Shown: piece by piece, positions 1 to 51,037 of the stretch
Layout: each line of letters begins with the position of its first letter
Numbering within the stretch: position 1 is the first letter of the stretch
NCBI GenBank assembly: GCA_020859995.1
Contig: JAJBVE010000125.1
Location: 1 to 51,037, forward strand
DNA length: 51,037 bases
From: Clostridiales bacterium
Lineage (GTDB): Bacteria > Bacillota > Clostridia > Lachnospirales > Lachnospiraceae
Direction: 5' to 3'
Program-made: the position numbers and the translations under genes
Notes under the pieces: model-generated
The model's input: the letters and a program-made list of their open reading frames with translations, nothing else
What the model was told of the DNA's origin: nothing
Database searches by the model: none

Positions 1-56
1 AGGCAAAAAATCTGGGATTCGGTTAAACCACAGCTTTTTATTCTTTGGCGCTGCGC

Positions 57-85
57 TTGCATAATATTGAATAACGTGATATAAA
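57..85 (+). promoter_or_regulatory. Probable sigma-A promoter of the amino acid ABC operon
   Basis: A -35 box TTGCAT (57-62) is followed after 17 bases by a -10 box TATAAA (80-85). Transcription would start near 92 and give a leader of about 185 bases before the lipoprotein gene. Called from sequence match only. Confidence 0.5.
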
Positions 86-98
86 TATTGATTGAGAC

Positions 99-131
99 AA
101 GGCGGTCTGATCTAAGCGGTCAGTCTGCCTT
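99..131 (+). promoter_or_regulatory. Leader stem-loop upstream of the ABC operon
   Basis: Bases 99-110 pair with 120-131 in a 12-position stem containing one G-U pair and one mismatch, with a 9-base loop. It lies just downstream of the predicted transcription start. There is only a weak T-rich tail, so it could be an attenuator, an RNA-stabilising hairpin or chance. Confidence 0.35.
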
Positions 132-278
132 CTTTACTGTAAAAGTGTCATTGGCAGCAGGATTATAGATTTTTGTGTGTCCTATACACAGCTGTCAGGC
201 GGCCTTTTACATTGCGTGATCAGTGGCGCAAAGGAAACCACTGAATGAACAACATACGATAAAAGAGGAGGAAACATC

Positions 279-1232
279 ATGAAAAAGAGAATCATAACGG
301 CAATTCTGGCAGCTATGATGGTTGCGGCATCCTTAAGCGGCTGTGGCTCCAGTACGGATTCTGAGACGGAGGCAAAAACAGAGGCTGTGACAGAGGCAGC
401 AACAGAAGCAGTCCAGACCGAGGAAGAGACCGAAGCGGTAACAGAAGCAGCTGAGACTGAGGCCGCTGAAACCGAAGTTGCGGCGGAAGAAGTGAGTGAT
501 TATACCATCAAGGAAGGTGTTCTGATGGTGGGTATGGAGATCGGTTATCCTCCGATGGAATACTTTGATGAGGATGGTGCGACACCGATTGGCTATGATG
601 TTGAAGTCGCCACTGCGCTCGCTGAGGAACTTGGCCTGGAGCTGGAGATTGTAGATACTGCCTGGGATGGTATTTTCGCCGGGGTGACCACAGATAAGTA
701 TGACTGCATTATTTCCAGTGTTTCTTATACGGAAGACAGAGATGAAACCTATCTGCTGACTGCTCCGTATGTAGCAAACGCGCCGGTAATCGTGGTGCCG
801 AATGATTCCGATATTGCGGATATTATGGATCTGGATGGCAAGACGGTAGCAGTACAGATGGAGACTACCGCGGACTATCTGATTCAGGAGTACATCGCTG
901 ACGGCCTGGATACTGACCTGAGACAGTATGAGAAGGTAATCAATGCCTTTGATGAAATCAAGGCGGGACGTGTGGATGCGGTCTGCACGGATTCTGTGGT
1001 AGCTTCCTACTACCTGGGCGATGATGCCAGCGATTATCAGACCGTATGGCAGGCCGAGGAAAAGGAGCCGATTGTAATCTGCCTCAAGAAAGACAATGAA
1101 GCTCTTGAAGCGAAGATCAACGAAGGCATGGCTGCTTTGTTTGAAAACGGAACGATGGCAGAGCTGGCTGTGAAGTATTTTGGCACAGAAGATGTCATCG
1201 AAGGTCTGGCAGAGGGCTTTGGCGTGGAATAA
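279..1232 (+). CDS. Amino acid ABC transporter substrate-binding lipoprotein
   Basis: This is a 317-residue extracellular solute-binding protein of family 3 (SBP_bac_3), which captures polar amino acids and hands them to the permease encoded downstream. The N-terminus has a charged start, a hydrophobic stretch and a lipobox LSGC ending at Cys22, so it should be a membrane-anchored lipoprotein. Residues about 28-72 form a linker built from repeated T-E-A triplets, acidic and low-complexity, which probably spans the cell wall. The binding fold follows from about residue 76 (GVLMVGMEIGYPP, then the G-Y-D-V-E-V motif). A strong AGGAGG site precedes the ATG. The exact amino acid cannot be read from the sequence. 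Confidence 0.93.
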   Translation: MKKRIITAILAAMMVAASLSGCGSSTDSETEAKTEAVTEAATEAVQTEEETEAVTEAAETEAAETEVAAEEVSDYTIKEGVLMVGMEIGYPPMEYFDEDGATPIGYDVEVATALAEELGLELEIVDTAWDGIFAGVTTDKYDCIISSVSYTEDRDETYLLTAPYVANAPVIVVPNDSDIADIMDLDGKTVAVQMETTADYLIQEYIADGLDTDLRQYEKVINAFDEIKAGRVDAVCTDSVVASYYLGDDASDYQTVWQAEEKEPIVICLKKDNEALEAKINEGMAALFENGTMAELAVKYFGTEDVIEGLAEGFGVE

Positions 1233-1282
1233 TGCCAGTGAGGACTTTCTGATCGGATATTGAAGTGATTTTAGATGTGTCA

Positions 1283-1314
1283 TCCCCGCTTCGGAATGTA
1301 CTCCGAGGTGGGGA
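1283..1314 (+). promoter_or_regulatory. Intercistronic stem-loop between binding protein and permease
   Basis: Arms 1284-1295 and 1302-1313 pair over 12 positions (with two G-U pairs) around a 6-base loop, and a short T run follows at about 1325-1330. Hairpins here commonly limit read-through or protect the upstream message so that binding protein is made in excess over permease. The function is inferred from position and fold. Confidence 0.5.
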
Positions 1315-1469
1315 ATGGCACAGATTTTTTAATGATATTCTGATGGCTGACTGTCTGAAATGGTCATTCGGCTATTGCAATGCTCATGCAATATGGCATG
1401 TACAGCGACCAACACGAAAAAAACAGCAAACGATAGTGCCGGGATTCCCGGACGAGGGATGGTTGGGAA

Positions 1470-2123
1470 ATGTTAGAGAGAATTATACGGTGGATGCCGC
1501 AGCTGTTAAACGGTGCGAAGACCACGATTATTATCACTATTATATCTGTCAGCATCGGTCTGATACTGGCTGTATTTCTTGCTCTGGGCAAGATGTCAAA
1601 GCATAAGATTCTGAGCGCTCCCTGCAGCGCGTACATATTTTTCTTCCGCGGGACACCCTTGCTGATGCAGATTTATTTCATTTATTTCGGATTGCCGCAG
1701 CTCAATCCGGCTCTGACAATCCGGAGCGCTTTTGTCGCGGCACTGATCGCTTACGTGCTCAATACAGCCGCGTATCTGGCGGAAAATATTCGTGCAGGGA
1801 TTCAATCCATCGATAAGGGACAGTTTGAAGCGGCAAAGGCTCTTGGGCTTACCTATGGGCAGACCATGCGCCTGGTAATTATTCCGCAGACCGTGAGACG
1901 GCTGATTCCTCCGGTCGGCAACGAATTTATTATGGTTCTGAAGGACGTGTCTCTGGTAGCCATCATTGGCCTGACAGATCTGACGAAGGTGACGAGGGCC
2001 ATTTCTTCCTCATCCGCCACAGCCCTGGTCTATATACCGGCCATGATTTTATATCTGATCATTACGGCATTCTTCACCTTTATTTTCAATAAGCTGGAGA
2101 ATAAATATTCGGTTTATCAATAA
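1470..2123 (+). CDS. Polar amino acid ABC transporter permease (HisM/GlnP family)
   Basis: A 217-residue inner-membrane permease with about five hydrophobic segments. The cytoplasmic EAA loop typical of binding-protein-dependent importers is visible around residues 106-136 (E-N-I-R-A-G-I ... E-A-A-K-A-L-G-L), which docks onto the ATPase encoded next. The FRGTPLL motif near residue 55 is characteristic of the HisM/GlnP/YckA group. It lies 237 bases after the binding-protein gene with a hairpin between, and 15 bases before the ATPase gene, so the three should form one operon. The ribosome-binding site is weak. Only one permease gene is present, so the transporter would use a homodimer. Confidence 0.93.
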   Translation: MLERIIRWMPQLLNGAKTTIIITIISVSIGLILAVFLALGKMSKHKILSAPCSAYIFFFRGTPLLMQIYFIYFGLPQLNPALTIRSAFVAALIAYVLNTAAYLAENIRAGIQSIDKGQFEAAKALGLTYGQTMRLVIIPQTVRRLIPPVGNEFIMVLKDVSLVAIIGLTDLTKVTRAISSSSATALVYIPAMILYLIITAFFTFIFNKLENKYSVYQ

Positions 2124-2138
2124 AGGGGGAAAACGGTC

Positions 2139-2897
2139 ATGTCCATGATTCGTACAGAAAATGTATGCAAAAATTTCGGGGATCTTAAGGTTCTGAAAAA
2201 TGTAAATCTGACGGTAGAGACAGGAGAAGTCGTAGTCATTATCGGTCCCTCCGGGGCCGGAAAATCAACTTTTCTGCGCTCTTTAAACACACTGGAAAAA
2301 ATTACCAGCGGCAAGATCTATATTGAGGACAAGCTTTTTTATCATCGCGAGAATGACACTACAGTCAGCAAGATGGAAAAGGATGAGTTTGCCAGTATGC
2401 TGCTGGAAATGGGAATGGTCTTCCAGCAGTTCAATCTGTTTCCCCATCTGACGGTTCTGGAAAATGTGATGCTCGCGCCTGTGAACGTACGCAAGCGTGA
2501 TAAAATTGAAGCAGAAAAAACAGCGCGCACCCTTTTGGAAAAGGTTGGCCTGAGTGACAAAGCGGATGTGTATCCGTCGAAGCTTTCCGGCGGGCAGCAA
2601 CAGCGTGTGGCAATTGCGAGAGCCCTGGCTATGGAGCCTAAGGTCATGCTTTTTGATGAACCGACTTCGGCGCTGGATCCGGAACTGGTGGGTGAGGTTC
2701 TGAATGTAATGAAGGATCTGGCCAACCAGGGGATGACGATGCTCTGTGTTACCCACGAGATGGGCTTCGCCAGAGAGGTGGCGGACAAGGTAATCTTTAT
2801 GGCGGATGGCCAGATCTTAGAAGAGGGAAAACCAGAAGAGGTATTTGCCAATCCGAAGACTCCTCAGGCACAGCAGTTCTTAAGGAGTGTACTGTAA
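2139..2897 (+). CDS. Polar amino acid ABC transporter ATP-binding protein (GlnQ-like)
   Basis: The 252-residue ATPase powers the importer. Walker A is GPSGAGKST near residues 37-45, the Q-loop is FQQFNLF, the ABC signature is [15 protein letters not shown], Walker B is [12 protein letters not shown], and the switch histidine is in CVTHEMGFA. Length and motifs match GlnQ/HisP closely. A GGGGGAAA stretch precedes the ATG, and the gene sits 15 bases behind the permease gene. There is a compact acidic insert near residue 75-85 that is normal for this branch. Confidence 0.96.
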
Positions 2898-2900
2898 ATT

Positions 2901-3800
2901 ATGAATAAATTTATATTGAGACAGTCTCTGCTCCTTTTACTGACGGCGACGATCTGGGGCGTTGCCTTTGTCGCCCAGAGTGTAGGGATGGATTATGTTC
3001 AGCCTTTTACCTTTAATGCTGTGAGAAATCTGATCGGCGGTGCCGTGCTTCTTCCGGTGATTTTCTTCCTGGATGGGCAGAAGGCTCATAACGGGAAGAT
3101 AAAAACAGCGCATCACGCATCAAAAGATCTGATTGCCGGCGGTTTGAGCTGTGGTGTGATTCTTTTTCTGGCATCGAGTCTGCAGCAGTTTGGCATCCAA
3201 TACACATCGGTAGGAAAAGCGGGATTTATCACTGCCATGTATATTGTACTTGTACCGATCTTTGGCATTTTTATCCATAAAAAGACCGGACTGCGTGTGT
3301 GGATTGCAGTGGTTATGGCGGTCGTGGGGCTCTACCTGCTTTGCATGACTGGTGACAGTCTGGCGCTAAAGAAAGGAGATATTCTGATTCTGCTTTGCGC
3401 GGTGGCGTTTTCCTTTCACATTCTGGTCATTGATTATTTCAGCCCCCGTGTGGATGGGGTGAAAATGTCCTGTATTCAGTTTTTTACCTGCGGGGTTCTC
3501 TCAGCAGTCGGTATGCTGCTTTTTGAAACTCCGCAACTCTCCCAGATTCTGGCAGCCTGGGCTCCGATCCTGTATGCGGGCGTCATGTCCTGTGGTGTAG
3601 CCTATACACTTCAGATTGTCGGACAGCGCGGCATGAATCCCACTGTCGCATCGTTGATTCTGAGTCTGGAATCAGTGATTTCTCTGCTGTCCGGCTGGCT
3701 GATTCTTCATCAGAGTCTGTCGGGACGCGAACTGATCGGGTGCGTGGTCATGTTTGCCGCCATCATTCTGGTACAGTTACCAGGCGCCAGGGAGAGATAA
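2901..3800 (+). CDS. EamA/DMT-family membrane transporter
   Basis: A 299-residue protein with about ten hydrophobic segments and two EamA-like halves, the architecture of drug/metabolite transporters such as RhaT/YdcZ relatives. The first half begins with the typical A-x-I-W-G-x-x-F pattern (ATIWGVAFVAQSVG) and the second half repeats with the alanine-rich ILCAVAFSFHIL. It starts three bases after the GlnQ-like gene, so it is probably cotranscribed, which hints at export or overflow of an amino acid-type metabolite; this is inference. The substrate is not determinable. Confidence 0.88.
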   Translation: MNKFILRQSLLLLLTATIWGVAFVAQSVGMDYVQPFTFNAVRNLIGGAVLLPVIFFLDGQKAHNGKIKTAHHASKDLIAGGLSCGVILFLASSLQQFGIQYTSVGKAGFITAMYIVLVPIFGIFIHKKTGLRVWIAVVMAVVGLYLLCMTGDSLALKKGDILILLCAVAFSFHILVIDYFSPRVDGVKMSCIQFFTCGVLSAVGMLLFETPQLSQILAAWAPILYAGVMSCGVAYTLQIVGQRGMNPTVASLILSLESVISLLSGWLILHQSLSGRELIGCVVMFAAIILVQLPGARER

Positions 3801-3842
3801 AACGGCTTGACTGCGCCTGCAAAGCGAAGACCGAAAATATTC

Positions 3843-3871
3843 TTGACAAATATTGGTAGGGGACGTAGAAT
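3843..3871 (+). promoter_or_regulatory. Promoter for degV
   Basis: A consensus -35 TTGACA (3843-3848), a 17-base spacer and a -10 TAGAAT (3866-3871) stand about 108 bases upstream of the degV start. Good match to sigma-A promoters. Confidence 0.7.
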
Positions 3872-3978
3872 GAAATCAATTTCAAGACATGGATTCAAAA
3901 ACTACATGTCGAATCATCAACACTCGATCTTATGATTTGAAACAGGGATAGGATTTGGCTTGACGAAGAGGGAGAATT

Positions 3979-4866
3979 ATGAGTGATTTCATTTTAAGCT
4001 GCTGCTCGACAGTTGATTTGACAAAGGAACACCTGGAGAGACGCAGGATTCATTATGCCTGCATGCATTATTCCATGGATGGAAAAGAATACCTGGATGA
4101 TCTCGGAGCGTCGATGCCGTTTGATCAGTTTTATAAGGCCATGCAGGAAGGCGCTGATACGAGGACTTCCCAGATTAATGTGGAAGAGTTTTTGAAATAT
4201 TTTCGTCCTTTTCTGGAGCAGGGACTGGACATTTTACATGTCACTTTATCCAGTGGGATTTCCGGCACGTACAATTCTGCCTGTATCGCCCGGGACATGC
4301 TCTCCGAAGAGTTTCCTGAGCGTCAGATTCTGGTAGCTGACTCTCTTGCGGCGTCGTCTGGATATGGCCTGCTAATGGAAATGCTTGCGGATATGCGTGA
4401 CGCGGGAGCTTCCCTGCTGGTATTATATGACTGGATCCAGGCGAATCGGCTGACGATTCATCACTGGTTTTTTTCCTCTGACCTGACTTTTTTTATCAAA
4501 GGCGGCCGCATCTCCAAGACCTCCGGCTTCATTGGAAACATGTTAAACATCTGCCCGCTTATGAATGTAAACGATGAGGGGAAACTGATTCCGCGCACGA
4601 ATATTCGCGGCAAGCGCACAGTCATTAAAAAAATAGCGGAAAAAATGAAGGAACACGCTGTAAAGGGGACAAGTTACAGCGGAAAATGCTATATGTCCCA
4701 TTCCGCATGCTATGAGGATGCCAGGGCGGTTGCGGATCTGGTGGAAGCGGCTTTTCCGAATCTCTCGGAGCCGGTGCAGATCTACAGCATTGGCACGACC
4801 ATCGGCAGCCATACAGGTCCAGGGACGGTTGCGCTGTTTTTTGTAGGAGATGAGCGGACGCGCTGA
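3979..4866 (+). CDS. DegV family fatty-acid-binding protein
   Basis: The 295-residue protein has the DegV fold markers: an N-terminal ILSCCSTVDL strand, the T-S-Q-I-N motif near residue 55, the ligand-site SSGISGTYNSA near residue 89, and FFIKGGRISKTSG near 171. Family members bind a long-chain fatty acid, and in Firmicutes several act as FakB, presenting fatty acids to the kinase FakA; which role applies here is inferred only. It is a single gene with its own promoter and a GAGGGAG ribosome site, and no fakA-like gene is nearby. The first residues have a double Cys (SCCST), a small variation on the usual SDSTCDL. Confidence 0.93.
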   Translation: MSDFILSCCSTVDLTKEHLERRRIHYACMHYSMDGKEYLDDLGASMPFDQFYKAMQEGADTRTSQINVEEFLKYFRPFLEQGLDILHVTLSSGISGTYNSACIARDMLSEEFPERQILVADSLAASSGYGLLMEMLADMRDAGASLLVLYDWIQANRLTIHHWFFSSDLTFFIKGGRISKTSGFIGNMLNICPLMNVNDEGKLIPRTNIRGKRTVIKKIAEKMKEHAVKGTSYSGKCYMSHSACYEDARAVADLVEAAFPNLSEPVQIYSIGTTIGSHTGPGTVALFFVGDERTR

Positions 4867-5007
4867 CAAAAGTGCTGCAGAGCGATGAACTATAGCCGCT
4901 CTTTTGGGGCATTCTCAGGCAGCTGCGTCCTATGGTGGGTCGGAGTCCTATATTACCTGCTATTCGCACGTCAGGCGATGTTGGATGCGTAAGTAATTTC
5001 GCGACAT

Positions 5008-6456
5008 TTAGCGGGTATGCAAAAGATCCTCTTCGTCTACGATCAATTTGATTGCCCAGGGAGGGACATCCACGTTGCGGTAATCCTCCCTTAGAAAGAC
5101 AAATGCGGTATCATATGGCGGTTTTTTAACCGGAAAGGTACCGCATCCATCTGTGAAATAGATCAGTCCGCGCAGCTTTGTAAAACAGCCTTTGCTCAGC
5201 AGTTCCTTTACGCGGGCAAACGGAGGACGGAAATCGGTTCCTCCAAAGCCCCGGATGGTGAAATGTTCCAGATATTGCTGCATTTCCTCGCGGTTTGTAA
5301 TAAGCACGTCCTCCTGCACCCGGTCGTCACACTGCAGAATGTGGATATGAATTTTTCGGAAAAAGCTTTCCGATTCACTTAAAATACTGTAGGTTTCCTC
5401 CAGAAAATGAAGCAGCAGATCCCCTTGACAGGACATGGAGGTGTCCAGCACAATCACAAAATCCTCAATTTTCTTTACTTCTTTTGTTTCTAACGGCTCG
5501 ATCAGCGGAAGATTGCCATACAGTTCCATACCGTAATTGTAATAAATATAGTCAAAAGAATCCAGATCAACCTGCATTTCCTCTTTCAGCACGGAAAACT
5601 TTCTCAGAAAATCGCGGTAATCATAACGGTGACGGGCGGCGGCGCAGACCTGCTCTTCCAGAGCTTTTACGTCCTCGGATGAATCCTTTCCGAACGTTTC
5701 CAGCTCCGTCTGCATACGGCTGCGGATATCGTCCCACTGTTTTTTTACATCTGGAAGCGAAGAATTGAAACTGTCCGGTTCCTTGTTTGAATCCTGTTTG
5801 CCATCCGGTGGTTCGGATGCGGCATTTTGCGCGGAGGGCTGGGGATTGCGCTGCTGCGGGTCCTCCGGACGTTCCCAGCGGCTGTGATCATCCACGGCAA
5901 ATTCGCGCTTCAGGCGGTCCAGCTGCGCACGATCTGGGTGGATCAGACAAAGAGTGCGGTATACACGCTGTGCTGTCAGTGCAGGAGGCGAGGCCTTTTC
6001 ACTGTCAGGAGCATCTCCCGCTGAAGCGGCACGAAGCGTGCGGTAGAATTCTCTGCGCAGGGCAGACTGGGGGCGGTGCACAGAGCGGATATAGAGTCCG
6101 TCAATGGTCGTTTCCGCAGCAATATCACAGGCAAGATTCCAGTATTCGGGATCCCGGTCGCCGCGTACCCACGGATGCGCGAACAGACAATGCAGAATGC
6201 TGTGCAGATACAGACGGTTGACGCATTCTCTCCCTTTCCGAAAAACAGATACGATCTGGTCCGGTTTAAAATAGTAAAAGCTGCCGTCTGTCCCGGCCAC
6301 CTGGATCTGTCCCTCCGGAAAAAGCTTAAGAGAAGAGAGAGCCACATCGAGAAAGCGCATGTTCAGATACAGTTCGTTTTGCGCGCCTCGCAGAATATCA
6401 CGCGAAATGTCTTCAAAAGCAGCCGTACGAGCCTGCTCATCATAAATAATACCCAT
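5008..6456 (-). CDS. VWA-like and putative metallopeptidase-domain protein (DUF2201 type)
   Basis: A 482-residue protein with two parts. The N-terminal half has an HSILHCLFAH motif near residue 86, resembling the zinc-type HExxH-like centre of the DUF2201 N-terminal domain though without the usual Glu. A hydrophilic, Pro/Ser/Asp-rich linker follows at about 145-235. The C-terminal half is a VWA-like domain with a MIDAS set: DTSMS (near 340), a Thr in GGTDF (near 410), and an Asp in FTDGCG (near 436). Such proteins normally pair with a MoxR-like AAA ATPase as a chaperone-like metal-insertion or assembly pair. That ATPase is encoded on the same strand upstream (7864-9498), but ilvE lies between them. 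No substrate is known. Confidence 0.8.
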   Translation of the reverse strand: MGIIYDEQARTAAFEDISRDILRGAQNELYLNMRFLDVALSSLKLFPEGQIQVAGTDGSFYYFKPDQIVSVFRKGRECVNRLYLHSILHCLFAHPWVRGDRDPEYWNLACDIAAETTIDGLYIRSVHRPQSALRREFYRTLRAASAGDAPDSEKASPPALTAQRVYRTLCLIHPDRAQLDRLKREFAVDDHSRWERPEDPQQRNPQPSAQNAASEPPDGKQDSNKEPDSFNSSLPDVKKQWDDIRSRMQTELETFGKDSSEDVKALEEQVCAAARHRYDYRDFLRKFSVLKEEMQVDLDSFDYIYYNYGMELYGNLPLIEPLETKEVKKIEDFVIVLDTSMSCQGDLLLHFLEETYSILSESESFFRKIHIHILQCDDRVQEDVLITNREEMQQYLEHFTIRGFGGTDFRPPFARVKELLSKGCFTKLRGLIYFTDGCGTFPVKKPPYDTAFVFLREDYRNVDVPPWAIKLIVDEEDLLHTR

Positions 6457-6542
6457 TGGAATGCCTCATTTATCATTTTCTATACGTCAGATGATTTTAA
6501 ATCGAAATTCATTGGAATGCAAGCCCTGGCTGAAAGAAACTC

Positions 6543-6571
6543 TTGACAGTGCCATTTTGTGAGCGTAAACT
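6543..6571 (+). promoter_or_regulatory. Promoter for ilvE
   Basis: TTGACA at 6543-6548, 17-base spacer, TAAACT at 6566-6571. The predicted transcript starts near 6578, downstream of the ATG at 6572, which is one reason to place the ilvE start at 6662. Confidence 0.7.
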
Positions 6572-6661
6572 ATGAAAAAAAGGAGGCAGGCATTCTGTCC
6601 AGGCAGGGCAGACGATGAGAAGTTGCCTGCGATTCCATTATACAAAGGAAGGATAAGGATT

Positions 6662-7687
6662 ATGGAGAAAAAGAATATTGACTGGGCAAACCTGGGTTTT
6701 GGCTACGTACAGACGGACAAGCGGTATGTGTCAAATTATAAAAATGGCGCCTGGGATGAGGGCGCGCTGATTTCTGACGCCACAGTAGCGATCAGTGAGT
6801 GCGCGGGAGTGCTTCAGTATGCACAGACCTGTTTTGAAGGTCTGAAAGCCTATACGACGGAAGACGGCCATATCGTGACGTTCCGCCCGGACCTGAATGC
6901 GGCGCGTCTGCACGATTCCTGCGAGCGCCTGGAGATTCCGGTATTTCCGGAGGAGCGTTTTGTAGAGGCAGTTTCTGAAACTGTACTGGCAAATGAGGCA
7001 TATGTACCGCCTTATGGATCCGGAGCGACATTGTATATCAGACCCTATATTTTCGGCAGCAGCGCGGTCATCGGCGTAGCTCCGGCAGAGGAGTATCAGT
7101 TCCGGGTATTCACCACCCCGGTTGGTCCTTATTTCAAGGGCGGTGTGAAGCCGCTGACGATCCGCGTTTCAGACTTTGACCGTGCGGCTCCTCACGGGAC
7201 CGGACACATCAAAGCAGGTCTGAATTACGCGATGAGTCTGTACGCGATTGTGGATGCTCATCAGAAGGGCTTTGATGAGAATATGTATCTGGATCCGGCC
7301 ACCAGGACCAAGGTAGAAGAGACCGGCGGGGCAAACTTCCTCTTTGTGACGAAAGACAACAAGGTTGTCACCCCGAAATCCGGCAGTATCCTGCCGTCCA
7401 TTACCCGCCGTTCCCTGATTACGGTTGCGAGAGATTATCTGGGACTTGAAGTAGAAGAGCGCGAGGTTCTCTTTGATGAGGTGAAGGATTTCGCCGAGTG
7501 CGGTCTGTGCGGGACTGCCGCAGTGATTTCTCCGGTTGGCAAGATCGTGGACCACGGCAAAGAGATCTGTCTGCCAAGTGGTATGACCGAGATGGGACCT
7601 GTGACTAAGAAACTGTATGATACTCTGACTGGCATCCAGATGGGACGCATTGAGGCGCCGAAGGGCTGGATCCATGTAATAAAATAA
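6662..7687 (+). CDS. ilvE: Branched-chain amino acid aminotransferase
   Basis: This 341-residue fold-type IV PLP enzyme transfers the amino group between glutamate and the keto acids of leucine, isoleucine and valine. The Schiff-base lysine is Lys184 in GHIKAGLNYA. The glutamate-containing EETGGANFLFV and the phosphate-binding LPSITRRSL and CGTAAVISPVG segments are all present. The start at 6662 has an AAGGA site 6-10 bases upstream and gives the family length; the in-frame ATG at 6572 would add 30 poorly conserved residues and lies before the predicted transcription start. The gene is alone on the plus strand, between two minus-strand genes that usually sit together. Confidence 0.96.
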   Translation: MEKKNIDWANLGFGYVQTDKRYVSNYKNGAWDEGALISDATVAISECAGVLQYAQTCFEGLKAYTTEDGHIVTFRPDLNAARLHDSCERLEIPVFPEERFVEAVSETVLANEAYVPPYGSGATLYIRPYIFGSSAVIGVAPAEEYQFRVFTTPVGPYFKGGVKPLTIRVSDFDRAAPHGTGHIKAGLNYAMSLYAIVDAHQKGFDENMYLDPATRTKVEETGGANFLFVTKDNKVVTPKSGSILPSITRRSLITVARDYLGLEVEEREVLFDEVKDFAECGLCGTAAVISPVGKIVDHGKEICLPSGMTEMGPVTKKLYDTLTGIQMGRIEAPKGWIHVIK

Positions 7688-7791
7688 TTCGGTTGTTTAG
7701 AGTCCACTGTCGTTGCTTTGAAAAGGCTTCATTGATGGAACGTATCGTGCGTTTGCGGAGCAGGATTCGTATAGCAAAACACTGAAGATAG

Positions 7792-7843
7792 AAACACCGG
7801 TGAATTATTGTGCGTGATGCGCACAGCTAATTCACCGGTGTTT
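7792..7843. terminator. Bidirectional intrinsic terminator between ilvE and the AAA ATPase gene
   Basis: Sixteen-base arms (7792-7807 and 7828-7843) are perfect inverted repeats, flanked by A on the left and a T run on the right, with a nested TGTGCG/CGCACA stem in the loop. It fits termination of ilvE on the plus strand and of the convergent ATPase gene on the minus strand. Confidence 0.85.
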
Positions 7844-7863
7844 TTACTACCATCACGATCGCT

Positions 7864-9498
7864 TTACAGATTCAGTGCGTCCAGCCGCGCTTCAATAGAA
7901 CGGCTGCGCTCATCAAAGAGCAGCTCTTTGTTATAGCGGTAGTAGCGTTCGCAATCATACTGCTGCAGGAAACGGACACAGTAGTAATCACTGTTCAGAT
8001 TTGTAATAAACAAAACAGCTTCCTGTCCGCTGCCAAAAGCGGCATCTATAAAGTCAAAAGCGTGTTCCAGCTGCTCGCCGGCTGCCGCAAAGCTCTCATC
8101 TATCGCATCCTGGCTTTGCTCAAACTGCGCGTGGATCAGGCTCCAGGCTTCTTCCCTGCTGTGAAGGTCTGCATTTTGCAGCAATTTTCTGTAGGCTTCC
8201 AGCTGGTCCGCAACCTGGCGATAACGGCGGTCTTCTTCCCGGGAGAGGAGTCCTGCAGTTTTTTTCTGCTCGTATTCCTCTGAAAATTGCGCAATACTGC
8301 GATCCACACAGGCACAGGCGCAGCTTTTTTCATCTGTAACGCCGGCCGATAATCCATTTTTTATAAAAGTCTCCCCATCTTGCACGGATGAGACGGACAG
8401 AGTGGGCATATGTGCAGGGGACTCCTTTGGCAGGGCTTTTTCATTTTCATATCCGGCAAGCATGCGTTTCTTTAACAGCTTCAGCTGCTCATAAAGCAGA
8501 AGATTCTTTTCGTCCTGCCGAATCTGAGAGGCAAAGCGGATCTGGCAGCGGGAAAACAGCAGATGAATCAGGCTGACACGCTCATCAAAGGGCGCGTGGG
8601 CGGTCTTTTTGAGTAATCCTTCGCTGATCGTTCCTTCCAGCACAGCATCCAGCTGATAATCCTCCTCATACTTTCGATACAGCTCCAGATAGCTGGCAAA
8701 ATCTTTTGCTATCATTTCATGCTGGATATATTGAGACACGACCTCACGATCCATCTCTTTTCCCAGAGTTTCATAAACCTTCAGCATAGTAGAAAGATCT
8801 TCCCAGCCGCGCGGCGTGGCGAATTTACGTCCGTCCACCGTGGTTTCCATTTTATAAAAGCTGCCGGGGCGGACGTCAAGGTACGAGATCACAGCTGGAT
8901 GGATCTGCTCTTTTTGCGCGTATTCCTTCCAGACGCGATAATCCGGTTCGACTTCCATTTTTTTCACCCGATCCATGGTTACGACATCAAAGTCGCGGAC
9001 GGATTTATTATATTCGGGAGGATTTCCTGCAGCGACGATCAGCCAGCCATTCGGGACCTCGTGGCTGCCAAACGTTTTACACTGCAAAAATTGCAGCATA
9101 GCGGGGGCGAGGGTCTCTGACACACAGTTGATCTCGTCAATAAACAAGATTCCTTCCCGCAGTCCGGTTGTTTCCATTTTTTTATAAACAGATGAGACAA
9201 TTTCACTCATCGTATATTCGGTTACAGAAAATTCCCGCCCGTCAAACTCCTGCCTGGAGATAAAAGGCAGACCGATAGCGCTCTGTCTGGTGTGATGAGT
9301 GATGGAATAGGAGACCAGCCCGATCTGACATTCCCGGGCGATCTGCTCCATGATCTGCGTCTTTCCAATACCCGGCGCACCGAGCAGCAGAACCGGCCGC
9401 TGACGGATCCGGGGAATCACATACTCCCCGTACTCATCCTTTAAAAGATAAGCTTCGATCATATCTTTGATTTCTTTTTTTGCTCGTTTAATGTTCAT
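7864..9498 (-). CDS. MoxR-like AAA+ ATPase (AAA_5), partner of VWA protein
   Basis: The 544-residue protein has an N-terminal AAA+ module: Walker A GAPGIGKT near residue 42, Walker B ILFIDEINC near 124, sensor 1 in LIVAAGNPPEYN near 162. The rest is helical, Glu/Lys-rich and includes a likely coiled coil between about 300 and 480. MoxR-type ATPases remodel or load metals into partner enzymes together with VWA proteins. The start at 9498 has an AAAGG site and overlaps the shikimate kinase stop by ATGA, implying translational coupling; the alternative at 9531 has no good ribosome site. Its usual VWA partner lies beyond ilvE at 5008-6456. Confidence 0.85.
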   Translation of the reverse strand: MNIKRAKKEIKDMIEAYLLKDEYGEYVIPRIRQRPVLLLGAPGIGKTQIMEQIARECQIGLVSYSITHHTRQSAIGLPFISRQEFDGREFSVTEYTMSEIVSSVYKKMETTGLREGILFIDEINCVSETLAPAMLQFLQCKTFGSHEVPNGWLIVAAGNPPEYNKSVRDFDVVTMDRVKKMEVEPDYRVWKEYAQKEQIHPAVISYLDVRPGSFYKMETTVDGRKFATPRGWEDLSTMLKVYETLGKEMDREVVSQYIQHEMIAKDFASYLELYRKYEEDYQLDAVLEGTISEGLLKKTAHAPFDERVSLIHLLFSRCQIRFASQIRQDEKNLLLYEQLKLLKKRMLAGYENEKALPKESPAHMPTLSVSSVQDGETFIKNGLSAGVTDEKSCACACVDRSIAQFSEEYEQKKTAGLLSREEDRRYRQVADQLEAYRKLLQNADLHSREEAWSLIHAQFEQSQDAIDESFAAAGEQLEHAFDFIDAAFGSGQEAVLFITNLNSDYYCVRFLQQYDCERYYRYNKELLFDERSRSIEARLDALNL

Positions 9499-10058
9499 AA
9501 TGAAACCTTTCTGCATGAAAATTCCGGACATTCGGCAAGCCGCAGTCGTATGTTTTCGGCAGCCTGCGCAATACTGATATGTGAAATATCGACTGTAAAA
9601 TCCGCGTATTTTTGATAAAGCGGCATCCGCTCCGCGTAGAGACTGTTCAGAGTCTGCCCGGGCTGTAAGGGCACCCCGCGCTTTGTAAGATCACCGAGTC
9701 GCTGCGCAAGCTCTTCGCAGCCGATTTGCAGGTAAACGACTTTTCCGATGGAACGCAGATGCTCCATAGCGCGCGTGCCATAGACTACGCTGCCGCCGGT
9801 CGCTATGACGCTTTGCGAAGCATTGATTTGGGCGTTGACCTGATCTTCAACCTCGAAAAACCCGTCCCTGCCGCGTGATTCGATAATCTGCCAGAGCAGC
9901 ATGCCTTCTGCTTTCTGAATCAGAAGATCCGAATCGATAAAATCGTAGCCGAGCACCTTCGCAAGAACAATGCCGATCGTGCTCTTGCCGACGCCCGGCA
10001 TACCGATTAAGATAATATTGTCTGTTGAATGGTCAGATAAGGTGTTATGTAACTGCAT
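9495..10058 (-). CDS. aroK: Shikimate kinase
   Basis: A 187-residue kinase that phosphorylates shikimate in aromatic amino acid synthesis. Visible motifs are Walker A GMPGVGKST, the shikimate-binding DSD (FIDSDLLIQ), the Arg in ESRGRDGFFEVE, the GGS loop IATGGSVVYG, and the lid R-x-x-x-Y region TKRGVPL followed by ERMPLYQKYADF. A GGGAGG site lies just before the ATG at 10058; an upstream in-frame ATG at 10121 would add 21 unconserved residues. The gene overlaps the AAA ATPase start by four bases and lies 60 bases behind the membrane protein gene. Confidence 0.92.
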   Translation of the reverse strand: MQLHNTLSDHSTDNIILIGMPGVGKSTIGIVLAKVLGYDFIDSDLLIQKAEGMLLWQIIESRGRDGFFEVEDQVNAQINASQSVIATGGSVVYGTRAMEHLRSIGKVVYLQIGCEELAQRLGDLTKRGVPLQPGQTLNSLYAERMPLYQKYADFTVDISHISIAQAAENIRLRLAECPEFSCRKVSL

Positions 10059-10117
10059 GATTTCCTCCCGGCTGATATACTGCCGACCGCAGAATATCCA
10101 TCGCCCATCAGACAAGT

Positions 10118-10594
10118 TCACCCGAAAAACAGTCCGAGTGCGCCCAGCAGTCCGTTGCTCGCGAGACCCATGATGACACCGGCAAGAAGTACGCCAAGCA
10201 TGACCGCAATACTCGTAGATTTAAAATCCATTTTTAAAATGCTGGCGGCAAGCGTGCCGGTCCAGGCTCCTGTGCCGGGAAGCGGAATTCCTACAAAAAG
10301 CAGCAGTGCCACGAACAGCCCACGTCCTGCTTTTGCCTGCAGCTTCTGGCCGCCTTTTTCCCCCTTTTCCAGAAAAAAAGTAAAGAGCTTTCCGATCAGC
10401 GGCTTATCCTGCCCCCAGATGAGGATCCTGCGTGCAAACAGATAGATAAAAGGAACCGGCAGCATATTTCCGATAATTGCTACGAGATAGGTCGGCAGGG
10501 TCGGAAGACCGAACAGCACGCCATAGGGAATTGCCCCGCGCAGTTCAATCAGCGGCAGCATAGAAATTAAAAAAACAATCAGATAGCTTTTCAT
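10118..10594 (-). CDS. Small multi-drug export family membrane protein (COG2426)
   Basis: About 158 residues with four or five hydrophobic segments. The sequence begins with the family pattern LPLIELRGAIPYGV, followed by GLP and a central GIPLPGTGAWTGTLAA motif, all characteristic of COG2426 (Sm_multidrug_ex). The transport function is a database label rather than well-tested biology. The start at 10594 follows an AAGGAG stretch about 12 bases upstream; earlier starts would run through the palindromic element at 10659-10689 and are unlikely. Confidence 0.82.
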   Translation of the reverse strand: MKSYLIVFLISMLPLIELRGAIPYGVLFGLPTLPTYLVAIIGNMLPVPFIYLFARRILIWGQDKPLIGKLFTFFLEKGEKGGQKLQAKAGRGLFVALLLFVGIPLPGTGAWTGTLAASILKMDFKSTSIAVMLGVLLAGVIMGLASNGLLGALGLFFG

Positions 10595-10640
10595 AGATGG
10601 ATTCGTCTCCTTAAAAGATAATTTGGAATACTCGCAACTG

Positions 10641-10689
10641 CGTTGCTCGTTGACCCTCGAAATTTCCTGGCGCAAGCGCCGCAAATTTC
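10641..10689. repeat. Palindromic intergenic element, copy 1
   Basis: The motif CTGCGTTGCTCGTT (10638-10651) is followed by CCTCGA and a nested inverted repeat: GAAATTT (10659-10665), GGCGC, GCGCC, AAATTTC (10683-10689). A related arrangement appears at 15081-15140. It may be a repeated intergenic element of this genome; two partial copies are thin evidence. Confidence 0.35.
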
Positions 10690-10777
10690 TTCAGGTCACA
10701 TTATACAGGAAAGGAGCAAATTATAACACCCTTTTTTTATTAAAATTTTTCGTCTTCCGTATGCCGTAATTGACCTC

Positions 10778-10806
10778 TTGCACACAGAATGCTTTTCTAT
10801 TATAAT
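10778..10806 (+). promoter_or_regulatory. Promoter for the HAD phosphatase gene
   Basis: TTGCAC at 10778-10783, 17-base spacer, perfect TATAAT at 10801-10806, about 117 bases before the gene. Confidence 0.65.
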
Positions 10807-10922
10807 CATTACCGCTTCCGGTCATGCGCCCGCAAGCGGCTATGGACGCAGACAATGTTCCGTTTTTTCAGGAAATTGAAAACAGTACTGCGCCATTATA
10901 TTAAGAATACAAGGAGAAAACG

Positions 10923-11627
10923 ATGAAGCACTATGAATACATACTATTTGATCTGGATGGCACATTGACAGAGTCGGGTATGGGGATTATCAATTCCGTA
11001 ATATACGCGCTGAACAAGGTCGGGATTACAGAGACAGACCGGGAGAAGCTGCGTGCTTTTGTCGGTCCGCCCCTGTCAGAGTCCTTCCAGAAGTTTTATG
11101 GAATGACAAAGGAACAGTCCCTTCATATGGTGGATGTTTACCGGGAATATTATCATGATCGCGGCTGGAAGGAAAACCTTGTCTACGAAGGGATTCCGCA
11201 GACTTTGAAGACTTTACGCGCACAGGGCAGGAAGCTGATTGTCGCGACATCCAAGCCGGAGGAGAGCGCGAAAAGAATTCTTACGTATTTTCAGCTGGAT
11301 GGTTTTTTTGAACTGATCGCAGGGGCGACAATGGATGAGGGAAGAAATAAAAAAGGCGAGGTCATCGCGTACGCGTTGTCACAGATTCTGGAAAGCGCGT
11401 CCGCTGATACACGGCAGGGTATAAAATCAGTGAGTACATCGGAAATGCTCATGGTAGGTGACCGTTCGAATGATGTGGAAGGGGCGAGAGAAAACGGCCT
11501 TTCCTGCGTCGGCGTTTTATACGGATATGGATCACGTAAGGAGCTTACAGAGGCTGGCGCAATTGCTTTAAGCCCAAGGGCAGAAGACCTGCCGGAAGTG
11601 ATTTTGGCTCTGGAGAATCAGGAATAA
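10923..11627 (+). CDS. HAD-superfamily phosphatase (phosphoglycolate phosphatase-like)
   Basis: The 234-residue protein has HAD motif I FDLDGTLTES near residue 9, motif II IVATSKPE near 106, the motif III lysine in the cap-proximal region, and motif IV GDRSNDVEGA near 179. The helical cap between motifs I and II places it with Gph/PpaX-type phosphatases that hydrolyse small phosphate esters. A polar insert of about 15 residues (SASADTRQGIKSVS) lies between the Rossmann helix and motif IV, where relatives have only a few residues. It has its own promoter and an AAGGAGAAAACG site. The substrate is unknown. Confidence 0.88.
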   Translation: MKHYEYILFDLDGTLTESGMGIINSVIYALNKVGITETDREKLRAFVGPPLSESFQKFYGMTKEQSLHMVDVYREYYHDRGWKENLVYEGIPQTLKTLRAQGRKLIVATSKPEESAKRILTYFQLDGFFELIAGATMDEGRNKKGEVIAYALSQILESASADTRQGIKSVSTSEMLMVGDRSNDVEGARENGLSCVGVLYGYGSRKELTEAGAIALSPRAEDLPEVILALENQE

Positions 11628-11638
11628 TCTGTTACCCC

Positions 11639-11667
11639 TTGACAAATACCGTCAGGGGGTATATTAT
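11639..11667 (+). promoter_or_regulatory. csoR promoter with operator in the spacer
   Basis: TTGACA (11639-11644), 17-base spacer, TATTAT (11662-11667). The spacer holds the first CsoR-like palindrome, ATACC (11646-11650) and GGTAT (11658-11662), so bound repressor would cover the polymerase site. Confidence 0.8.
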
Positions 11668-11675
11668 TGCATCGC

Positions 11676-11698
11676 AAAATACCCATCAGGGGTATTTT
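11676..11698. promoter_or_regulatory. Second CsoR-type operator
   Basis: Perfect 9-base arms AAAATACCC (11676-11684) and GGGTATTTT (11690-11698) surround a 5-base centre. This TACCC/GGGTA form is the known recognition pattern of CsoR copper repressors. It overlaps the expected transcription start, giving a double operator with the site in the promoter spacer. Confidence 0.8.
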
Positions 11699-11751
11699 TA
11701 TGGGAAGACTGAGAACCTGGCAAAAAAAGAAATACAGAGGGCATTATAAAC

Positions 11752-12180
11752 ATGGCATGTAAAGAAAACGCGAAAATCGCAGGAAACATGGAAAGCATAA
11801 AAAACAGGAAAGTGTCAGAAGATAAATGCATAGAAGCGGATGTTGATCTTTTGACCGATGAGCGTTCCGCCGCCAATGAGGAAAACGTCTGTGCCTGCTG
11901 TGGCAAGAAGACGATGCGTTCCGAAGAAGAACGCCGAAAGCTGATCAACCGGCTGAACCGCATTGAGGGCCAGATCCGCGGGATTCGTGGAATGCTCGAG
12001 AAAGACGCGTACTGCAATGACATTCTGATTCAGTCCGCGGCGGTCAATGCGGCAATAAATTCGTTTAATAAGGAGCTGCTTTCCAGCCATATTCACTCCT
12101 GCGTAGCACGGGATATCAGAGAGGGCAAGGACGAAGTGGTGGATGAGCTGGTGGGCACTATTTGGAAGCTGATGAGATGA
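11752..12180 (+). CDS. csoR: CsoR-type copper-sensing repressor
   Basis: The 142-residue protein has the DUF156 helical fold from about residue 63 (INRLNRIEGQIRGIRGMLEKDAYC). The copper ligands Cys-His-Cys are visible as the Cys in DAYCND and the His and Cys in SHIHSC. Cu(I) binding releases CsoR from DNA, so it should control itself and copA through the two upstream palindromes. The first 60 residues are longer than in typical CsoR and end in a C-A-C-C-G-K-K cluster, which could add a metal site. A GAGGG site lies about 11 bases before the ATG; a later start cannot be excluded. Confidence 0.88.
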   Translation: MACKENAKIAGNMESIKNRKVSEDKCIEADVDLLTDERSAANEENVCACCGKKTMRSEEERRKLINRLNRIEGQIRGIRGMLEKDAYCNDILIQSAAVNAAINSFNKELLSSHIHSCVARDIREGKDEVVDELVGTIWKLMR

Positions 12181-12277
12181 ACGACAGAATCGGCAGATTC
12201 CGCGGCATTAAGCAGAACAGCTTTCTTCTTATAAATATGTAATATTTTAAGAACTTTGGCATAGAAAGGAGAAAAAT

Positions 12278-14974
12278 ATGGATCAATATACCGTGACGGG
12301 GATGAGCTGTGCAGCCTGCCAGGCGAGAGTGGAAAAGGCTGTGGCAAAGGTCCCCGGCGTGACCTCGTGCTCGGTCAGCCTGCTGACGAACTCGATGGGG
12401 GTAGAGGGAAGCGCCTCGCCGGACGCGATTATTCGCGCTGTGAAGGATGCCGGATACCAGGCGGCTCAAAAGGGCTCCGCGGCTGCCAGAAATGGGAGCG
12501 CAAACGCATATGCTTCTCAGTCTTTGGCGGAACAGGAGGAGGCGCTGGCGGATCATGAGACCCCCATCCTGAAGCGCAGACTGATCGCTTCTGTAGGCTT
12601 TCTGCTTATACTGATGTATTTTTCCATGGGGCATATGATGTGGGGATGGCCTCTGCCCGCCTGGTTTGATGACAATCATGTGGCGATGGGGCTGGTGCAG
12701 ATGCTGCTCGCCATCATCATTATGGTGATTAATCAGAAGTTTTTCATCAGCGGCTTTAAAAGCCTGCTCCACGGCTCGCCAAATATGGACACGCTCGTGG
12801 CGCTTGGCTCGTCGGCGTCTTTTATCTGGAGCGTCTACGCGCTGTTTATGATGACACGGGCACAGGTGGACGGCAACACGGAAGCTGTCATGACTTATAT
12901 GATGGAGTTTTATTTTGAGTCGGCGGCGATGATTCTGACACTGATCACGGTCGGCAAGATGCTGGAAGCGCGGTCAAAGGGAAAGACAACCGATGCGCTC
13001 AAAAGCCTGATGAAGCTCGCACCGAAGACTGCGGTCGTAGAGAAAGACGGCATAGAACAGACCGTTCCGATTGATCAGGTTCAAAAAGGCGACGTGTTTG
13101 TCGTGCGCCCCGGGGAAAATATACCGGTAGACGGCGTTATTCTGGACGGCAGCAGTGCGGTAAACGAGGCCGCTCTGACCGGCGAAAGCATCCCGGTGGA
13201 CAAAGCAGCCGGGGATTCCGTCTCTGCCGCGACGGTCAATCAGTCCGGCTTCATCCGCTGCCAGGCGACCAGGGTTGGGGAGGATACGACCCTTTCCCAG
13301 ATCATACAGATGGTGAGCGACGCTGCCGCGACAAAAGCGCCGATCGCGAAGATTGCGGACCGTGTATCAGGTGTGTTTGTACCGGTCGTGATTACGATTG
13401 CGCTGATCACTACATTTGTCTGGCTTCTGTCGGGACAGACGATCGCTTTTGCTCTCGCAAGAGGAATCTCCGTTCTGGTAATCAGCTGTCCGTGCGCGCT
13501 GGGACTGGCGACGCCGGTGGCAATCATGGTCGGCAATGGGATGGGAGCAAAAAACGGCATTCTTTTTAAAAACGCGGTTTCATTGGAGGAAGCGGGAAAG
13601 GTGCAGGTTGTCGTGCTGGATAAGACCGGCACCATTACGAGCGGTGAGCCGAAGGTAACAGACCTGTTTCCGGCAGCTGCTGTGACGGAGAGAGAGCTGC
13701 TGAAATTTGCCTACGACCTTGAGCAAAAGAGCGAGCATCCGCTGGCGAAAGCCATTTTACAATACGGAAGGGAACAAAAACTCTCTTTCGCGGAAGTTGC
13801 TGATTTTCAGGCACTTCCGGGCAATGGACTTACAGCCACCCTGGACGGGGAAGAGCTGCTTGGCGGCAGCCTGTCATTTATCAGCAGCCGCATGGAAATC
13901 CCGGATGAAATCAAAACAAAGGCAGACAGATTCGCGGAGGAGGGTAAGACACCTCTCCTGTTTGCAAAAAATAACAGCCTTCTTGGTATCATCGCGGTTG
14001 CGGATGTGATCAAAGAGGACAGCCCGCAGGCAGTCAGAGAGCTTCAGAATATGGGCATCCGCGTCGTTATGCTGACCGGTGACAACGAGCGCACGGCTAA
14101 GGCGATCGGTGCTCAGGCAGGCGTGGATGACGTCATCGCCGGTGTCCTGCCGGACGGCAAGGAAAGCGTCATCCGGCAGCTGAAAGAGATCGCTGTGCCG
14201 GAAGATGCGGATATTCCTTTCCTGGCCTTGATTAAAAAAACGTTTTCCAACCGTCAAAAAGGGGGCCGTCGGAAGAGAAAAATCAAAGTCGCGATGGTCG
14301 GCGACGGGATCAACGATGCACCGGCACTTACAAGAGCCGACATCGGCATAGCGATTGGCGCGGGAGCGGATGTCGCTATTGACGCGGCGGACATTGTCCT
14401 GATGAAAAGCCGCTTAAGCGACGTTCCGGCTGCCATCCGCTTAAGCCGCGCGACCCTGCGCAACATTCATGAAAATCTCTTCTGGGCATTTTTTTACAAT
14501 GTTATCGGCATTCCGCTCGCCGCCGGCGTATGGATACCGATCTTTGACTGGACGCTGAACCCGATGTTCGGGGCAGCAGCCATGAGCCTCTCCAGCTTTT
14601 GTGTCGTATCCAACGCGCTGCGCCTGAATCTGTTCCGGATCCATGATGCGGGACACGACAAAAAGGCCAGAACGGAATGTGAAATAAATATTAATCACGA
14701 AATGGAGGAAACAGGAATGGTAAAGACAACAGTACAGGTAGACGGAATGATGTGCGGAATGTGCGAAAATCACGTAAATGAAGCCGTCCGCAAGGCTTTT
14801 GATGTAAAGAAGGTTACATCAAATCACAGCAAAGGGATCACAGAGATCCTCTCTGAGGCTGCGCTCGATGAAAGCAAGCTCCGCGCCGCGATCGAAGAGA
14901 CCGGCTACAAGGTGGGTACCATCACGAATGGCGATGAGTCTGAGAAAAAGGGCTTCTCACTGTTTCACAAATGA
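12278..14974 (+). CDS. copA: Copper-exporting P1B-type ATPase with C-terminal CopZ-like domain
   Basis: The 898-residue ATPase pumps Cu(I) out of the cell. It has an N-terminal metal-binding domain (MSCAAC, Cys11 and Cys14), TGES near residue 300, the membrane copper site CPC near 403, the phosphorylated Asp in DKTGT near 448, the HP motif (SEHPLAKA) near 487, and GDGINDAP near 675. Two oddities stand out. About 30 basic extra residues (about 637-668) sit between the VLPDGKE region and GDGIND. After the last membrane helices the frame continues into a complete second heavy-metal domain (GMMCGMC, Cys826 and Cys829) that resembles free CopZ. A ribosome site lies inside the gene before Met814. 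The gene starts 97 bases after csoR. Confidence 0.95.
14704..14974 (+). other. Possible internal translation start giving free CopZ-like chaperone
   Basis: Within copA, GGAGG (14704-14708) stands eight bases before an in-frame ATG at 14717 (codon 814). Translation from there would give an 85-residue heavy-metal domain protein with MxCxxC, the size and shape of CopZ. This suggests either a fused copA-copZ that still makes the chaperone separately, or a recent fusion by loss of the intervening stop. Confidence 0.45.
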
Positions 14975-15012
14975 TGCATCAGGATTCTATAAGGAAATGC
15001 AGCTGTCATATG

Positions 15013-15036
15013 CGCCGGGGTTATCCCCGGCGTTTT
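15013..15036 (+). terminator. Intrinsic terminator after copA
   Basis: Arms CGCCGGGG (15013-15020) and CCCCGGCG (15025-15032) with a TTAT loop, followed by TTTT. Strong GC stem, short T run. Confidence 0.8.
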
Positions 15037-15080
15037 CTAAGGGCGCAGGGTCGCGGTTAAAGCATCCCATTGAATAACAC

Positions 15081-15140
15081 CTGTGTTGCTCGTTCTCTCC
15101 GGCCTGGTCGCCCCTGCGTCCTCGATTTTCTGCTAAATCG
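15081..15140. repeat. Palindromic intergenic element, copy 2
   Basis: CTGTGTTGCTCGTT (15081-15094) differs by one base from the motif at 10638-10651. As in copy 1 it is followed by CCTCGA and a hairpin, here CGATTT (15123-15128) and AAATCG (15135-15140) around a 6-base loop. Confidence 0.35.
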
Positions 15141-15228
15141 GGACATAAGACGTGTGCTACCGGTACCCTGCGGCGCGGTGACGTGTAACCTGGAGAAACT
15201 GTATGGGATAAGCAGCAAAAAATCGTGA

Positions 15229-15257
15229 TTGAAAATGTGAGTCAAAAAGAATATAAT
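15229..15257 (+). promoter_or_regulatory. Promoter of the dehydratase/activase-type cluster
   Basis: TTGAAA (15229-15234), 17-base spacer and perfect TATAAT (15252-15257), 39 bases before the TTG start of the first gene. Confidence 0.65.
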
Positions 15258-15295
15258 CTGTTCATGTGTAAAAAAGAAGAAAGAGGTGATCTTAT

Positions 15296-16249
15296 TTGGC
15301 AAAAATCAAAGACACGGCACCTGCCGGCCGAAAGCTGATCATCGGACTGCCCAGGGCGCTTCTTTATGACAGATACCATGTGCTGTGGAAGACTTTTTTC
15401 AGGGAACTGGGAACAGATGTGCTGGTAAGCCCGGCTACCACGCTGGAGACGATGAACCGCGGCACAGCAAGGGCAATCGATGAGATGTGCCTTTCCGTAA
15501 AGCTCTATCTGGGCCATGTGGAGAAACTGGTCGGAAATTGTGACTATATTCTCGTACCGCGAATCAGTAACTTTGGCATCCGCAGATACATGTGCACGAC
15601 TTTTGAAGGTCTGTACGACATCTGCCGCAATCTTTTTCGTGAAAGCGGCCAGAAGTTTCTTTCTTATAATATTGATGTTCAGCATGGGCTCGATGAAGAA
15701 AGCGCATTTCTCACAATGGGAGAAGAGATCGGATTTTCACGGAAAGCAGTTTCTAAAGCTTATAAAAAAGCCAAAAAAGCGGAGAATGAGGACTGGAAAA
15801 ATCAGGTTCACGCGCAGGAGCTTTTATACAAGAACGATGGTCTGAAAGTCATGATCGCTTCGCACAGTTATGTGGTCAATGATGCTTACATCGGGAAACC
15901 GATTACAGATTTTCTGAAAAACGCCGGAGTTACTGTCCTTCGCGCGGATGTCATGGACCGGAAAGAGGCGCTGAAGCAGGGCTCACGGATGTCGCCGACC
16001 ATGCGCTGGGAATTGAACCGTGAGATTGCCGGAGGGATATATGAAAACCGAAAGCGCGTAGACGGAATCATTCTTCTTAGCGTGTTCCCATGCGGGCCGG
16101 ACGCGATGACAAATGACATGATCATCCGGCGGGGAGACGGTACGCCGGTCCTGAACCTGATGCTGGATGCCCAGAGCGGCATGGCAGGCGTAGAGACACG
16201 GCTGGAGAGTTTTGTGGATATTCTGAACTTTCATGCGGCAGCTAAGTGA
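15296..16249 (+). CDS. DUF2229 / 2-hydroxyacyl-CoA dehydratase-like subunit A
   Basis: The 317-residue protein resembles the DUF2229 region of large CoA-dehydratase-activase proteins: it opens with IGLPRALLYDRYHVLWKTFF, carries DEMCLSVKLYLGHV near residue 65, FPCGPDAMTND near 265, and ends in SGMAGVETRLESFVDIL, the family's terminal helix. The conserved cysteines in DEMC, YMC and FPCGPD are candidates for iron-sulfur ligands. The start is TTG with an AGAGGTGA site 7 bases upstream. It is the first gene of a three-gene operon with a paralogous partner and an activase. The reaction is not known; it may be a redox complex related to double-cubane cluster proteins. Confidence 0.75.
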   Translation: MAKIKDTAPAGRKLIIGLPRALLYDRYHVLWKTFFRELGTDVLVSPATTLETMNRGTARAIDEMCLSVKLYLGHVEKLVGNCDYILVPRISNFGIRRYMCTTFEGLYDICRNLFRESGQKFLSYNIDVQHGLDEESAFLTMGEEIGFSRKAVSKAYKKAKKAENEDWKNQVHAQELLYKNDGLKVMIASHSYVVNDAYIGKPITDFLKNAGVTVLRADVMDRKEALKQGSRMSPTMRWELNREIAGGIYENRKRVDGIILLSVFPCGPDAMTNDMIIRRGDGTPVLNLMLDAQSGMAGVETRLESFVDILNFHAAAK

Positions 16250-16278
16250 TGCTTAAGCGTACGATTTGAGGTATTTTT

Positions 16279-17382
16279 ATGGCAAAAAAAAGTAATTCAA
16301 CGGAACCAATTACCACAGATAAAAAGAAAATAGCGTTTCCGATTGCCGCGCGTTATAATTACGCACTAAAGTATTTTATCGAAGTTGGCCTGGGGCAGCA
16401 ATATATCATGCAGCCGCGGATGACGAAAAAAACGCTGGACATCGGCAGTCTGTACAGCCCGGATACGGTCTGTACACCGTTCAAAACGACGCTTGGCAGT
16501 ATGATTGAAGCACTGGAATGCGGCGCGGACACGCTGCTGATGGTTTTTGGATACTGCCGCTTAGGATATTATGGAGAGCTGCAGGAGCAGATTTTGCGCG
16601 ACCTCGGCTATCAGTTTGACTTCATCAACATGGCTGAATATACGACCGGGAAGAACCGGGACTATCTGAAGGCCATACGCCGGATGAATCCGAAGCTGCA
16701 TGTCGCCAAAGCGACTGTTGGCGGCATGGAAATGCTGAAAATGGTTGAATACATTGATGAGGTAGAAGCCGAATATTATAAAAACTGCGGCTTTGAAGTT
16801 ACAAAAGGTGCTTACAGAAAGGCATTGAATCAGTTCTGGACGGATATGGACAAGGCTTCCTCCAAATCGGACATTGAGGCGGGGCATCAGAAGGTAAAGC
16901 TGGCTTTTGATGAGATTCCGCTGCGGAAAGAGGAACCGCTGCGTGTCGGCGTGATCGGGGAATATTTTACGGCGCAGGATGATTTTTCCAACCTGGAGCT
17001 GGAGCAGAAGCTTGCTGATATGGGGGCAGAGGTTCATCGCTGGATGAATATTTCCCATCGGAACCTGCATTACAGCGGTGAGAAAAACCTGAATGTGCGG
17101 ATCCGCGATCTCTGCCGCTATGAAATGGGACCTACCTCCACAGCAAATATCTGGTGCGCGCGGGATTATGCGAAGCGCGGGTTTGACGGCATTATTCACG
17201 TGAAATCGGCCGGATGCACGCCGGAGATTGATATCATGCCGGTACTGCAGAACATCGGCTCGGACTATAAAATCCCGATCCTGTATCTGACATACGATTC
17301 TCAGACCAGCGATACAGGACTGATGACCAGACTGGAAGCCTTTTATGATATGCTGAGCATGAGAAAGAAGGTAATTCGATGA
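16279..17382 (+). CDS. 2-hydroxyacyl-CoA dehydratase-like subunit B
   Basis: A 367-residue protein of the HgdB/BcrC superfamily. The segment DTVCTPFKTTLGSMIEALECGADTLLM near residue 58 and the following FGYCRLGYYGELQ are typical cluster-binding regions in these proteins, and SAGCTPEIDIMPVLQ near 310 adds another conserved cysteine. It ends in TGLMTRLEAFYDML, paralogous to the end of the upstream gene. The canonical D-E-H before that motif is D-S-Q here (D-A-Q in the upstream gene), unlike most relatives. It starts 29 bases after subunit A with a modest GAGG site. It would receive electrons from the activase encoded next. Confidence 0.75.
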   Translation: MAKKSNSTEPITTDKKKIAFPIAARYNYALKYFIEVGLGQQYIMQPRMTKKTLDIGSLYSPDTVCTPFKTTLGSMIEALECGADTLLMVFGYCRLGYYGELQEQILRDLGYQFDFINMAEYTTGKNRDYLKAIRRMNPKLHVAKATVGGMEMLKMVEYIDEVEAEYYKNCGFEVTKGAYRKALNQFWTDMDKASSKSDIEAGHQKVKLAFDEIPLRKEEPLRVGVIGEYFTAQDDFSNLELEQKLADMGAEVHRWMNISHRNLHYSGEKNLNVRIRDLCRYEMGPTSTANIWCARDYAKRGFDGIIHVKSAGCTPEIDIMPVLQNIGSDYKIPILYLTYDSQTSDTGLMTRLEAFYDMLSMRKKVIR

Positions 17383-17476
17383 GCAGCCATGCAGATTTCC
17401 GGATGAGCATACGGGATACCGATAAAAGTACGGCCGGGAAAAGAACGACACGGGATGCAAAAAGGAGGATGGACCA

Positions 17477-18451
17477 ATGGAAAATATGAAAAAAGAAGCA
17501 TTCCTGGGCATCGACGTTGGCTCGATCTCAACCAAAGGAGTGATTTTAAATGAGGAAAAAGAAATTCTCTCCAGCGCGTACATCTGGACAGAGGGGGATC
17601 CGATCGGTGCGGTCAAAAAGCTGATCGGCCTGCTGGAAGAAAAATTTGATAAAGAAGCATATAAAATCGTGGCCACCGGGACTACAGGCAGCGCGCGCCG
17701 CCTGGCCGGGACAATCACGGGCGCGACCATGATCAAAAATGAGATTACCGCGCACGCAGTCGGTACGACCTCCTTTTACCCGGAAACGCGCACGATTCTG
17801 GAGATCGGCGGACAGGATTCCAAAATCATTCTGGTGGAAAACGGAGTTGCGGTAGACTATGCGATGAATACGCTCTGTGCGGCCGGCACAGGAGCGTTTC
17901 TCTCCAGTCAGTCCAGACGCCTGGGCATAGACGTGGAAGATATGGGAGAGATTGCCCTGCGTTCCAAACGTCCGACACAGATCGCTGCCCGCTGTACCGT
18001 GTTTGCGGAATCCGACCTAGTCCACAAAATCCAGATGGGACATTCCAAAGAAGACATTGTCGCCGGGCTCTGCCAGGCTGTTGTGGCGAATTATCTGAAC
18101 AACGTCGGCAAGGGCAAGCGTATCGTTTCTCCTGTTGTATTTCAGGGCGGTGTCAGTAAAAACATCGGGGTCGTCGCTGCCTTCGAAAAAGCGTTGGGCT
18201 GCAAGGTCCGCGTAGATGAGAACGGCCATCTGATGGGGGCTATCGGAGCTGCTCTTCTCGCAAAGAGCGGTACCGTGCGCCGCGAATTCGACTTTTCGGT
18301 GGAAGATGTGGAGTTCAAGACCCGGGAAGCCAGCTGCGGCCGCTGCTCCAATAACTGCGAGATTGTCTGCGTTTATCGCGACGGAGTCCTGATCGATGGA
18401 TGGGGAAACCGCTGTGAAAAAGGTGATGTAATGCACAGAAAACAGGCGTGA
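17477..18451 (+). CDS. CoA dehydratase activase-type ATPase (BadF/BcrA/HgdC family)
   Basis: The 324-residue protein has an ASKHA ATPase fold: GIDVGSISTKGVI near residue 10, EIGGQDSK near 113, and the C-terminal GAIGAALL phosphate loop. The [4Fe-4S] cluster that bridges the activase dimer should use Cys in CAAGTGAF (near 134) and in ARCTVFAESD (near 172). These ATPases inject low-potential electrons into a partner dehydratase or reductase, here presumably the two upstream products. An extra C-terminal tail, C-G-R-C-S-N-N-C ... GNRCEKG, normally found in large fused versions, may hold another cluster. AGGAGG precedes the ATG; a 94-base gap separates it from subunit B. Confidence 0.88.
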   Translation: MENMKKEAFLGIDVGSISTKGVILNEEKEILSSAYIWTEGDPIGAVKKLIGLLEEKFDKEAYKIVATGTTGSARRLAGTITGATMIKNEITAHAVGTTSFYPETRTILEIGGQDSKIILVENGVAVDYAMNTLCAAGTGAFLSSQSRRLGIDVEDMGEIALRSKRPTQIAARCTVFAESDLVHKIQMGHSKEDIVAGLCQAVVANYLNNVGKGKRIVSPVVFQGGVSKNIGVVAAFEKALGCKVRVDENGHLMGAIGAALLAKSGTVRREFDFSVEDVEFKTREASCGRCSNNCEIVCVYRDGVLIDGWGNRCEKGDVMHRKQA

Positions 18452-18776
18452 TCCTGCGCGCCGCTTCGGATCGGACGGAAGATGTACATGAAAAACGGAC
18501 GCTCGTCTGAGCGCCCGGTTGGAAAGAAGTGTAACAGTATTTATATGATAACCCAGCCGCTGGTATCGGATAAACGTTCGCTCCAAAAGATGGAACACGT
18601 CCCTGCCAGCGCTGGGAGCATTTTTTGGTGAAGCCAGTCCGAATGATTCGCGATTTGTAACCCCCGGGTGGCTTCCTGTAATGACGACAGTCTAACAGAG
18701 GCTTGTGGCGATTGTGTGAAAGGAAAGTAAAAGAAATATAAAAAGTCTTAAGAAAAGAGGTTTATCAAAGTTCTGG
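18452..18776. other. Non-coding stretch after the activase gene
   Basis: These 325 bases contain an imperfect hairpin at 18496-18517 without a T run and a terminator-like structure at 18580-18626. Both neighbours point toward this region, so it is a convergent gap. I see no gene. Confidence 0.7.
18580..18626 (+). terminator. Terminator-like structure with T-box-like sequence
   Basis: GCTCC (18580-18584) can pair with GGAGC (18615-18619), directly followed by A and six T. Alternative shorter stems (TCCC with GGGA) are also possible. The segment ATGGAACACGTCCCT resembles the end of T-box leaders, but there is no plus-strand gene behind it. It most simply ends the activase operon. Confidence 0.5.
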
Positions 18777-19625
18777 TCAGGATCTGTCAGAGATCTCTTC
18801 CTTTACATACAGATAAATCATTCGATATACTTCCTCAGAATAGTGGATGCCGTCGATTGTGCCGGCATCTGCTTTTATAAGGAAGGTATAGCAGTCCAGC
18901 CAGGTATCCGGATATGCGGCGGACAGAGATGCATTGAATTCTTCGATTTGTGCGTTCGTGATATACAGCCCGGCTTCATCATCTACGGGATTCACAGAAA
19001 GAAACCAGAAAACAGTGTCCGGATACTCTAATGTCAGTTCATCATAGAGTACCATATAATTATAGAGATTTTCGTAATCATTGACCCCCATATTTAAAAT
19101 CACAGGCCGCCCGGGATATTCAGAAATTGCCGCCTTAAGCTGGGATACACCGGTCTCATACAGCCAGCTGTACCCCTCCCCTGCGGCACCGATAAAGACA
19201 TCTTCTGTATAGCTGCCGAGAGCCTTTTGCATGCCGACTGTCCGCGAATCCCCTACCCAGATCACCGGCGTATCATCCAGCGCGAGCAGATCCAGCACCC
19301 ATTCCGTATCCTGTTCTGTTTCCGACTCTACGTCCGTCTGATTAACAGGAACCTTATCGCTGGCTGAGTCAGAAGCGGCAGCGGCCATTGAATCTGTATC
19401 TGATTCGGGAAGCGAAGCACTCTCAAGCCCATCGTCTGCATCAGGGTCAGTGATGGCATCAAGCTCGGCGAGTAAATCTGACGCTTCTTTTTGCGTGAGC
19501 TGATAAGCCTCTTCTGACGGAAGATTTTCTGTTCTGTCTCTCATCGTAAGCATAATTCCGAATCCAATCAGCCCTGCGATCATCAGGATGGCTGCCCCTA
19601 CAGCCAGACGAGTTTTTCTTTTCAT
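18777..19625 (-). CDS. Membrane-anchored SGNH/GDSL-type hydrolase
   Basis: The 282-residue protein starts with a short basic stretch and one hydrophobic segment (residues 7-27), then an acidic Asp/Ser/Glu-rich linker to about residue 105, so the catalytic domain should lie outside the cell. The domain shows SGNH blocks: GDSRTVGM near 124 (Ser nucleophile), a Gly in GAAGEGYSW, LNMGVND near 176 (Asn) and DGIHYSEE near 259 (Asp and His). Such enzymes remove acyl groups from lipids or cell-wall polymers. It is monocistronic and divergent from hrcA. Its precise substrate is unknown. Confidence 0.85.
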   Translation of the reverse strand: MKRKTRLAVGAAILMIAGLIGFGIMLTMRDRTENLPSEEAYQLTQKEASDLLAELDAITDPDADDGLESASLPESDTDSMAAAASDSASDKVPVNQTDVESETEQDTEWVLDLLALDDTPVIWVGDSRTVGMQKALGSYTEDVFIGAAGEGYSWLYETGVSQLKAAISEYPGRPVILNMGVNDYENLYNYMVLYDELTLEYPDTVFWFLSVNPVDDEAGLYITNAQIEEFNASLSAAYPDTWLDCYTFLIKADAGTIDGIHYSEEVYRMIYLYVKEEISDRS

Positions 19626-19761
19626 AAATAAGCAGTGATCCTTTCTGCCGCATTCATCAGGAACACAGGCATTTTATTCCCGACTTTGACACGCTGGTAT
19701 GATAATACTGAAAATACACAAAAAATACAAGTAATAATACCAAAAAAATCGAAAATGACTA

Positions 19762-19790
19762 TTGACAAACCAAGATTCGAGTATTATAGT
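19762..19790 (+). promoter_or_regulatory. Promoter of the hrcA heat-shock operon
   Basis: TTGACA (19762-19767), 17-base spacer, TATAGT (19785-19790). Transcription would begin just before the CIRCE element, so HrcA binding would block early elongation or initiation. Confidence 0.8.
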
Positions 19791-19805
19791 AAGCAGCGTG
19801 AGGTG

Positions 19806-19832
19806 TTAGCACTCGAATGAAAAGAGTGCTAA
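19806..19832. promoter_or_regulatory. CIRCE operator
   Basis: TTAGCACTC (19806-19814), nine bases, GAGTGCTAA (19824-19832). This is a perfect CIRCE inverted repeat, the HrcA binding site, between the promoter and the hrcA start. Confidence 0.97.
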
Positions 19833-19855
19833 CAACAAAAGAAGGAGGAATTCAG

Positions 19856-20914
19856 ATGGAGCTGGATGATAGAAAGTGGGCGATCTTAAAAGCAATCATC
19901 AAGACTTATCTGGAGACAGGCGAGCCGGTTGGCTCCCGTACGATTTCCAAATACACAGATCTGAATCTGAGTTCTGCCACAATACGCAATGAAATGTCTG
20001 ATCTGGAGGAGATGGGCCTGATTCAGCAGCCGTATACCTCCGCGGGACGGATTCCATCTGATGCGGGCTATCGGCTGTATGTGGACCGTATGATGAAAGA
20101 GAAGGACCGCGAGGTCACGGAAATAAAGGAAGTCGTCCTTCAGCGTCAGGATAAAATGGAGATGATTCTCAGGCAGATGGCGCAGATTCTGGCGGCGAAT
20201 ACCAATTATGCAGCCATGATTTCCGGGCCGAAGATTCATCAGACCAAGCTGAAGTTTATCCAGCTTTCGATCGTTTCGGATACGCAGATTTTATCAACTG
20301 TTGTGACGGAAGGAAATGTTGTCCGTAATAAAATGCTGGATATGGAGCATGACCTGGATTACCAGACAATTCTGGAGCTGAATATTCTTCTCAACAGTGC
20401 TCTGAATGGATTGACACTGGATCAGATCAATCTCAGCACGATTTCAAAGCTGAAAGAGCAGGCCGGGACACACAGTGAGATCGTAAACCGTGTACTGGAT
20501 GCTGTCGCGGAAGCTTTTCAGGAAGATGAGGATGTCGAGATCTATACCAGCGGGGCAACCAATATTTTCCGTTATCCGGAGCTGAGTACCAGCGAGAGAG
20601 CCAGTGAGCTGATCAGCGCGTTTGAGAATAAACGGGATCTGGCAGGGCTGATTTCATCGGATGATACAGATCAGGAGACTGGTATTCAGGTATACATCGG
20701 ACAGGAATCCTCCGTTCCTTCCATGCGGGACTGCAGCGTGGTGACTGCTACTTATGATCTTGGCGATGGGATGTATGGCAGGATTGGCGTAGTCGGGCCA
20801 AAGCGGATGGATTACGGAAAAGTGATCGGTACGCTGAAGACAATGATGGCACAGCTTGATCAGATTTATAAAAAAGGCAACGACTCAGATGGTACTGCCG
20901 GGGAAGGTTCATAG
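19856..20914 (+). CDS. hrcA: Heat-inducible transcription repressor HrcA
   Basis: The 352-residue repressor binds CIRCE and needs GroEL for activity, so chaperone shortage under heat releases it. The N-terminal winged helix (ILKAIIKTYLETGEPVGSRTISK, then SSATIRNEMSDLEEMGLI) and the following TSAGRIPSDAGYRLYVD segment are diagnostic. The C-terminal GAF-like and dimerisation regions are full length. The start at 19856 has AAGGAGG eight bases upstream. An upstream in-frame ATG at 19817 lies inside CIRCE and is not credible. It is the first gene of the hrcA-grpE-dnaK-dnaJ group. Confidence 0.97.
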   Translation: MELDDRKWAILKAIIKTYLETGEPVGSRTISKYTDLNLSSATIRNEMSDLEEMGLIQQPYTSAGRIPSDAGYRLYVDRMMKEKDREVTEIKEVVLQRQDKMEMILRQMAQILAANTNYAAMISGPKIHQTKLKFIQLSIVSDTQILSTVVTEGNVVRNKMLDMEHDLDYQTILELNILLNSALNGLTLDQINLSTISKLKEQAGTHSEIVNRVLDAVAEAFQEDEDVEIYTSGATNIFRYPELSTSERASELISAFENKRDLAGLISSDDTDQETGIQVYIGQESSVPSMRDCSVVTATYDLGDGMYGRIGVVGPKRMDYGKVIGTLKTMMAQLDQIYKKGNDSDGTAGEGS

Positions 20915-21040
20915 AAAGTTTTGTCTCAGGCAAACCAAGGCTGGGCTGACTGGTCGGTTCCGGATGGATTCGACTGCATAGCAACACGGAACATTATTCT
21001 ATTATGAAGAAAGATAAGATTCGGAAAGGTGGAGAAGCCA

Positions 21041-21790
21041 TTGGAAGATATCAGAGAAGAAGCAAACGAGTCTGCCACAGGCGGTGAGACGGTATCGAAT
21101 GCTTCCGCCGATGAAACGAAGAACCAGGCAGGAGAGCAGGATTGCCGTAAGGAGGCTCCGGATTCGACAAAGTCTGCGGCAGACAGTTCTGCAAAAGACG
21201 GGGACACTGCGGAAGAGGAATCTTATTCGCAGAAAAACGCTGCATCCGGGGAGACTGCGGCGGGAAACCAGACGGATGCCTCTGCTGGTACAGGATCATC
21301 AGAGGAAGATTCCGAGAAAAAAGGATTCTTCGGCAGAAAGAAAAAGGAGAAAGACAAACGCGATCAGCAGATTGAAGAACTGACAGACCGCGTACAGCGC
21401 CAGATGGCAGAGTTTGACAATTTCCGCAAGCGTTCTGAAAAGGAAAAGTCCGCAATGTTTGAAGTTGGCGCAAAGAGTGTGCTGGAGAAGATTCTTCCGA
21501 CTGTTGACAATTTTGAGCGCGGCTTTGCTAACATGAGTGAAGAGCAGAAACAGGATGCTTTCGCGCAGGGGATGGAAAAGGTTTACCGCCAGCTGCTTTC
21601 CGTCCTGGACGGGATTGGAGTGAAGCCGATTGAGGCTGTCGGCCAGCCATTTGATCCTAATTTTCACAACGCAGTCATGCACGTGGAGGACGAAGAGTCT
21701 GGTGAGAACATCGTGGTTGAAGAGTTCCAGAAAGGGTATCTGTATCACGACAGTGTGCTTCGGCACAGCATGGTCAAGGTAGCAAACTAA
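21041..21790 (+). CDS. grpE: Nucleotide exchange factor GrpE
   Basis: GrpE speeds ADP release from DnaK. The conserved part begins near residue 110 with a long coiled coil (LTDRVQRQMAEFDNFRKRSEKEK) and ends in the beta domain (FDPNFHNAVM ... VLRHSMVKVAN). The first 100 residues are a long Ser/Glu/Asp/Ala-rich tail, longer than usual. The start is uncertain: TTG at 21041 is well placed behind GGTGGAG, while GTG at 21029 would be four codons longer but has its ribosome site too close. Confidence 0.93.
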   Translation: MEDIREEANESATGGETVSNASADETKNQAGEQDCRKEAPDSTKSAADSSAKDGDTAEEESYSQKNAASGETAAGNQTDASAGTGSSEEDSEKKGFFGRKKKEKDKRDQQIEELTDRVQRQMAEFDNFRKRSEKEKSAMFEVGAKSVLEKILPTVDNFERGFANMSEEQKQDAFAQGMEKVYRQLLSVLDGIGVKPIEAVGQPFDPNFHNAVMHVEDEESGENIVVEEFQKGYLYHDSVLRHSMVKVAN

Positions 21791-21854
21791 AATGAGGCTT
21801 TTACCTGGAAAATGCGGCAGCCTCACAGTCAGTCGCAGCGGCCCGGAAAACCGA

Positions 21855-21870
21855 CGGCTGTAAACAGCCG
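21855..21870 (+). other. Intercistronic hairpin between grpE and dnaK
   Basis: CGGCTG (21855-21860), loop TAAA, CAGCCG (21865-21870). No T run follows, so it is more likely an RNA-processing or stabilising hairpin than a terminator. The grpE-dnaK gap is 222 bases. Confidence 0.4.
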
Positions 21871-21940
21871 GATTCCACATTAAACCGGCTTCGTCAAAAG
21901 AATCGCCCCGGGAAAATAATCGGGAAGAGACGTTCCTTGA

Positions 21941-23893
<1,953 letters not shown>

Positions 23894-24032
23894 TCTTTTT
23901 GCCAGTGCGAAATGGCCGCAAATCATTTTTGCATAAGGAAAACGGCCAGGACAATTCCTGGACACAATCAAAATAGCAGATAGTCAGGTCCAAGACCGAC
24001 TGATAGAAACTGGTATGAAATAATCCTGGATA

Positions 24033-24061
24033 CCCCTGGAGGGAAGCTCTCTCTTCAGGGG
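24033..24061 (+). other. Hairpin between dnaK and dnaJ
   Basis: CCCCTG (24033-24038) pairs with CAGGGG (24056-24061) around a purine/pyrimidine-rich loop that can extend the stem. No long T run follows. It may tune dnaJ expression relative to dnaK. Confidence 0.4.
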
Positions 24062-24084
24062 CATTCTAAGGTGAGGAGTTTATT

Positions 24085-25287
24085 ATGGCAGATAAAAGAG
24101 ATTATTATGAGGTGCTTGGTGTGAGCAAGACCGCGGATGATGCTGAATTAAAAAAAGCTTACCGCGTACTCGCAAAAAAATATCACCCGGATATGAACCC
24201 GGGCGATGCCGAGGCTGAACAGAAATTTAAAGAGGCGTCGGAGGCATACGCTGTCTTAAGTGATCCGGAAAAACGCCGTCAGTATGACCAGTTTGGACAT
24301 GCTGCGTTTGAAGGCGGCGCCGGCGGATCCGGGGGTTTTGATTTTGACGGGTTTAACTTTGGTGATATGGGAGATATCTTTGGCGATATCTTCGGCGACC
24401 TTTTCGGCGGCGGAGGAGGCAGCAGACGGCGAGGCTCCGCAGGTCCCATGCAGGGTGCGAATGTCCGCACAAGCGTTCGTATTACCTTTGAAGAGGCTGT
24501 TTTTGGCTGTGAAAAAGAATTAGAATTGAATTTAAAGGATGAATGTACCTCCTGCCATGGCACCGGAGCAAAACCGGGGACTTCTCCTGAAACCTGTAAA
24601 AAATGCGGAGGCCGCGGTCAGGTAGTCTTCTCACAGCAGTCCATTTTCGGAACGGTACAGAATGTGCAAACCTGTCCGGACTGCCATGGCACTGGTAAAA
24701 TCATAAAAGAAAAATGCCCCAACTGCTACGGCAGCGGATATACATCCAGCAAAAAGAAAATCAAAGTATCGGTTCCGGCCGGTATTGACAACGGTCAGAG
24801 CATCCGTATTCGCGAAAAAGGAGAGCCAGGGTCAAATGGCGGTCCGCGCGGAGATCTTCTTGTTGAAGTGATTGTCGGCAGACATGCTTTTCTTACCAGG
24901 CAGGATACGGACATTTTCTCGGAAGTACCAATCACATTTGCGCAGGCAGCTTTGGGCGGGGATGTAAAGATCAGTACGGTAGACGGCGATGTTGTCTACA
25001 CAGTGAAGCCGGGTACCCAGACCGGTACGCGTGTGCGCTTTAAGGGCAAGGGTGTACCTTCCCTGCGCAGCAGAGATCATAAACGCGGGGATCATTATGT
25101 GACCTTGAACGTACAGGTTCCGACAAAACTGACGGAGGAGGCAAAGCAGGCTCTTAGGGAGTTTGATGCTGCAATGGGCGGAAGCCTTGCACAGGCGGGT
25201 GATTCGCCTAAAAAGCCGCAGGAAAAAGGAGCTGAGAAGAAAAAAAGAGGCTTTATGGAAAAGCTGAAGGAGACCTTCGAGGAGTAA
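24085..25287 (+). CDS. dnaJ: Co-chaperone DnaJ (Hsp40)
   Basis: The 400-residue type I Hsp40 delivers clients to DnaK and triggers its ATPase. The J domain has the HPD motif ([17 protein letters not shown]) near residue 33. A Gly/Phe-rich region follows (about 75-112). Four zinc-finger repeats are intact: [24 protein letters not shown] and CPNCYGSG. The C-terminal substrate-binding domains end in a Lys-rich tail with [19 protein letters not shown] precedes the ATG. Confidence 0.98.
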
Positions 25288-25415
25288 AGGGATGTTTTTT
25301 TGCTGCAGAGAAGGATATATACCTATGTGAAATGACATAAATCGAAACCAGCAGCCCGTTTTATATCATTGGAGGCGGCAAACACGTATCAATCTGTAAT
25401 ATTCTGTAATCAGAC

Positions 25416-25447
25416 AGGGGGGAGGATTTCTTCCCCCGTTTCCTTTG
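25416..25447 (+). terminator. Probable terminator after dnaJ
   Basis: A G-rich arm (25417-25426) pairs with TTCCCCC (25431-25437) and is followed by GTTTCCTTT. The stem is strong and the T run imperfect. It separates the heat-shock genes from prmA. Confidence 0.55.
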
Positions 25448-25494
25448 CGCGAAAAAGATGCGGACCGCGGATACAAAGAGCCTCTAATTTTTTA

Positions 25495-25523
25495 TTGAAA
25501 AGATTGGCGTATAGTGGTAAGCT
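25495..25523 (+). promoter_or_regulatory. Possible promoter for prmA
   Basis: TTGAAA (25495-25500), 17-base spacer, TAAGCT (25518-25523). The -10 match is weak. Confidence 0.4.
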
Positions 25524-25569
25524 AACAATCATTGGCACAATTAAAAAGATTATGTGAGGAACCTGAATC

Positions 25570-26523
25570 ATGCGATGGAATAAGTTTACGATAAAAACAC
25601 GCACAGAGGCGGAGGACATTGTCATCGCCACACTTGCAGAAATTGGGATTGAAGGAGTAGAAATTGAAGACAAGGTACCTCTTTCCGAGGATGATAAAAG
25701 ACAGATGTTCGTTGATATTCTGCCGGACGGACCGGAGGACGACGGCATTGCTTATCTGACCTTTTATCTGGAAGAAGATGCGGATACCGAGACCATTCTT
25801 GCGAATGTGCGGCAGGAGCTGGAGGATCTGCGGATGTTCCTGGACATTGGAGAAGGAACAATCGCCGCGTCTCAGACAGAGGATAAGGACTGGATCAACA
25901 ACTGGAAGGAATATTTTCACCAGTTTTATGTGGACGACATTCTGATTATTCCGTCCTGGGAGCAGGTAAAAAAAGAAGATCAGGATAAAATGATTATCCA
26001 TATCGATCCGGGGACCGCGTTTGGCACCGGCATGCATGAGACAACCCAGCTTTGTCTGCGCCAGATTAAAAAATATGTGACCGATCAGACCGAACTCCTT
26101 GATGTCGGCACCGGCAGCGGAATACTTTCCATCGCCGCGCTGAAGCTGGGAGCAAAGCATGCCCTTGGCACGGATCTGGATCCATGCGCGATTTCAGCCG
26201 TGCGGGAAAATCTGGAGGCAAACGAAATTCCGGATGGGTCGATGCAGGTGCTGCTTGGGAATATCATTGATGATCAAAAGGTGCAGGATGCGGCTGGATA
26301 TGAGAAATACGACATCGTGGTGGCAAATATTCTGGCAGAGGTGCTCCTGCCGCTGACACCAGTAGTCGTAAACCATCTTAAAGCTGGCGGGATTTATATC
26401 ACATCAGGGATTATCGACGAAAAAGAGACTGTGGTTGTTGAAGCAGTGAAAAAGGCCGGTCTGGAAGTGATTGAAGTGACCCGCCAGAACGACTGGGTGT
26501 CGGTGACGGCGCGGAAAGAGTGA
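25570..26523 (+). CDS. prmA: Ribosomal protein L11 methyltransferase
   Basis: A 317-residue enzyme that trimethylates L11 using SAM. The N-terminal ferredoxin-like recognition domain (about 1-75) is followed by a linker with the conserved W-x-x-x-W-K (DWINNWKEYF) and PGTAFGTGMHETTQ. The SAM site is LLDVGTGSGILSIAA near residue 177, and the catalytic-region VVANILAEVLLPL is near 250. Gene order dnaJ-prmA-rsmE is common in Firmicutes. A GAGGAACC stretch precedes the ATG. Confidence 0.97.
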   Translation: MRWNKFTIKTRTEAEDIVIATLAEIGIEGVEIEDKVPLSEDDKRQMFVDILPDGPEDDGIAYLTFYLEEDADTETILANVRQELEDLRMFLDIGEGTIAASQTEDKDWINNWKEYFHQFYVDDILIIPSWEQVKKEDQDKMIIHIDPGTAFGTGMHETTQLCLRQIKKYVTDQTELLDVGTGSGILSIAALKLGAKHALGTDLDPCAISAVRENLEANEIPDGSMQVLLGNIIDDQKVQDAAGYEKYDIVVANILAEVLLPLTPVVVNHLKAGGIYITSGIIDEKETVVVEAVKKAGLEVIEVTRQNDWVSVTARKE

Positions 26524-26527
26524 TCTT

Positions 26528-27283
26528 ATGCATCATTTTTTTGTGGATTCAGAACAGATTGGGGAACGGGAGATCTGCATCACGGGCAGTGATGTGAACC
26601 ATATTCGCAACGTATTGCGTCTCCGGCCGGGAGAGCAGATCAGTATCAGCGATAAAGATGCGGTGACCTATCGATGCGAAGTGACCCAGATTGGCGAAGA
26701 AGCGGTCACCGCGAAGATTCTCTGGTCACAGGAGGCGGATACAGAACTGCCATCGAAAATTGTATTGTTTCAGGGGCTGCCGAAAGCAGATAAAATGGAA
26801 TTGATTATCCAGAAAGCCGTAGAACTCGGTGTGAGTGAAATTGTCCCAATGGCAACCAAACGCGCCGTGGTAAAGCTGGATGCGAAGAAGGCGCAGTCAA
26901 AGCTTGGGCGCTGGAACGCGATTGCCCAGAGCGCGGCTAAGCAGGCAAAACGGGCAGTCATCCCCGCAGTAAAACAGGTTATGTCGTTTGAAGAAGCGGT
27001 AAATTACGCGCAAACCTTTGATCAGAAATTCATTCCCTATGAGCTTGCCAGGGGGATGGATGCGACAAGGCAGGCGTTCGGTACAATCCGCCCTGGAGAA
27101 TCCATTGCCATTCTGATCGGTCCGGAGGGCGGTTTTGATGAGCAGGAGGTAATGCTTGCGCAGGAGGCGGGGACTCTTCCGGTCACATTGGGCAGACGGA
27201 TTCTGCGCACAGAGACGGCCGGGATGACGGTGCTGTCCATTCTGATGTACCTGCTGGAAGGAAAGCCAGCAGAAATGGCTTGA
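26528..27283 (+). CDS. rsmE: 16S rRNA (uracil1498-N3)-methyltransferase
   Basis: The 251-residue SPOUT-family enzyme methylates U1498 of 16S rRNA. An N-terminal PUA-like domain starts with MHHFFVDSEQI and the H-I-R-N-V-L-R-L motif. The C-terminal knotted SAM site shows LIGPEGGFDEQEV near residue 197 and LGRRILRTETAGMTVLSIL near 222. It starts four bases after the prmA stop, so the two are cotranscribed. Confidence 0.96.
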   Translation: MHHFFVDSEQIGEREICITGSDVNHIRNVLRLRPGEQISISDKDAVTYRCEVTQIGEEAVTAKILWSQEADTELPSKIVLFQGLPKADKMELIIQKAVELGVSEIVPMATKRAVVKLDAKKAQSKLGRWNAIAQSAAKQAKRAVIPAVKQVMSFEEAVNYAQTFDQKFIPYELARGMDATRQAFGTIRPGESIAILIGPEGGFDEQEVMLAQEAGTLPVTLGRRILRTETAGMTVLSILMYLLEGKPAEMA

Positions 27284-27354
27284 TTATTTTGGTGAAATAA
27301 GGTATTTTTGTTAAAGCAATATACACCCAAACAAATACATGGAGGATATAAAAA

Positions 27355-27657
27355 ATGGTTTATCATATTGTAATGTGGAATTTCAAAAAGGAGATCCCGG
27401 AGGAGAAAAAGCCGGAGCTGAAAGCTTCCATGGCGGAGCATCTTCAGACCCTGGTTGGGCAGGTGCCGGGACTTTTGTCTGTCAAATTTGTAGAGGATCC
27501 GATTCCGTCAAGCACTCATGAGATAGCTCTGGTAACGACCATGGAAAAAGCACAGGGTGTAGCCGTTTACGGCAGCCACCCGGCTCATGTGGCGGTAGCA
27601 GATACCTATGTGCGCCCTTATGTGTGTGACCGTTCCTGCCTGGACTATGAGGCATAA
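27355..27657 (+). CDS. Dabb (stress-responsive A/B barrel) domain protein
   Basis: A 100-residue single-domain protein of the dimeric alpha/beta-barrel family. It begins with VYHIVMWNFK, has a central helix (KKPELKASMAEHLQTL) and the terminal HPAHVAVADTYVRPYV strand-helix typical of Dabb proteins. The biochemical role in bacteria is largely unknown. A GGAGG site precedes the ATG, and the next gene begins six bases downstream. Confidence 0.88.
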   Translation: MVYHIVMWNFKKEIPEEKKPELKASMAEHLQTLVGQVPGLLSVKFVEDPIPSSTHEIALVTTMEKAQGVAVYGSHPAHVAVADTYVRPYVCDRSCLDYEA

Positions 27658-27663
27658 AAAAAG

Positions 27664-28631
27664 ATGACAGGCGGTTACCAGAATTACAGCGTGGAGACGG
27701 TTTTGGCGGCGCTAGGGATTCTTCTTTTGGTGGTGGCTGTGTTTGCAGCCTTTCTTCTCTGGGACCGCCGCCGGAGTCGCCGGTATCTGTATGCCAGGAT
27801 CCGTGAAGAGTGGGGAAAATTGCCGGATCGTGAATATGACGCGGCTGAGTTTGAAAATATCCGCCATTATTATCTTCATAGAGATTATGAAGGCTTCCAG
27901 ATTGATGATATTACCTGGAATGATCTGGATATGGATCATGTGTTCTGCCAGATGAACCATACACGTTCTTTTATCGGGGAAAGCTATTTATATTATCGCC
28001 TGCGCACGCCTCAGCTTGCGAAAGGAGAGCTTGAGGAGTTTGAGCAGATGGTGCAGTGGCTTACAGATCATCCGGCCGAGCGGGAAAACATGGAGTATTT
28101 TTTCGCAAAAATCGGACGGCCGCATAGTCGTTTTTCCGTTTTCGATTATATTTATAATCTTCAAAACGCGACGACAGCCGGCAGTAATCTGACACACCTT
28201 GGATGCATCTTACTGATTTTGATTGCAGTCGGCACTCTTTTTATCACTCCGCAGGCGGGGATTCTGCTGCTTCTGGCGGCAATCGGTGTCAGCTGCTATA
28301 TTTATGATAAGACCAAAAAATGGGTGCGCCCTTATATCACCTCCTGTGTGATGCTTGATCAGGTTTTACAGGCAGCAGAGGGATTTGTAAAGCTGGATGT
28401 CAAATGGCTTCCCAAAAATGAGATAAAAATGAAAACTATCACTTTGAAGAACAGGTGACGGATGAAGAGGTGACCTTTGACTATCAGCTGAAGGAAGGCC
28501 GCGCCATGACGAGAAACGCGATCCGGCTGCTGCATCTGATGGGATTTGAAGATGAGATCATTCGGGAAGCTGAGCAAATGGCTGAAAATTTAGCAGAAAG
28601 GCAGATTGGATATGGAAGCATATCTGGATAA
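27664..28631 (+). pseudogene. MutS-like membrane protein gene with the ATPase core deleted
   Basis: The 5' part (27664 to about 28420) encodes a membrane segment (residues 11-33), the WNDLDMDHVFCQMNHTRSFIGESYLYYRLRTPQ signature in pieces, two further membrane segments and a helix ending in KLDVKWLPK: the N-terminal half of the clostridial membrane MutS-like family. After a short scrambled stretch this frame stops at 28458. The next frame (28422-28631) continues with NYHFEEQVTDEEVTFDYQLK and TRNAIRLLHLMGF, the usual C-terminal end of the same family. The Walker A, Walker B and most of the ATPase (about 300 residues expected) are absent. So this is an internal deletion plus frame change. A 264-residue membrane stub might still be made. 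Confidence 0.8.
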
Positions 28632-29769
28632 TTCGGCGACTACGCGCGTGACAGAGTCTGTACGTGATGTGGTGGTGAGGACCATGACGGAGGATTATGG
28701 CAATCCTTCTTCCAAACATAAAAAAGGTGTGGAAGCAGAGCATTATCTGAAGGATGCGAGAGAAAAAATTGCAAAAACGCTGAAGGTAAGTGAAAAAGAA
28801 ATCTTTTTTACTTCCGGCGGGACGGAATCGGACAACTGGGCGATCCTGGGTGCGGCAGCGGCTAACAAAAGACGCGGCATGCATCTGATCACTACCGCAG
28901 TAGAGCATGCCGCGGTGCTGATGCCGATGCACGCTCTGGAAGAGCAGGGATTCCGTGTCACTTATCTGCCCGTAGATTCCAGGGGCAGCATCAGCCTTTC
29001 TGATCTGGAAAACGCGCTTTGCGAGGAAACCATTCTGGTCTCCATCATGTTTGTCAATAACGAGGTCGGCACGATTGAGCCGATTGCAGAGGCGGGCAGG
29101 ATGATCAAACAAAAAAATCCGGCTGCGCTGTTTCATGTAGACGCAGTGCAGGCATATGGAAAGTATCCGATTTACCCGAAACGGCTGGGGATCGACATGC
29201 TCTCTGTGAGCGGACATAAGCTTCACGGTCCGAAGGGAAGCGGCTTTCTCTATGTTGGAGAAAAGGTAAAGCTTCAGCCGCTGATTCTAGGGGGCGGTCA
29301 GCAAAAGGGCATGCGCTCCGGCACGGACAATGTCCCGGGGGCGGCAGGTCTTGCCCAGGCAGTCACGGATGCGTTTGCGACCATGGATCAGGATCATGAG
29401 CGGATGCTGTTTTTGAAGGATCGGTTGATGAAAGGGCTGTCCGAACTGCCGGATGTGATTCTTCATTCGGAAAATGGAGAGGATGGTGCGGCGCACATTG
29501 TGAGCGCATCCTTCGTCGGCGTACGCAGCGAGGTATTGCTGCATGCGCTGGAAGAACGAGGCATCTATGTTTCCGCTGGTTCTGCCTGCTCCTCTAATAA
29601 AAAACAGACGGCCAGCACAGTGCTCCGGGAAATGCATCTGCCGCCGTCCCAGCTGGAATCAACCCTGCGCTTCAGCTTCAGCCGTTTTACAACAGAGGAA
29701 GAAATTGATTTTGCTCTGGAAACCCTGCGGGAGCTGCTGCCCATGCTGCGCAGATTTCAAAGACACTAA
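28612..29769 (+). CDS. Cysteine desulfurase (NifS/IscS-like)
   Basis: The 385-residue PLP enzyme takes sulfur from cysteine as a persulfide. It opens with AYLDNSATTRVTE, carries FTSGGTESDNWAI near residue 69, the PLP lysine in SVSGHKLHGPKGSGFLY near 205, and the catalytic Cys in VSAGSACSSNKKQ near 325. The start at 28612 has AAAGG ten bases upstream and overlaps the broken MutS-like frame by 20 bases. ThiI is encoded 19 bases downstream, so the most likely job is sulfur supply for tRNA 4-thiouridine and possibly thiamine. Confidence 0.95.
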   Translation: MEAYLDNSATTRVTESVRDVVVRTMTEDYGNPSSKHKKGVEAEHYLKDAREKIAKTLKVSEKEIFFTSGGTESDNWAILGAAAANKRRGMHLITTAVEHAAVLMPMHALEEQGFRVTYLPVDSRGSISLSDLENALCEETILVSIMFVNNEVGTIEPIAEAGRMIKQKNPAALFHVDAVQAYGKYPIYPKRLGIDMLSVSGHKLHGPKGSGFLYVGEKVKLQPLILGGGQQKGMRSGTDNVPGAAGLAQAVTDAFATMDQDHERMLFLKDRLMKGLSELPDVILHSENGEDGAAHIVSASFVGVRSEVLLHALEERGIYVSAGSACSSNKKQTASTVLREMHLPPSQLESTLRFSFSRFTTEEEIDFALETLRELLPMLRRFQRH

Positions 29770-29788
29770 GAAAGGATACGAGAAATTA

Positions 29789-31108
29789 ATGTTTGACACG
29801 TTTTTGATAAAATACGGCGAAATCGCAATCAAGGGAAAGAACCGCCATTTGTTTGAGGAGGCTCTTGTAAAACAGATCCGGCATGTTCTCTCGAAAATTG
29901 ACGGCGAATTTTCGGTGATGCGCGAACAGGGGCGAATCTATGTCGACTGCGGCGGGAATTTTGATTACGACGAGGCGGTCGACGCGCTCGGACGCGTGTT
30001 TGGTATCGTAGGGATCTGTCCGGTTATGAAGGTGGAAGACAAGGGACTTGAAGAACTGGGAAATGATGTGATCCGTTTCTTAGAGAAGACTCTGGAAATA
30101 ACACCGCTGCAGAAAACATCTCCTGCGCAGGAACCGTCTCCAGTACAGCCACTTGGAGCGGTGCAGGCGCAGAACAAAGACGCTGCCTGCGACGTTGCGG
30201 ACTCAGCTGGCTCTGCATCGGACTCCGATGATGGCTGCTCAGACCGTATAACATTTAAGGTCATGACGCGCCGCGCGAAAAAGAGCTATCCGATTCCATC
30301 CATGGAGGTCAACAGTGAGCTGGGCGGACGGATCCTGGATGCTTTCCCGCAGCTGCGTGTGGATGTGCACAATCCTGAGATTACCCTGCACGTCGAGATC
30401 CGGGATATGATTTATGTTTATTCCAAAATTATTCCGGGACCGGGCGGGATGCCGGTCGGCACAAGCGGACGGGCGATGCTGCTGTTGTCCGGCGGTATCG
30501 ACAGTCCGGTGGCAGGCTATATGATCGGCAAACGCGGTGTGGTGATCGATGCGGTTTATTTTCACGCACCGCCTTATACAAGCGAGCGTGCAAAAGAAAA
30601 AGTGGTGGATCTGGCGAAGATCGTGGCGAAATATACGGGGCCGATCCGGCTGCATGTTGTGAATTTTACAGACATCCAGCTCTATATTTACGAGAAATGT
30701 CCGCACGATGAACTGACGATCATTATGCGCCGCTATATGATGCGGATTGCGGAGCGATTTGCCGCGATGGACGGCTCCATGGCGCTGATTACCGGTGAGA
30801 GCATCGGTCAGGTGGCGAGCCAGACCATGCAGAGCCTTGCCGTCACAAATGAGGTGTGCTCTCTGCCCGTCTTTCGTCCTCTGATTGGCTTTGACAAACA
30901 GGAGATTGTTGAGGTGGCGAAAAAAATAGATACCTTTGAAACCTCCATCCTGCCCTTTGAAGACTGCTGTACCATCTTTGTCGCCAAACATCCGGTGACC
31001 AAGCCGAATCTCAAAGTGATTCAGCGCTCTGAGCTGAAACTGACGGAAAAGATTGATGAGATGGTGGAGACAGCGGTAGGGTCGGCTGAGACCTTATTTG
31101 TAGAATAA
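29789..31108 (+). CDS. thiI: tRNA 4-thiouridine synthetase ThiI
   Basis: A 439-residue enzyme that adenylates and thiolates U8 of tRNA. The N-terminal ferredoxin-like domain and THUMP domain are followed by the PP-loop SGGIDSPVAGYMIGKR near residue 232 and FEDCCTIFVAKHP near 390. The rhodanese domain found in gammaproteobacteria is absent, so sulfur should come directly from the cysteine desulfurase encoded upstream. A hydrophilic insert of about 45 residues (about 105-150, rich in Pro, Ala, Ser and Asp) interrupts the region between the first domain and the end of THUMP. The start at 29789 is supported by similarity; the longer open frame upstream overlaps the desulfurase gene. Confidence 0.94.
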   Translation: MFDTFLIKYGEIAIKGKNRHLFEEALVKQIRHVLSKIDGEFSVMREQGRIYVDCGGNFDYDEAVDALGRVFGIVGICPVMKVEDKGLEELGNDVIRFLEKTLEITPLQKTSPAQEPSPVQPLGAVQAQNKDAACDVADSAGSASDSDDGCSDRITFKVMTRRAKKSYPIPSMEVNSELGGRILDAFPQLRVDVHNPEITLHVEIRDMIYVYSKIIPGPGGMPVGTSGRAMLLLSGGIDSPVAGYMIGKRGVVIDAVYFHAPPYTSERAKEKVVDLAKIVAKYTGPIRLHVVNFTDIQLYIYEKCPHDELTIIMRRYMMRIAERFAAMDGSMALITGESIGQVASQTMQSLAVTNEVCSLPVFRPLIGFDKQEIVEVAKKIDTFETSILPFEDCCTIFVAKHPVTKPNLKVIQRSELKLTEKIDEMVETAVGSAETLFVE

Positions 31109-31229
31109 TGAGCGAAGATTTTGCCTGATTAGTATTGAGCGGGATGATTGAATTTTATTTATTGAAGACACGGGCTGCGTTGCGCATTTGGCGGTAATTT
31201 TTTGATGCTGTAGTCCTGCGTATGAAAAA

Positions 31230-31251
31230 CCGCCGCACAAATGTGCGGCGG
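31230..31251 (-). terminator. Intrinsic terminator of the HPr-like gene
   Basis: Ten-base arms (31230-31239 and 31242-31251) form a strong GC hairpin. An A run on its plus-strand left side gives a U run when read on the minus strand, matching the gene at 31298-31534. Confidence 0.75.
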
Positions 31252-31297
31252 CAAATAGCTGCTTACGTAGATCTTTGACGGATCCGATGTTGTCAGA

Positions 31298-31534
31298 TCA
31301 GTCAGCGATGATGTACGGGGCAAGCACGGTCAGGATCTCGTCAATGTTATCCTCCGCATGAATGTTCAGCTCGATCGGCTTTGACAGATCCAGGCTGAAG
31401 ATCCCCATAATGGATTTGGCGTCAATGACATAGCGGCCGGACACGAGGTCAAAATCGTTGTCAAACTTCGTAATGTCATTTACAAAAGACTTTACTTTAT
31501 CAATCGAATTCAGGGAAATCCGTACTGTTTTCAT
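31298..31534 (-). CDS. HPr-like protein lacking the phospho-histidine
   Basis: The 78-residue protein keeps HPr size and pattern: an N-terminal strand (TVRISLNSIDKVKSFVNDI), SGRYVIDAKSIMGIFSLDLSKPIELNIH in the middle, and a C-terminal helix. The region around residue 46-52 matches the Ser46 regulatory site. The usual G-L-H-A-R-P motif with His15 is replaced by a N-S-I-D-K sequence, so it cannot accept phosphate from enzyme I at that position. Such variants are seen in Lachnospiraceae and may be regulatory. It is monocistronic with its own terminator and an AGGAG site. Confidence 0.85.
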   Translation of the reverse strand: MKTVRISLNSIDKVKSFVNDITKFDNDFDLVSGRYVIDAKSIMGIFSLDLSKPIELNIHAEDNIDEILTVLAPYIIAD

Positions 31535-31744
31535 AGTATCACTCCTCCACTTTGCTGTAATTATTCGTGTTCCCGGCTCTTATCTTACTGTCTGCCGGGA
31601 CAAAAGTCAAGGACAATTCAGGCAAAGTTCAGGAATAATCTTTGAATGTTTTTTGTAAATTTTGTGAGAAGCCAGGATTAAGACGTCCGGTTTTCATTGA
31701 TGTGATGCTAAAATATACAGAAAGAAGATAATGAGGTTTTAATT

Positions 31745-33094
31745 ATGGCTGAAAAAGCGGCGCTGCACAATCTTGGCTGCAAGGTAAACGCATATGAGAC
31801 GGAAATGATGCGCGGCCTCCTCGAAAAGGCCGGATATGAAATCGTGCCATTCGCGCCGGGAGCGGACGTGTATGTAATTAACACCTGTACAGTGACGAAC
31901 ATCGCGGATCGAAAGTCCAGGCAAATGCTGCATAAAGCGAGGAAGATGAATCCGGACTCGATCGTGGTGGCGGTGGGGTGCTATGTGGAGACGGCTGTTA
32001 CTCCGGTTGAGGAAGACGGCACCGTTGACATTGTACTGGGCAATCGCCAGAAAAAGGATCTTGTCGAGGCAATTCGGCAGTATAAAGCGGCCAGGAAAGG
32101 GACTGAAACAGCCCGCTGTGGCAACCGCCCTGCGGATGACTGCACTGACAGGCAGGCAGGCAGTGACCAGAAGTATGCGCAGGACGATTCCGGAGAGACT
32201 TTTTATGACAGGGAACATACCCGTGCCAGCATCAAGGTGCAGGATGGCTGCAACCAGTTCTGTACTTATTGTATTATTCCCTATGCGCGGGGGAGAATCC
32301 AGAGCCGGCCGATTGAGGAGGTGCTTAAGGAAATACGGTCACTTGCGAAAGATGGCTGCCGCGAGGTGGTGCTGACCGGCATTCATTTAAGCTCTTTTGG
32401 AAAAGATACGGGGACCACTCTTTTAGCCCTGATACAGGCGGTTCATGAGATAGCCGGGATTGAACGCATCCGCCTTGGTTCCCTGGAGCCAGGCATTATT
32501 ACGGAAGAATTTGCCCGGGCACTTGGGCAGCTGCCAAAGGTATGCCCACATTTTCATCTGTCCTTGCAGAGCGGTTGTGACTCGGTGCTCAAAAGGATGA
32601 ACCGCCATTACACTGCCGAAGAATATGCCAGAAAATGTACAATTCTGCGGGAAGTATTTGATCATCCGGCGCTTACAACGGATGTGATTGTCGGGTTTCC
32701 GCAGGAGACAATGGAAGAATTTGGTGAGACGGTTTCATTTTTGCGGCAGATCTGCCTGTATGAGACGCATATTTTTAAATATTCTGTCCGGCATGGTACA
32801 CGGGCGGCAGCGATGCCGGGGCAGATTTCCGAAGCGGATAAAAGTACCCGCAGCAATATCCTGATTGAACTGGGCGAACAGAATCGAACACGATACGAGC
32901 AGGAATGCCGGGGAATGACCTGCGAGGCATTGTTCGAAGAAAAGATGGAGATCAATGGAATGGATTACTTTGTCGGCTATACAAAGGAATATATTCGGGT
33001 TGCTGTTCCGGCTATGGCGGCTGTTCAAAATCAGATTCTCGTTGGAAGTCTCGGAAAGCCGCTTGCCCCCCATATTCTGGCTCTTGATATTTAA
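31745..33094 (+). CDS. mtaB: tRNA-t6A37 methylthiotransferase MtaB
   Basis: This 449-residue radical SAM enzyme adds a methylthio group to t6A37 of tRNA. The N-terminal cluster-binding domain has Cys in HNLGCKVNAYETE, INTCTVTN and VAVGCYVE. The radical SAM motif is CNQFCTYCIIPYARG near residue 175. The C-terminal TRAM-like region ends in VGYTKEYIRVAVPA. A polar insert of about 35 residues (about 115-155) lies between the first domain and the radical SAM barrel. Its ribosome site is weak (AATGAGG). Confidence 0.94.
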   Translation: MAEKAALHNLGCKVNAYETEMMRGLLEKAGYEIVPFAPGADVYVINTCTVTNIADRKSRQMLHKARKMNPDSIVVAVGCYVETAVTPVEEDGTVDIVLGNRQKKDLVEAIRQYKAARKGTETARCGNRPADDCTDRQAGSDQKYAQDDSGETFYDREHTRASIKVQDGCNQFCTYCIIPYARGRIQSRPIEEVLKEIRSLAKDGCREVVLTGIHLSSFGKDTGTTLLALIQAVHEIAGIERIRLGSLEPGIITEEFARALGQLPKVCPHFHLSLQSGCDSVLKRMNRHYTAEEYARKCTILREVFDHPALTTDVIVGFPQETMEEFGETVSFLRQICLYETHIFKYSVRHGTRAAAMPGQISEADKSTRSNILIELGEQNRTRYEQECRGMTCEALFEEKMEINGMDYFVGYTKEYIRVAVPAMAAVQNQILVGSLGKPLAPHILALDI

Positions 33095-33186
33095 TTGTAT
33101 GTATAGCGCAAATACAAAGAGTACAGATAGAACATTCCTGAGCAAGTCGGGTGAAAAAGGCGGCGCGGATGTACAAAAAATTAAGC

Positions 33187-33215
33187 TTGCGTTGACATGT
33201 ATTATCTATTATAAT
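33187..33215 (+). promoter_or_regulatory. Promoter of the ireB-ruvX group
   Basis: TTGCGT (33187-33192), 17-base spacer, TATAAT (33210-33215), 42 bases before the ireB start. A TTGACA sequence overlaps but is too close to the -10 box to serve as its -35. Confidence 0.55.
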
Positions 33216-33256
33216 AGCAACAGCTTCGAGTTGCGCATGCAAAGGACGTGAATAAA

Positions 33257-33532
33257 ATGGCAGAGATTAACAACACCCAGTATTTCCCGTATAATACGGA
33301 TCCCCAGCTCCGTGTAAAGACAGTACTGGACGTGGTGTACAATGCGATGGAAGAAAAGGGATATAATCCGGTTAACCAGATTGTAGGCTACATTATGTCC
33401 GGGGATCCGACCTATATTACCAATCATAAAAACGCGCGCAGTATGATTATGAAGGTAGAGCGGGACGAGCTCGTGGAAGAGCTTTTGAGAGAGTACATTA
33501 AGAATCGTGCCTGGGAGCGGAGAGATGAGTGA
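33257..33532 (+). CDS. IreB family regulatory phosphoprotein
   Basis: A 91-residue protein (UPF0297/IreB). The sequence [38 protein letters not shown] in pieces, and NHKNARSMI match the family along its full length. In enterococci IreB is a substrate of the PASTA kinase IreK and affects cephalosporin resistance; the threonine near the N-terminus is conserved here. AAAGGA lies ten bases before the ATG at 33257; the GTG at 33248 is too close to it. It overlaps ruvX by eight bases. Confidence 0.95.
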
Positions 33533-33962
33533 GTCAATTCGTATTATGGGGCTGGATTATGGGTCAAAGACCGTAGGCGTAGCGATCAGCGATCCGCTTG
33601 GACTCACGGCACAGGGGGTCGAGATTATCCGCCGCGAGCAGGAAAACAAGCTTCGCCGTACGCTGGCGCGTATTGAGGAGCTGGTATCAGAATATCATGT
33701 GACGGAAATCGTGCTGGGGTTTCCAAAAAATATGAACAATTCAATCGGGGAACGTGCTGAGAAATCGCTGGAGTTTCGTGATATGCTTGTACGGCGGACA
33801 CAGCTTCCTGTGAACATGTGGGATGAGCGCCTGACGACGGTTGAGGCGAACCGCACTTTGATCGAGAGCGGTGTGCGGCGTGAGAATCGAAAAGAGTACG
33901 TGGACATGATAGCGGCGGTCTATATTCTCCAGGGATATCTGGACCGCAGATTACAAAGCTGA
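33525..33962 (+). CDS. ruvX: Holliday junction resolvase-like protein RuvX/YqgF
   Basis: The 145-residue protein has the RNase H-like fold with catalytic acidic residues in [18 protein letters not shown], the E-I-V-L-G-F-P-K strand, and D-E-R-L-T-T-V-E-A followed by the C-terminal D-M-I-A-A. Family members process 16S rRNA ends and may resolve Holliday junctions. The start at 33525 lies inside the end of ireB (GGAGAG as ribosome site), implying translational coupling. Confidence 0.94.
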
Positions 33963-33977
33963 GCTTGGAGAATATTT

Positions 33978-34238
33978 ATGGACAAAATAGAGTTTATTCC
34001 GGCCGACGATGAGAAACCGGTCAGTTTTTATGTGCTGGAAGAGACCAGGATCAACGGCGTTTCCTATCTGTTGGTAACTGAGTCCGAGGATGATGAAGCG
34101 GAAGCCTACATTTTGAAGGACACTTCAAAGGACGGGGATCCTCAGGCGCAGTATGTGTTCGTGGAAGAGGATGACGAGCTGGAGAGTGTAGGTAAGATCT
34201 TCGCGGAACTTTTGGAAGACGTGGATATTGAGTTCTGA
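33978..34238 (+). CDS. DUF1292 family acidic protein
   Basis: An 86-residue, strongly acidic protein. The patterns EFIPADDEKPVSFYVLEE, I-N-G-V-S-Y-L-L-V-T-E, DEAEAYILKD and the terminal DDELESVGKIFAELLED match DUF1292 (YrzB-like). Its conserved place directly behind ireB-ruvX is known across Firmicutes, but the function is not. It starts 15 bases after ruvX with a TTGGAGA site. Confidence 0.92.
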   Translation: MDKIEFIPADDEKPVSFYVLEETRINGVSYLLVTESEDDEAEAYILKDTSKDGDPQAQYVFVEEDDELESVGKIFAELLEDVDIEF

Positions 34239-34576
34239 CGGGATACGGCGCAGGCCGCTATATTCTTCTTATCCTGATTCTACACAAAACATATGTGCCG
34301 CCAGTAAAATACACAGGCAGATGGCATTTGAAGCTGCTGTATGAGCGGCTGTCACACGCAGGAGCGTTTTTGCGTCAAATTGCCAGGATACTACTGATTG
34401 AAAAAGCCATATTTATCGATGGCTTTGTATTTGTACGGTCATATTCGCGTGACAGGAATCAGAAATGTTTCAAAACTGACAGCAGCGATGATTCGCCAGT
34501 TTATTGCGCAAAAAACAGAAGTATTAAAAGAGTGAATAATCATAGAAGTATAAAAAGCAGAAAGAGGTATGAAAGA
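34239..34576. other. Non-coding leader before RNase J
   Basis: This 338-base stretch carries one clear hairpin (34403-34426) and no convincing gene. An open frame in phase with RNase J runs through part of it but has no family similarity. RNase J messages may be self-regulated; nothing specific is visible here. Confidence 0.6.
34403..34426 (+). terminator. Hairpin, possible weak terminator after DUF1292
   Basis: AAAGCCAT (34403-34410) pairs perfectly with ATGGCTTT (34419-34426) around an 8-base loop, then GTATTTGT. Low GC and interrupted T run make it a weak terminator or attenuator ahead of RNase J. Confidence 0.45.
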
Positions 34577-36262
34577 TTGAAAAAAGGACAGAACGGACAG
34601 AACAATACGGAGCATTTAAAAATCATACCGCTCGGGGGACTTGGTCTCATTGGTATGAATATTACGGCATTTGAGTATAAGGACAGCATTATTGTTGTGG
34701 ACTGTGGTCTGGCATTTCCGGAGGATGACATGCTTGGGATTGACCTGGTCATTCCAGACATCACCTATCTGAAAGAAAACGCGCAGAAGGTGAAAGGATT
34801 TGTATTTACGCATGGACATGAAGATCATATTGGTGCCATTTCCTATATTTTAAAGGATCTGAATGTGCCGCTCTACGCGACGAAGCTGACGATGGGACTG
34901 ATCGAGCGTAAGCTCGAAGAAAATGATCAGATGAAAACGATAAAACGCAAGGTCGTAAAGCAGGGGCAGTCGATTAATCTGGGTGATTTCCGTGTTGAGT
35001 TTATCCGTACCAACCACAGCATTGCTGACGCAGTGGCGCTGGCAATTTATTCTCCGGCAGGAGTGATTGTACACACAGGCGATTTTAAAGTCGATTATAC
35101 GCCTGTATTTGGAGACGCGATTGATCTGCAGCGTTTCGCGGAGCTTGGGAAGAAAGGGGTACTGGCTCTGATGTGTGACAGTACAAATGCGGAAAGACCA
35201 GGATTCACAGCTTCGGAACGCACTGTAGGAAGGACCTTTGACCATCTTTTTTCCGAAAATGTGACGCATCGCATTATCGTGGCCACCTTCGCGTCGAATG
35301 TGGACCGCGTTCAGCAGATCATCAACAGCGCTTACAAATACGGACGGAAGGTTGTGATCGAGGGGCGCAGTATGGTCAGTGTCATCTCGACCGCTTCCGA
35401 ACTTGGTTATATCAATATTCCGGATCATACACTTATCGATCTGGATGAGATGAAAAATTATACGGATGAACAGCTGGTGCTGATCACGACGGGCAGCCAG
35501 GGAGAGTCAATGGCCGCGCTTTCCCGGATTGCAGCGAACATGCACAAAAAAATTACCATTCACCCGAATGATGTCGTGATCTTCAGCTCCAATCCGATCC
35601 CTGGAAATGAAAAAGCAGTATCTAAGGTCATCAACGAGCTTTCCGCGAAAGGAGCGAATGTCATTTTCCAGGATACCCACGTTTCCGGGCATGCCTGCCA
35701 GGAAGACATCAAGCTGATCTATTCACTGGTAAAACCGAAATTCGCGATTCCGGTTCATGGCGAATACCGGCACATGAAGGCACAGGCCAAGCTGGTAGAG
35801 GAGCTCGGAATTCCCAAGGATCGCATACTGATGCTGAAAGCCGGGGATGTGCTGGAGATTTCTGAAGATTCCGCCGCAGTCACAGGGCAGGTGCAGACAG
35901 GATCGATTCTGGTAGATGGCCTAGGCGTCGGCGACGTCGGCAACATTGTGCTGCGTGACCGCCAGCACCTGGCGGAGGATGGGATCGTCATCGCGGTTCT
36001 TACTCTGGAAAAATACAGCGGACAGATTCTGGCCGGACCGGATATTGTCTCACGCGGTTTCGTATATGTCCGCGAATCTGAAGATTTGATGGACGAAGCG
36101 CGCACGGTTGTGGAAGATTCTCTTGATTACTGTGGCTCACACCATATCACGGACTGGGCCAAGATGAAAAATTCGATCCGCGATTCTCTGGGAGACTTTC
36201 TCTGGAAGCGGACGAAGAGAAGACCGATGATACTTCCGATTATCATGGAGGTCGCCTATTAA
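34577..36262 (+). CDS. rnj: Ribonuclease J
   Basis: A 561-residue metallo-beta-lactamase nuclease with endo- and 5'-exonuclease activity in mRNA decay. It shows the zinc motif HGHEDHIGAI near residue 79, further zinc ligands in THSIADAVAL and VHTGDFKVDYTP-like segments, then the beta-CASP domain (TNAERPGFT, TTGSQGE, SSNPIPGNE) and VHGEYRHMKAQ near 395. The C-terminal domain is present. Starting at the TTG 34577 (AGAGG nine bases upstream) gives the usual length; the same frame is open for 94 more codons upstream but they match nothing. Confidence 0.95.
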   Translation: MKKGQNGQNNTEHLKIIPLGGLGLIGMNITAFEYKDSIIVVDCGLAFPEDDMLGIDLVIPDITYLKENAQKVKGFVFTHGHEDHIGAISYILKDLNVPLYATKLTMGLIERKLEENDQMKTIKRKVVKQGQSINLGDFRVEFIRTNHSIADAVALAIYSPAGVIVHTGDFKVDYTPVFGDAIDLQRFAELGKKGVLALMCDSTNAERPGFTASERTVGRTFDHLFSENVTHRIIVATFASNVDRVQQIINSAYKYGRKVVIEGRSMVSVISTASELGYINIPDHTLIDLDEMKNYTDEQLVLITTGSQGESMAALSRIAANMHKKITIHPNDVVIFSSNPIPGNEKAVSKVINELSAKGANVIFQDTHVSGHACQEDIKLIYSLVKPKFAIPVHGEYRHMKAQAKLVEELGIPKDRILMLKAGDVLEISEDSAAVTGQVQTGSILVDGLGVGDVGNIVLRDRQHLAEDGIVIAVLTLEKYSGQILAGPDIVSRGFVYVRESEDLMDEARTVVEDSLDYCGSHHITDWAKMKNSIRDSLGDFLWKRTKRRPMILPIIMEVAY

Positions 36263-36330
36263 TAATAGATTTCCTGTTTTAAGATCAGGATTTGAATAAT
36301 ACAGGTGCTGTACAGGCAGCAGGATGGCAT

Positions 36331-36681
36331 ATGAATACGATTGAAAAATGCACGCAGGATCTGATCCGCAGCATCCAGGATACGGAGGAATACCGCCGTT
36401 ATCAGGAACTTCGCGCGGTGGCGGATCAGGATCCGCAGCTGCGAAAATCTCTGAATGATTTTCGCAGGCGAGTTTACCAGACGCAGACCTCCGGAGAAAC
36501 GCTGGATCATTTCAGCGAACAGGAGCGTCTGGGGCGCGACGCGGCACAGTTTCGAAAAAATGAACTGGTGGACGAGTATTTGAAAATGGAACTGCACATT
36601 TGCAGGATGATTCAGGAAATCTCCTTTCAGCTGGCGGACGCGATTGATCTGGATCTGGACGATGTGCTGGAAGGAATGTAA
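36331..36681 (+). CDS. YlbF/YmcA family protein
   Basis: About 116 residues, almost entirely helical. The pattern LIRSIQDTEEYRRYQELRAV, L-R-K-S-L-N-D-F-R-R-R and the C-terminal M-I-Q-E-I-S-F-Q-L match the Com_YlbF family. In B. subtilis YlbF and YmcA form a complex with YaaT that steers RNase Y cleavage; the position next to RNase J suits a role in RNA turnover, by inference. The ATG at 36331 has GCAGGA upstream; an earlier TTG start is less likely. Confidence 0.85.
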   Translation: MNTIEKCTQDLIRSIQDTEEYRRYQELRAVADQDPQLRKSLNDFRRRVYQTQTSGETLDHFSEQERLGRDAAQFRKNELVDEYLKMELHICRMIQEISFQLADAIDLDLDDVLEGM

Positions 36682-36697
36682 AGCGGAGGCGCAGAAC

Positions 36698-37345
36698 ATG
36701 GTCATTCCGGAAAGAATGTCTGTATATATCAATTCTCTGGATACCGGGAATGGTGTGTTTCTGGATGAACTGGAGCAACGTGCCCTTTCGGAGCATGTTC
36801 CGATCATCCGAAAGGACATGCAGAGTTTTCTGAAGGTTCTGCTGGCTCTGCGGCAGCCACGCCGCATTCTGGAAGTCGGCACGGCTGTTGGTTTTTCCGC
36901 ACTTTTGATGGCACAGAATACGAGTGAAGACTGTCATATCACGACGATTGAAAATTATGAAAAACGAATCGCGCCAGCCAGGGAGAATTTTGCCCGGGCC
37001 AGGATGGAAGAGCGGATCACGCTTCTTTTCGGGGACGCTCTGACGATTTTGCCCACGCTTCAGGAAAGCTTTGATTTTATTTTTATGGATGCGGCAAAGG
37101 GACAGTACATTCATTTCCTGCCTGACATACTGCGGCTGCTGGCTCCAGGAGGAGTGCTTGTTTCGGATAATGTGCTGCAGGACGGCGATATTATTGAGTC
37201 TCACTACGCTGTGGAACAGCGCGACCGCACGATCTACAAACGTATGCGCGAGTATCTGTATACCCTGAAACACACAGATGGATTGCTGACCTCGATTGTC
37301 GCAGTCGGAGACGGAGCCGCTGTGACCGTAAAGGTGGGACAGTGA
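36698..37345 (+). CDS. trmR: SAM-dependent O-methyltransferase, TrmR-like
   Basis: A 215-residue class I methyltransferase of family 3. The SAM motif is ILEVGTAVGFSALLMA near residue 58, with the acidic ribose ligand in ITTIENYEK, and the metal-binding FIFMDAAKGQYIHF near 126 and LVSDNVLQDG near 153. In B. subtilis TrmR (YrrM) methylates 5-hydroxyuridine at tRNA position 34 and is encoded beside U32 proteins that make the hydroxyl group; the same order is seen here. The start at 36698 has GGAGG eight bases upstream. Confidence 0.85.
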   Translation: MVIPERMSVYINSLDTGNGVFLDELEQRALSEHVPIIRKDMQSFLKVLLALRQPRRILEVGTAVGFSALLMAQNTSEDCHITTIENYEKRIAPARENFARARMEERITLLFGDALTILPTLQESFDFIFMDAAKGQYIHFLPDILRLLAPGGVLVSDNVLQDGDIIESHYAVEQRDRTIYKRMREYLYTLKHTDGLLTSIVAVGDGAAVTVKVGQ

Positions 37346-37480
37346 TAAAAGCTTCGCGGAAATAGAACAGTGGAATATTCAACGGTCAGCAATTACGGTT
37401 GGTCTTGCGGTAACGAAACGCAGAAAATAACCGTAAATCAGCGACCGGTTAATGATTATGAGAGCGAGGAAGAGGCACCT

Positions 37481-38779
37481 ATGAGGCATCCAGAATTATT
37501 AGTTCCGGCAAGCTGCCTGGAAGTATTAAAAACCGCAGTTGTTTTTGGTGCGGATGCGGTATACATTGGCGGTGAAGCTTATGGTCTGCGGGCAAAAGCG
37601 AAAAATTTTACAATGGCCCAGATGGCCGAGGGCATTGCGTTTGCACATGAACATGGCGTGAAGGTATATGTGACTGCCAATATTCTCGCACATAACCGCG
37701 ATCTTAATGGGGTCGAGGCTTATTTTCATGAGTTAAAGGAGCTGCGCCCGGATGCGTTGATTATCGCCGATCCGGGTGTTTTTATGATTGCGAAGCGTGT
37801 CTGCCCAGAAATCGAGCTGCACATCAGTACCCAGGCAAATAATACCAATTATGAGACCTGCCGCTTCTGGTGGGAGCAGGGCGCAAAGCGTGTGGTATCT
37901 GCGCGTGAACTGTCTCTGGCAGAGTTAAAAGAACTTCGTGAAAAGATCCCCGCCGGGATGGAAATAGAGACATTTGTACATGGGGCAATGTGTATTTCCT
38001 ATTCCGGGCGCTGCCTGCTCAGCAATTATTTCACCGGCCGCGACGCAAATCAGGGCGCATGCACCCATCCCTGCCGCTGGAAATATGCAGTTATGGAAGA
38101 AACGCGTCCGGGCGAATATCTGCCCATCGAAGAAAACGAGCGTGGTACTTATATTTTTAATTCCAAAGACCTGTGCATGATTGAGCACATCCCCGACCTT
38201 CTCTCGGCCGGCATTGACAGTTTCAAAATCGAGGGACGGATGAAGACCGCTCTCTATGTAGCGACCGTAGCAAGGACCTACCGCAGGGCTATTGACGATT
38301 GTCTGCAAGAGGAAGCACTCTATGAGAAAAACCTGCCGTGGTACCGTTCTCAGATCTCCAACTGCACCTACCGGCAATTTACAACCGGATTCTTTTACGG
38401 GAGGCCGGATCAGGATTCTCAGATTTACGACAGCAATACCTATATCAAAGAATATACCTATCTGGGAATCGTCGGTAAACGCATTGATGAACGGCCGGAT
38501 GGAACAGACAGCAACAGCATTCTGGATGATTGCAGCCAACAGAAAAACAGACCGGATAGCAGGTGCAGCTGGTACCAGATCGAGCAGCGCAACAAATTTT
38601 CTGTCGGCGAGACCATCGAGGTGATGAAGCCGGACGGAAGAAACCTCCAGACTACGGTACTTGGTATCCGCGATGAGGACGGCAATCCGATGGAAAGTGC
38701 GCCTCATCCGCAACAAAAGCTTTGGGTGAAGCTGCACTGCGAAGCGGAAGAGTTTGATTTGCTGCGAAGAGCAGAATAA
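37481..38779 (+). CDS. U32 family peptidase-like protein (TrhP-type tRNA hydroxylation)
   Basis: A 432-residue protein with LLVPASCLEVLKTAVVFGADAVYIGGE in pieces at the start, HISTQANNTNYETCRFWWEQG, the U32 signature E-T-F-V-H-G-A-M-C-I-S-Y-S-G-R-C-L-L-S near residue 170, and Cys residues in GACTHPCRW suited to an iron-sulfur cluster. Relatives TrhP/YrrN-YrrO synthesise 5-hydroxyuridine in tRNA using prephenate. Two U32 genes exist in B. subtilis; only one is present here. A polar insert (about 335-367) lies in the C-terminal domain. The ATG at 37481 follows AGAGG; a longer start at 37370 would add 37 odd residues. Confidence 0.88.
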   Translation: MRHPELLVPASCLEVLKTAVVFGADAVYIGGEAYGLRAKAKNFTMAQMAEGIAFAHEHGVKVYVTANILAHNRDLNGVEAYFHELKELRPDALIIADPGVFMIAKRVCPEIELHISTQANNTNYETCRFWWEQGAKRVVSARELSLAELKELREKIPAGMEIETFVHGAMCISYSGRCLLSNYFTGRDANQGACTHPCRWKYAVMEETRPGEYLPIEENERGTYIFNSKDLCMIEHIPDLLSAGIDSFKIEGRMKTALYVATVARTYRRAIDDCLQEEALYEKNLPWYRSQISNCTYRQFTTGFFYGRPDQDSQIYDSNTYIKEYTYLGIVGKRIDERPDGTDSNSILDDCSQQKNRPDSRCSWYQIEQRNKFSVGETIEVMKPDGRNLQTTVLGIRDEDGNPMESAPHPQQKLWVKLHCEAEEFDLLRRAE

Positions 38780-38840
38780 TAAGCATAATGCGAAGGTACT
38801 GAACAGTTACGAATAAGCAAGAATATAACGGAGGCAGTTT

Positions 38841-39683
38841 ATGCGTGAAATCCAGGTAAGTCAGATCACGGAGACCATAGAACATCTTTGTATTGAGGCC
38901 AATGAGCATCTTCCGGAGGATGTGCGCCGCGCGATCCAAAAATGCCGTGCCTGCGAGGATGGAGAAATTGCAAAAACAGTTCTTGACGATATCATTACCA
39001 ATTATGAGATCGCGGATGCGGAATGCGTACCCATCTGCCAGGACACAGGGATGGCCTGTGTTTTTCTGGAAGTCGGTCAGGATGTGCATTTATGCGGCGG
39101 CGATCTGACGGAGGCAGTCAATGAGGGCGTCCGCAGAGGATATGAAAAAGGGTATTTACGCAAGTCCGTTGTAAAAGACCCGATCCGCCGTGGGAATACC
39201 GGTGATAACACGCCGGCAATGCTTTATACGGAAATTGTCCCGGGCGAATCAGTCCGGATTACAGTGGGTCCCAAAGGCTTCGGCAGTGAAAATATGAGCG
39301 CGATCCGCATGTTCAAACCGTCTGCCGGATTGCAAGGTATCAAGGATTTTATCCTCGAAGTTGTCGAATCGGCCGGACCGAACCCCTGTCCTCCCATGGT
39401 TGTGGGCGTCGGGATCGGCGGTACCTTTGACAAGTGCGCTCTGCTGGCGAAAAAAGCGCTGATGCGTCCGCTGGATGAGAGAAATCCGGAGCCGTTCTAC
39501 GCGGATCTGGAAATAGAGCTGCTGGAAAAGATCAACCAGCTGGGCATCGGCCCGCAGGGATTCGGCGGCAGGACGACGGCGCTGGGCGTGAATATTGAAA
39601 CAATGCCGACACACATCGCCGGAATGCCCTGCGCGGTGAACATCAGCTGCCACGTAACCAGACATAAGACGGAAATCATCTGA
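38841..39683 (+). CDS. Class I fumarate hydratase, alpha subunit
   Basis: The 280-residue subunit carries the [4Fe-4S] cluster that interconverts fumarate and malate. Cluster cysteines are visible in PICQDTGMACVF (near residue 73), GGTFDKCALLAKKA (near 201) and the C-terminal NISCHVTRH. Length and motifs match fumarase/L-tartrate dehydratase alpha subunits; the fumarase assignment is favoured because of generality and context. AACGGAGG precedes the ATG. The beta subunit gene follows after 62 bases. Confidence 0.93.
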   Translation: MREIQVSQITETIEHLCIEANEHLPEDVRRAIQKCRACEDGEIAKTVLDDIITNYEIADAECVPICQDTGMACVFLEVGQDVHLCGGDLTEAVNEGVRRGYEKGYLRKSVVKDPIRRGNTGDNTPAMLYTEIVPGESVRITVGPKGFGSENMSAIRMFKPSAGLQGIKDFILEVVESAGPNPCPPMVVGVGIGGTFDKCALLAKKALMRPLDERNPEPFYADLEIELLEKINQLGIGPQGFGGRTTALGVNIETMPTHIAGMPCAVNISCHVTRHKTEII

Positions 39684-39745
39684 CTGTCAGAAAATATTAT
39701 CCGTACAGAGGAAAAGAAGGCGGAATTTTGAAAAGGAGTCAGCAA

Positions 39746-40309
39746 ATGGAGAGAAGAAAGGTCGCATTGCCGCTTACCAAAGAGCTTGCCCGTACGCTCC
39801 GCGCCGGAGATGAGGTGCTTCTGACCGGAACAGTTTATACCTCTCGTGATGCAGGGCATAAAAGAATGTGTGAATCTCTTGCAAAGGGGGACCCATTGCC
39901 GTTTGACCCATCCGACGCGACGATTTATTATGTCGGGCCGTCTCCTGCGAAGCCGGGGCAGGTCATCGGCTCAGCCGGACCCACGACGAGCGGGCGCATG
40001 GACGCATACGCACCGACCATGATGAGCGTCGGAGCGCGCGGGATGATCGGTAAGGGAGCTCGTCTGCCTGAAGTCATAGAGGCGATGAAAAAATACAGCG
40101 GCGTTTATTTTGGGGCAATCGGCGGTGCGGGAGCTTTGCTTGCGAAATGTATCAAAAAATCAGAGCTCATCGCGTATGAAGACCTTGGCGCGGAAGCTTT
40201 GCGAAAGCTTTATGTAGAAGATATGCCTCTGGTTGTGATCATCGACTGTGAGGGCAACAATCTGTATGAAGAGGGACGCAGGGAATATTTAAAAGCACAG
40301 CAAGGATAA
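39746..40309 (+). CDS. Class I fumarate hydratase, beta subunit
   Basis: A 187-residue beta (C-terminal) domain subunit that completes the active site. Diagnostic segments are LLTGTVYTSRDAGHKRM near residue 29, the GPTTSGRMDAY motif near 79, GKGA and GAIGGAGALLAKC near 125. AAAGGAG lies eight bases before the ATG at 39746. The hydrogenase gene begins 16 bases downstream. Confidence 0.93.
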   Translation: MERRKVALPLTKELARTLRAGDEVLLTGTVYTSRDAGHKRMCESLAKGDPLPFDPSDATIYYVGPSPAKPGQVIGSAGPTTSGRMDAYAPTMMSVGARGMIGKGARLPEVIEAMKKYSGVYFGAIGGAGALLAKCIKKSELIAYEDLGAEALRKLYVEDMPLVVIIDCEGNNLYEEGRREYLKAQQG

Positions 40310-40325
40310 AGGAAAGGGAAAAATT

Positions 40326-41963
40326 ATGGCAATGAGAGGTATTTATACATCGGTAAATGATATCCGAAAGCGAGTATTTGCTGAGGTCGCCAGACTTTCT
40401 TATGATTATAAGGACGGCGATCTTTCACAGATGGAGCTGATTCCGTATCGCGTAATCCCCGGCGAAGTGTCTACTTACCGGGAAAGTGTGTTTCTGGAAC
40501 GCGCGATTGTAAAGGAGCGGATGCGGCTCGCGATGGGGCTGAATCTTCGCTCGGTGTCCGAACATGCGCCGGTTTCTACGGGGGCAGAGGAGTGTGTAAA
40601 ACCGGAGAAATATTACCAGCCGCCTCTGATTAATATTATCAAATTTGCCTGTCATAAATGTCCGGATAATGAGATGAAGGTGACGGACGCCTGCCAGGGC
40701 TGTCTGGCTCACCCGTGCAGAGAAGTTTGTCCGAAAGGCGCGATTTCCTTTGTGAATGGGCGGTCTGTAATTGACCAGGAAAAATGCATCAAATGCGGAA
40801 AATGCATGGCAGCCTGCCCTTATGGCGCGATCCTGAAGCTGGAGCGTCCCTGCGCGAAGGCCTGCGGAATGAAGGCGATTGGTACGGACGAATATGGCCG
40901 CGCGGACATTGACCAGGATAAATGTGTTTCCTGCGGCATGTGCCTGGCAAACTGTCCGTTTGGAGCGATTGCGGATAAGGCACAGATTTTCCAGACCATT
41001 CAGGCGATCAAGAGCGACACCCCGGTCTATGCGGCGATCGCTCCGGCGATCGCAGGGCAGTTTGGTCCTGAGCTGACTCCCGGAAAGATGCGTTCTGCGC
41101 TGCAGGCGCTTGGCTTTACAGATGTGTTCGAGGTAGCGATTGGGGCAGATCTTTGTACGATAGAGGAGGCAAAGGATTTTGCAGAGGAGGTGCTGGGCGT
41201 TTCGCCGGAAGAAGATGCAGGCATGGACGCTCTTTCAAACAGTCCTTCCGAAAAAGGAAACAACGCGCAGGGGACGGCTGAAAAAAAGAAGCTTCCCTTT
41301 ATGGCGACCTCCTGCTGTCCGGCCTGGTCGATGATGGCGAAAAAATTATTTCCGAAATACGCCGACTGTATCTCCATGGCATTGACACCGATGGTGCTGA
41401 CCGGGCGTCTGATTAAAAAGCAGCATCCGGGAAGCAAGGTAGCGTTTATCGGACCATGCGCGGCAAAAAAGCTGGAAGCTGGGCGGCGCACGATCCGCAG
41501 TGATATTGATTTTGTATTGACATTTGAAGAATTGATGGGTATGTTTGAGGCGAAGGATGTCGATTTTGCCGCACTCGAGGATCAGCCTTTGCCGCAGGAG
41601 GCAAGTGCGGACGGACGAGGATTCGCGGTCAGCGGCGGCGTAGCGCAGGCTGTGGTGAATTGCCTTAATGAGCTCTATCCGGATCTCGATGTAAAAACTG
41701 CAAGCGCGGAAGGACTCGACGAGTGCCGCAAGCTGCTTTCCCTGGCGAAGGCCGGGAAATACAATGGCTACCTGCTCGAAGGGATGGCCTGCCCGGGCGG
41801 ATGTGTGGCAGGTGCCGGAACCCGCCAGCCGATCGCGAAATCTGCCGCTTCCGTCGGACAAATCAAAAAGATGACCACGGCGAAAGTCGCTTTGCAAAGT
41901 GAATACAAGGGGATGCTGGAGGATCTGGAAGAGAGAAAGATTCTGGAGGCTCCGCGTGATTGA
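40326..41963 (+). CDS. [FeFe] hydrogenase, monomeric group-B-like
   Basis: The 545-residue enzyme interconverts protons plus electrons and H2. An N-terminal region has a Cys motif (FACHKCPDNE ... ACQGCLAHPCREVCP), then two ferredoxin-type clusters (CIKCGKCMAACPYGA near residue 155 and CVSCGMCLANCPFGA near 201). The H-cluster domain has TSCCPAW (near 328), FIGPCAAKK (near 376) and MACPGGCVAGAG (near 487). TSCCPAW in place of the group A TSCCPGW, the N-terminal layout and the absence of a small-subunit domain suggest group B. A Ser/Asn/Gln-rich insert (about 293-324) precedes the first H-cluster motif. Its electron partner is not encoded nearby; a ferredoxin is likely. Confidence 0.9.
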   Translation: MAMRGIYTSVNDIRKRVFAEVARLSYDYKDGDLSQMELIPYRVIPGEVSTYRESVFLERAIVKERMRLAMGLNLRSVSEHAPVSTGAEECVKPEKYYQPPLINIIKFACHKCPDNEMKVTDACQGCLAHPCREVCPKGAISFVNGRSVIDQEKCIKCGKCMAACPYGAILKLERPCAKACGMKAIGTDEYGRADIDQDKCVSCGMCLANCPFGAIADKAQIFQTIQAIKSDTPVYAAIAPAIAGQFGPELTPGKMRSALQALGFTDVFEVAIGADLCTIEEAKDFAEEVLGVSPEEDAGMDALSNSPSEKGNNAQGTAEKKKLPFMATSCCPAWSMMAKKLFPKYADCISMALTPMVLTGRLIKKQHPGSKVAFIGPCAAKKLEAGRRTIRSDIDFVLTFEELMGMFEAKDVDFAALEDQPLPQEASADGRGFAVSGGVAQAVVNCLNELYPDLDVKTASAEGLDECRKLLSLAKAGKYNGYLLEGMACPGGCVAGAGTRQPIAKSAASVGQIKKMTTAKVALQSEYKGMLEDLEERKILEAPRD

Positions 41964-42041
41964 CGGAACAGGATTCGATGTGCAGCAGCGGGTTGTAACA
42001 CAATGAGATGTATTTGATGGAAAGGGTAAGGAAGACAGTAT

Positions 42042-42929
42042 ATGACCAGAGCGGAGTTTCAGAAACTGACCCAGAATATACTGCTTGTGGACGGCGCAAC
42101 CGGCTCCAATCTGATGGCGATGGGTATGCCGCGCGGCACCTGCACAGAGAGCTGGGTGTTGGAGCATAAAGATGTATTGCAGAATCTTCAGAAAGCTTAT
42201 ATTGAGGCGGGAAGTAAAGTCATCTACGCGCCCACCTTCGGAGCAAACCGGCTGAACCTGGCAAAGCATGGCCTTGAGAAAAATATCCGTGAAATGAATC
42301 TGACGCTCGCGGGGATTTCGAAGGAAGCAGCAAAGAGCAGGGACGGTATTTTAGTGGCCGGAGATGTCAGTCCTACCGGCGCGATGCTGGAGCCGATGGG
42401 AGATCTGACCTACGAAAAGGCATTTGAGATTTATCAGGAACAGGCAGGATATCTCGCGGAAGCGGGGGTAGATCTGATCGCGGTAGAGACCATGTATCAG
42501 ATAGAGGAGACTATGGCAGCAATTGACGCAATCCGCAGCGTCTGTGATCTTCCGGTGCTTTGCACTGTGACAGTTGAGGCAGACGGCAGTATTTTCACAG
42601 GCGGAGATGCTACCGAAGCAGCAGTCAGCTTTGAAGCAGCCGGTGCGGATGCAGTCGGTATCAACTGTTCGGTCGGTCCCGATCAGCTGCTTTCCGTGAT
42701 CCGGAACATTCATGAAAATGTGTCGATCCCTGTGATTGCCAAACCAAACGCCGGCATGCCGCTGATTGATGACGCCGGCAATGCCATCTACAGCATGGGA
42801 CCCGCCGAGTTTGCGCGGCATATGAAGGCACTGGTAAATGCGGGTGCGACAATTATCGGCGGCTGCTGCGGCACTACGCCGGAATATATCCGTGAAGTGG
42901 CGCGCATAATGGAGCTTGATGTCCGGTAA
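42042..42929 (+). CDS. Homocysteine S-methyltransferase domain protein
   Basis: A 295-residue barrel enzyme that moves a methyl group to homocysteine, giving methionine. It has [11 protein letters not shown] at the start, and the zinc ligands in GINCSVGP (near residue 207) and the C-terminal [11 protein letters not shown] (near 278). It is the length of a stand-alone domain, without the folate and cobalamin domains of MetH, so it could use S-methylmethionine or a separate corrinoid protein. It lies 78 bases after the hydrogenase gene and ends just before glnS. Confidence 0.9.
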
Positions 42930-42993
42930 ACGTTTCGGGTATGACTTTAATGAATCATTCGGGATAAAGAGATCAATTGAGGAGAAGATTATT

Positions 42994-44667
42994 ATGGAAG
43001 AAAGAGAAGTAGTTTCACGCAATTTTATCGAGCAGATTATTGACACTGATCTCGCGGAAGGAAAATATGAGACGATCTGCACTCGTTTCCCGCCGGAGCC
43101 GAACGGCTATCTGCACATCGGCCACGCGAAGTCTATTCTGCTGAATTATGGCCTGGCAAAAAAGTACGGCGGAAAGTTTAACCTTCGCTTTGACGACACC
43201 AATCCGACCAAAGAAAAGACCGAGTTTGTCGATTCGATTCTTGCAGATGTGAAATGGCTGGGGGCGGATTTTGAGGATCGTCTGTATTTTGCGTCGAACT
43301 ATTTTGAGCAGATGTACGAGGCAGCAATAAAGCTGATCAAAAAGGGCAAAGCGTTTGTCTGCGACCTCTCCGCGGATGAGATCCGCGAATACCGCGGCAC
43401 GCTGACCGAGCCGGGCAAAGAGAGCCCTTATCGGAACCGCAGCATTGAGGAAAACCTGGAGCTTTTTGAAAATATGAAAAACGGGATGTATGAAGACGGC
43501 ACGAAGGTGCTGCGCGCGAAGATCGACATGGCATCCCCCAATATCAATATGCGAGATCCGGTTATTTACCGCGTGGCTCATATGACGCATCACAATACCG
43601 GAGACAAATGGTGCATCTACCCGATGTATGATTTCGCCCATCCGATTGAAGACGCAATCGAGGGTGTGACGCACTCCATCTGTACACTGGAATTTGAGGA
43701 TCACCGCCCGCTTTATGACTGGGTCGTGCGGGAGGTTGGATATGAGCATCCGCCCAAACAGATTGAATTTGCGAAGCTGTATCTGACCAATGTTGTGACC
43801 GGCAAACGCTACATCAAAAAGCTGGTTGAGCAGGGCATTGTGGATGGCTGGGATGATCCCCGCCTGGTGACGATCGCCGCTCTGAAAAGGCGCGGTTTTA
43901 CGCCGGAATCCATCCAGATGTTTGTCGATCTGTGCGGCATCAGCAAGAGCCAGAGCTCGGTGGATTACGCGATGCTTGAATATTGTATCCGCGAGGATCT
44001 GAAGCTGAAACGTCCGCGTATGATGGCTGTACTGGATCCGGTAAAGCTGGTGATAGATAATTATCCAGAAGATCAGATTGAATACCTGGATGTAGAGATG
44101 AACCTGGAAAATCCGGAGCTTGGCATGCGCAAGGTGCCGTTCGGCCGTGAGCTCTATATTGACCGTGAGGACTTTATGGAAGATCCGCCCAAAAAGTATT
44201 TCCGTCTTTTCCCGGGCAACGAAGTGCGCCTGATGGGAGCTTATTTTGTGAAATGTGTCAGCTTTGAAAAAGACGAGAGCGGGAAAGTAACAGTGATCCA
44301 CTGTACCTATGATCCGGAGACCAGATGCGGCTCGGGCTTCACAGCACGCAAAGTCAAAGGAACCATCCATTGGGTGGCGGCCGCAACTGCGATCCGCGCG
44401 ACCGTCCGGCTGTACGAAAATATTATCGATGAGTCGAAGGGTGTTTACAACGAGGATGGCTCCCTGAACCTGAATCCGAATTCCCTTACGGTATTGAAAG
44501 ATTGTCTGCTGGAGCCGGCCTTTGCGGACGCGAAGCCTTACGAGAGCTTCCAGTTCGTGCGCCAGGGATATTTCTGTGTGGACGCGAAGGATTCAAAGGA
44601 AGACGCGCTGGTGTTCAACCGTATTGTCGCGCTCAAGAGTTCATTCAAGATGCCGAAAAATCTTTGA
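42994..44667 (+). CDS. glnS: Glutaminyl-tRNA synthetase
   Basis: The 557-residue class I synthetase charges tRNA-Gln. The HIGH motif is in [18 protein letters not shown] near residue 34, preceded by TRFPPEPNG, and the C-terminal beta-barrel anticodon domains are complete. The KMSKS equivalent at about residue 270 reads TGKRYIKKL, a divergent form compared with the enterobacterial M-S-K-R. The start at 42994 has GAGGAGAAG upstream; the 26-codon upstream extension overlaps the previous gene. Many Clostridia instead use GatCAB only, so a GlnRS gene is notable but not rare. Confidence 0.96.
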
Positions 44668-44707
44668 GAATATCTGCTCCGAAAAGCATCAGAAGGAGAC
44701 GTATGCT

Positions 44708-46276
44708 ATGAATGACCTCGCCATCAGTCTGGATGTCCATTCGACGACTCCGCTGTATGAACAGATTTATCATTATATCAAAAATGAAATTCAAAGTGGA
44801 GGGCTGTCTTGTAAAGAAAGGCTGCCCTCTTCCAGAAAGCTGTCAGATTATCTGCAGGTGAGCAGAACCACCGTGAATATGGCCTACGACCAGCTTGTAT
44901 CGGAAGGCTACATCGAATCGGTACCGCACAGGGGCTATTTTGTATGCGATCTGGAAGGACTGGTTCATATAAAACCGTCTACTGCTTTGAACATCAAAGA
45001 GGACCTCTCATACACATCGACATTTGCATACGATTTTTCTCCTCATGGAGTCGACCTGAACAGCTTTCCGCATAACGCATGGAGAAAGCTGTCCAAAAAT
45101 CTGCTGATGGAGGAAAACCGCTATCTGTTTCGGCTGGGAGACCCACAGGGCGAGCCGGAGCTGCGGGCAACCATAGCCGGGTACCTGCATCAGGCACGCG
45201 GGGTGAATGCTTCTCCGGAGAGGATCGTTGTCGGCGCGGGCAATGATTTTCTGCTGCTCCTTCTGTGCAGTATGTTCGGCGGCGGTATGAAAATCGCGAT
45301 GGAAAGCCCTACCTATCGAAAGGCCTATGATCTTTTTCACAATCTTTCCAACGATGTGCGGATCGTTGAGATGGATGAGTCCGGTATGCGGGTGGATCAG
45401 CTGGCCGCGACAGAAGCTCAGTTTGCCTATGTGATGCCTTCCCATCAGTATCCTCTGGGCACAGTCATGCCGGTAAAGCGCAGAATGCAGCTATTACAGT
45501 GGGCGGCTGCTTCTGCCGGCACATCCGCTTCGACAGATAAAGCGTTTTCGACTGGTGCAGCTGCTTTCTCTGGCGCGGATAGAGAAGACCGCTACATTAT
45601 TGAGGACGATTATGACAGTGAATTTCGTTACAGGGGAAAACCGATCCCCGCGCTTCAGGGCTATGACCGCAACGACCGGGTCATCTACATTGGCACCTTC
45701 TCCAAATCCATCGCTCCCTCCATCCGTGTCAGCTACATGGTACTTCCAGAACGTCTGATGGAACTGTACAAAAGCAGAGCCCGGAATATTTCCAGCACCG
45801 TTTCCCGTGTGGATCAGATGCTGATCGCCGGTTTTTTAAACGAAGGCTACTATGAACGACACCTGAACAAAATGCGCGCCATTTACCGCAGCCGCCATGA
45901 CGCGCTGCTTACAGAACTGAAAGCTTTTCGGAAAATCTGTCGGGTAAGCGGAGAAAACGCGGGCGTGCATCTTCTTCTGACTTTTACGAATGAAATGACC
46001 GAGGAAGAAGCGATACGCCGCGCGGCAGCGCAGGGTGTGCGCGTGTATGGATTGTCCTCTTATTTTGTGGGTATGGATCAGGCTCAGACAGAAACGTATC
46101 CTGCTGCGCAGACTGTTGATGAACACGAAAAACGCTTACGCGCAGATGGACACTATGAACAGGCGGCGGATATAGGACGGCTTGCACGGCAGACTGTGCT
46201 GCTAGGGTATGCCAACCTTTCTGAGCAGGAAATAAAGGAAGCCTGCGCCAGATTGCGGAAGGCCTGGCTTATATAA
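44708..46276 (+). CDS. MocR-type GntR/aminotransferase transcription regulator
   Basis: A 522-residue regulator with an N-terminal GntR winged helix (PLYEQIYHYIKNEI, then LPSSRKLSDYLQVSRTTVNMAYDQLVSEGYI) and a C-terminal fold-type I aminotransferase-like domain. The PLP lysine should be in YIGTFSKSIAPSIRVSYMV near residue 337, preceded by I-I-E-D-D-Y-D-S-E-F-R. A Ser/Thr/Ala-rich insert (about 268-292) breaks the aminotransferase domain. Relatives such as PdxR and GabR sense PLP or its adducts, but no pdx or gab genes are adjacent. AAGGAGA lies ten bases before the ATG at 44708. Confidence 0.93.
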   Translation: MNDLAISLDVHSTTPLYEQIYHYIKNEIQSGGLSCKERLPSSRKLSDYLQVSRTTVNMAYDQLVSEGYIESVPHRGYFVCDLEGLVHIKPSTALNIKEDLSYTSTFAYDFSPHGVDLNSFPHNAWRKLSKNLLMEENRYLFRLGDPQGEPELRATIAGYLHQARGVNASPERIVVGAGNDFLLLLLCSMFGGGMKIAMESPTYRKAYDLFHNLSNDVRIVEMDESGMRVDQLAATEAQFAYVMPSHQYPLGTVMPVKRRMQLLQWAAASAGTSASTDKAFSTGAAAFSGADREDRYIIEDDYDSEFRYRGKPIPALQGYDRNDRVIYIGTFSKSIAPSIRVSYMVLPERLMELYKSRARNISSTVSRVDQMLIAGFLNEGYYERHLNKMRAIYRSRHDALLTELKAFRKICRVSGENAGVHLLLTFTNEMTEEEAIRRAAAQGVRVYGLSSYFVGMDQAQTETYPAAQTVDEHEKRLRADGHYEQAADIGRLARQTVLLGYANLSEQEIKEACARLRKAWLI

Positions 46277-46415
46277 CAAAAACGAATGATTTTTGTCGCT
46301 GCTGCTGCACATAAGAACACTGTACATGGAATAACAATGAGTACCTGAAATAACAATGAATGAGAAAATAAAAACAGGAAACACTGATTCATGAATCGAA
46401 GGATGGATAGCGGAC

Positions 46416-47054
46416 GTGTTTTACGATGCAATAACTGATTTTATATTTGTAGAGAACCAACTGGAAAAATCTGATATTATATTCATCCCCGGAAGTTTTC
46501 GTCCGGAACTGGCGCAGCATGCAGCGCAATTATTCCATGACGGATACGCGCCTCTCATCCTGCCTTCCGGTAAGCACAGTATCCTGTCGGAAAGAAACGG
46601 ACATGTGGGAGAAAAATCCGCGGCAGTACCCTCTTCAAAGTGTTTATCTGATTTGGCAAATCAGGCTGAGACAGCTCGTGCCTGCATGACAGAGAGCGAT
46701 TACCTGTGCGAAATTCTGAAATCGTCCGGCGTACCGGAGCAGGCAATCTTAAGAGAGCCGCAGGCGACCTTTACCTGGGAAAACGCCATCTATTCCAAAC
46801 GCGTAACCGATGAGGCGGGGATTTGCGTCCGGCAGGCCATTCTCTGCTGCAAGGCATTTCATGCCCGGAGAAGTCTTTTGTATTACGAAATGCAGTTTCC
46901 GGAGACCAGGTTTTTGGTGTGCCCGGTGATCGTCGATGGGATCAGCCGCGATCAATGGTATCGTACAAAAATAGGGATTGATACGGTACTGGGTGAAGTA
47001 GAGCGGTGCGGAAGGCAGTTTTATGAGATTCTTTATGATCAGGCAAAAGTTTAA
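46416..47054 (+). CDS. YdcF-like DUF218 protein
   Basis: The 212-residue protein has the DUF218 core: a strand DIIFIPGSFRPELAQHAAQLF, a Lys/Gly loop (PSGKHS), an E-S-D-Y-L-C-E-I-L helix, ILREPQATFTWENAIYSKR with the conserved acidic-Asn segment, and AILCCKAFHARRSLLYYEMQFP. No membrane segment is seen, so it resembles the soluble YdcF group rather than ElyC/SanA. A polar insert of about 35 residues (about 54-88) follows the first loop. The start is GTG with a poor ribosome site, so the N-terminus is uncertain. Confidence 0.75.
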   Translation: MFYDAITDFIFVENQLEKSDIIFIPGSFRPELAQHAAQLFHDGYAPLILPSGKHSILSERNGHVGEKSAAVPSSKCLSDLANQAETARACMTESDYLCEILKSSGVPEQAILREPQATFTWENAIYSKRVTDEAGICVRQAILCCKAFHARRSLLYYEMQFPETRFLVCPVIVDGISRDQWYRTKIGIDTVLGEVERCGRQFYEILYDQAKV

Positions 47055-47171
47055 TTGAAATAGTCACGCGTTTCATAGCCCCATCGGTGCCTTACGCAGG
47101 AAGGCAGAAAAAAGCTATGATCAGACAGGTTTAAAGAACGCTTTGTCAAACGCATATAAAGGAGGCATTTT

Positions 47172-47432
47172 ATGACTTACAAAAAAGAATATCTGGAAGT
47201 ATTTTTGAAAAATCAGGAACAGCTTTATGATGAGCCGGTAGCGGAAACGCTTGAAGAGGCCGATGAATTTCTGGATGAGTGTATGGCAATCGTGGTGGAT
47301 AACTACAGAGAACTCAAAAAATATTTTAAAGAAAACGGCGGCGACATCGCCGGAATGACCAAAGAGGAAGTGCTCTCACAGGCTGAAGTATTTCAGCTGC
47401 CAGATGGAAAATTTCTGATTGTTGAAGGATGA
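47172..47432 (+). CDS. Small acidic protein of unknown function
   Basis: An 86-residue, Glu-rich, mostly helical protein that I do not recognise. It has no membrane segment, no Cys pair apart from a single Cys (near residue 37), and no obvious DNA-binding motif. A strong AAAGGAGG site stands seven bases before the ATG. It lies 74 bases upstream of spoVAC with a weak 7-base hairpin (47463-47487) between them. Confidence 0.75.
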   Translation: MTYKKEYLEVFLKNQEQLYDEPVAETLEEADEFLDECMAIVVDNYRELKKYFKENGGDIAGMTKEEVLSQAEVFQLPDGKFLIVEG

Positions 47433-47506
47433 TTCAGAAAAGAAAAGGGCATACTTTAGAAAAATGATCAAGATTTTTTCGATCATTCAAATCTGAGGAG
47501 GAATGT

Positions 47507-47983
47507 ATGCCCGATATAGAAAAGGAAAAGAAACAACAGCAGGAAGAATATCAGAAGTACGTAAAAGAGGTTACTCCGACCCACAGCCTCGCATTAAATA
47601 TGTGCAAGGCATTTGTCACCGGAGGGGCGATCTGTGTGATCGGACAGCTGCTTCTGAATTTTGGTTCCTCTTTTTTCGATTTTGATAAAGAAACAGCGGG
47701 AAGCTGGTGTTCCCTTATGCTGGTTCTAATAAGCGTCATTCTGACTGGCTTTGGAATTTATCCCAGACTCGCTAAATTCGGAGGCGCCGGTACACTCGTG
47801 CCGATTACCGGATTCGCCAATTCCGTGGCATCACCGGCGATAGAATACAAAAAGGAAGGCCAGGTCTTCGGCATCGGCTGTAAAATTTTCACCATCGCCG
47901 GCCCGGTAATATTGTACGGGCTGTTTACCAGCTGGGTGCTGGGTTTGATTTACTGGGTGCTGAAGATGGTTGGGGTGATGTGA
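47507..47983 (+). CDS. spoVAC: Stage V sporulation protein AC
   Basis: A 158-residue membrane protein. YQKYVKEVTP, NMCKAFVTGGAICVIGQ, GFGIYPRLAKFGGAGTLVPITGFANSVASPAIEYKKEG in pieces and the final hydrophobic helix match SpoVAC, a channel component that moves Ca-dipicolinate into and out of the spore. Four or five membrane segments are visible. spoVAD and spoVAE, normally next in the operon, are not found here; the next genes belong to the defence-like island. Its last 114 common bases (47858-47971) recur at 50760-50873. GAGGAGG precedes the ATG. Confidence 0.94.
   Translation: MPDIEKEKKQQQEEYQKYVKEVTPTHSLALNMCKAFVTGGAICVIGQLLLNFGSSFFDFDKETAGSWCSLMLVLISVILTGFGIYPRLAKFGGAGTLVPITGFANSVASPAIEYKKEGQVFGIGCKIFTIAGPVILYGLFTSWVLGLIYWVLKMVGVM
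47858..47971 (+). repeat. Direct repeat, copy 1 (3' end of spoVAC)
   Basis: A 114-base segment inside spoVAC is matched at 50760-50873 with nine differences, all silent. The two copies bracket the ATPase/HNH island. Confidence 0.92.
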
Positions 47984-48312
47984 ACAGAGATAGTTTCCTT
48001 TTTTATTCCAAAGGAGCACCACCCGGAACGATGTGTTGATACCAAGAGGTTCCAATGCCCCATATGTCTGTATTGGGTTTGGGGCGGAAACGTTCGTTCT
48101 TTTGATGCAATATGGCGGAGACAATTAATAATGAGGCAGATATGATGCAGAATGGAGGACGTACCCTTGCGGGTAAGATCTTCCATTTTGATATTTTGCT
48201 TGTTGATAGCGGCTTTATGTGCTAAACTGCTTTCATAGGTTTCACCATATTTTTGGACAGATGAAAAATGGAAGGATTTATCTGTAGCTAAAGAGAATTG
48301 AGGTGGCAAGTT
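47984..48312. other. Structured non-coding leader of the defence-like island
   Basis: No convincing gene is present in these 329 bases. Three consecutive hairpins can be drawn: GGAAC/GTTCC (48025-48029 with 48049-48053), GCCCCA/TGGGGC (48057-48062 with 48080-48085), and a long one at 48151-48187. It could be the remains of sequence downstream of the original spoVAC, a transcription attenuator or a small RNA. Confidence 0.5.
48151..48187. other. Long hairpin upstream of the PtuA-like gene
   Basis: AATGGAGGA (48151-48159) pairs with TCTTCCATT (48179-48187), then an internal loop, then TACCC (48162-48166) with GGGTA (48171-48175) and a TTGC loop. The flanking T-rich sequence is broken, so termination is only one option. 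Confidence 0.5.
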
Positions 48313-49629
48313 GTGAAGTTGAAGAATGTAAATATCACGAATTATAGATGTTTTAAAGAGACGGAGATAGATTTTGATGATCACATAACATTGATTGTAG
48401 GCAAAAATGGAGCTGGAAAAACAGCTATTTTGGATGCAGTAGCAGTTTCAATCAGTACATTTTTGCTTGGAATCGATGGCGGAGTGAGCAGAAGTATATT
48501 AAAAGAGGATGCCAGATATGAATTTTATGATTTGAACGGAACAGTTGATCCCCAGCATCAGTTTCCGGTAAGTATTGAGAGCATGGGAGATTGTTGCGGT
48601 AAACGTGATATAAAATGGTTGCGTTCTTTAAATTCGGCAAACAGTAAGACTACTATTAAAGATGCAGGTGAATTAACAGGGATTGCCAGATGTGTTCAAA
48701 ATCAGATTATGACCGGAGATAAGACACTGGTTCTTCCGCTTCTCTCTTATTATGGTACAGGACGGTTATATGCACAGAAGAAAGAAAAACGGAACATGAA
48801 GTCCTTGACGGAATTTAAACGTCAGGTCGGTTATGTTGATTGTATGGCTGCAGAATCGAACGAAAAATTAATGTTGAACTGGTTTCAGAAACAGACGATG
48901 AAGAGTCTGCAAAACCAGCAGAAAACTGGCGCTTTAGAAACACCATTGCTTTTAAAGACAGTAGAAAAAGCGATATGTAAAAGCTACGAAAAAATCAGTG
49001 GGGCAAGTAATACATCGATCATTTTTGACCTGGATACACATAGACTGGTTCTGGAGTTTCAATCATCAAATGGCAGCGGCCAAAAGTTTTCGATGGATGA
49101 AATGAGCGATGGCTACAAAAACACCTTAAGTATGATAGGTGATATTGCATACCGCATGGCAGTTTTGAATCCCACTTTGGGAGAACGGGTACTGGAAGAG
49201 ACACCAGGGATTGTATTGATTGATGAAGTGGATCTTCATTTACATCCACAGTGGCAGCAGACGATTCTGAAAGATTTGCATGAAGTATTTCCGAATATTC
49301 AGTTTATTGTAACTTCACATGCCCCAGCGGTTATCAATTCAGTTCCAAGAGAGAAGATTCGAATTTTGGACAAAGGGGATATTTATATGCCGGCAGCAGA
49401 AACTTATGGACGCGATGCGAATTCTATTTTAAGAGAGGTCATGAAAGTATCGGAAAGACCGGAAGATATCAAAAGAAAACTGGATATATTTTATGTTTGC
49501 ATGGATGAAAAAAACTATGAAGAAGCAGATGAGGTATTGACATCGATAGAGAATCTTGTTGGAACAACAGATCCTGATATTGCAGCGGCGAGGACGTCCC
49601 TGGAATTGGAAAAATTATTGGGAGAATAG
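48313..49629 (+). CDS. AAA family ATPase, Septu PtuA-like
   Basis: The 438-residue protein is an ABC/SMC-type ATPase of the AAA_15/AAA_21 kind used in Septu and related defence systems. It starts with KLKNVNITNYRCFKETEI, has Walker A GKNGAGKT (residues 30-37), a signature-like M-S-D-G-Y-K-N near 264, Walker B IVLIDEVDLHLHPQWQQ near 303, and the switch histidine in FIVTSHAPAV. The C-terminal 100 residues are helical. GTG at 48313 with AGGTGG six bases upstream is the best start. It is visibly AT-richer than the housekeeping genes. An HNH gene follows after three bases, the PtuA-PtuB arrangement. Retron-linked ATPases are close relatives, but no reverse transcriptase is present. Confidence 0.85.
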   Translation: MKLKNVNITNYRCFKETEIDFDDHITLIVGKNGAGKTAILDAVAVSISTFLLGIDGGVSRSILKEDARYEFYDLNGTVDPQHQFPVSIESMGDCCGKRDIKWLRSLNSANSKTTIKDAGELTGIARCVQNQIMTGDKTLVLPLLSYYGTGRLYAQKKEKRNMKSLTEFKRQVGYVDCMAAESNEKLMLNWFQKQTMKSLQNQQKTGALETPLLLKTVEKAICKSYEKISGASNTSIIFDLDTHRLVLEFQSSNGSGQKFSMDEMSDGYKNTLSMIGDIAYRMAVLNPTLGERVLEETPGIVLIDEVDLHLHPQWQQTILKDLHEVFPNIQFIVTSHAPAVINSVPREKIRILDKGDIYMPAAETYGRDANSILREVMKVSERPEDIKRKLDIFYVCMDEKNYEEADEVLTSIENLVGTTDPDIAAARTSLELEKLLGE

Positions 49630-49632
49630 TCT

Positions 49633-50307
49633 ATGATTGTAGTAAAAAGAGGAAAAGAACCAAACAGTCTGCTGGAATTTCGCAAGCAAAATCCTGAGGC
49701 GGATTATGAAGATACTCCATCTAATGTATTATATGATATCAGAGAGCAGATGTGGAGAGAACAGGGTCATTTGTGTGGGTATTGTATGAAACGGATTAGC
49801 AGCCCAGATGTCGAAAGAATTGAGCATTGCATTCCAAGACATCCCAAGGGAGAAATGGTTCATGATAAGCAGGCAACATTGAATTATAAATGGATGCTTG
49901 GCGTCTGTTATGGTAACAGCATGAAGCGTGGAGCAAAGCCAGAGGAAATGACTTGCGATGCCCATAGACGTAATACGGAACTGACTATTAATCCTTTTGA
50001 TGAGACATCAATCAGAAAGATTAAGTATAAAGCAGATGGAAGGATTTATTCGGAGGATCCGGAGATTAACAAAGATGCGACTGAAACCTTAAATCTTAAT
50101 TGTGAAGCAGTATCATTACCCCAGACACGGAAAAATGTGCTGACGGAAGCAAAAAAAAGAATTGCAAAAAAGTGTGAAGGGAAAACACAGGATGCATATA
50201 TGCAGGAGTTGAGACGTACATATGTAAGCCTGGCACATGAACGGAATTTGATACCATACTGTGGAATTATTATTTCCTGGTTAGAGAATAAACTGAAAAT
50301 TTTATAG
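49633..50307 (+). CDS. HNH endonuclease, Septu PtuB-like (TIGR02646 type)
   Basis: A 224-residue nuclease. It shows a zinc-type pair C-G-Y-C (Cys48, Cys51), VERIEHCIPRHPKGE with the HNH His at 65, LNYKWMLGVCYGNS (Asn84), and TCDAHRRN (Cys108, His111), an HNH arrangement typical of the TIGR02646 family found with PtuA-like ATPases and some retrons. In known Septu systems PtuA and PtuB form a complex that cuts phage DNA when the ATPase senses infection; that is carried over by family, not shown here. It starts three bases after the ATPase stop and shares its low GC content. Confidence 0.85.
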   Translation: MIVVKRGKEPNSLLEFRKQNPEADYEDTPSNVLYDIREQMWREQGHLCGYCMKRISSPDVERIEHCIPRHPKGEMVHDKQATLNYKWMLGVCYGNSMKRGAKPEEMTCDAHRRNTELTINPFDETSIRKIKYKADGRIYSEDPEINKDATETLNLNCEAVSLPQTRKNVLTEAKKRIAKKCEGKTQDAYMQELRRTYVSLAHERNLIPYCGIIISWLENKLKIL

Positions 50308-50700
50308 GAGGGGTTCGACCGGAACTTAAGAGATATACTCGCAAGCTACATATTCTATATAAGTGATGCTTTCCAGTCATTGGAAAAAGTGAACATTGAG
50401 AGCCGAGAAACGAATGAAGGAAGCCAAAAAACGAATATTGAGAATGAAAAAGTGAACATTGATGAGGGGCTTGAAACAGAAAAAGTGAACATTGAAGACC
50501 GATTCACATCAAAAACGGCAGCCCATGTTCGGAAGCTGTTGGCTGCATTTGGTTCGACTACTGTATTCGGCAGGTCAGAGGTTCAGCAGGTGCTTGGATT
50601 GAAAGCGACAAGAAGCTCCGCTCTGCTCAGCGAGATGCAGAAGCAAGGAATTATAGAGCCAGTGGCAGGACAGGGAAAGGGCAAGTATCGTTTCCTTTAG
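50308..50700 (+). pseudogene. C-terminal remnant of an AlbA_2- or Fic-type protein with winged-helix tail
   Basis: The frame is open from immediately after the HNH stop (same phase) to 50700. A TTG at 50380 could start a 106-residue product, but no good ribosome site is seen. The sequence has K-V-N-I-E repeats and then TAAHVRKLLAAFGSTTVFGRSEVQQVL with TRSSALLSEMQKQGIIEPVAGQGKGKYRF, a winged helix typical of the C-terminal ends of AlbA_2/RecG-like ATP-binding or Fic proteins. The upstream catalytic domain is missing. It is therefore likely a truncated neighbour brought in with the island, though a small DNA-binding protein remains possible. Confidence 0.6.
50383..50495 (+). repeat. Short in-frame repeats encoding K-V-N-I-E
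   Basis: GAAAAAGTGAACATTGA occurs three times (50383-50399, 50446-50462, 50479-50495), all in phase, with a diverged fourth copy at about 50425-50441. They form the linker before the winged helix. Confidence 0.8.
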
Positions 50701-50759
50701 TCTTTTGTCTATTATAAGAATTGCTACACTTTTTTGTCCCTAATAGAACGCCTGCAGAG

Positions 50760-50885
50760 GGCCAGGTCTTCGGCATCGGCTGTAAAATTTTTACCATTGC
50801 AGGGCCGGTGATATTGTACGGCCTGTTCACCAGCTGGGTGCTGGGGCTGATTTACTGGGTGCTGAAGATGGTTTTGAGGGCGTAA
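50760..50885 (+). pseudogene. Displaced 3' end of a second spoVAC
   Basis: Bases 50760-50873 match the spoVAC end at 47858-47971 with nine substitutions, all silent, and the frame runs on to its own stop (50883-50885) with the ending M-V-L-R-A instead of M-V-G-V-M. No start or upstream part of the gene is present. It marks the right edge of the defence-like island. Confidence 0.9.
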
Positions 50886-50896
50886 TATTTTTACTT

Positions 50897-50935
50897 ATGC
50901 TCTGTGAATGCAGAATGCATCTCTTTGGAGAGCAT
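50897..50935 (+). other. Nested hairpin after the spoVAC fragment
   Basis: ATGCTCT (50897-50903) pairs with AGAGCAT (50929-50935), with inner ATGC/GCAT pairing. It directly precedes the terminator at 50941. Confidence 0.4.
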
Positions 50936-50940
50936 ATGGA

Positions 50941-50964
50941 AAAGACAGCTTCGGCTGTCTTTTT
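50941..50964 (+). terminator. Intrinsic terminator at the right edge of the island
   Basis: GACAGC (50944-50949), TTCG tetraloop, GCTGTC (50954-50959), then five T, with matching A on the left side. This is probably the original terminator of the spoVAC transcript before the island separated them. Confidence 0.88.
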
Positions 50965-51037
50965 GCGCGCATTTTCATTTTGTCAGCGCTAAAGAATAAA
51001 AACTTTTCGCAATAAAAATACTTGTATTTTCCCACAA

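Follow-up and report, generated by a model that had tools for sequence, protein, structure and literature searches.

The window analysed here, a stretch of 51,037 nucleotides from a Lachnospiraceae genome, raises the question of how a pair of apparent defence genes came to lie between two copies of the end of a sporulation gene. The window is an entire contig, ending 164 bases past the second copy, and the contig-terminal sequence that follows this copy recurs at the ends of further contigs in that genome. Intact spoVAC occupies positions 47507..47983 of the forward strand, on which all features described below also lie (TIGR02838, 170.7 bits against a cut-off of 164; PF03862). From codon 117 of this gene a stretch of 117 nt is repeated: the left tail copy (47855..47971) is joined to the spoVAC body and the displaced copy lies at 50757..50873, with 107 of 117 positions identical. 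The next best ungapped 117-mer match within the window reaches 53/117, and a search of the window's genome gave no third tail copy at E <= 0.001. The first-pass annotation had already reported a duplicated tail bracketing an AT-richer, Septu-like block; it put the repeat at 114 bases, which measurement corrects to 117 nt. The block is indeed poorer in GC (40.1% over 48000-50700, compared with 48.0% in spoVAC and 49.9% over 1-47000). The homology has an abrupt edge at the dinucleotide GA of codon 117 (GAA), just 5 of the 40 bases upstream being in agreement. This core, at 47855..47856 on the left boundary and 50757-50758 on the right, is the probable crossover point. We read the displaced copy as the original spoVAC end and the end of the gene from 47855 onward as a cassette-borne tail.

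Between the two copies lie ptuA, ptuB and a remnant of a Fic gene. The Septu pair suggested earlier is borne out by profile searches: ptuA (48313..49629, GTG start), the AAA ATPase gene, matches PADLOC PDLC00298 (PtuA1) with 572.7 bits over residues 1-437 of 438, and ptuB (49633..50307), the HNH nuclease gene, which follows after 3 nt, matches PDLC00322 (PtuB1) with 232.4 bits over residues 1-222 of 224. Comparison with solved structures, proposed as a check, supports the ATPase, whose closest relative is PtuA 8ee4 (E 3.6e-63), and gives a weak likeness for PtuB (E 0.00019). Both genes are full length and have a dN/dS of 0.098 each against genome G027, which indicates that they are intact and under selection; ptuB of genome G001 contains an early stop. 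The Septu cargo of the window probably acts against phage. PtuAB may also accompany the reverse transcriptase and ncRNA of Retron I-A (Ec78 type). No reverse transcriptase was found among the open reading frames between spoVAC and the second tail, where there is no room for one since no frame other than ptuA and ptuB exceeds 144 aa. The retron identity was also rejected on the ATPase, which matches the Retron I-A model less well (278.2 against 572.7 bits) and falls below the retron Ec78 cut-off (262.8 against 500).

The third open reading frame (50380..50700), absent from the first-pass annotation, encodes the C-terminal quarter of a Fic-type protein (106 codons; PADLOC PDC-S72, 82.8 bits, profile positions 273-373 of 377). 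The Fic call comes from Pfam in a full-length relative, and full-length relatives are present in G001 (652.5 bits) and G010 (652.1 bits). At 50357..50362 homology with the Septu cassette ends and homology with the Fic cassette begins (blastn of the window's genome, G000, against G027, G001b, G001 and G010); on these alignments, the window's unit is two cassettes fused. Upstream of ptuA, a leader common to units with different cargo contains a hairpin followed by a T-rich stretch (48148..48190), which probably serves as the spoVAC terminator (-23.3 kcal/mol, z -5.69, 0/200 shuffles as good); this result applies to the window's stretch, the hairpin being missed in two of the three stretches folded (L062 and L064). 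A promoter scan gave 10 sites where 7.8 were expected and is not taken as evidence. Profile searches found no recombinase or transposase among the three proteins of the unit. The earlier statement that integrase, transposase and reverse transcriptase are lacking thus holds for the window, while large serine recombinases occur at the equivalent site in another genome, G343.

Fifteen junctions, read by eye and spread over 10 genomes from four genera, show displaced spoVAC tails, all of which begin at the codon-117 core GA. The first genus contributes G000, G001 (two junctions), G021, G063, G065 and a stub in G031, the second G181 (two) and G474 (three), the third G244 (two) and the fourth G343. 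At seven of the 15 (the second of G001, G063, G031, G343 and the three of G474) spoVAC and the displaced tail are on separate contigs, so the link between them is deduced; G031 gave no good spoVAC match. The genes at the GA site include Septu, two Fic families, an ATPase pair, a zeta toxin, AlbA_2 proteins, a type I specificity subunit and some metabolic genes. Tail fragments in G181, covering residues 129-150 and 135-157, were left out of the count. Several candidates were rejected: the second tails of G250 (two contigs overlapping by 127 nt) and of G472 and G473 (overlap 55 nt) are assembly artefacts, G155 has a frameshifted spoVAC with no insertion, and the second match in G475 is 48.8% identical over residues 104-144, hence not a tail beginning at 117.

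Immediately left of the displaced core lies a 28-bp right element end (50729..50756 in the window). Over 12 of the 15 junctions, the G474 junctions having been added later, these 28 bp have a mean identity of 0.633 between different cargos, compared with 0.291, 0.281 and 0.286 in three successive 28-bp windows beyond them, and the alignment scores 8.87 against a shuffle mean of -5.14 (sd 0.49). Such conservation between unrelated cargos is as expected of a recombinase half-site, which this end probably is. The 15 junctions have a fixed boundary at one core and a conserved element end, as in an integrative element of a serine recombinase. The motif of the window's genus (<=3 mismatches) occurs at six places in 5 of 47 genus genomes, and a second form at three, in 2 of the 397 genomes of the family; every one of these places is a junction, with no control match to either form. 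The second-form search missed G343 and one G181 junction, which indicates that the right end varies, and in G027 and G010 cargo is present without a full right end. A pattern scan of GTDB r220 returned 27 stretches, five of them spoVAC junctions and 22 without a spoVAC match worth counting; exact-pattern scans of IMG/VR gave no phage or plasmid carrier. The half-sites are hybrid at the right end; the left end of the cassettes resembles an intact chromosomal site and is hybrid only in G343.

In G343, spoVAC is broken at the codon-117 point (SpoVAC profile positions 1-105 of 141). A second contig carries large serine recombinase genes together with the displaced tail, the gene of a cation ATPase and spoVAD; about 100 bp separate the last recombinase stop from the core. 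In the congener G466, spoVAC is unbroken and a cation ATPase gene of like kind follows it. Two of the G343 recombinases match the CcrB model with 68.4 and 49.3 bits, far below the cut-off of 900. The right ends of cassettes resemble those of recombinase-bearing elements: the best, from G181, scores 7, 11, 14 and 14 against four such elements, where 2000 window controls have a 99th percentile of 3-4 and maxima of 10, 8, 11 and 7. The window's own right end matches partially (5, -3, 7, 3) and that of G065 poorly (-2, 1, 3, 0). For elements at other genes, this scoring used cores assigned by eye.

Comparison of the interval across relatives, as proposed earlier, revealed both single-tail sites and different cargo at one position. 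Single tails are seen in G014, G015, G013 and G064, and in G466 as the counterpart of G343; relatives lacking the island thus carry one tail. The spoVAC body of G015 is 85.5% identical to that of G065, and the two share genes further downstream. The Septu genes are patchy rather than core at spoVAC: matches at E <= 1e-60 occur in 9 of the 47 genus genomes, at spoVAC in G000, G027 and G001, elsewhere in G065, G061 and G031, and in three distant cases (34-40% identity) at positions that were not located. Between G027 and G001 the Septu cassette is 99.5% identical over 2227 positions and the tails at 120/123, whereas the spoVAC bodies agree at 253/339 (74.6%), with the break at GA; the alignment shows that this cassette moved recently between species. 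In G181 and G474 several units form arrays, each unit with its own tail and end. Insertion at the 3' end of the gene with displacement of the old tail, proposed from the window, is upheld by the single-tail sites, the different cargo at one base and the conserved element end. The boundaries, right end, cargo exchange, single-tail sites, arrays and G343 insertion are all visible in the aligned sequences, and judged on these, small cassettes have repeatedly entered spoVAC at one exact point near its end, their cargo often being anti-phage or toxin-type genes. The suggestion of a defence hotspot stands as regards the hotspot, which extends beyond the genus, and needs qualifying as regards defence, non-defence genes being among the cargo.

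We estimate at about 70% the probability that the window carries a site-specific, recombinase-less, SCC-like cassette at a spoVAC attachment site with core GA at codon 117, moved most likely by a large serine recombinase supplied from elsewhere. Such a cassette would begin with an extra spoVAC tail, reaching from GA to the stop, and continue with a terminator-bearing leader, the cargo and the 28-bp right end. On insertion at GA, its tail would be joined to the spoVAC body, so that the spore gene remains whole, and the old tail would be displaced to its right; repeated insertion would give arrays. An autonomous element of the G343 type would share the core but disrupt spoVAC. A deletion would later have joined the window's unit to an adjacent Fic cassette, the right end of which was retained. 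We infer movement of the cassettes in trans by a serine recombinase, their continued mobility and a functional Septu system here. Against the cassette reading, the window's unit encodes no recombinase; and since the left boundary looks like an intact chromosomal site, not the standard hybrid half-site of a serine integrase, a permissive recombinase or another route would be needed.

Homologous recombination alone, in which incoming tail-bracketed DNA exchanges with the tail already in place and the 28-bp end is an inherited edge, would find about 117 nt of homology on both sides of each full cassette, and the likeness among tails across the genus panel is 76-98%. Deletion or general recombination is seen at work in the window's fused unit, and a passage from the abstract of PMC6222049 describes ECC, a comparable element, as having also moved in this way. 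We nevertheless consider it unlikely: the breakpoint is constantly one base, at the homology edge, the 28 bp are kept across genera beside unrelated cargo with an outer flank at background, and a recombinase-bearing element occupies the identical base in G343. A single ancient insertion, inherited vertically with only its cargo swapped by ordinary recombination, is decidedly improbable given single-tail relatives beside occupied ones (G015 and G065; G466 and G343), arrays in G181 and G474 in which every unit has a tail and an end to itself, and a cassette that is 99.5% identical between species whose spoVAC bodies agree at 74.6%. Descent would, admittedly, conserve the right end, the window's unit is chimeric, and the downstream tmRNA gene is inverted in G065, G031 and G008 relative to G015 and G061, so the neighbourhood itself has been rearranged. 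Direct repeats flanking the block might also recall an ordinary transposon with a target-site duplication around unrelated defence genes; to this we give hardly any credence, as the repeat is 117 nt long, 91% identical and extends from codon 117 almost to the end of the gene, the boundary recurs across genera, and 0/3 island proteins searched match a transposase.

The proposed site-specific cassette has parallels among known systems. In gene order and both protein families the pair resembles Septu type I; no notable difference was seen in its proteins and the spoVAC-cassette setting is the new part. Integron gene cassettes are likewise small and arrayed at one site, but at spoVAC the site lies in protein-coding sequence, with recombinases of the serine type linked to it. 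For SCC/ECC elements, passages of PMC6222049 describe variable cargo at the 3' region of rlmH, large serine recombinases and dyad-symmetric sites. Both have these traits in common, a conserved gene being the host in each case; here that gene is spoVAC, the units are mostly much smaller and the window's unit is without ccr genes. The spoVAC units fall outside SCC/ECC as recognized by the rlmH site and ccr genes, the CcrB matches of G343 being far below the cut-off. According to passages of PMC5595907, skin, SP-beta and gin (in gerE) are inserted inside sporulation genes by serine recombinases, gin carrying three of these together with restriction-modification genes. G343 fits this pattern, whereas the window's cassette leaves spoVAC uninterrupted because it brings its own tail. 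Among the matches listed in open-licence PMC (titles and abstract starts), no report of spoVAC as an integration site was found; a passage of PMC6907783 mentions spoVAC as island cargo, and one of PMC10083194 describes recombinase targets as not enriched near defence genes.

If the cassette reading is correct, gut Lachnospiraceae would possess an SCC-like exchange point where immunity genes enter a core spore gene at one defined base, a defence hotspot tied to sporulation. Its 28-bp end signature is searchable in further assemblies, the uncharacterized partners in the cassettes offer a handle for finding new defence genes, and the spoVAC cassettes provide a direct test case for how recombinase-less cassettes move. 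More tentatively, codon 117 may be a family-wide docking site for a cassette system whose small units, satellites of large-serine-recombinase elements and themselves without a recombinase, carry immunity and toxin-type genes. The autonomous element would break the gene and the satellite, with its spare end, would repair it; spore formation would then itself select for cassette uptake.

Of seven recombinase clusters fetched from the window's genome, none shares a contig with a spoVAC tail match, and mobilization of the window's cassette is therefore not ascribed to any of them. Two clusters, read by eye, end in other genes: an AbrB/SpoVT-like gene for C234, a Uma2-like gene for C56.

The window carries an intact spoVAC gene (47507–47983) and a second copy of its end (50757–50873), copied from the GA of codon 117 onward. 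The two tail copies are identical at 107 of 117 bases, against 53 matches for the best other 117-mer in the window, and the left edge of the homology is sharp, with 5 of 40 bases matching immediately upstream of both copies. The cargo between them consists of ptuA, ptuB and the 3′ part of a Fic gene. The Septu-like pair proposed in the first-pass annotation is borne out: both genes are full length and match the PADLOC Septu models (572.7 bits for ptuA and 232.4 bits for ptuB), and the window's PtuA has a solved relative, PtuA 8ee4 (E 3.6e-63). Both are under constraint (dN/dS 0.098 each, relative to G027 of the same genus). The window is one complete contig (C207) of the genome G000, which has 4 401 041 bases in 239 contigs. 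Its last 54 bases (50984–51037) are repeated in many other G000 contigs, often at their ends, and the last 164 bases have 17 matches within G000, one being the self-match; this terminal sequence probably belongs to one end of an insertion sequence present in many copies.

The 117-nt tail is present in 34 of the 47 genomes of the window's genus, with two or more copies in five (G000, G001 with three, G021, G063 and G065). All six displaced tails (the copies right of the cargo) detected in the genus by tblastn begin at SpoVAC residue 117. G031 retains the element end with its displaced tail cut down to a short stub, 26 bases of displaced tail remain in G010 (24 of 26 alike, by eye), and G027 has the Septu cargo and lacks the right end. 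Septu is found in G000, G027 and the second unit of G001, where a DUF4062 protein follows; an Spx-like protein with Fic type PDC-S72 in the first unit of G001 and in G010; Fic type PDC-S04 in G065, G031 and G063; and G021 has an AAA ATPase whose 216-aa partner matches no family. The close relatives G015, G013, G014 and G064 have a single tail followed by native DNA: a tmRNA gene in G015 and G013, sequence 94–96% like theirs in G014 (where ARAGORN found no complete tmRNA gene downstream of spoVAC) and a long ORF in G064. Single-tail relatives and differing cargo at the same base thus uphold the earlier suggestion of a hotspot at spoVAC. An AI-2E transporter (G008, G061), a cellulase (G033) and, following the Fic unit, a GGDEF protein (scanned in G065, with a relative in G031) also occupy the site, each lacking its own displaced tail, so the site does not serve defence alone. 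The small tmRNA gene downstream of spoVAC is inverted beside the insertion site: G065, G008 and G031 (L062, L064, L108) have it on the opposite strand, G061, G015 and G013 (L063, L072, L076) on the same strand.

The right end of the element is also conserved. In most of the genus, the displaced tails are preceded by TTTTTTGTCCCTAATRGAACSCYNGCA. A search of the 47 genomes for this motif plus the first five tail bases, allowing up to three mismatches, gave six places in five genomes, every one at a displaced-tail junction, and no control matches; the right end of G065 is a diverged form missed by this pattern. A scan of GTDB r220 gave 27 stretches, of which five are spoVAC junctions, all in MAGs labelled Lachnospiraceae. 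When 12 of the 15 junctions known from four genera were aligned, the 28 bp left of GA showed 63.3% identity between different cargos, and the next three 28-bp windows further left 29.1, 28.1 and 28.6%. The alignment score was 8.87 (shuffled mean −5.14, s.d. 0.49).

A tail-peptide search of 397 family genomes gave a match in at least 248, and among the matches listed, displaced tails were found in three other genera (G181, G244 and G343). Examining 11 genomes from the genus of G181 brought in G474, which has three such tails. Two candidates were removed: G250, whose two contigs overlap by 127 nt, making the second tail an assembly artefact, and G155, whose spoVAC is frameshifted without insertion. 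Outside the window's genus, displaced tails start at residues 115–117 by tblastn and at GA when read by eye, and the layout is the same, for example TTTTGTCCCTAATCTAACACTCTCG then GAAGG in G244. The cargo comprises a zeta toxin and an AlbA_2 protein in G181. G474 has AlbA_2, Fic and a YobI-like ATPase, together with 18.7 kb that include a relaxase and a Tn916-type integrase. G244 has an MTRK-like kinase accompanied by an AraC regulator, and 40 kb of genes that look mostly metabolic, closing with a type I specificity subunit. spoVAC and the displaced tail share one contig at eight of the 15 junctions (G000, the first unit of G001, G021, G065, and two each in G181 and G244); at the other seven, the link crosses a contig gap. 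Contigs break within the spoVAC tail, with exact overlaps, in three MAGs (127 nt in G250, L199/L190; 55 in G473, L264/L263; 55 in G472, L266/L265), which may reflect strain variation at the site.

Several comparisons bear on movement. The spoVAC bodies of G027 and G001 are identical at 253 of 339 positions, whereas the shared tail agrees at 120 of 123 positions and the shared Septu cassette at 99.5% of 2227 bases; the break in identity falls at GA. The pattern suggests that a unit starting with the tail was transferred recently. The cassette directly follows spoVAC in G027. In G001, its tail and leader occupy the second place of an array with which one contig ends, and another contig begins with the Septu genes, so that the array is inferred from the two sides of a contig gap. 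The final bases of the first of these contigs depart from the leader, and something may be inserted there. The contig ends of L069 (G001:C58) and L074 (G063:C18) exit the leader hairpin into similar sequence, GTTACAGGTCACACCC..., perhaps a multicopy element inserting in the hairpin. The window's own unit is chimeric, Septu homology stopping and Fic-cassette homology starting at 50357–50362, a pattern consistent with a deletion between adjacent cassettes. Such cargo is not confined to spoVAC, as Septu relatives (about 90% protein identity) occupy a different chromosomal location common to G065, G061 and G031 (L241, L242, L243), where ptuB is shortened or partly deleted.

Recombinase genes at this site are found in G343, where the gene row spoIIAA, sigF, spoVAC halts mid-spoVAC. 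A second contig carries, in order, recombinase genes, the right end, GA, the displaced tail, a cation ATPase gene and spoVAD; in its congener G466, an unbroken spoVAC precedes the same kind of ATPase gene, forming a single-tail site. Of the three large serine recombinases of G343, one is complete, another is truncated where the contig ends and the third is split over two frames; their domains are Resolvase, Recombinase and zinc-ribbon. The joined ends form, by eye, an imperfect palindrome centred on GA, and sites of large serine recombinases have this form. Related recombinases (E ≤ 1e-40) occur in 24 of the 47 genus genomes; none of seven clusters examined is located at spoVAC. Cassette right ends were scored against four recombinase-bearing elements, with 2000 window controls (99th percentile 3–4; maxima 10, 8, 11 and 7). 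Likeness was strong for the first junction of G181 (7, 11, 14, 14), partial for G244 (8, 8, 2, −1 and 8, 4, 6, 3) and the window (5, −3, 7, 3), and poor for G065 (−2, 1, 3, 0).

We favour, with a probability of about 0.7, site-specific cassettes on which a serine recombinase acts in trans. A cassette circle (right end, GA and tail) would recombine at the GA of a resident spoVAC, giving the observed layout with spoVAC kept whole; alternatively, its partner would be the hybrid site at the left of a G343-type element, and the recombination would mend the interrupted spore gene. Either route may be supplemented by homologous recombination between the tails; that such recombination alone spreads the cassettes seems unlikely. 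Standard serine integrases are not known to pair such sites. One report describes Ccr-type recombinases as accepting non-canonical pairs, which is thought to permit SCC fusion (PMC5595907).

The kinds of component are already known: Septu, serine-recombinase elements and cassettes sited at a gene's 3′ region, of which SCC and ECC at rlmH are examples. As far as our literature searches show, the following are new: the insertion site at spoVAC codon 117, recombinase-less cassettes that bring a gene end with them, the spread of such cassettes across four genera, and their connection with an autonomous element that disrupts spoVAC.

Recombinase genes were also seen in other settings. In two cassettes of G474 (L261, 6624–7295 and 2239–2925), the tail is followed first by a recombinase fragment with Recombinase and zinc-ribbon parts, the catalytic domain being unmatched; these may be a remnant or a regulator. 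In G000:C234 (L220), three large serine recombinase genes have their right end, by eye, inside an AbrB/SpoVT-like gene, possibly another interrupted regulatory or spore gene. The clusters of G000, G014 and G027 (L222, L223, L224) end, by eye, in a Uma2-like gene and have similar right ends, marking this gene as another shared target.
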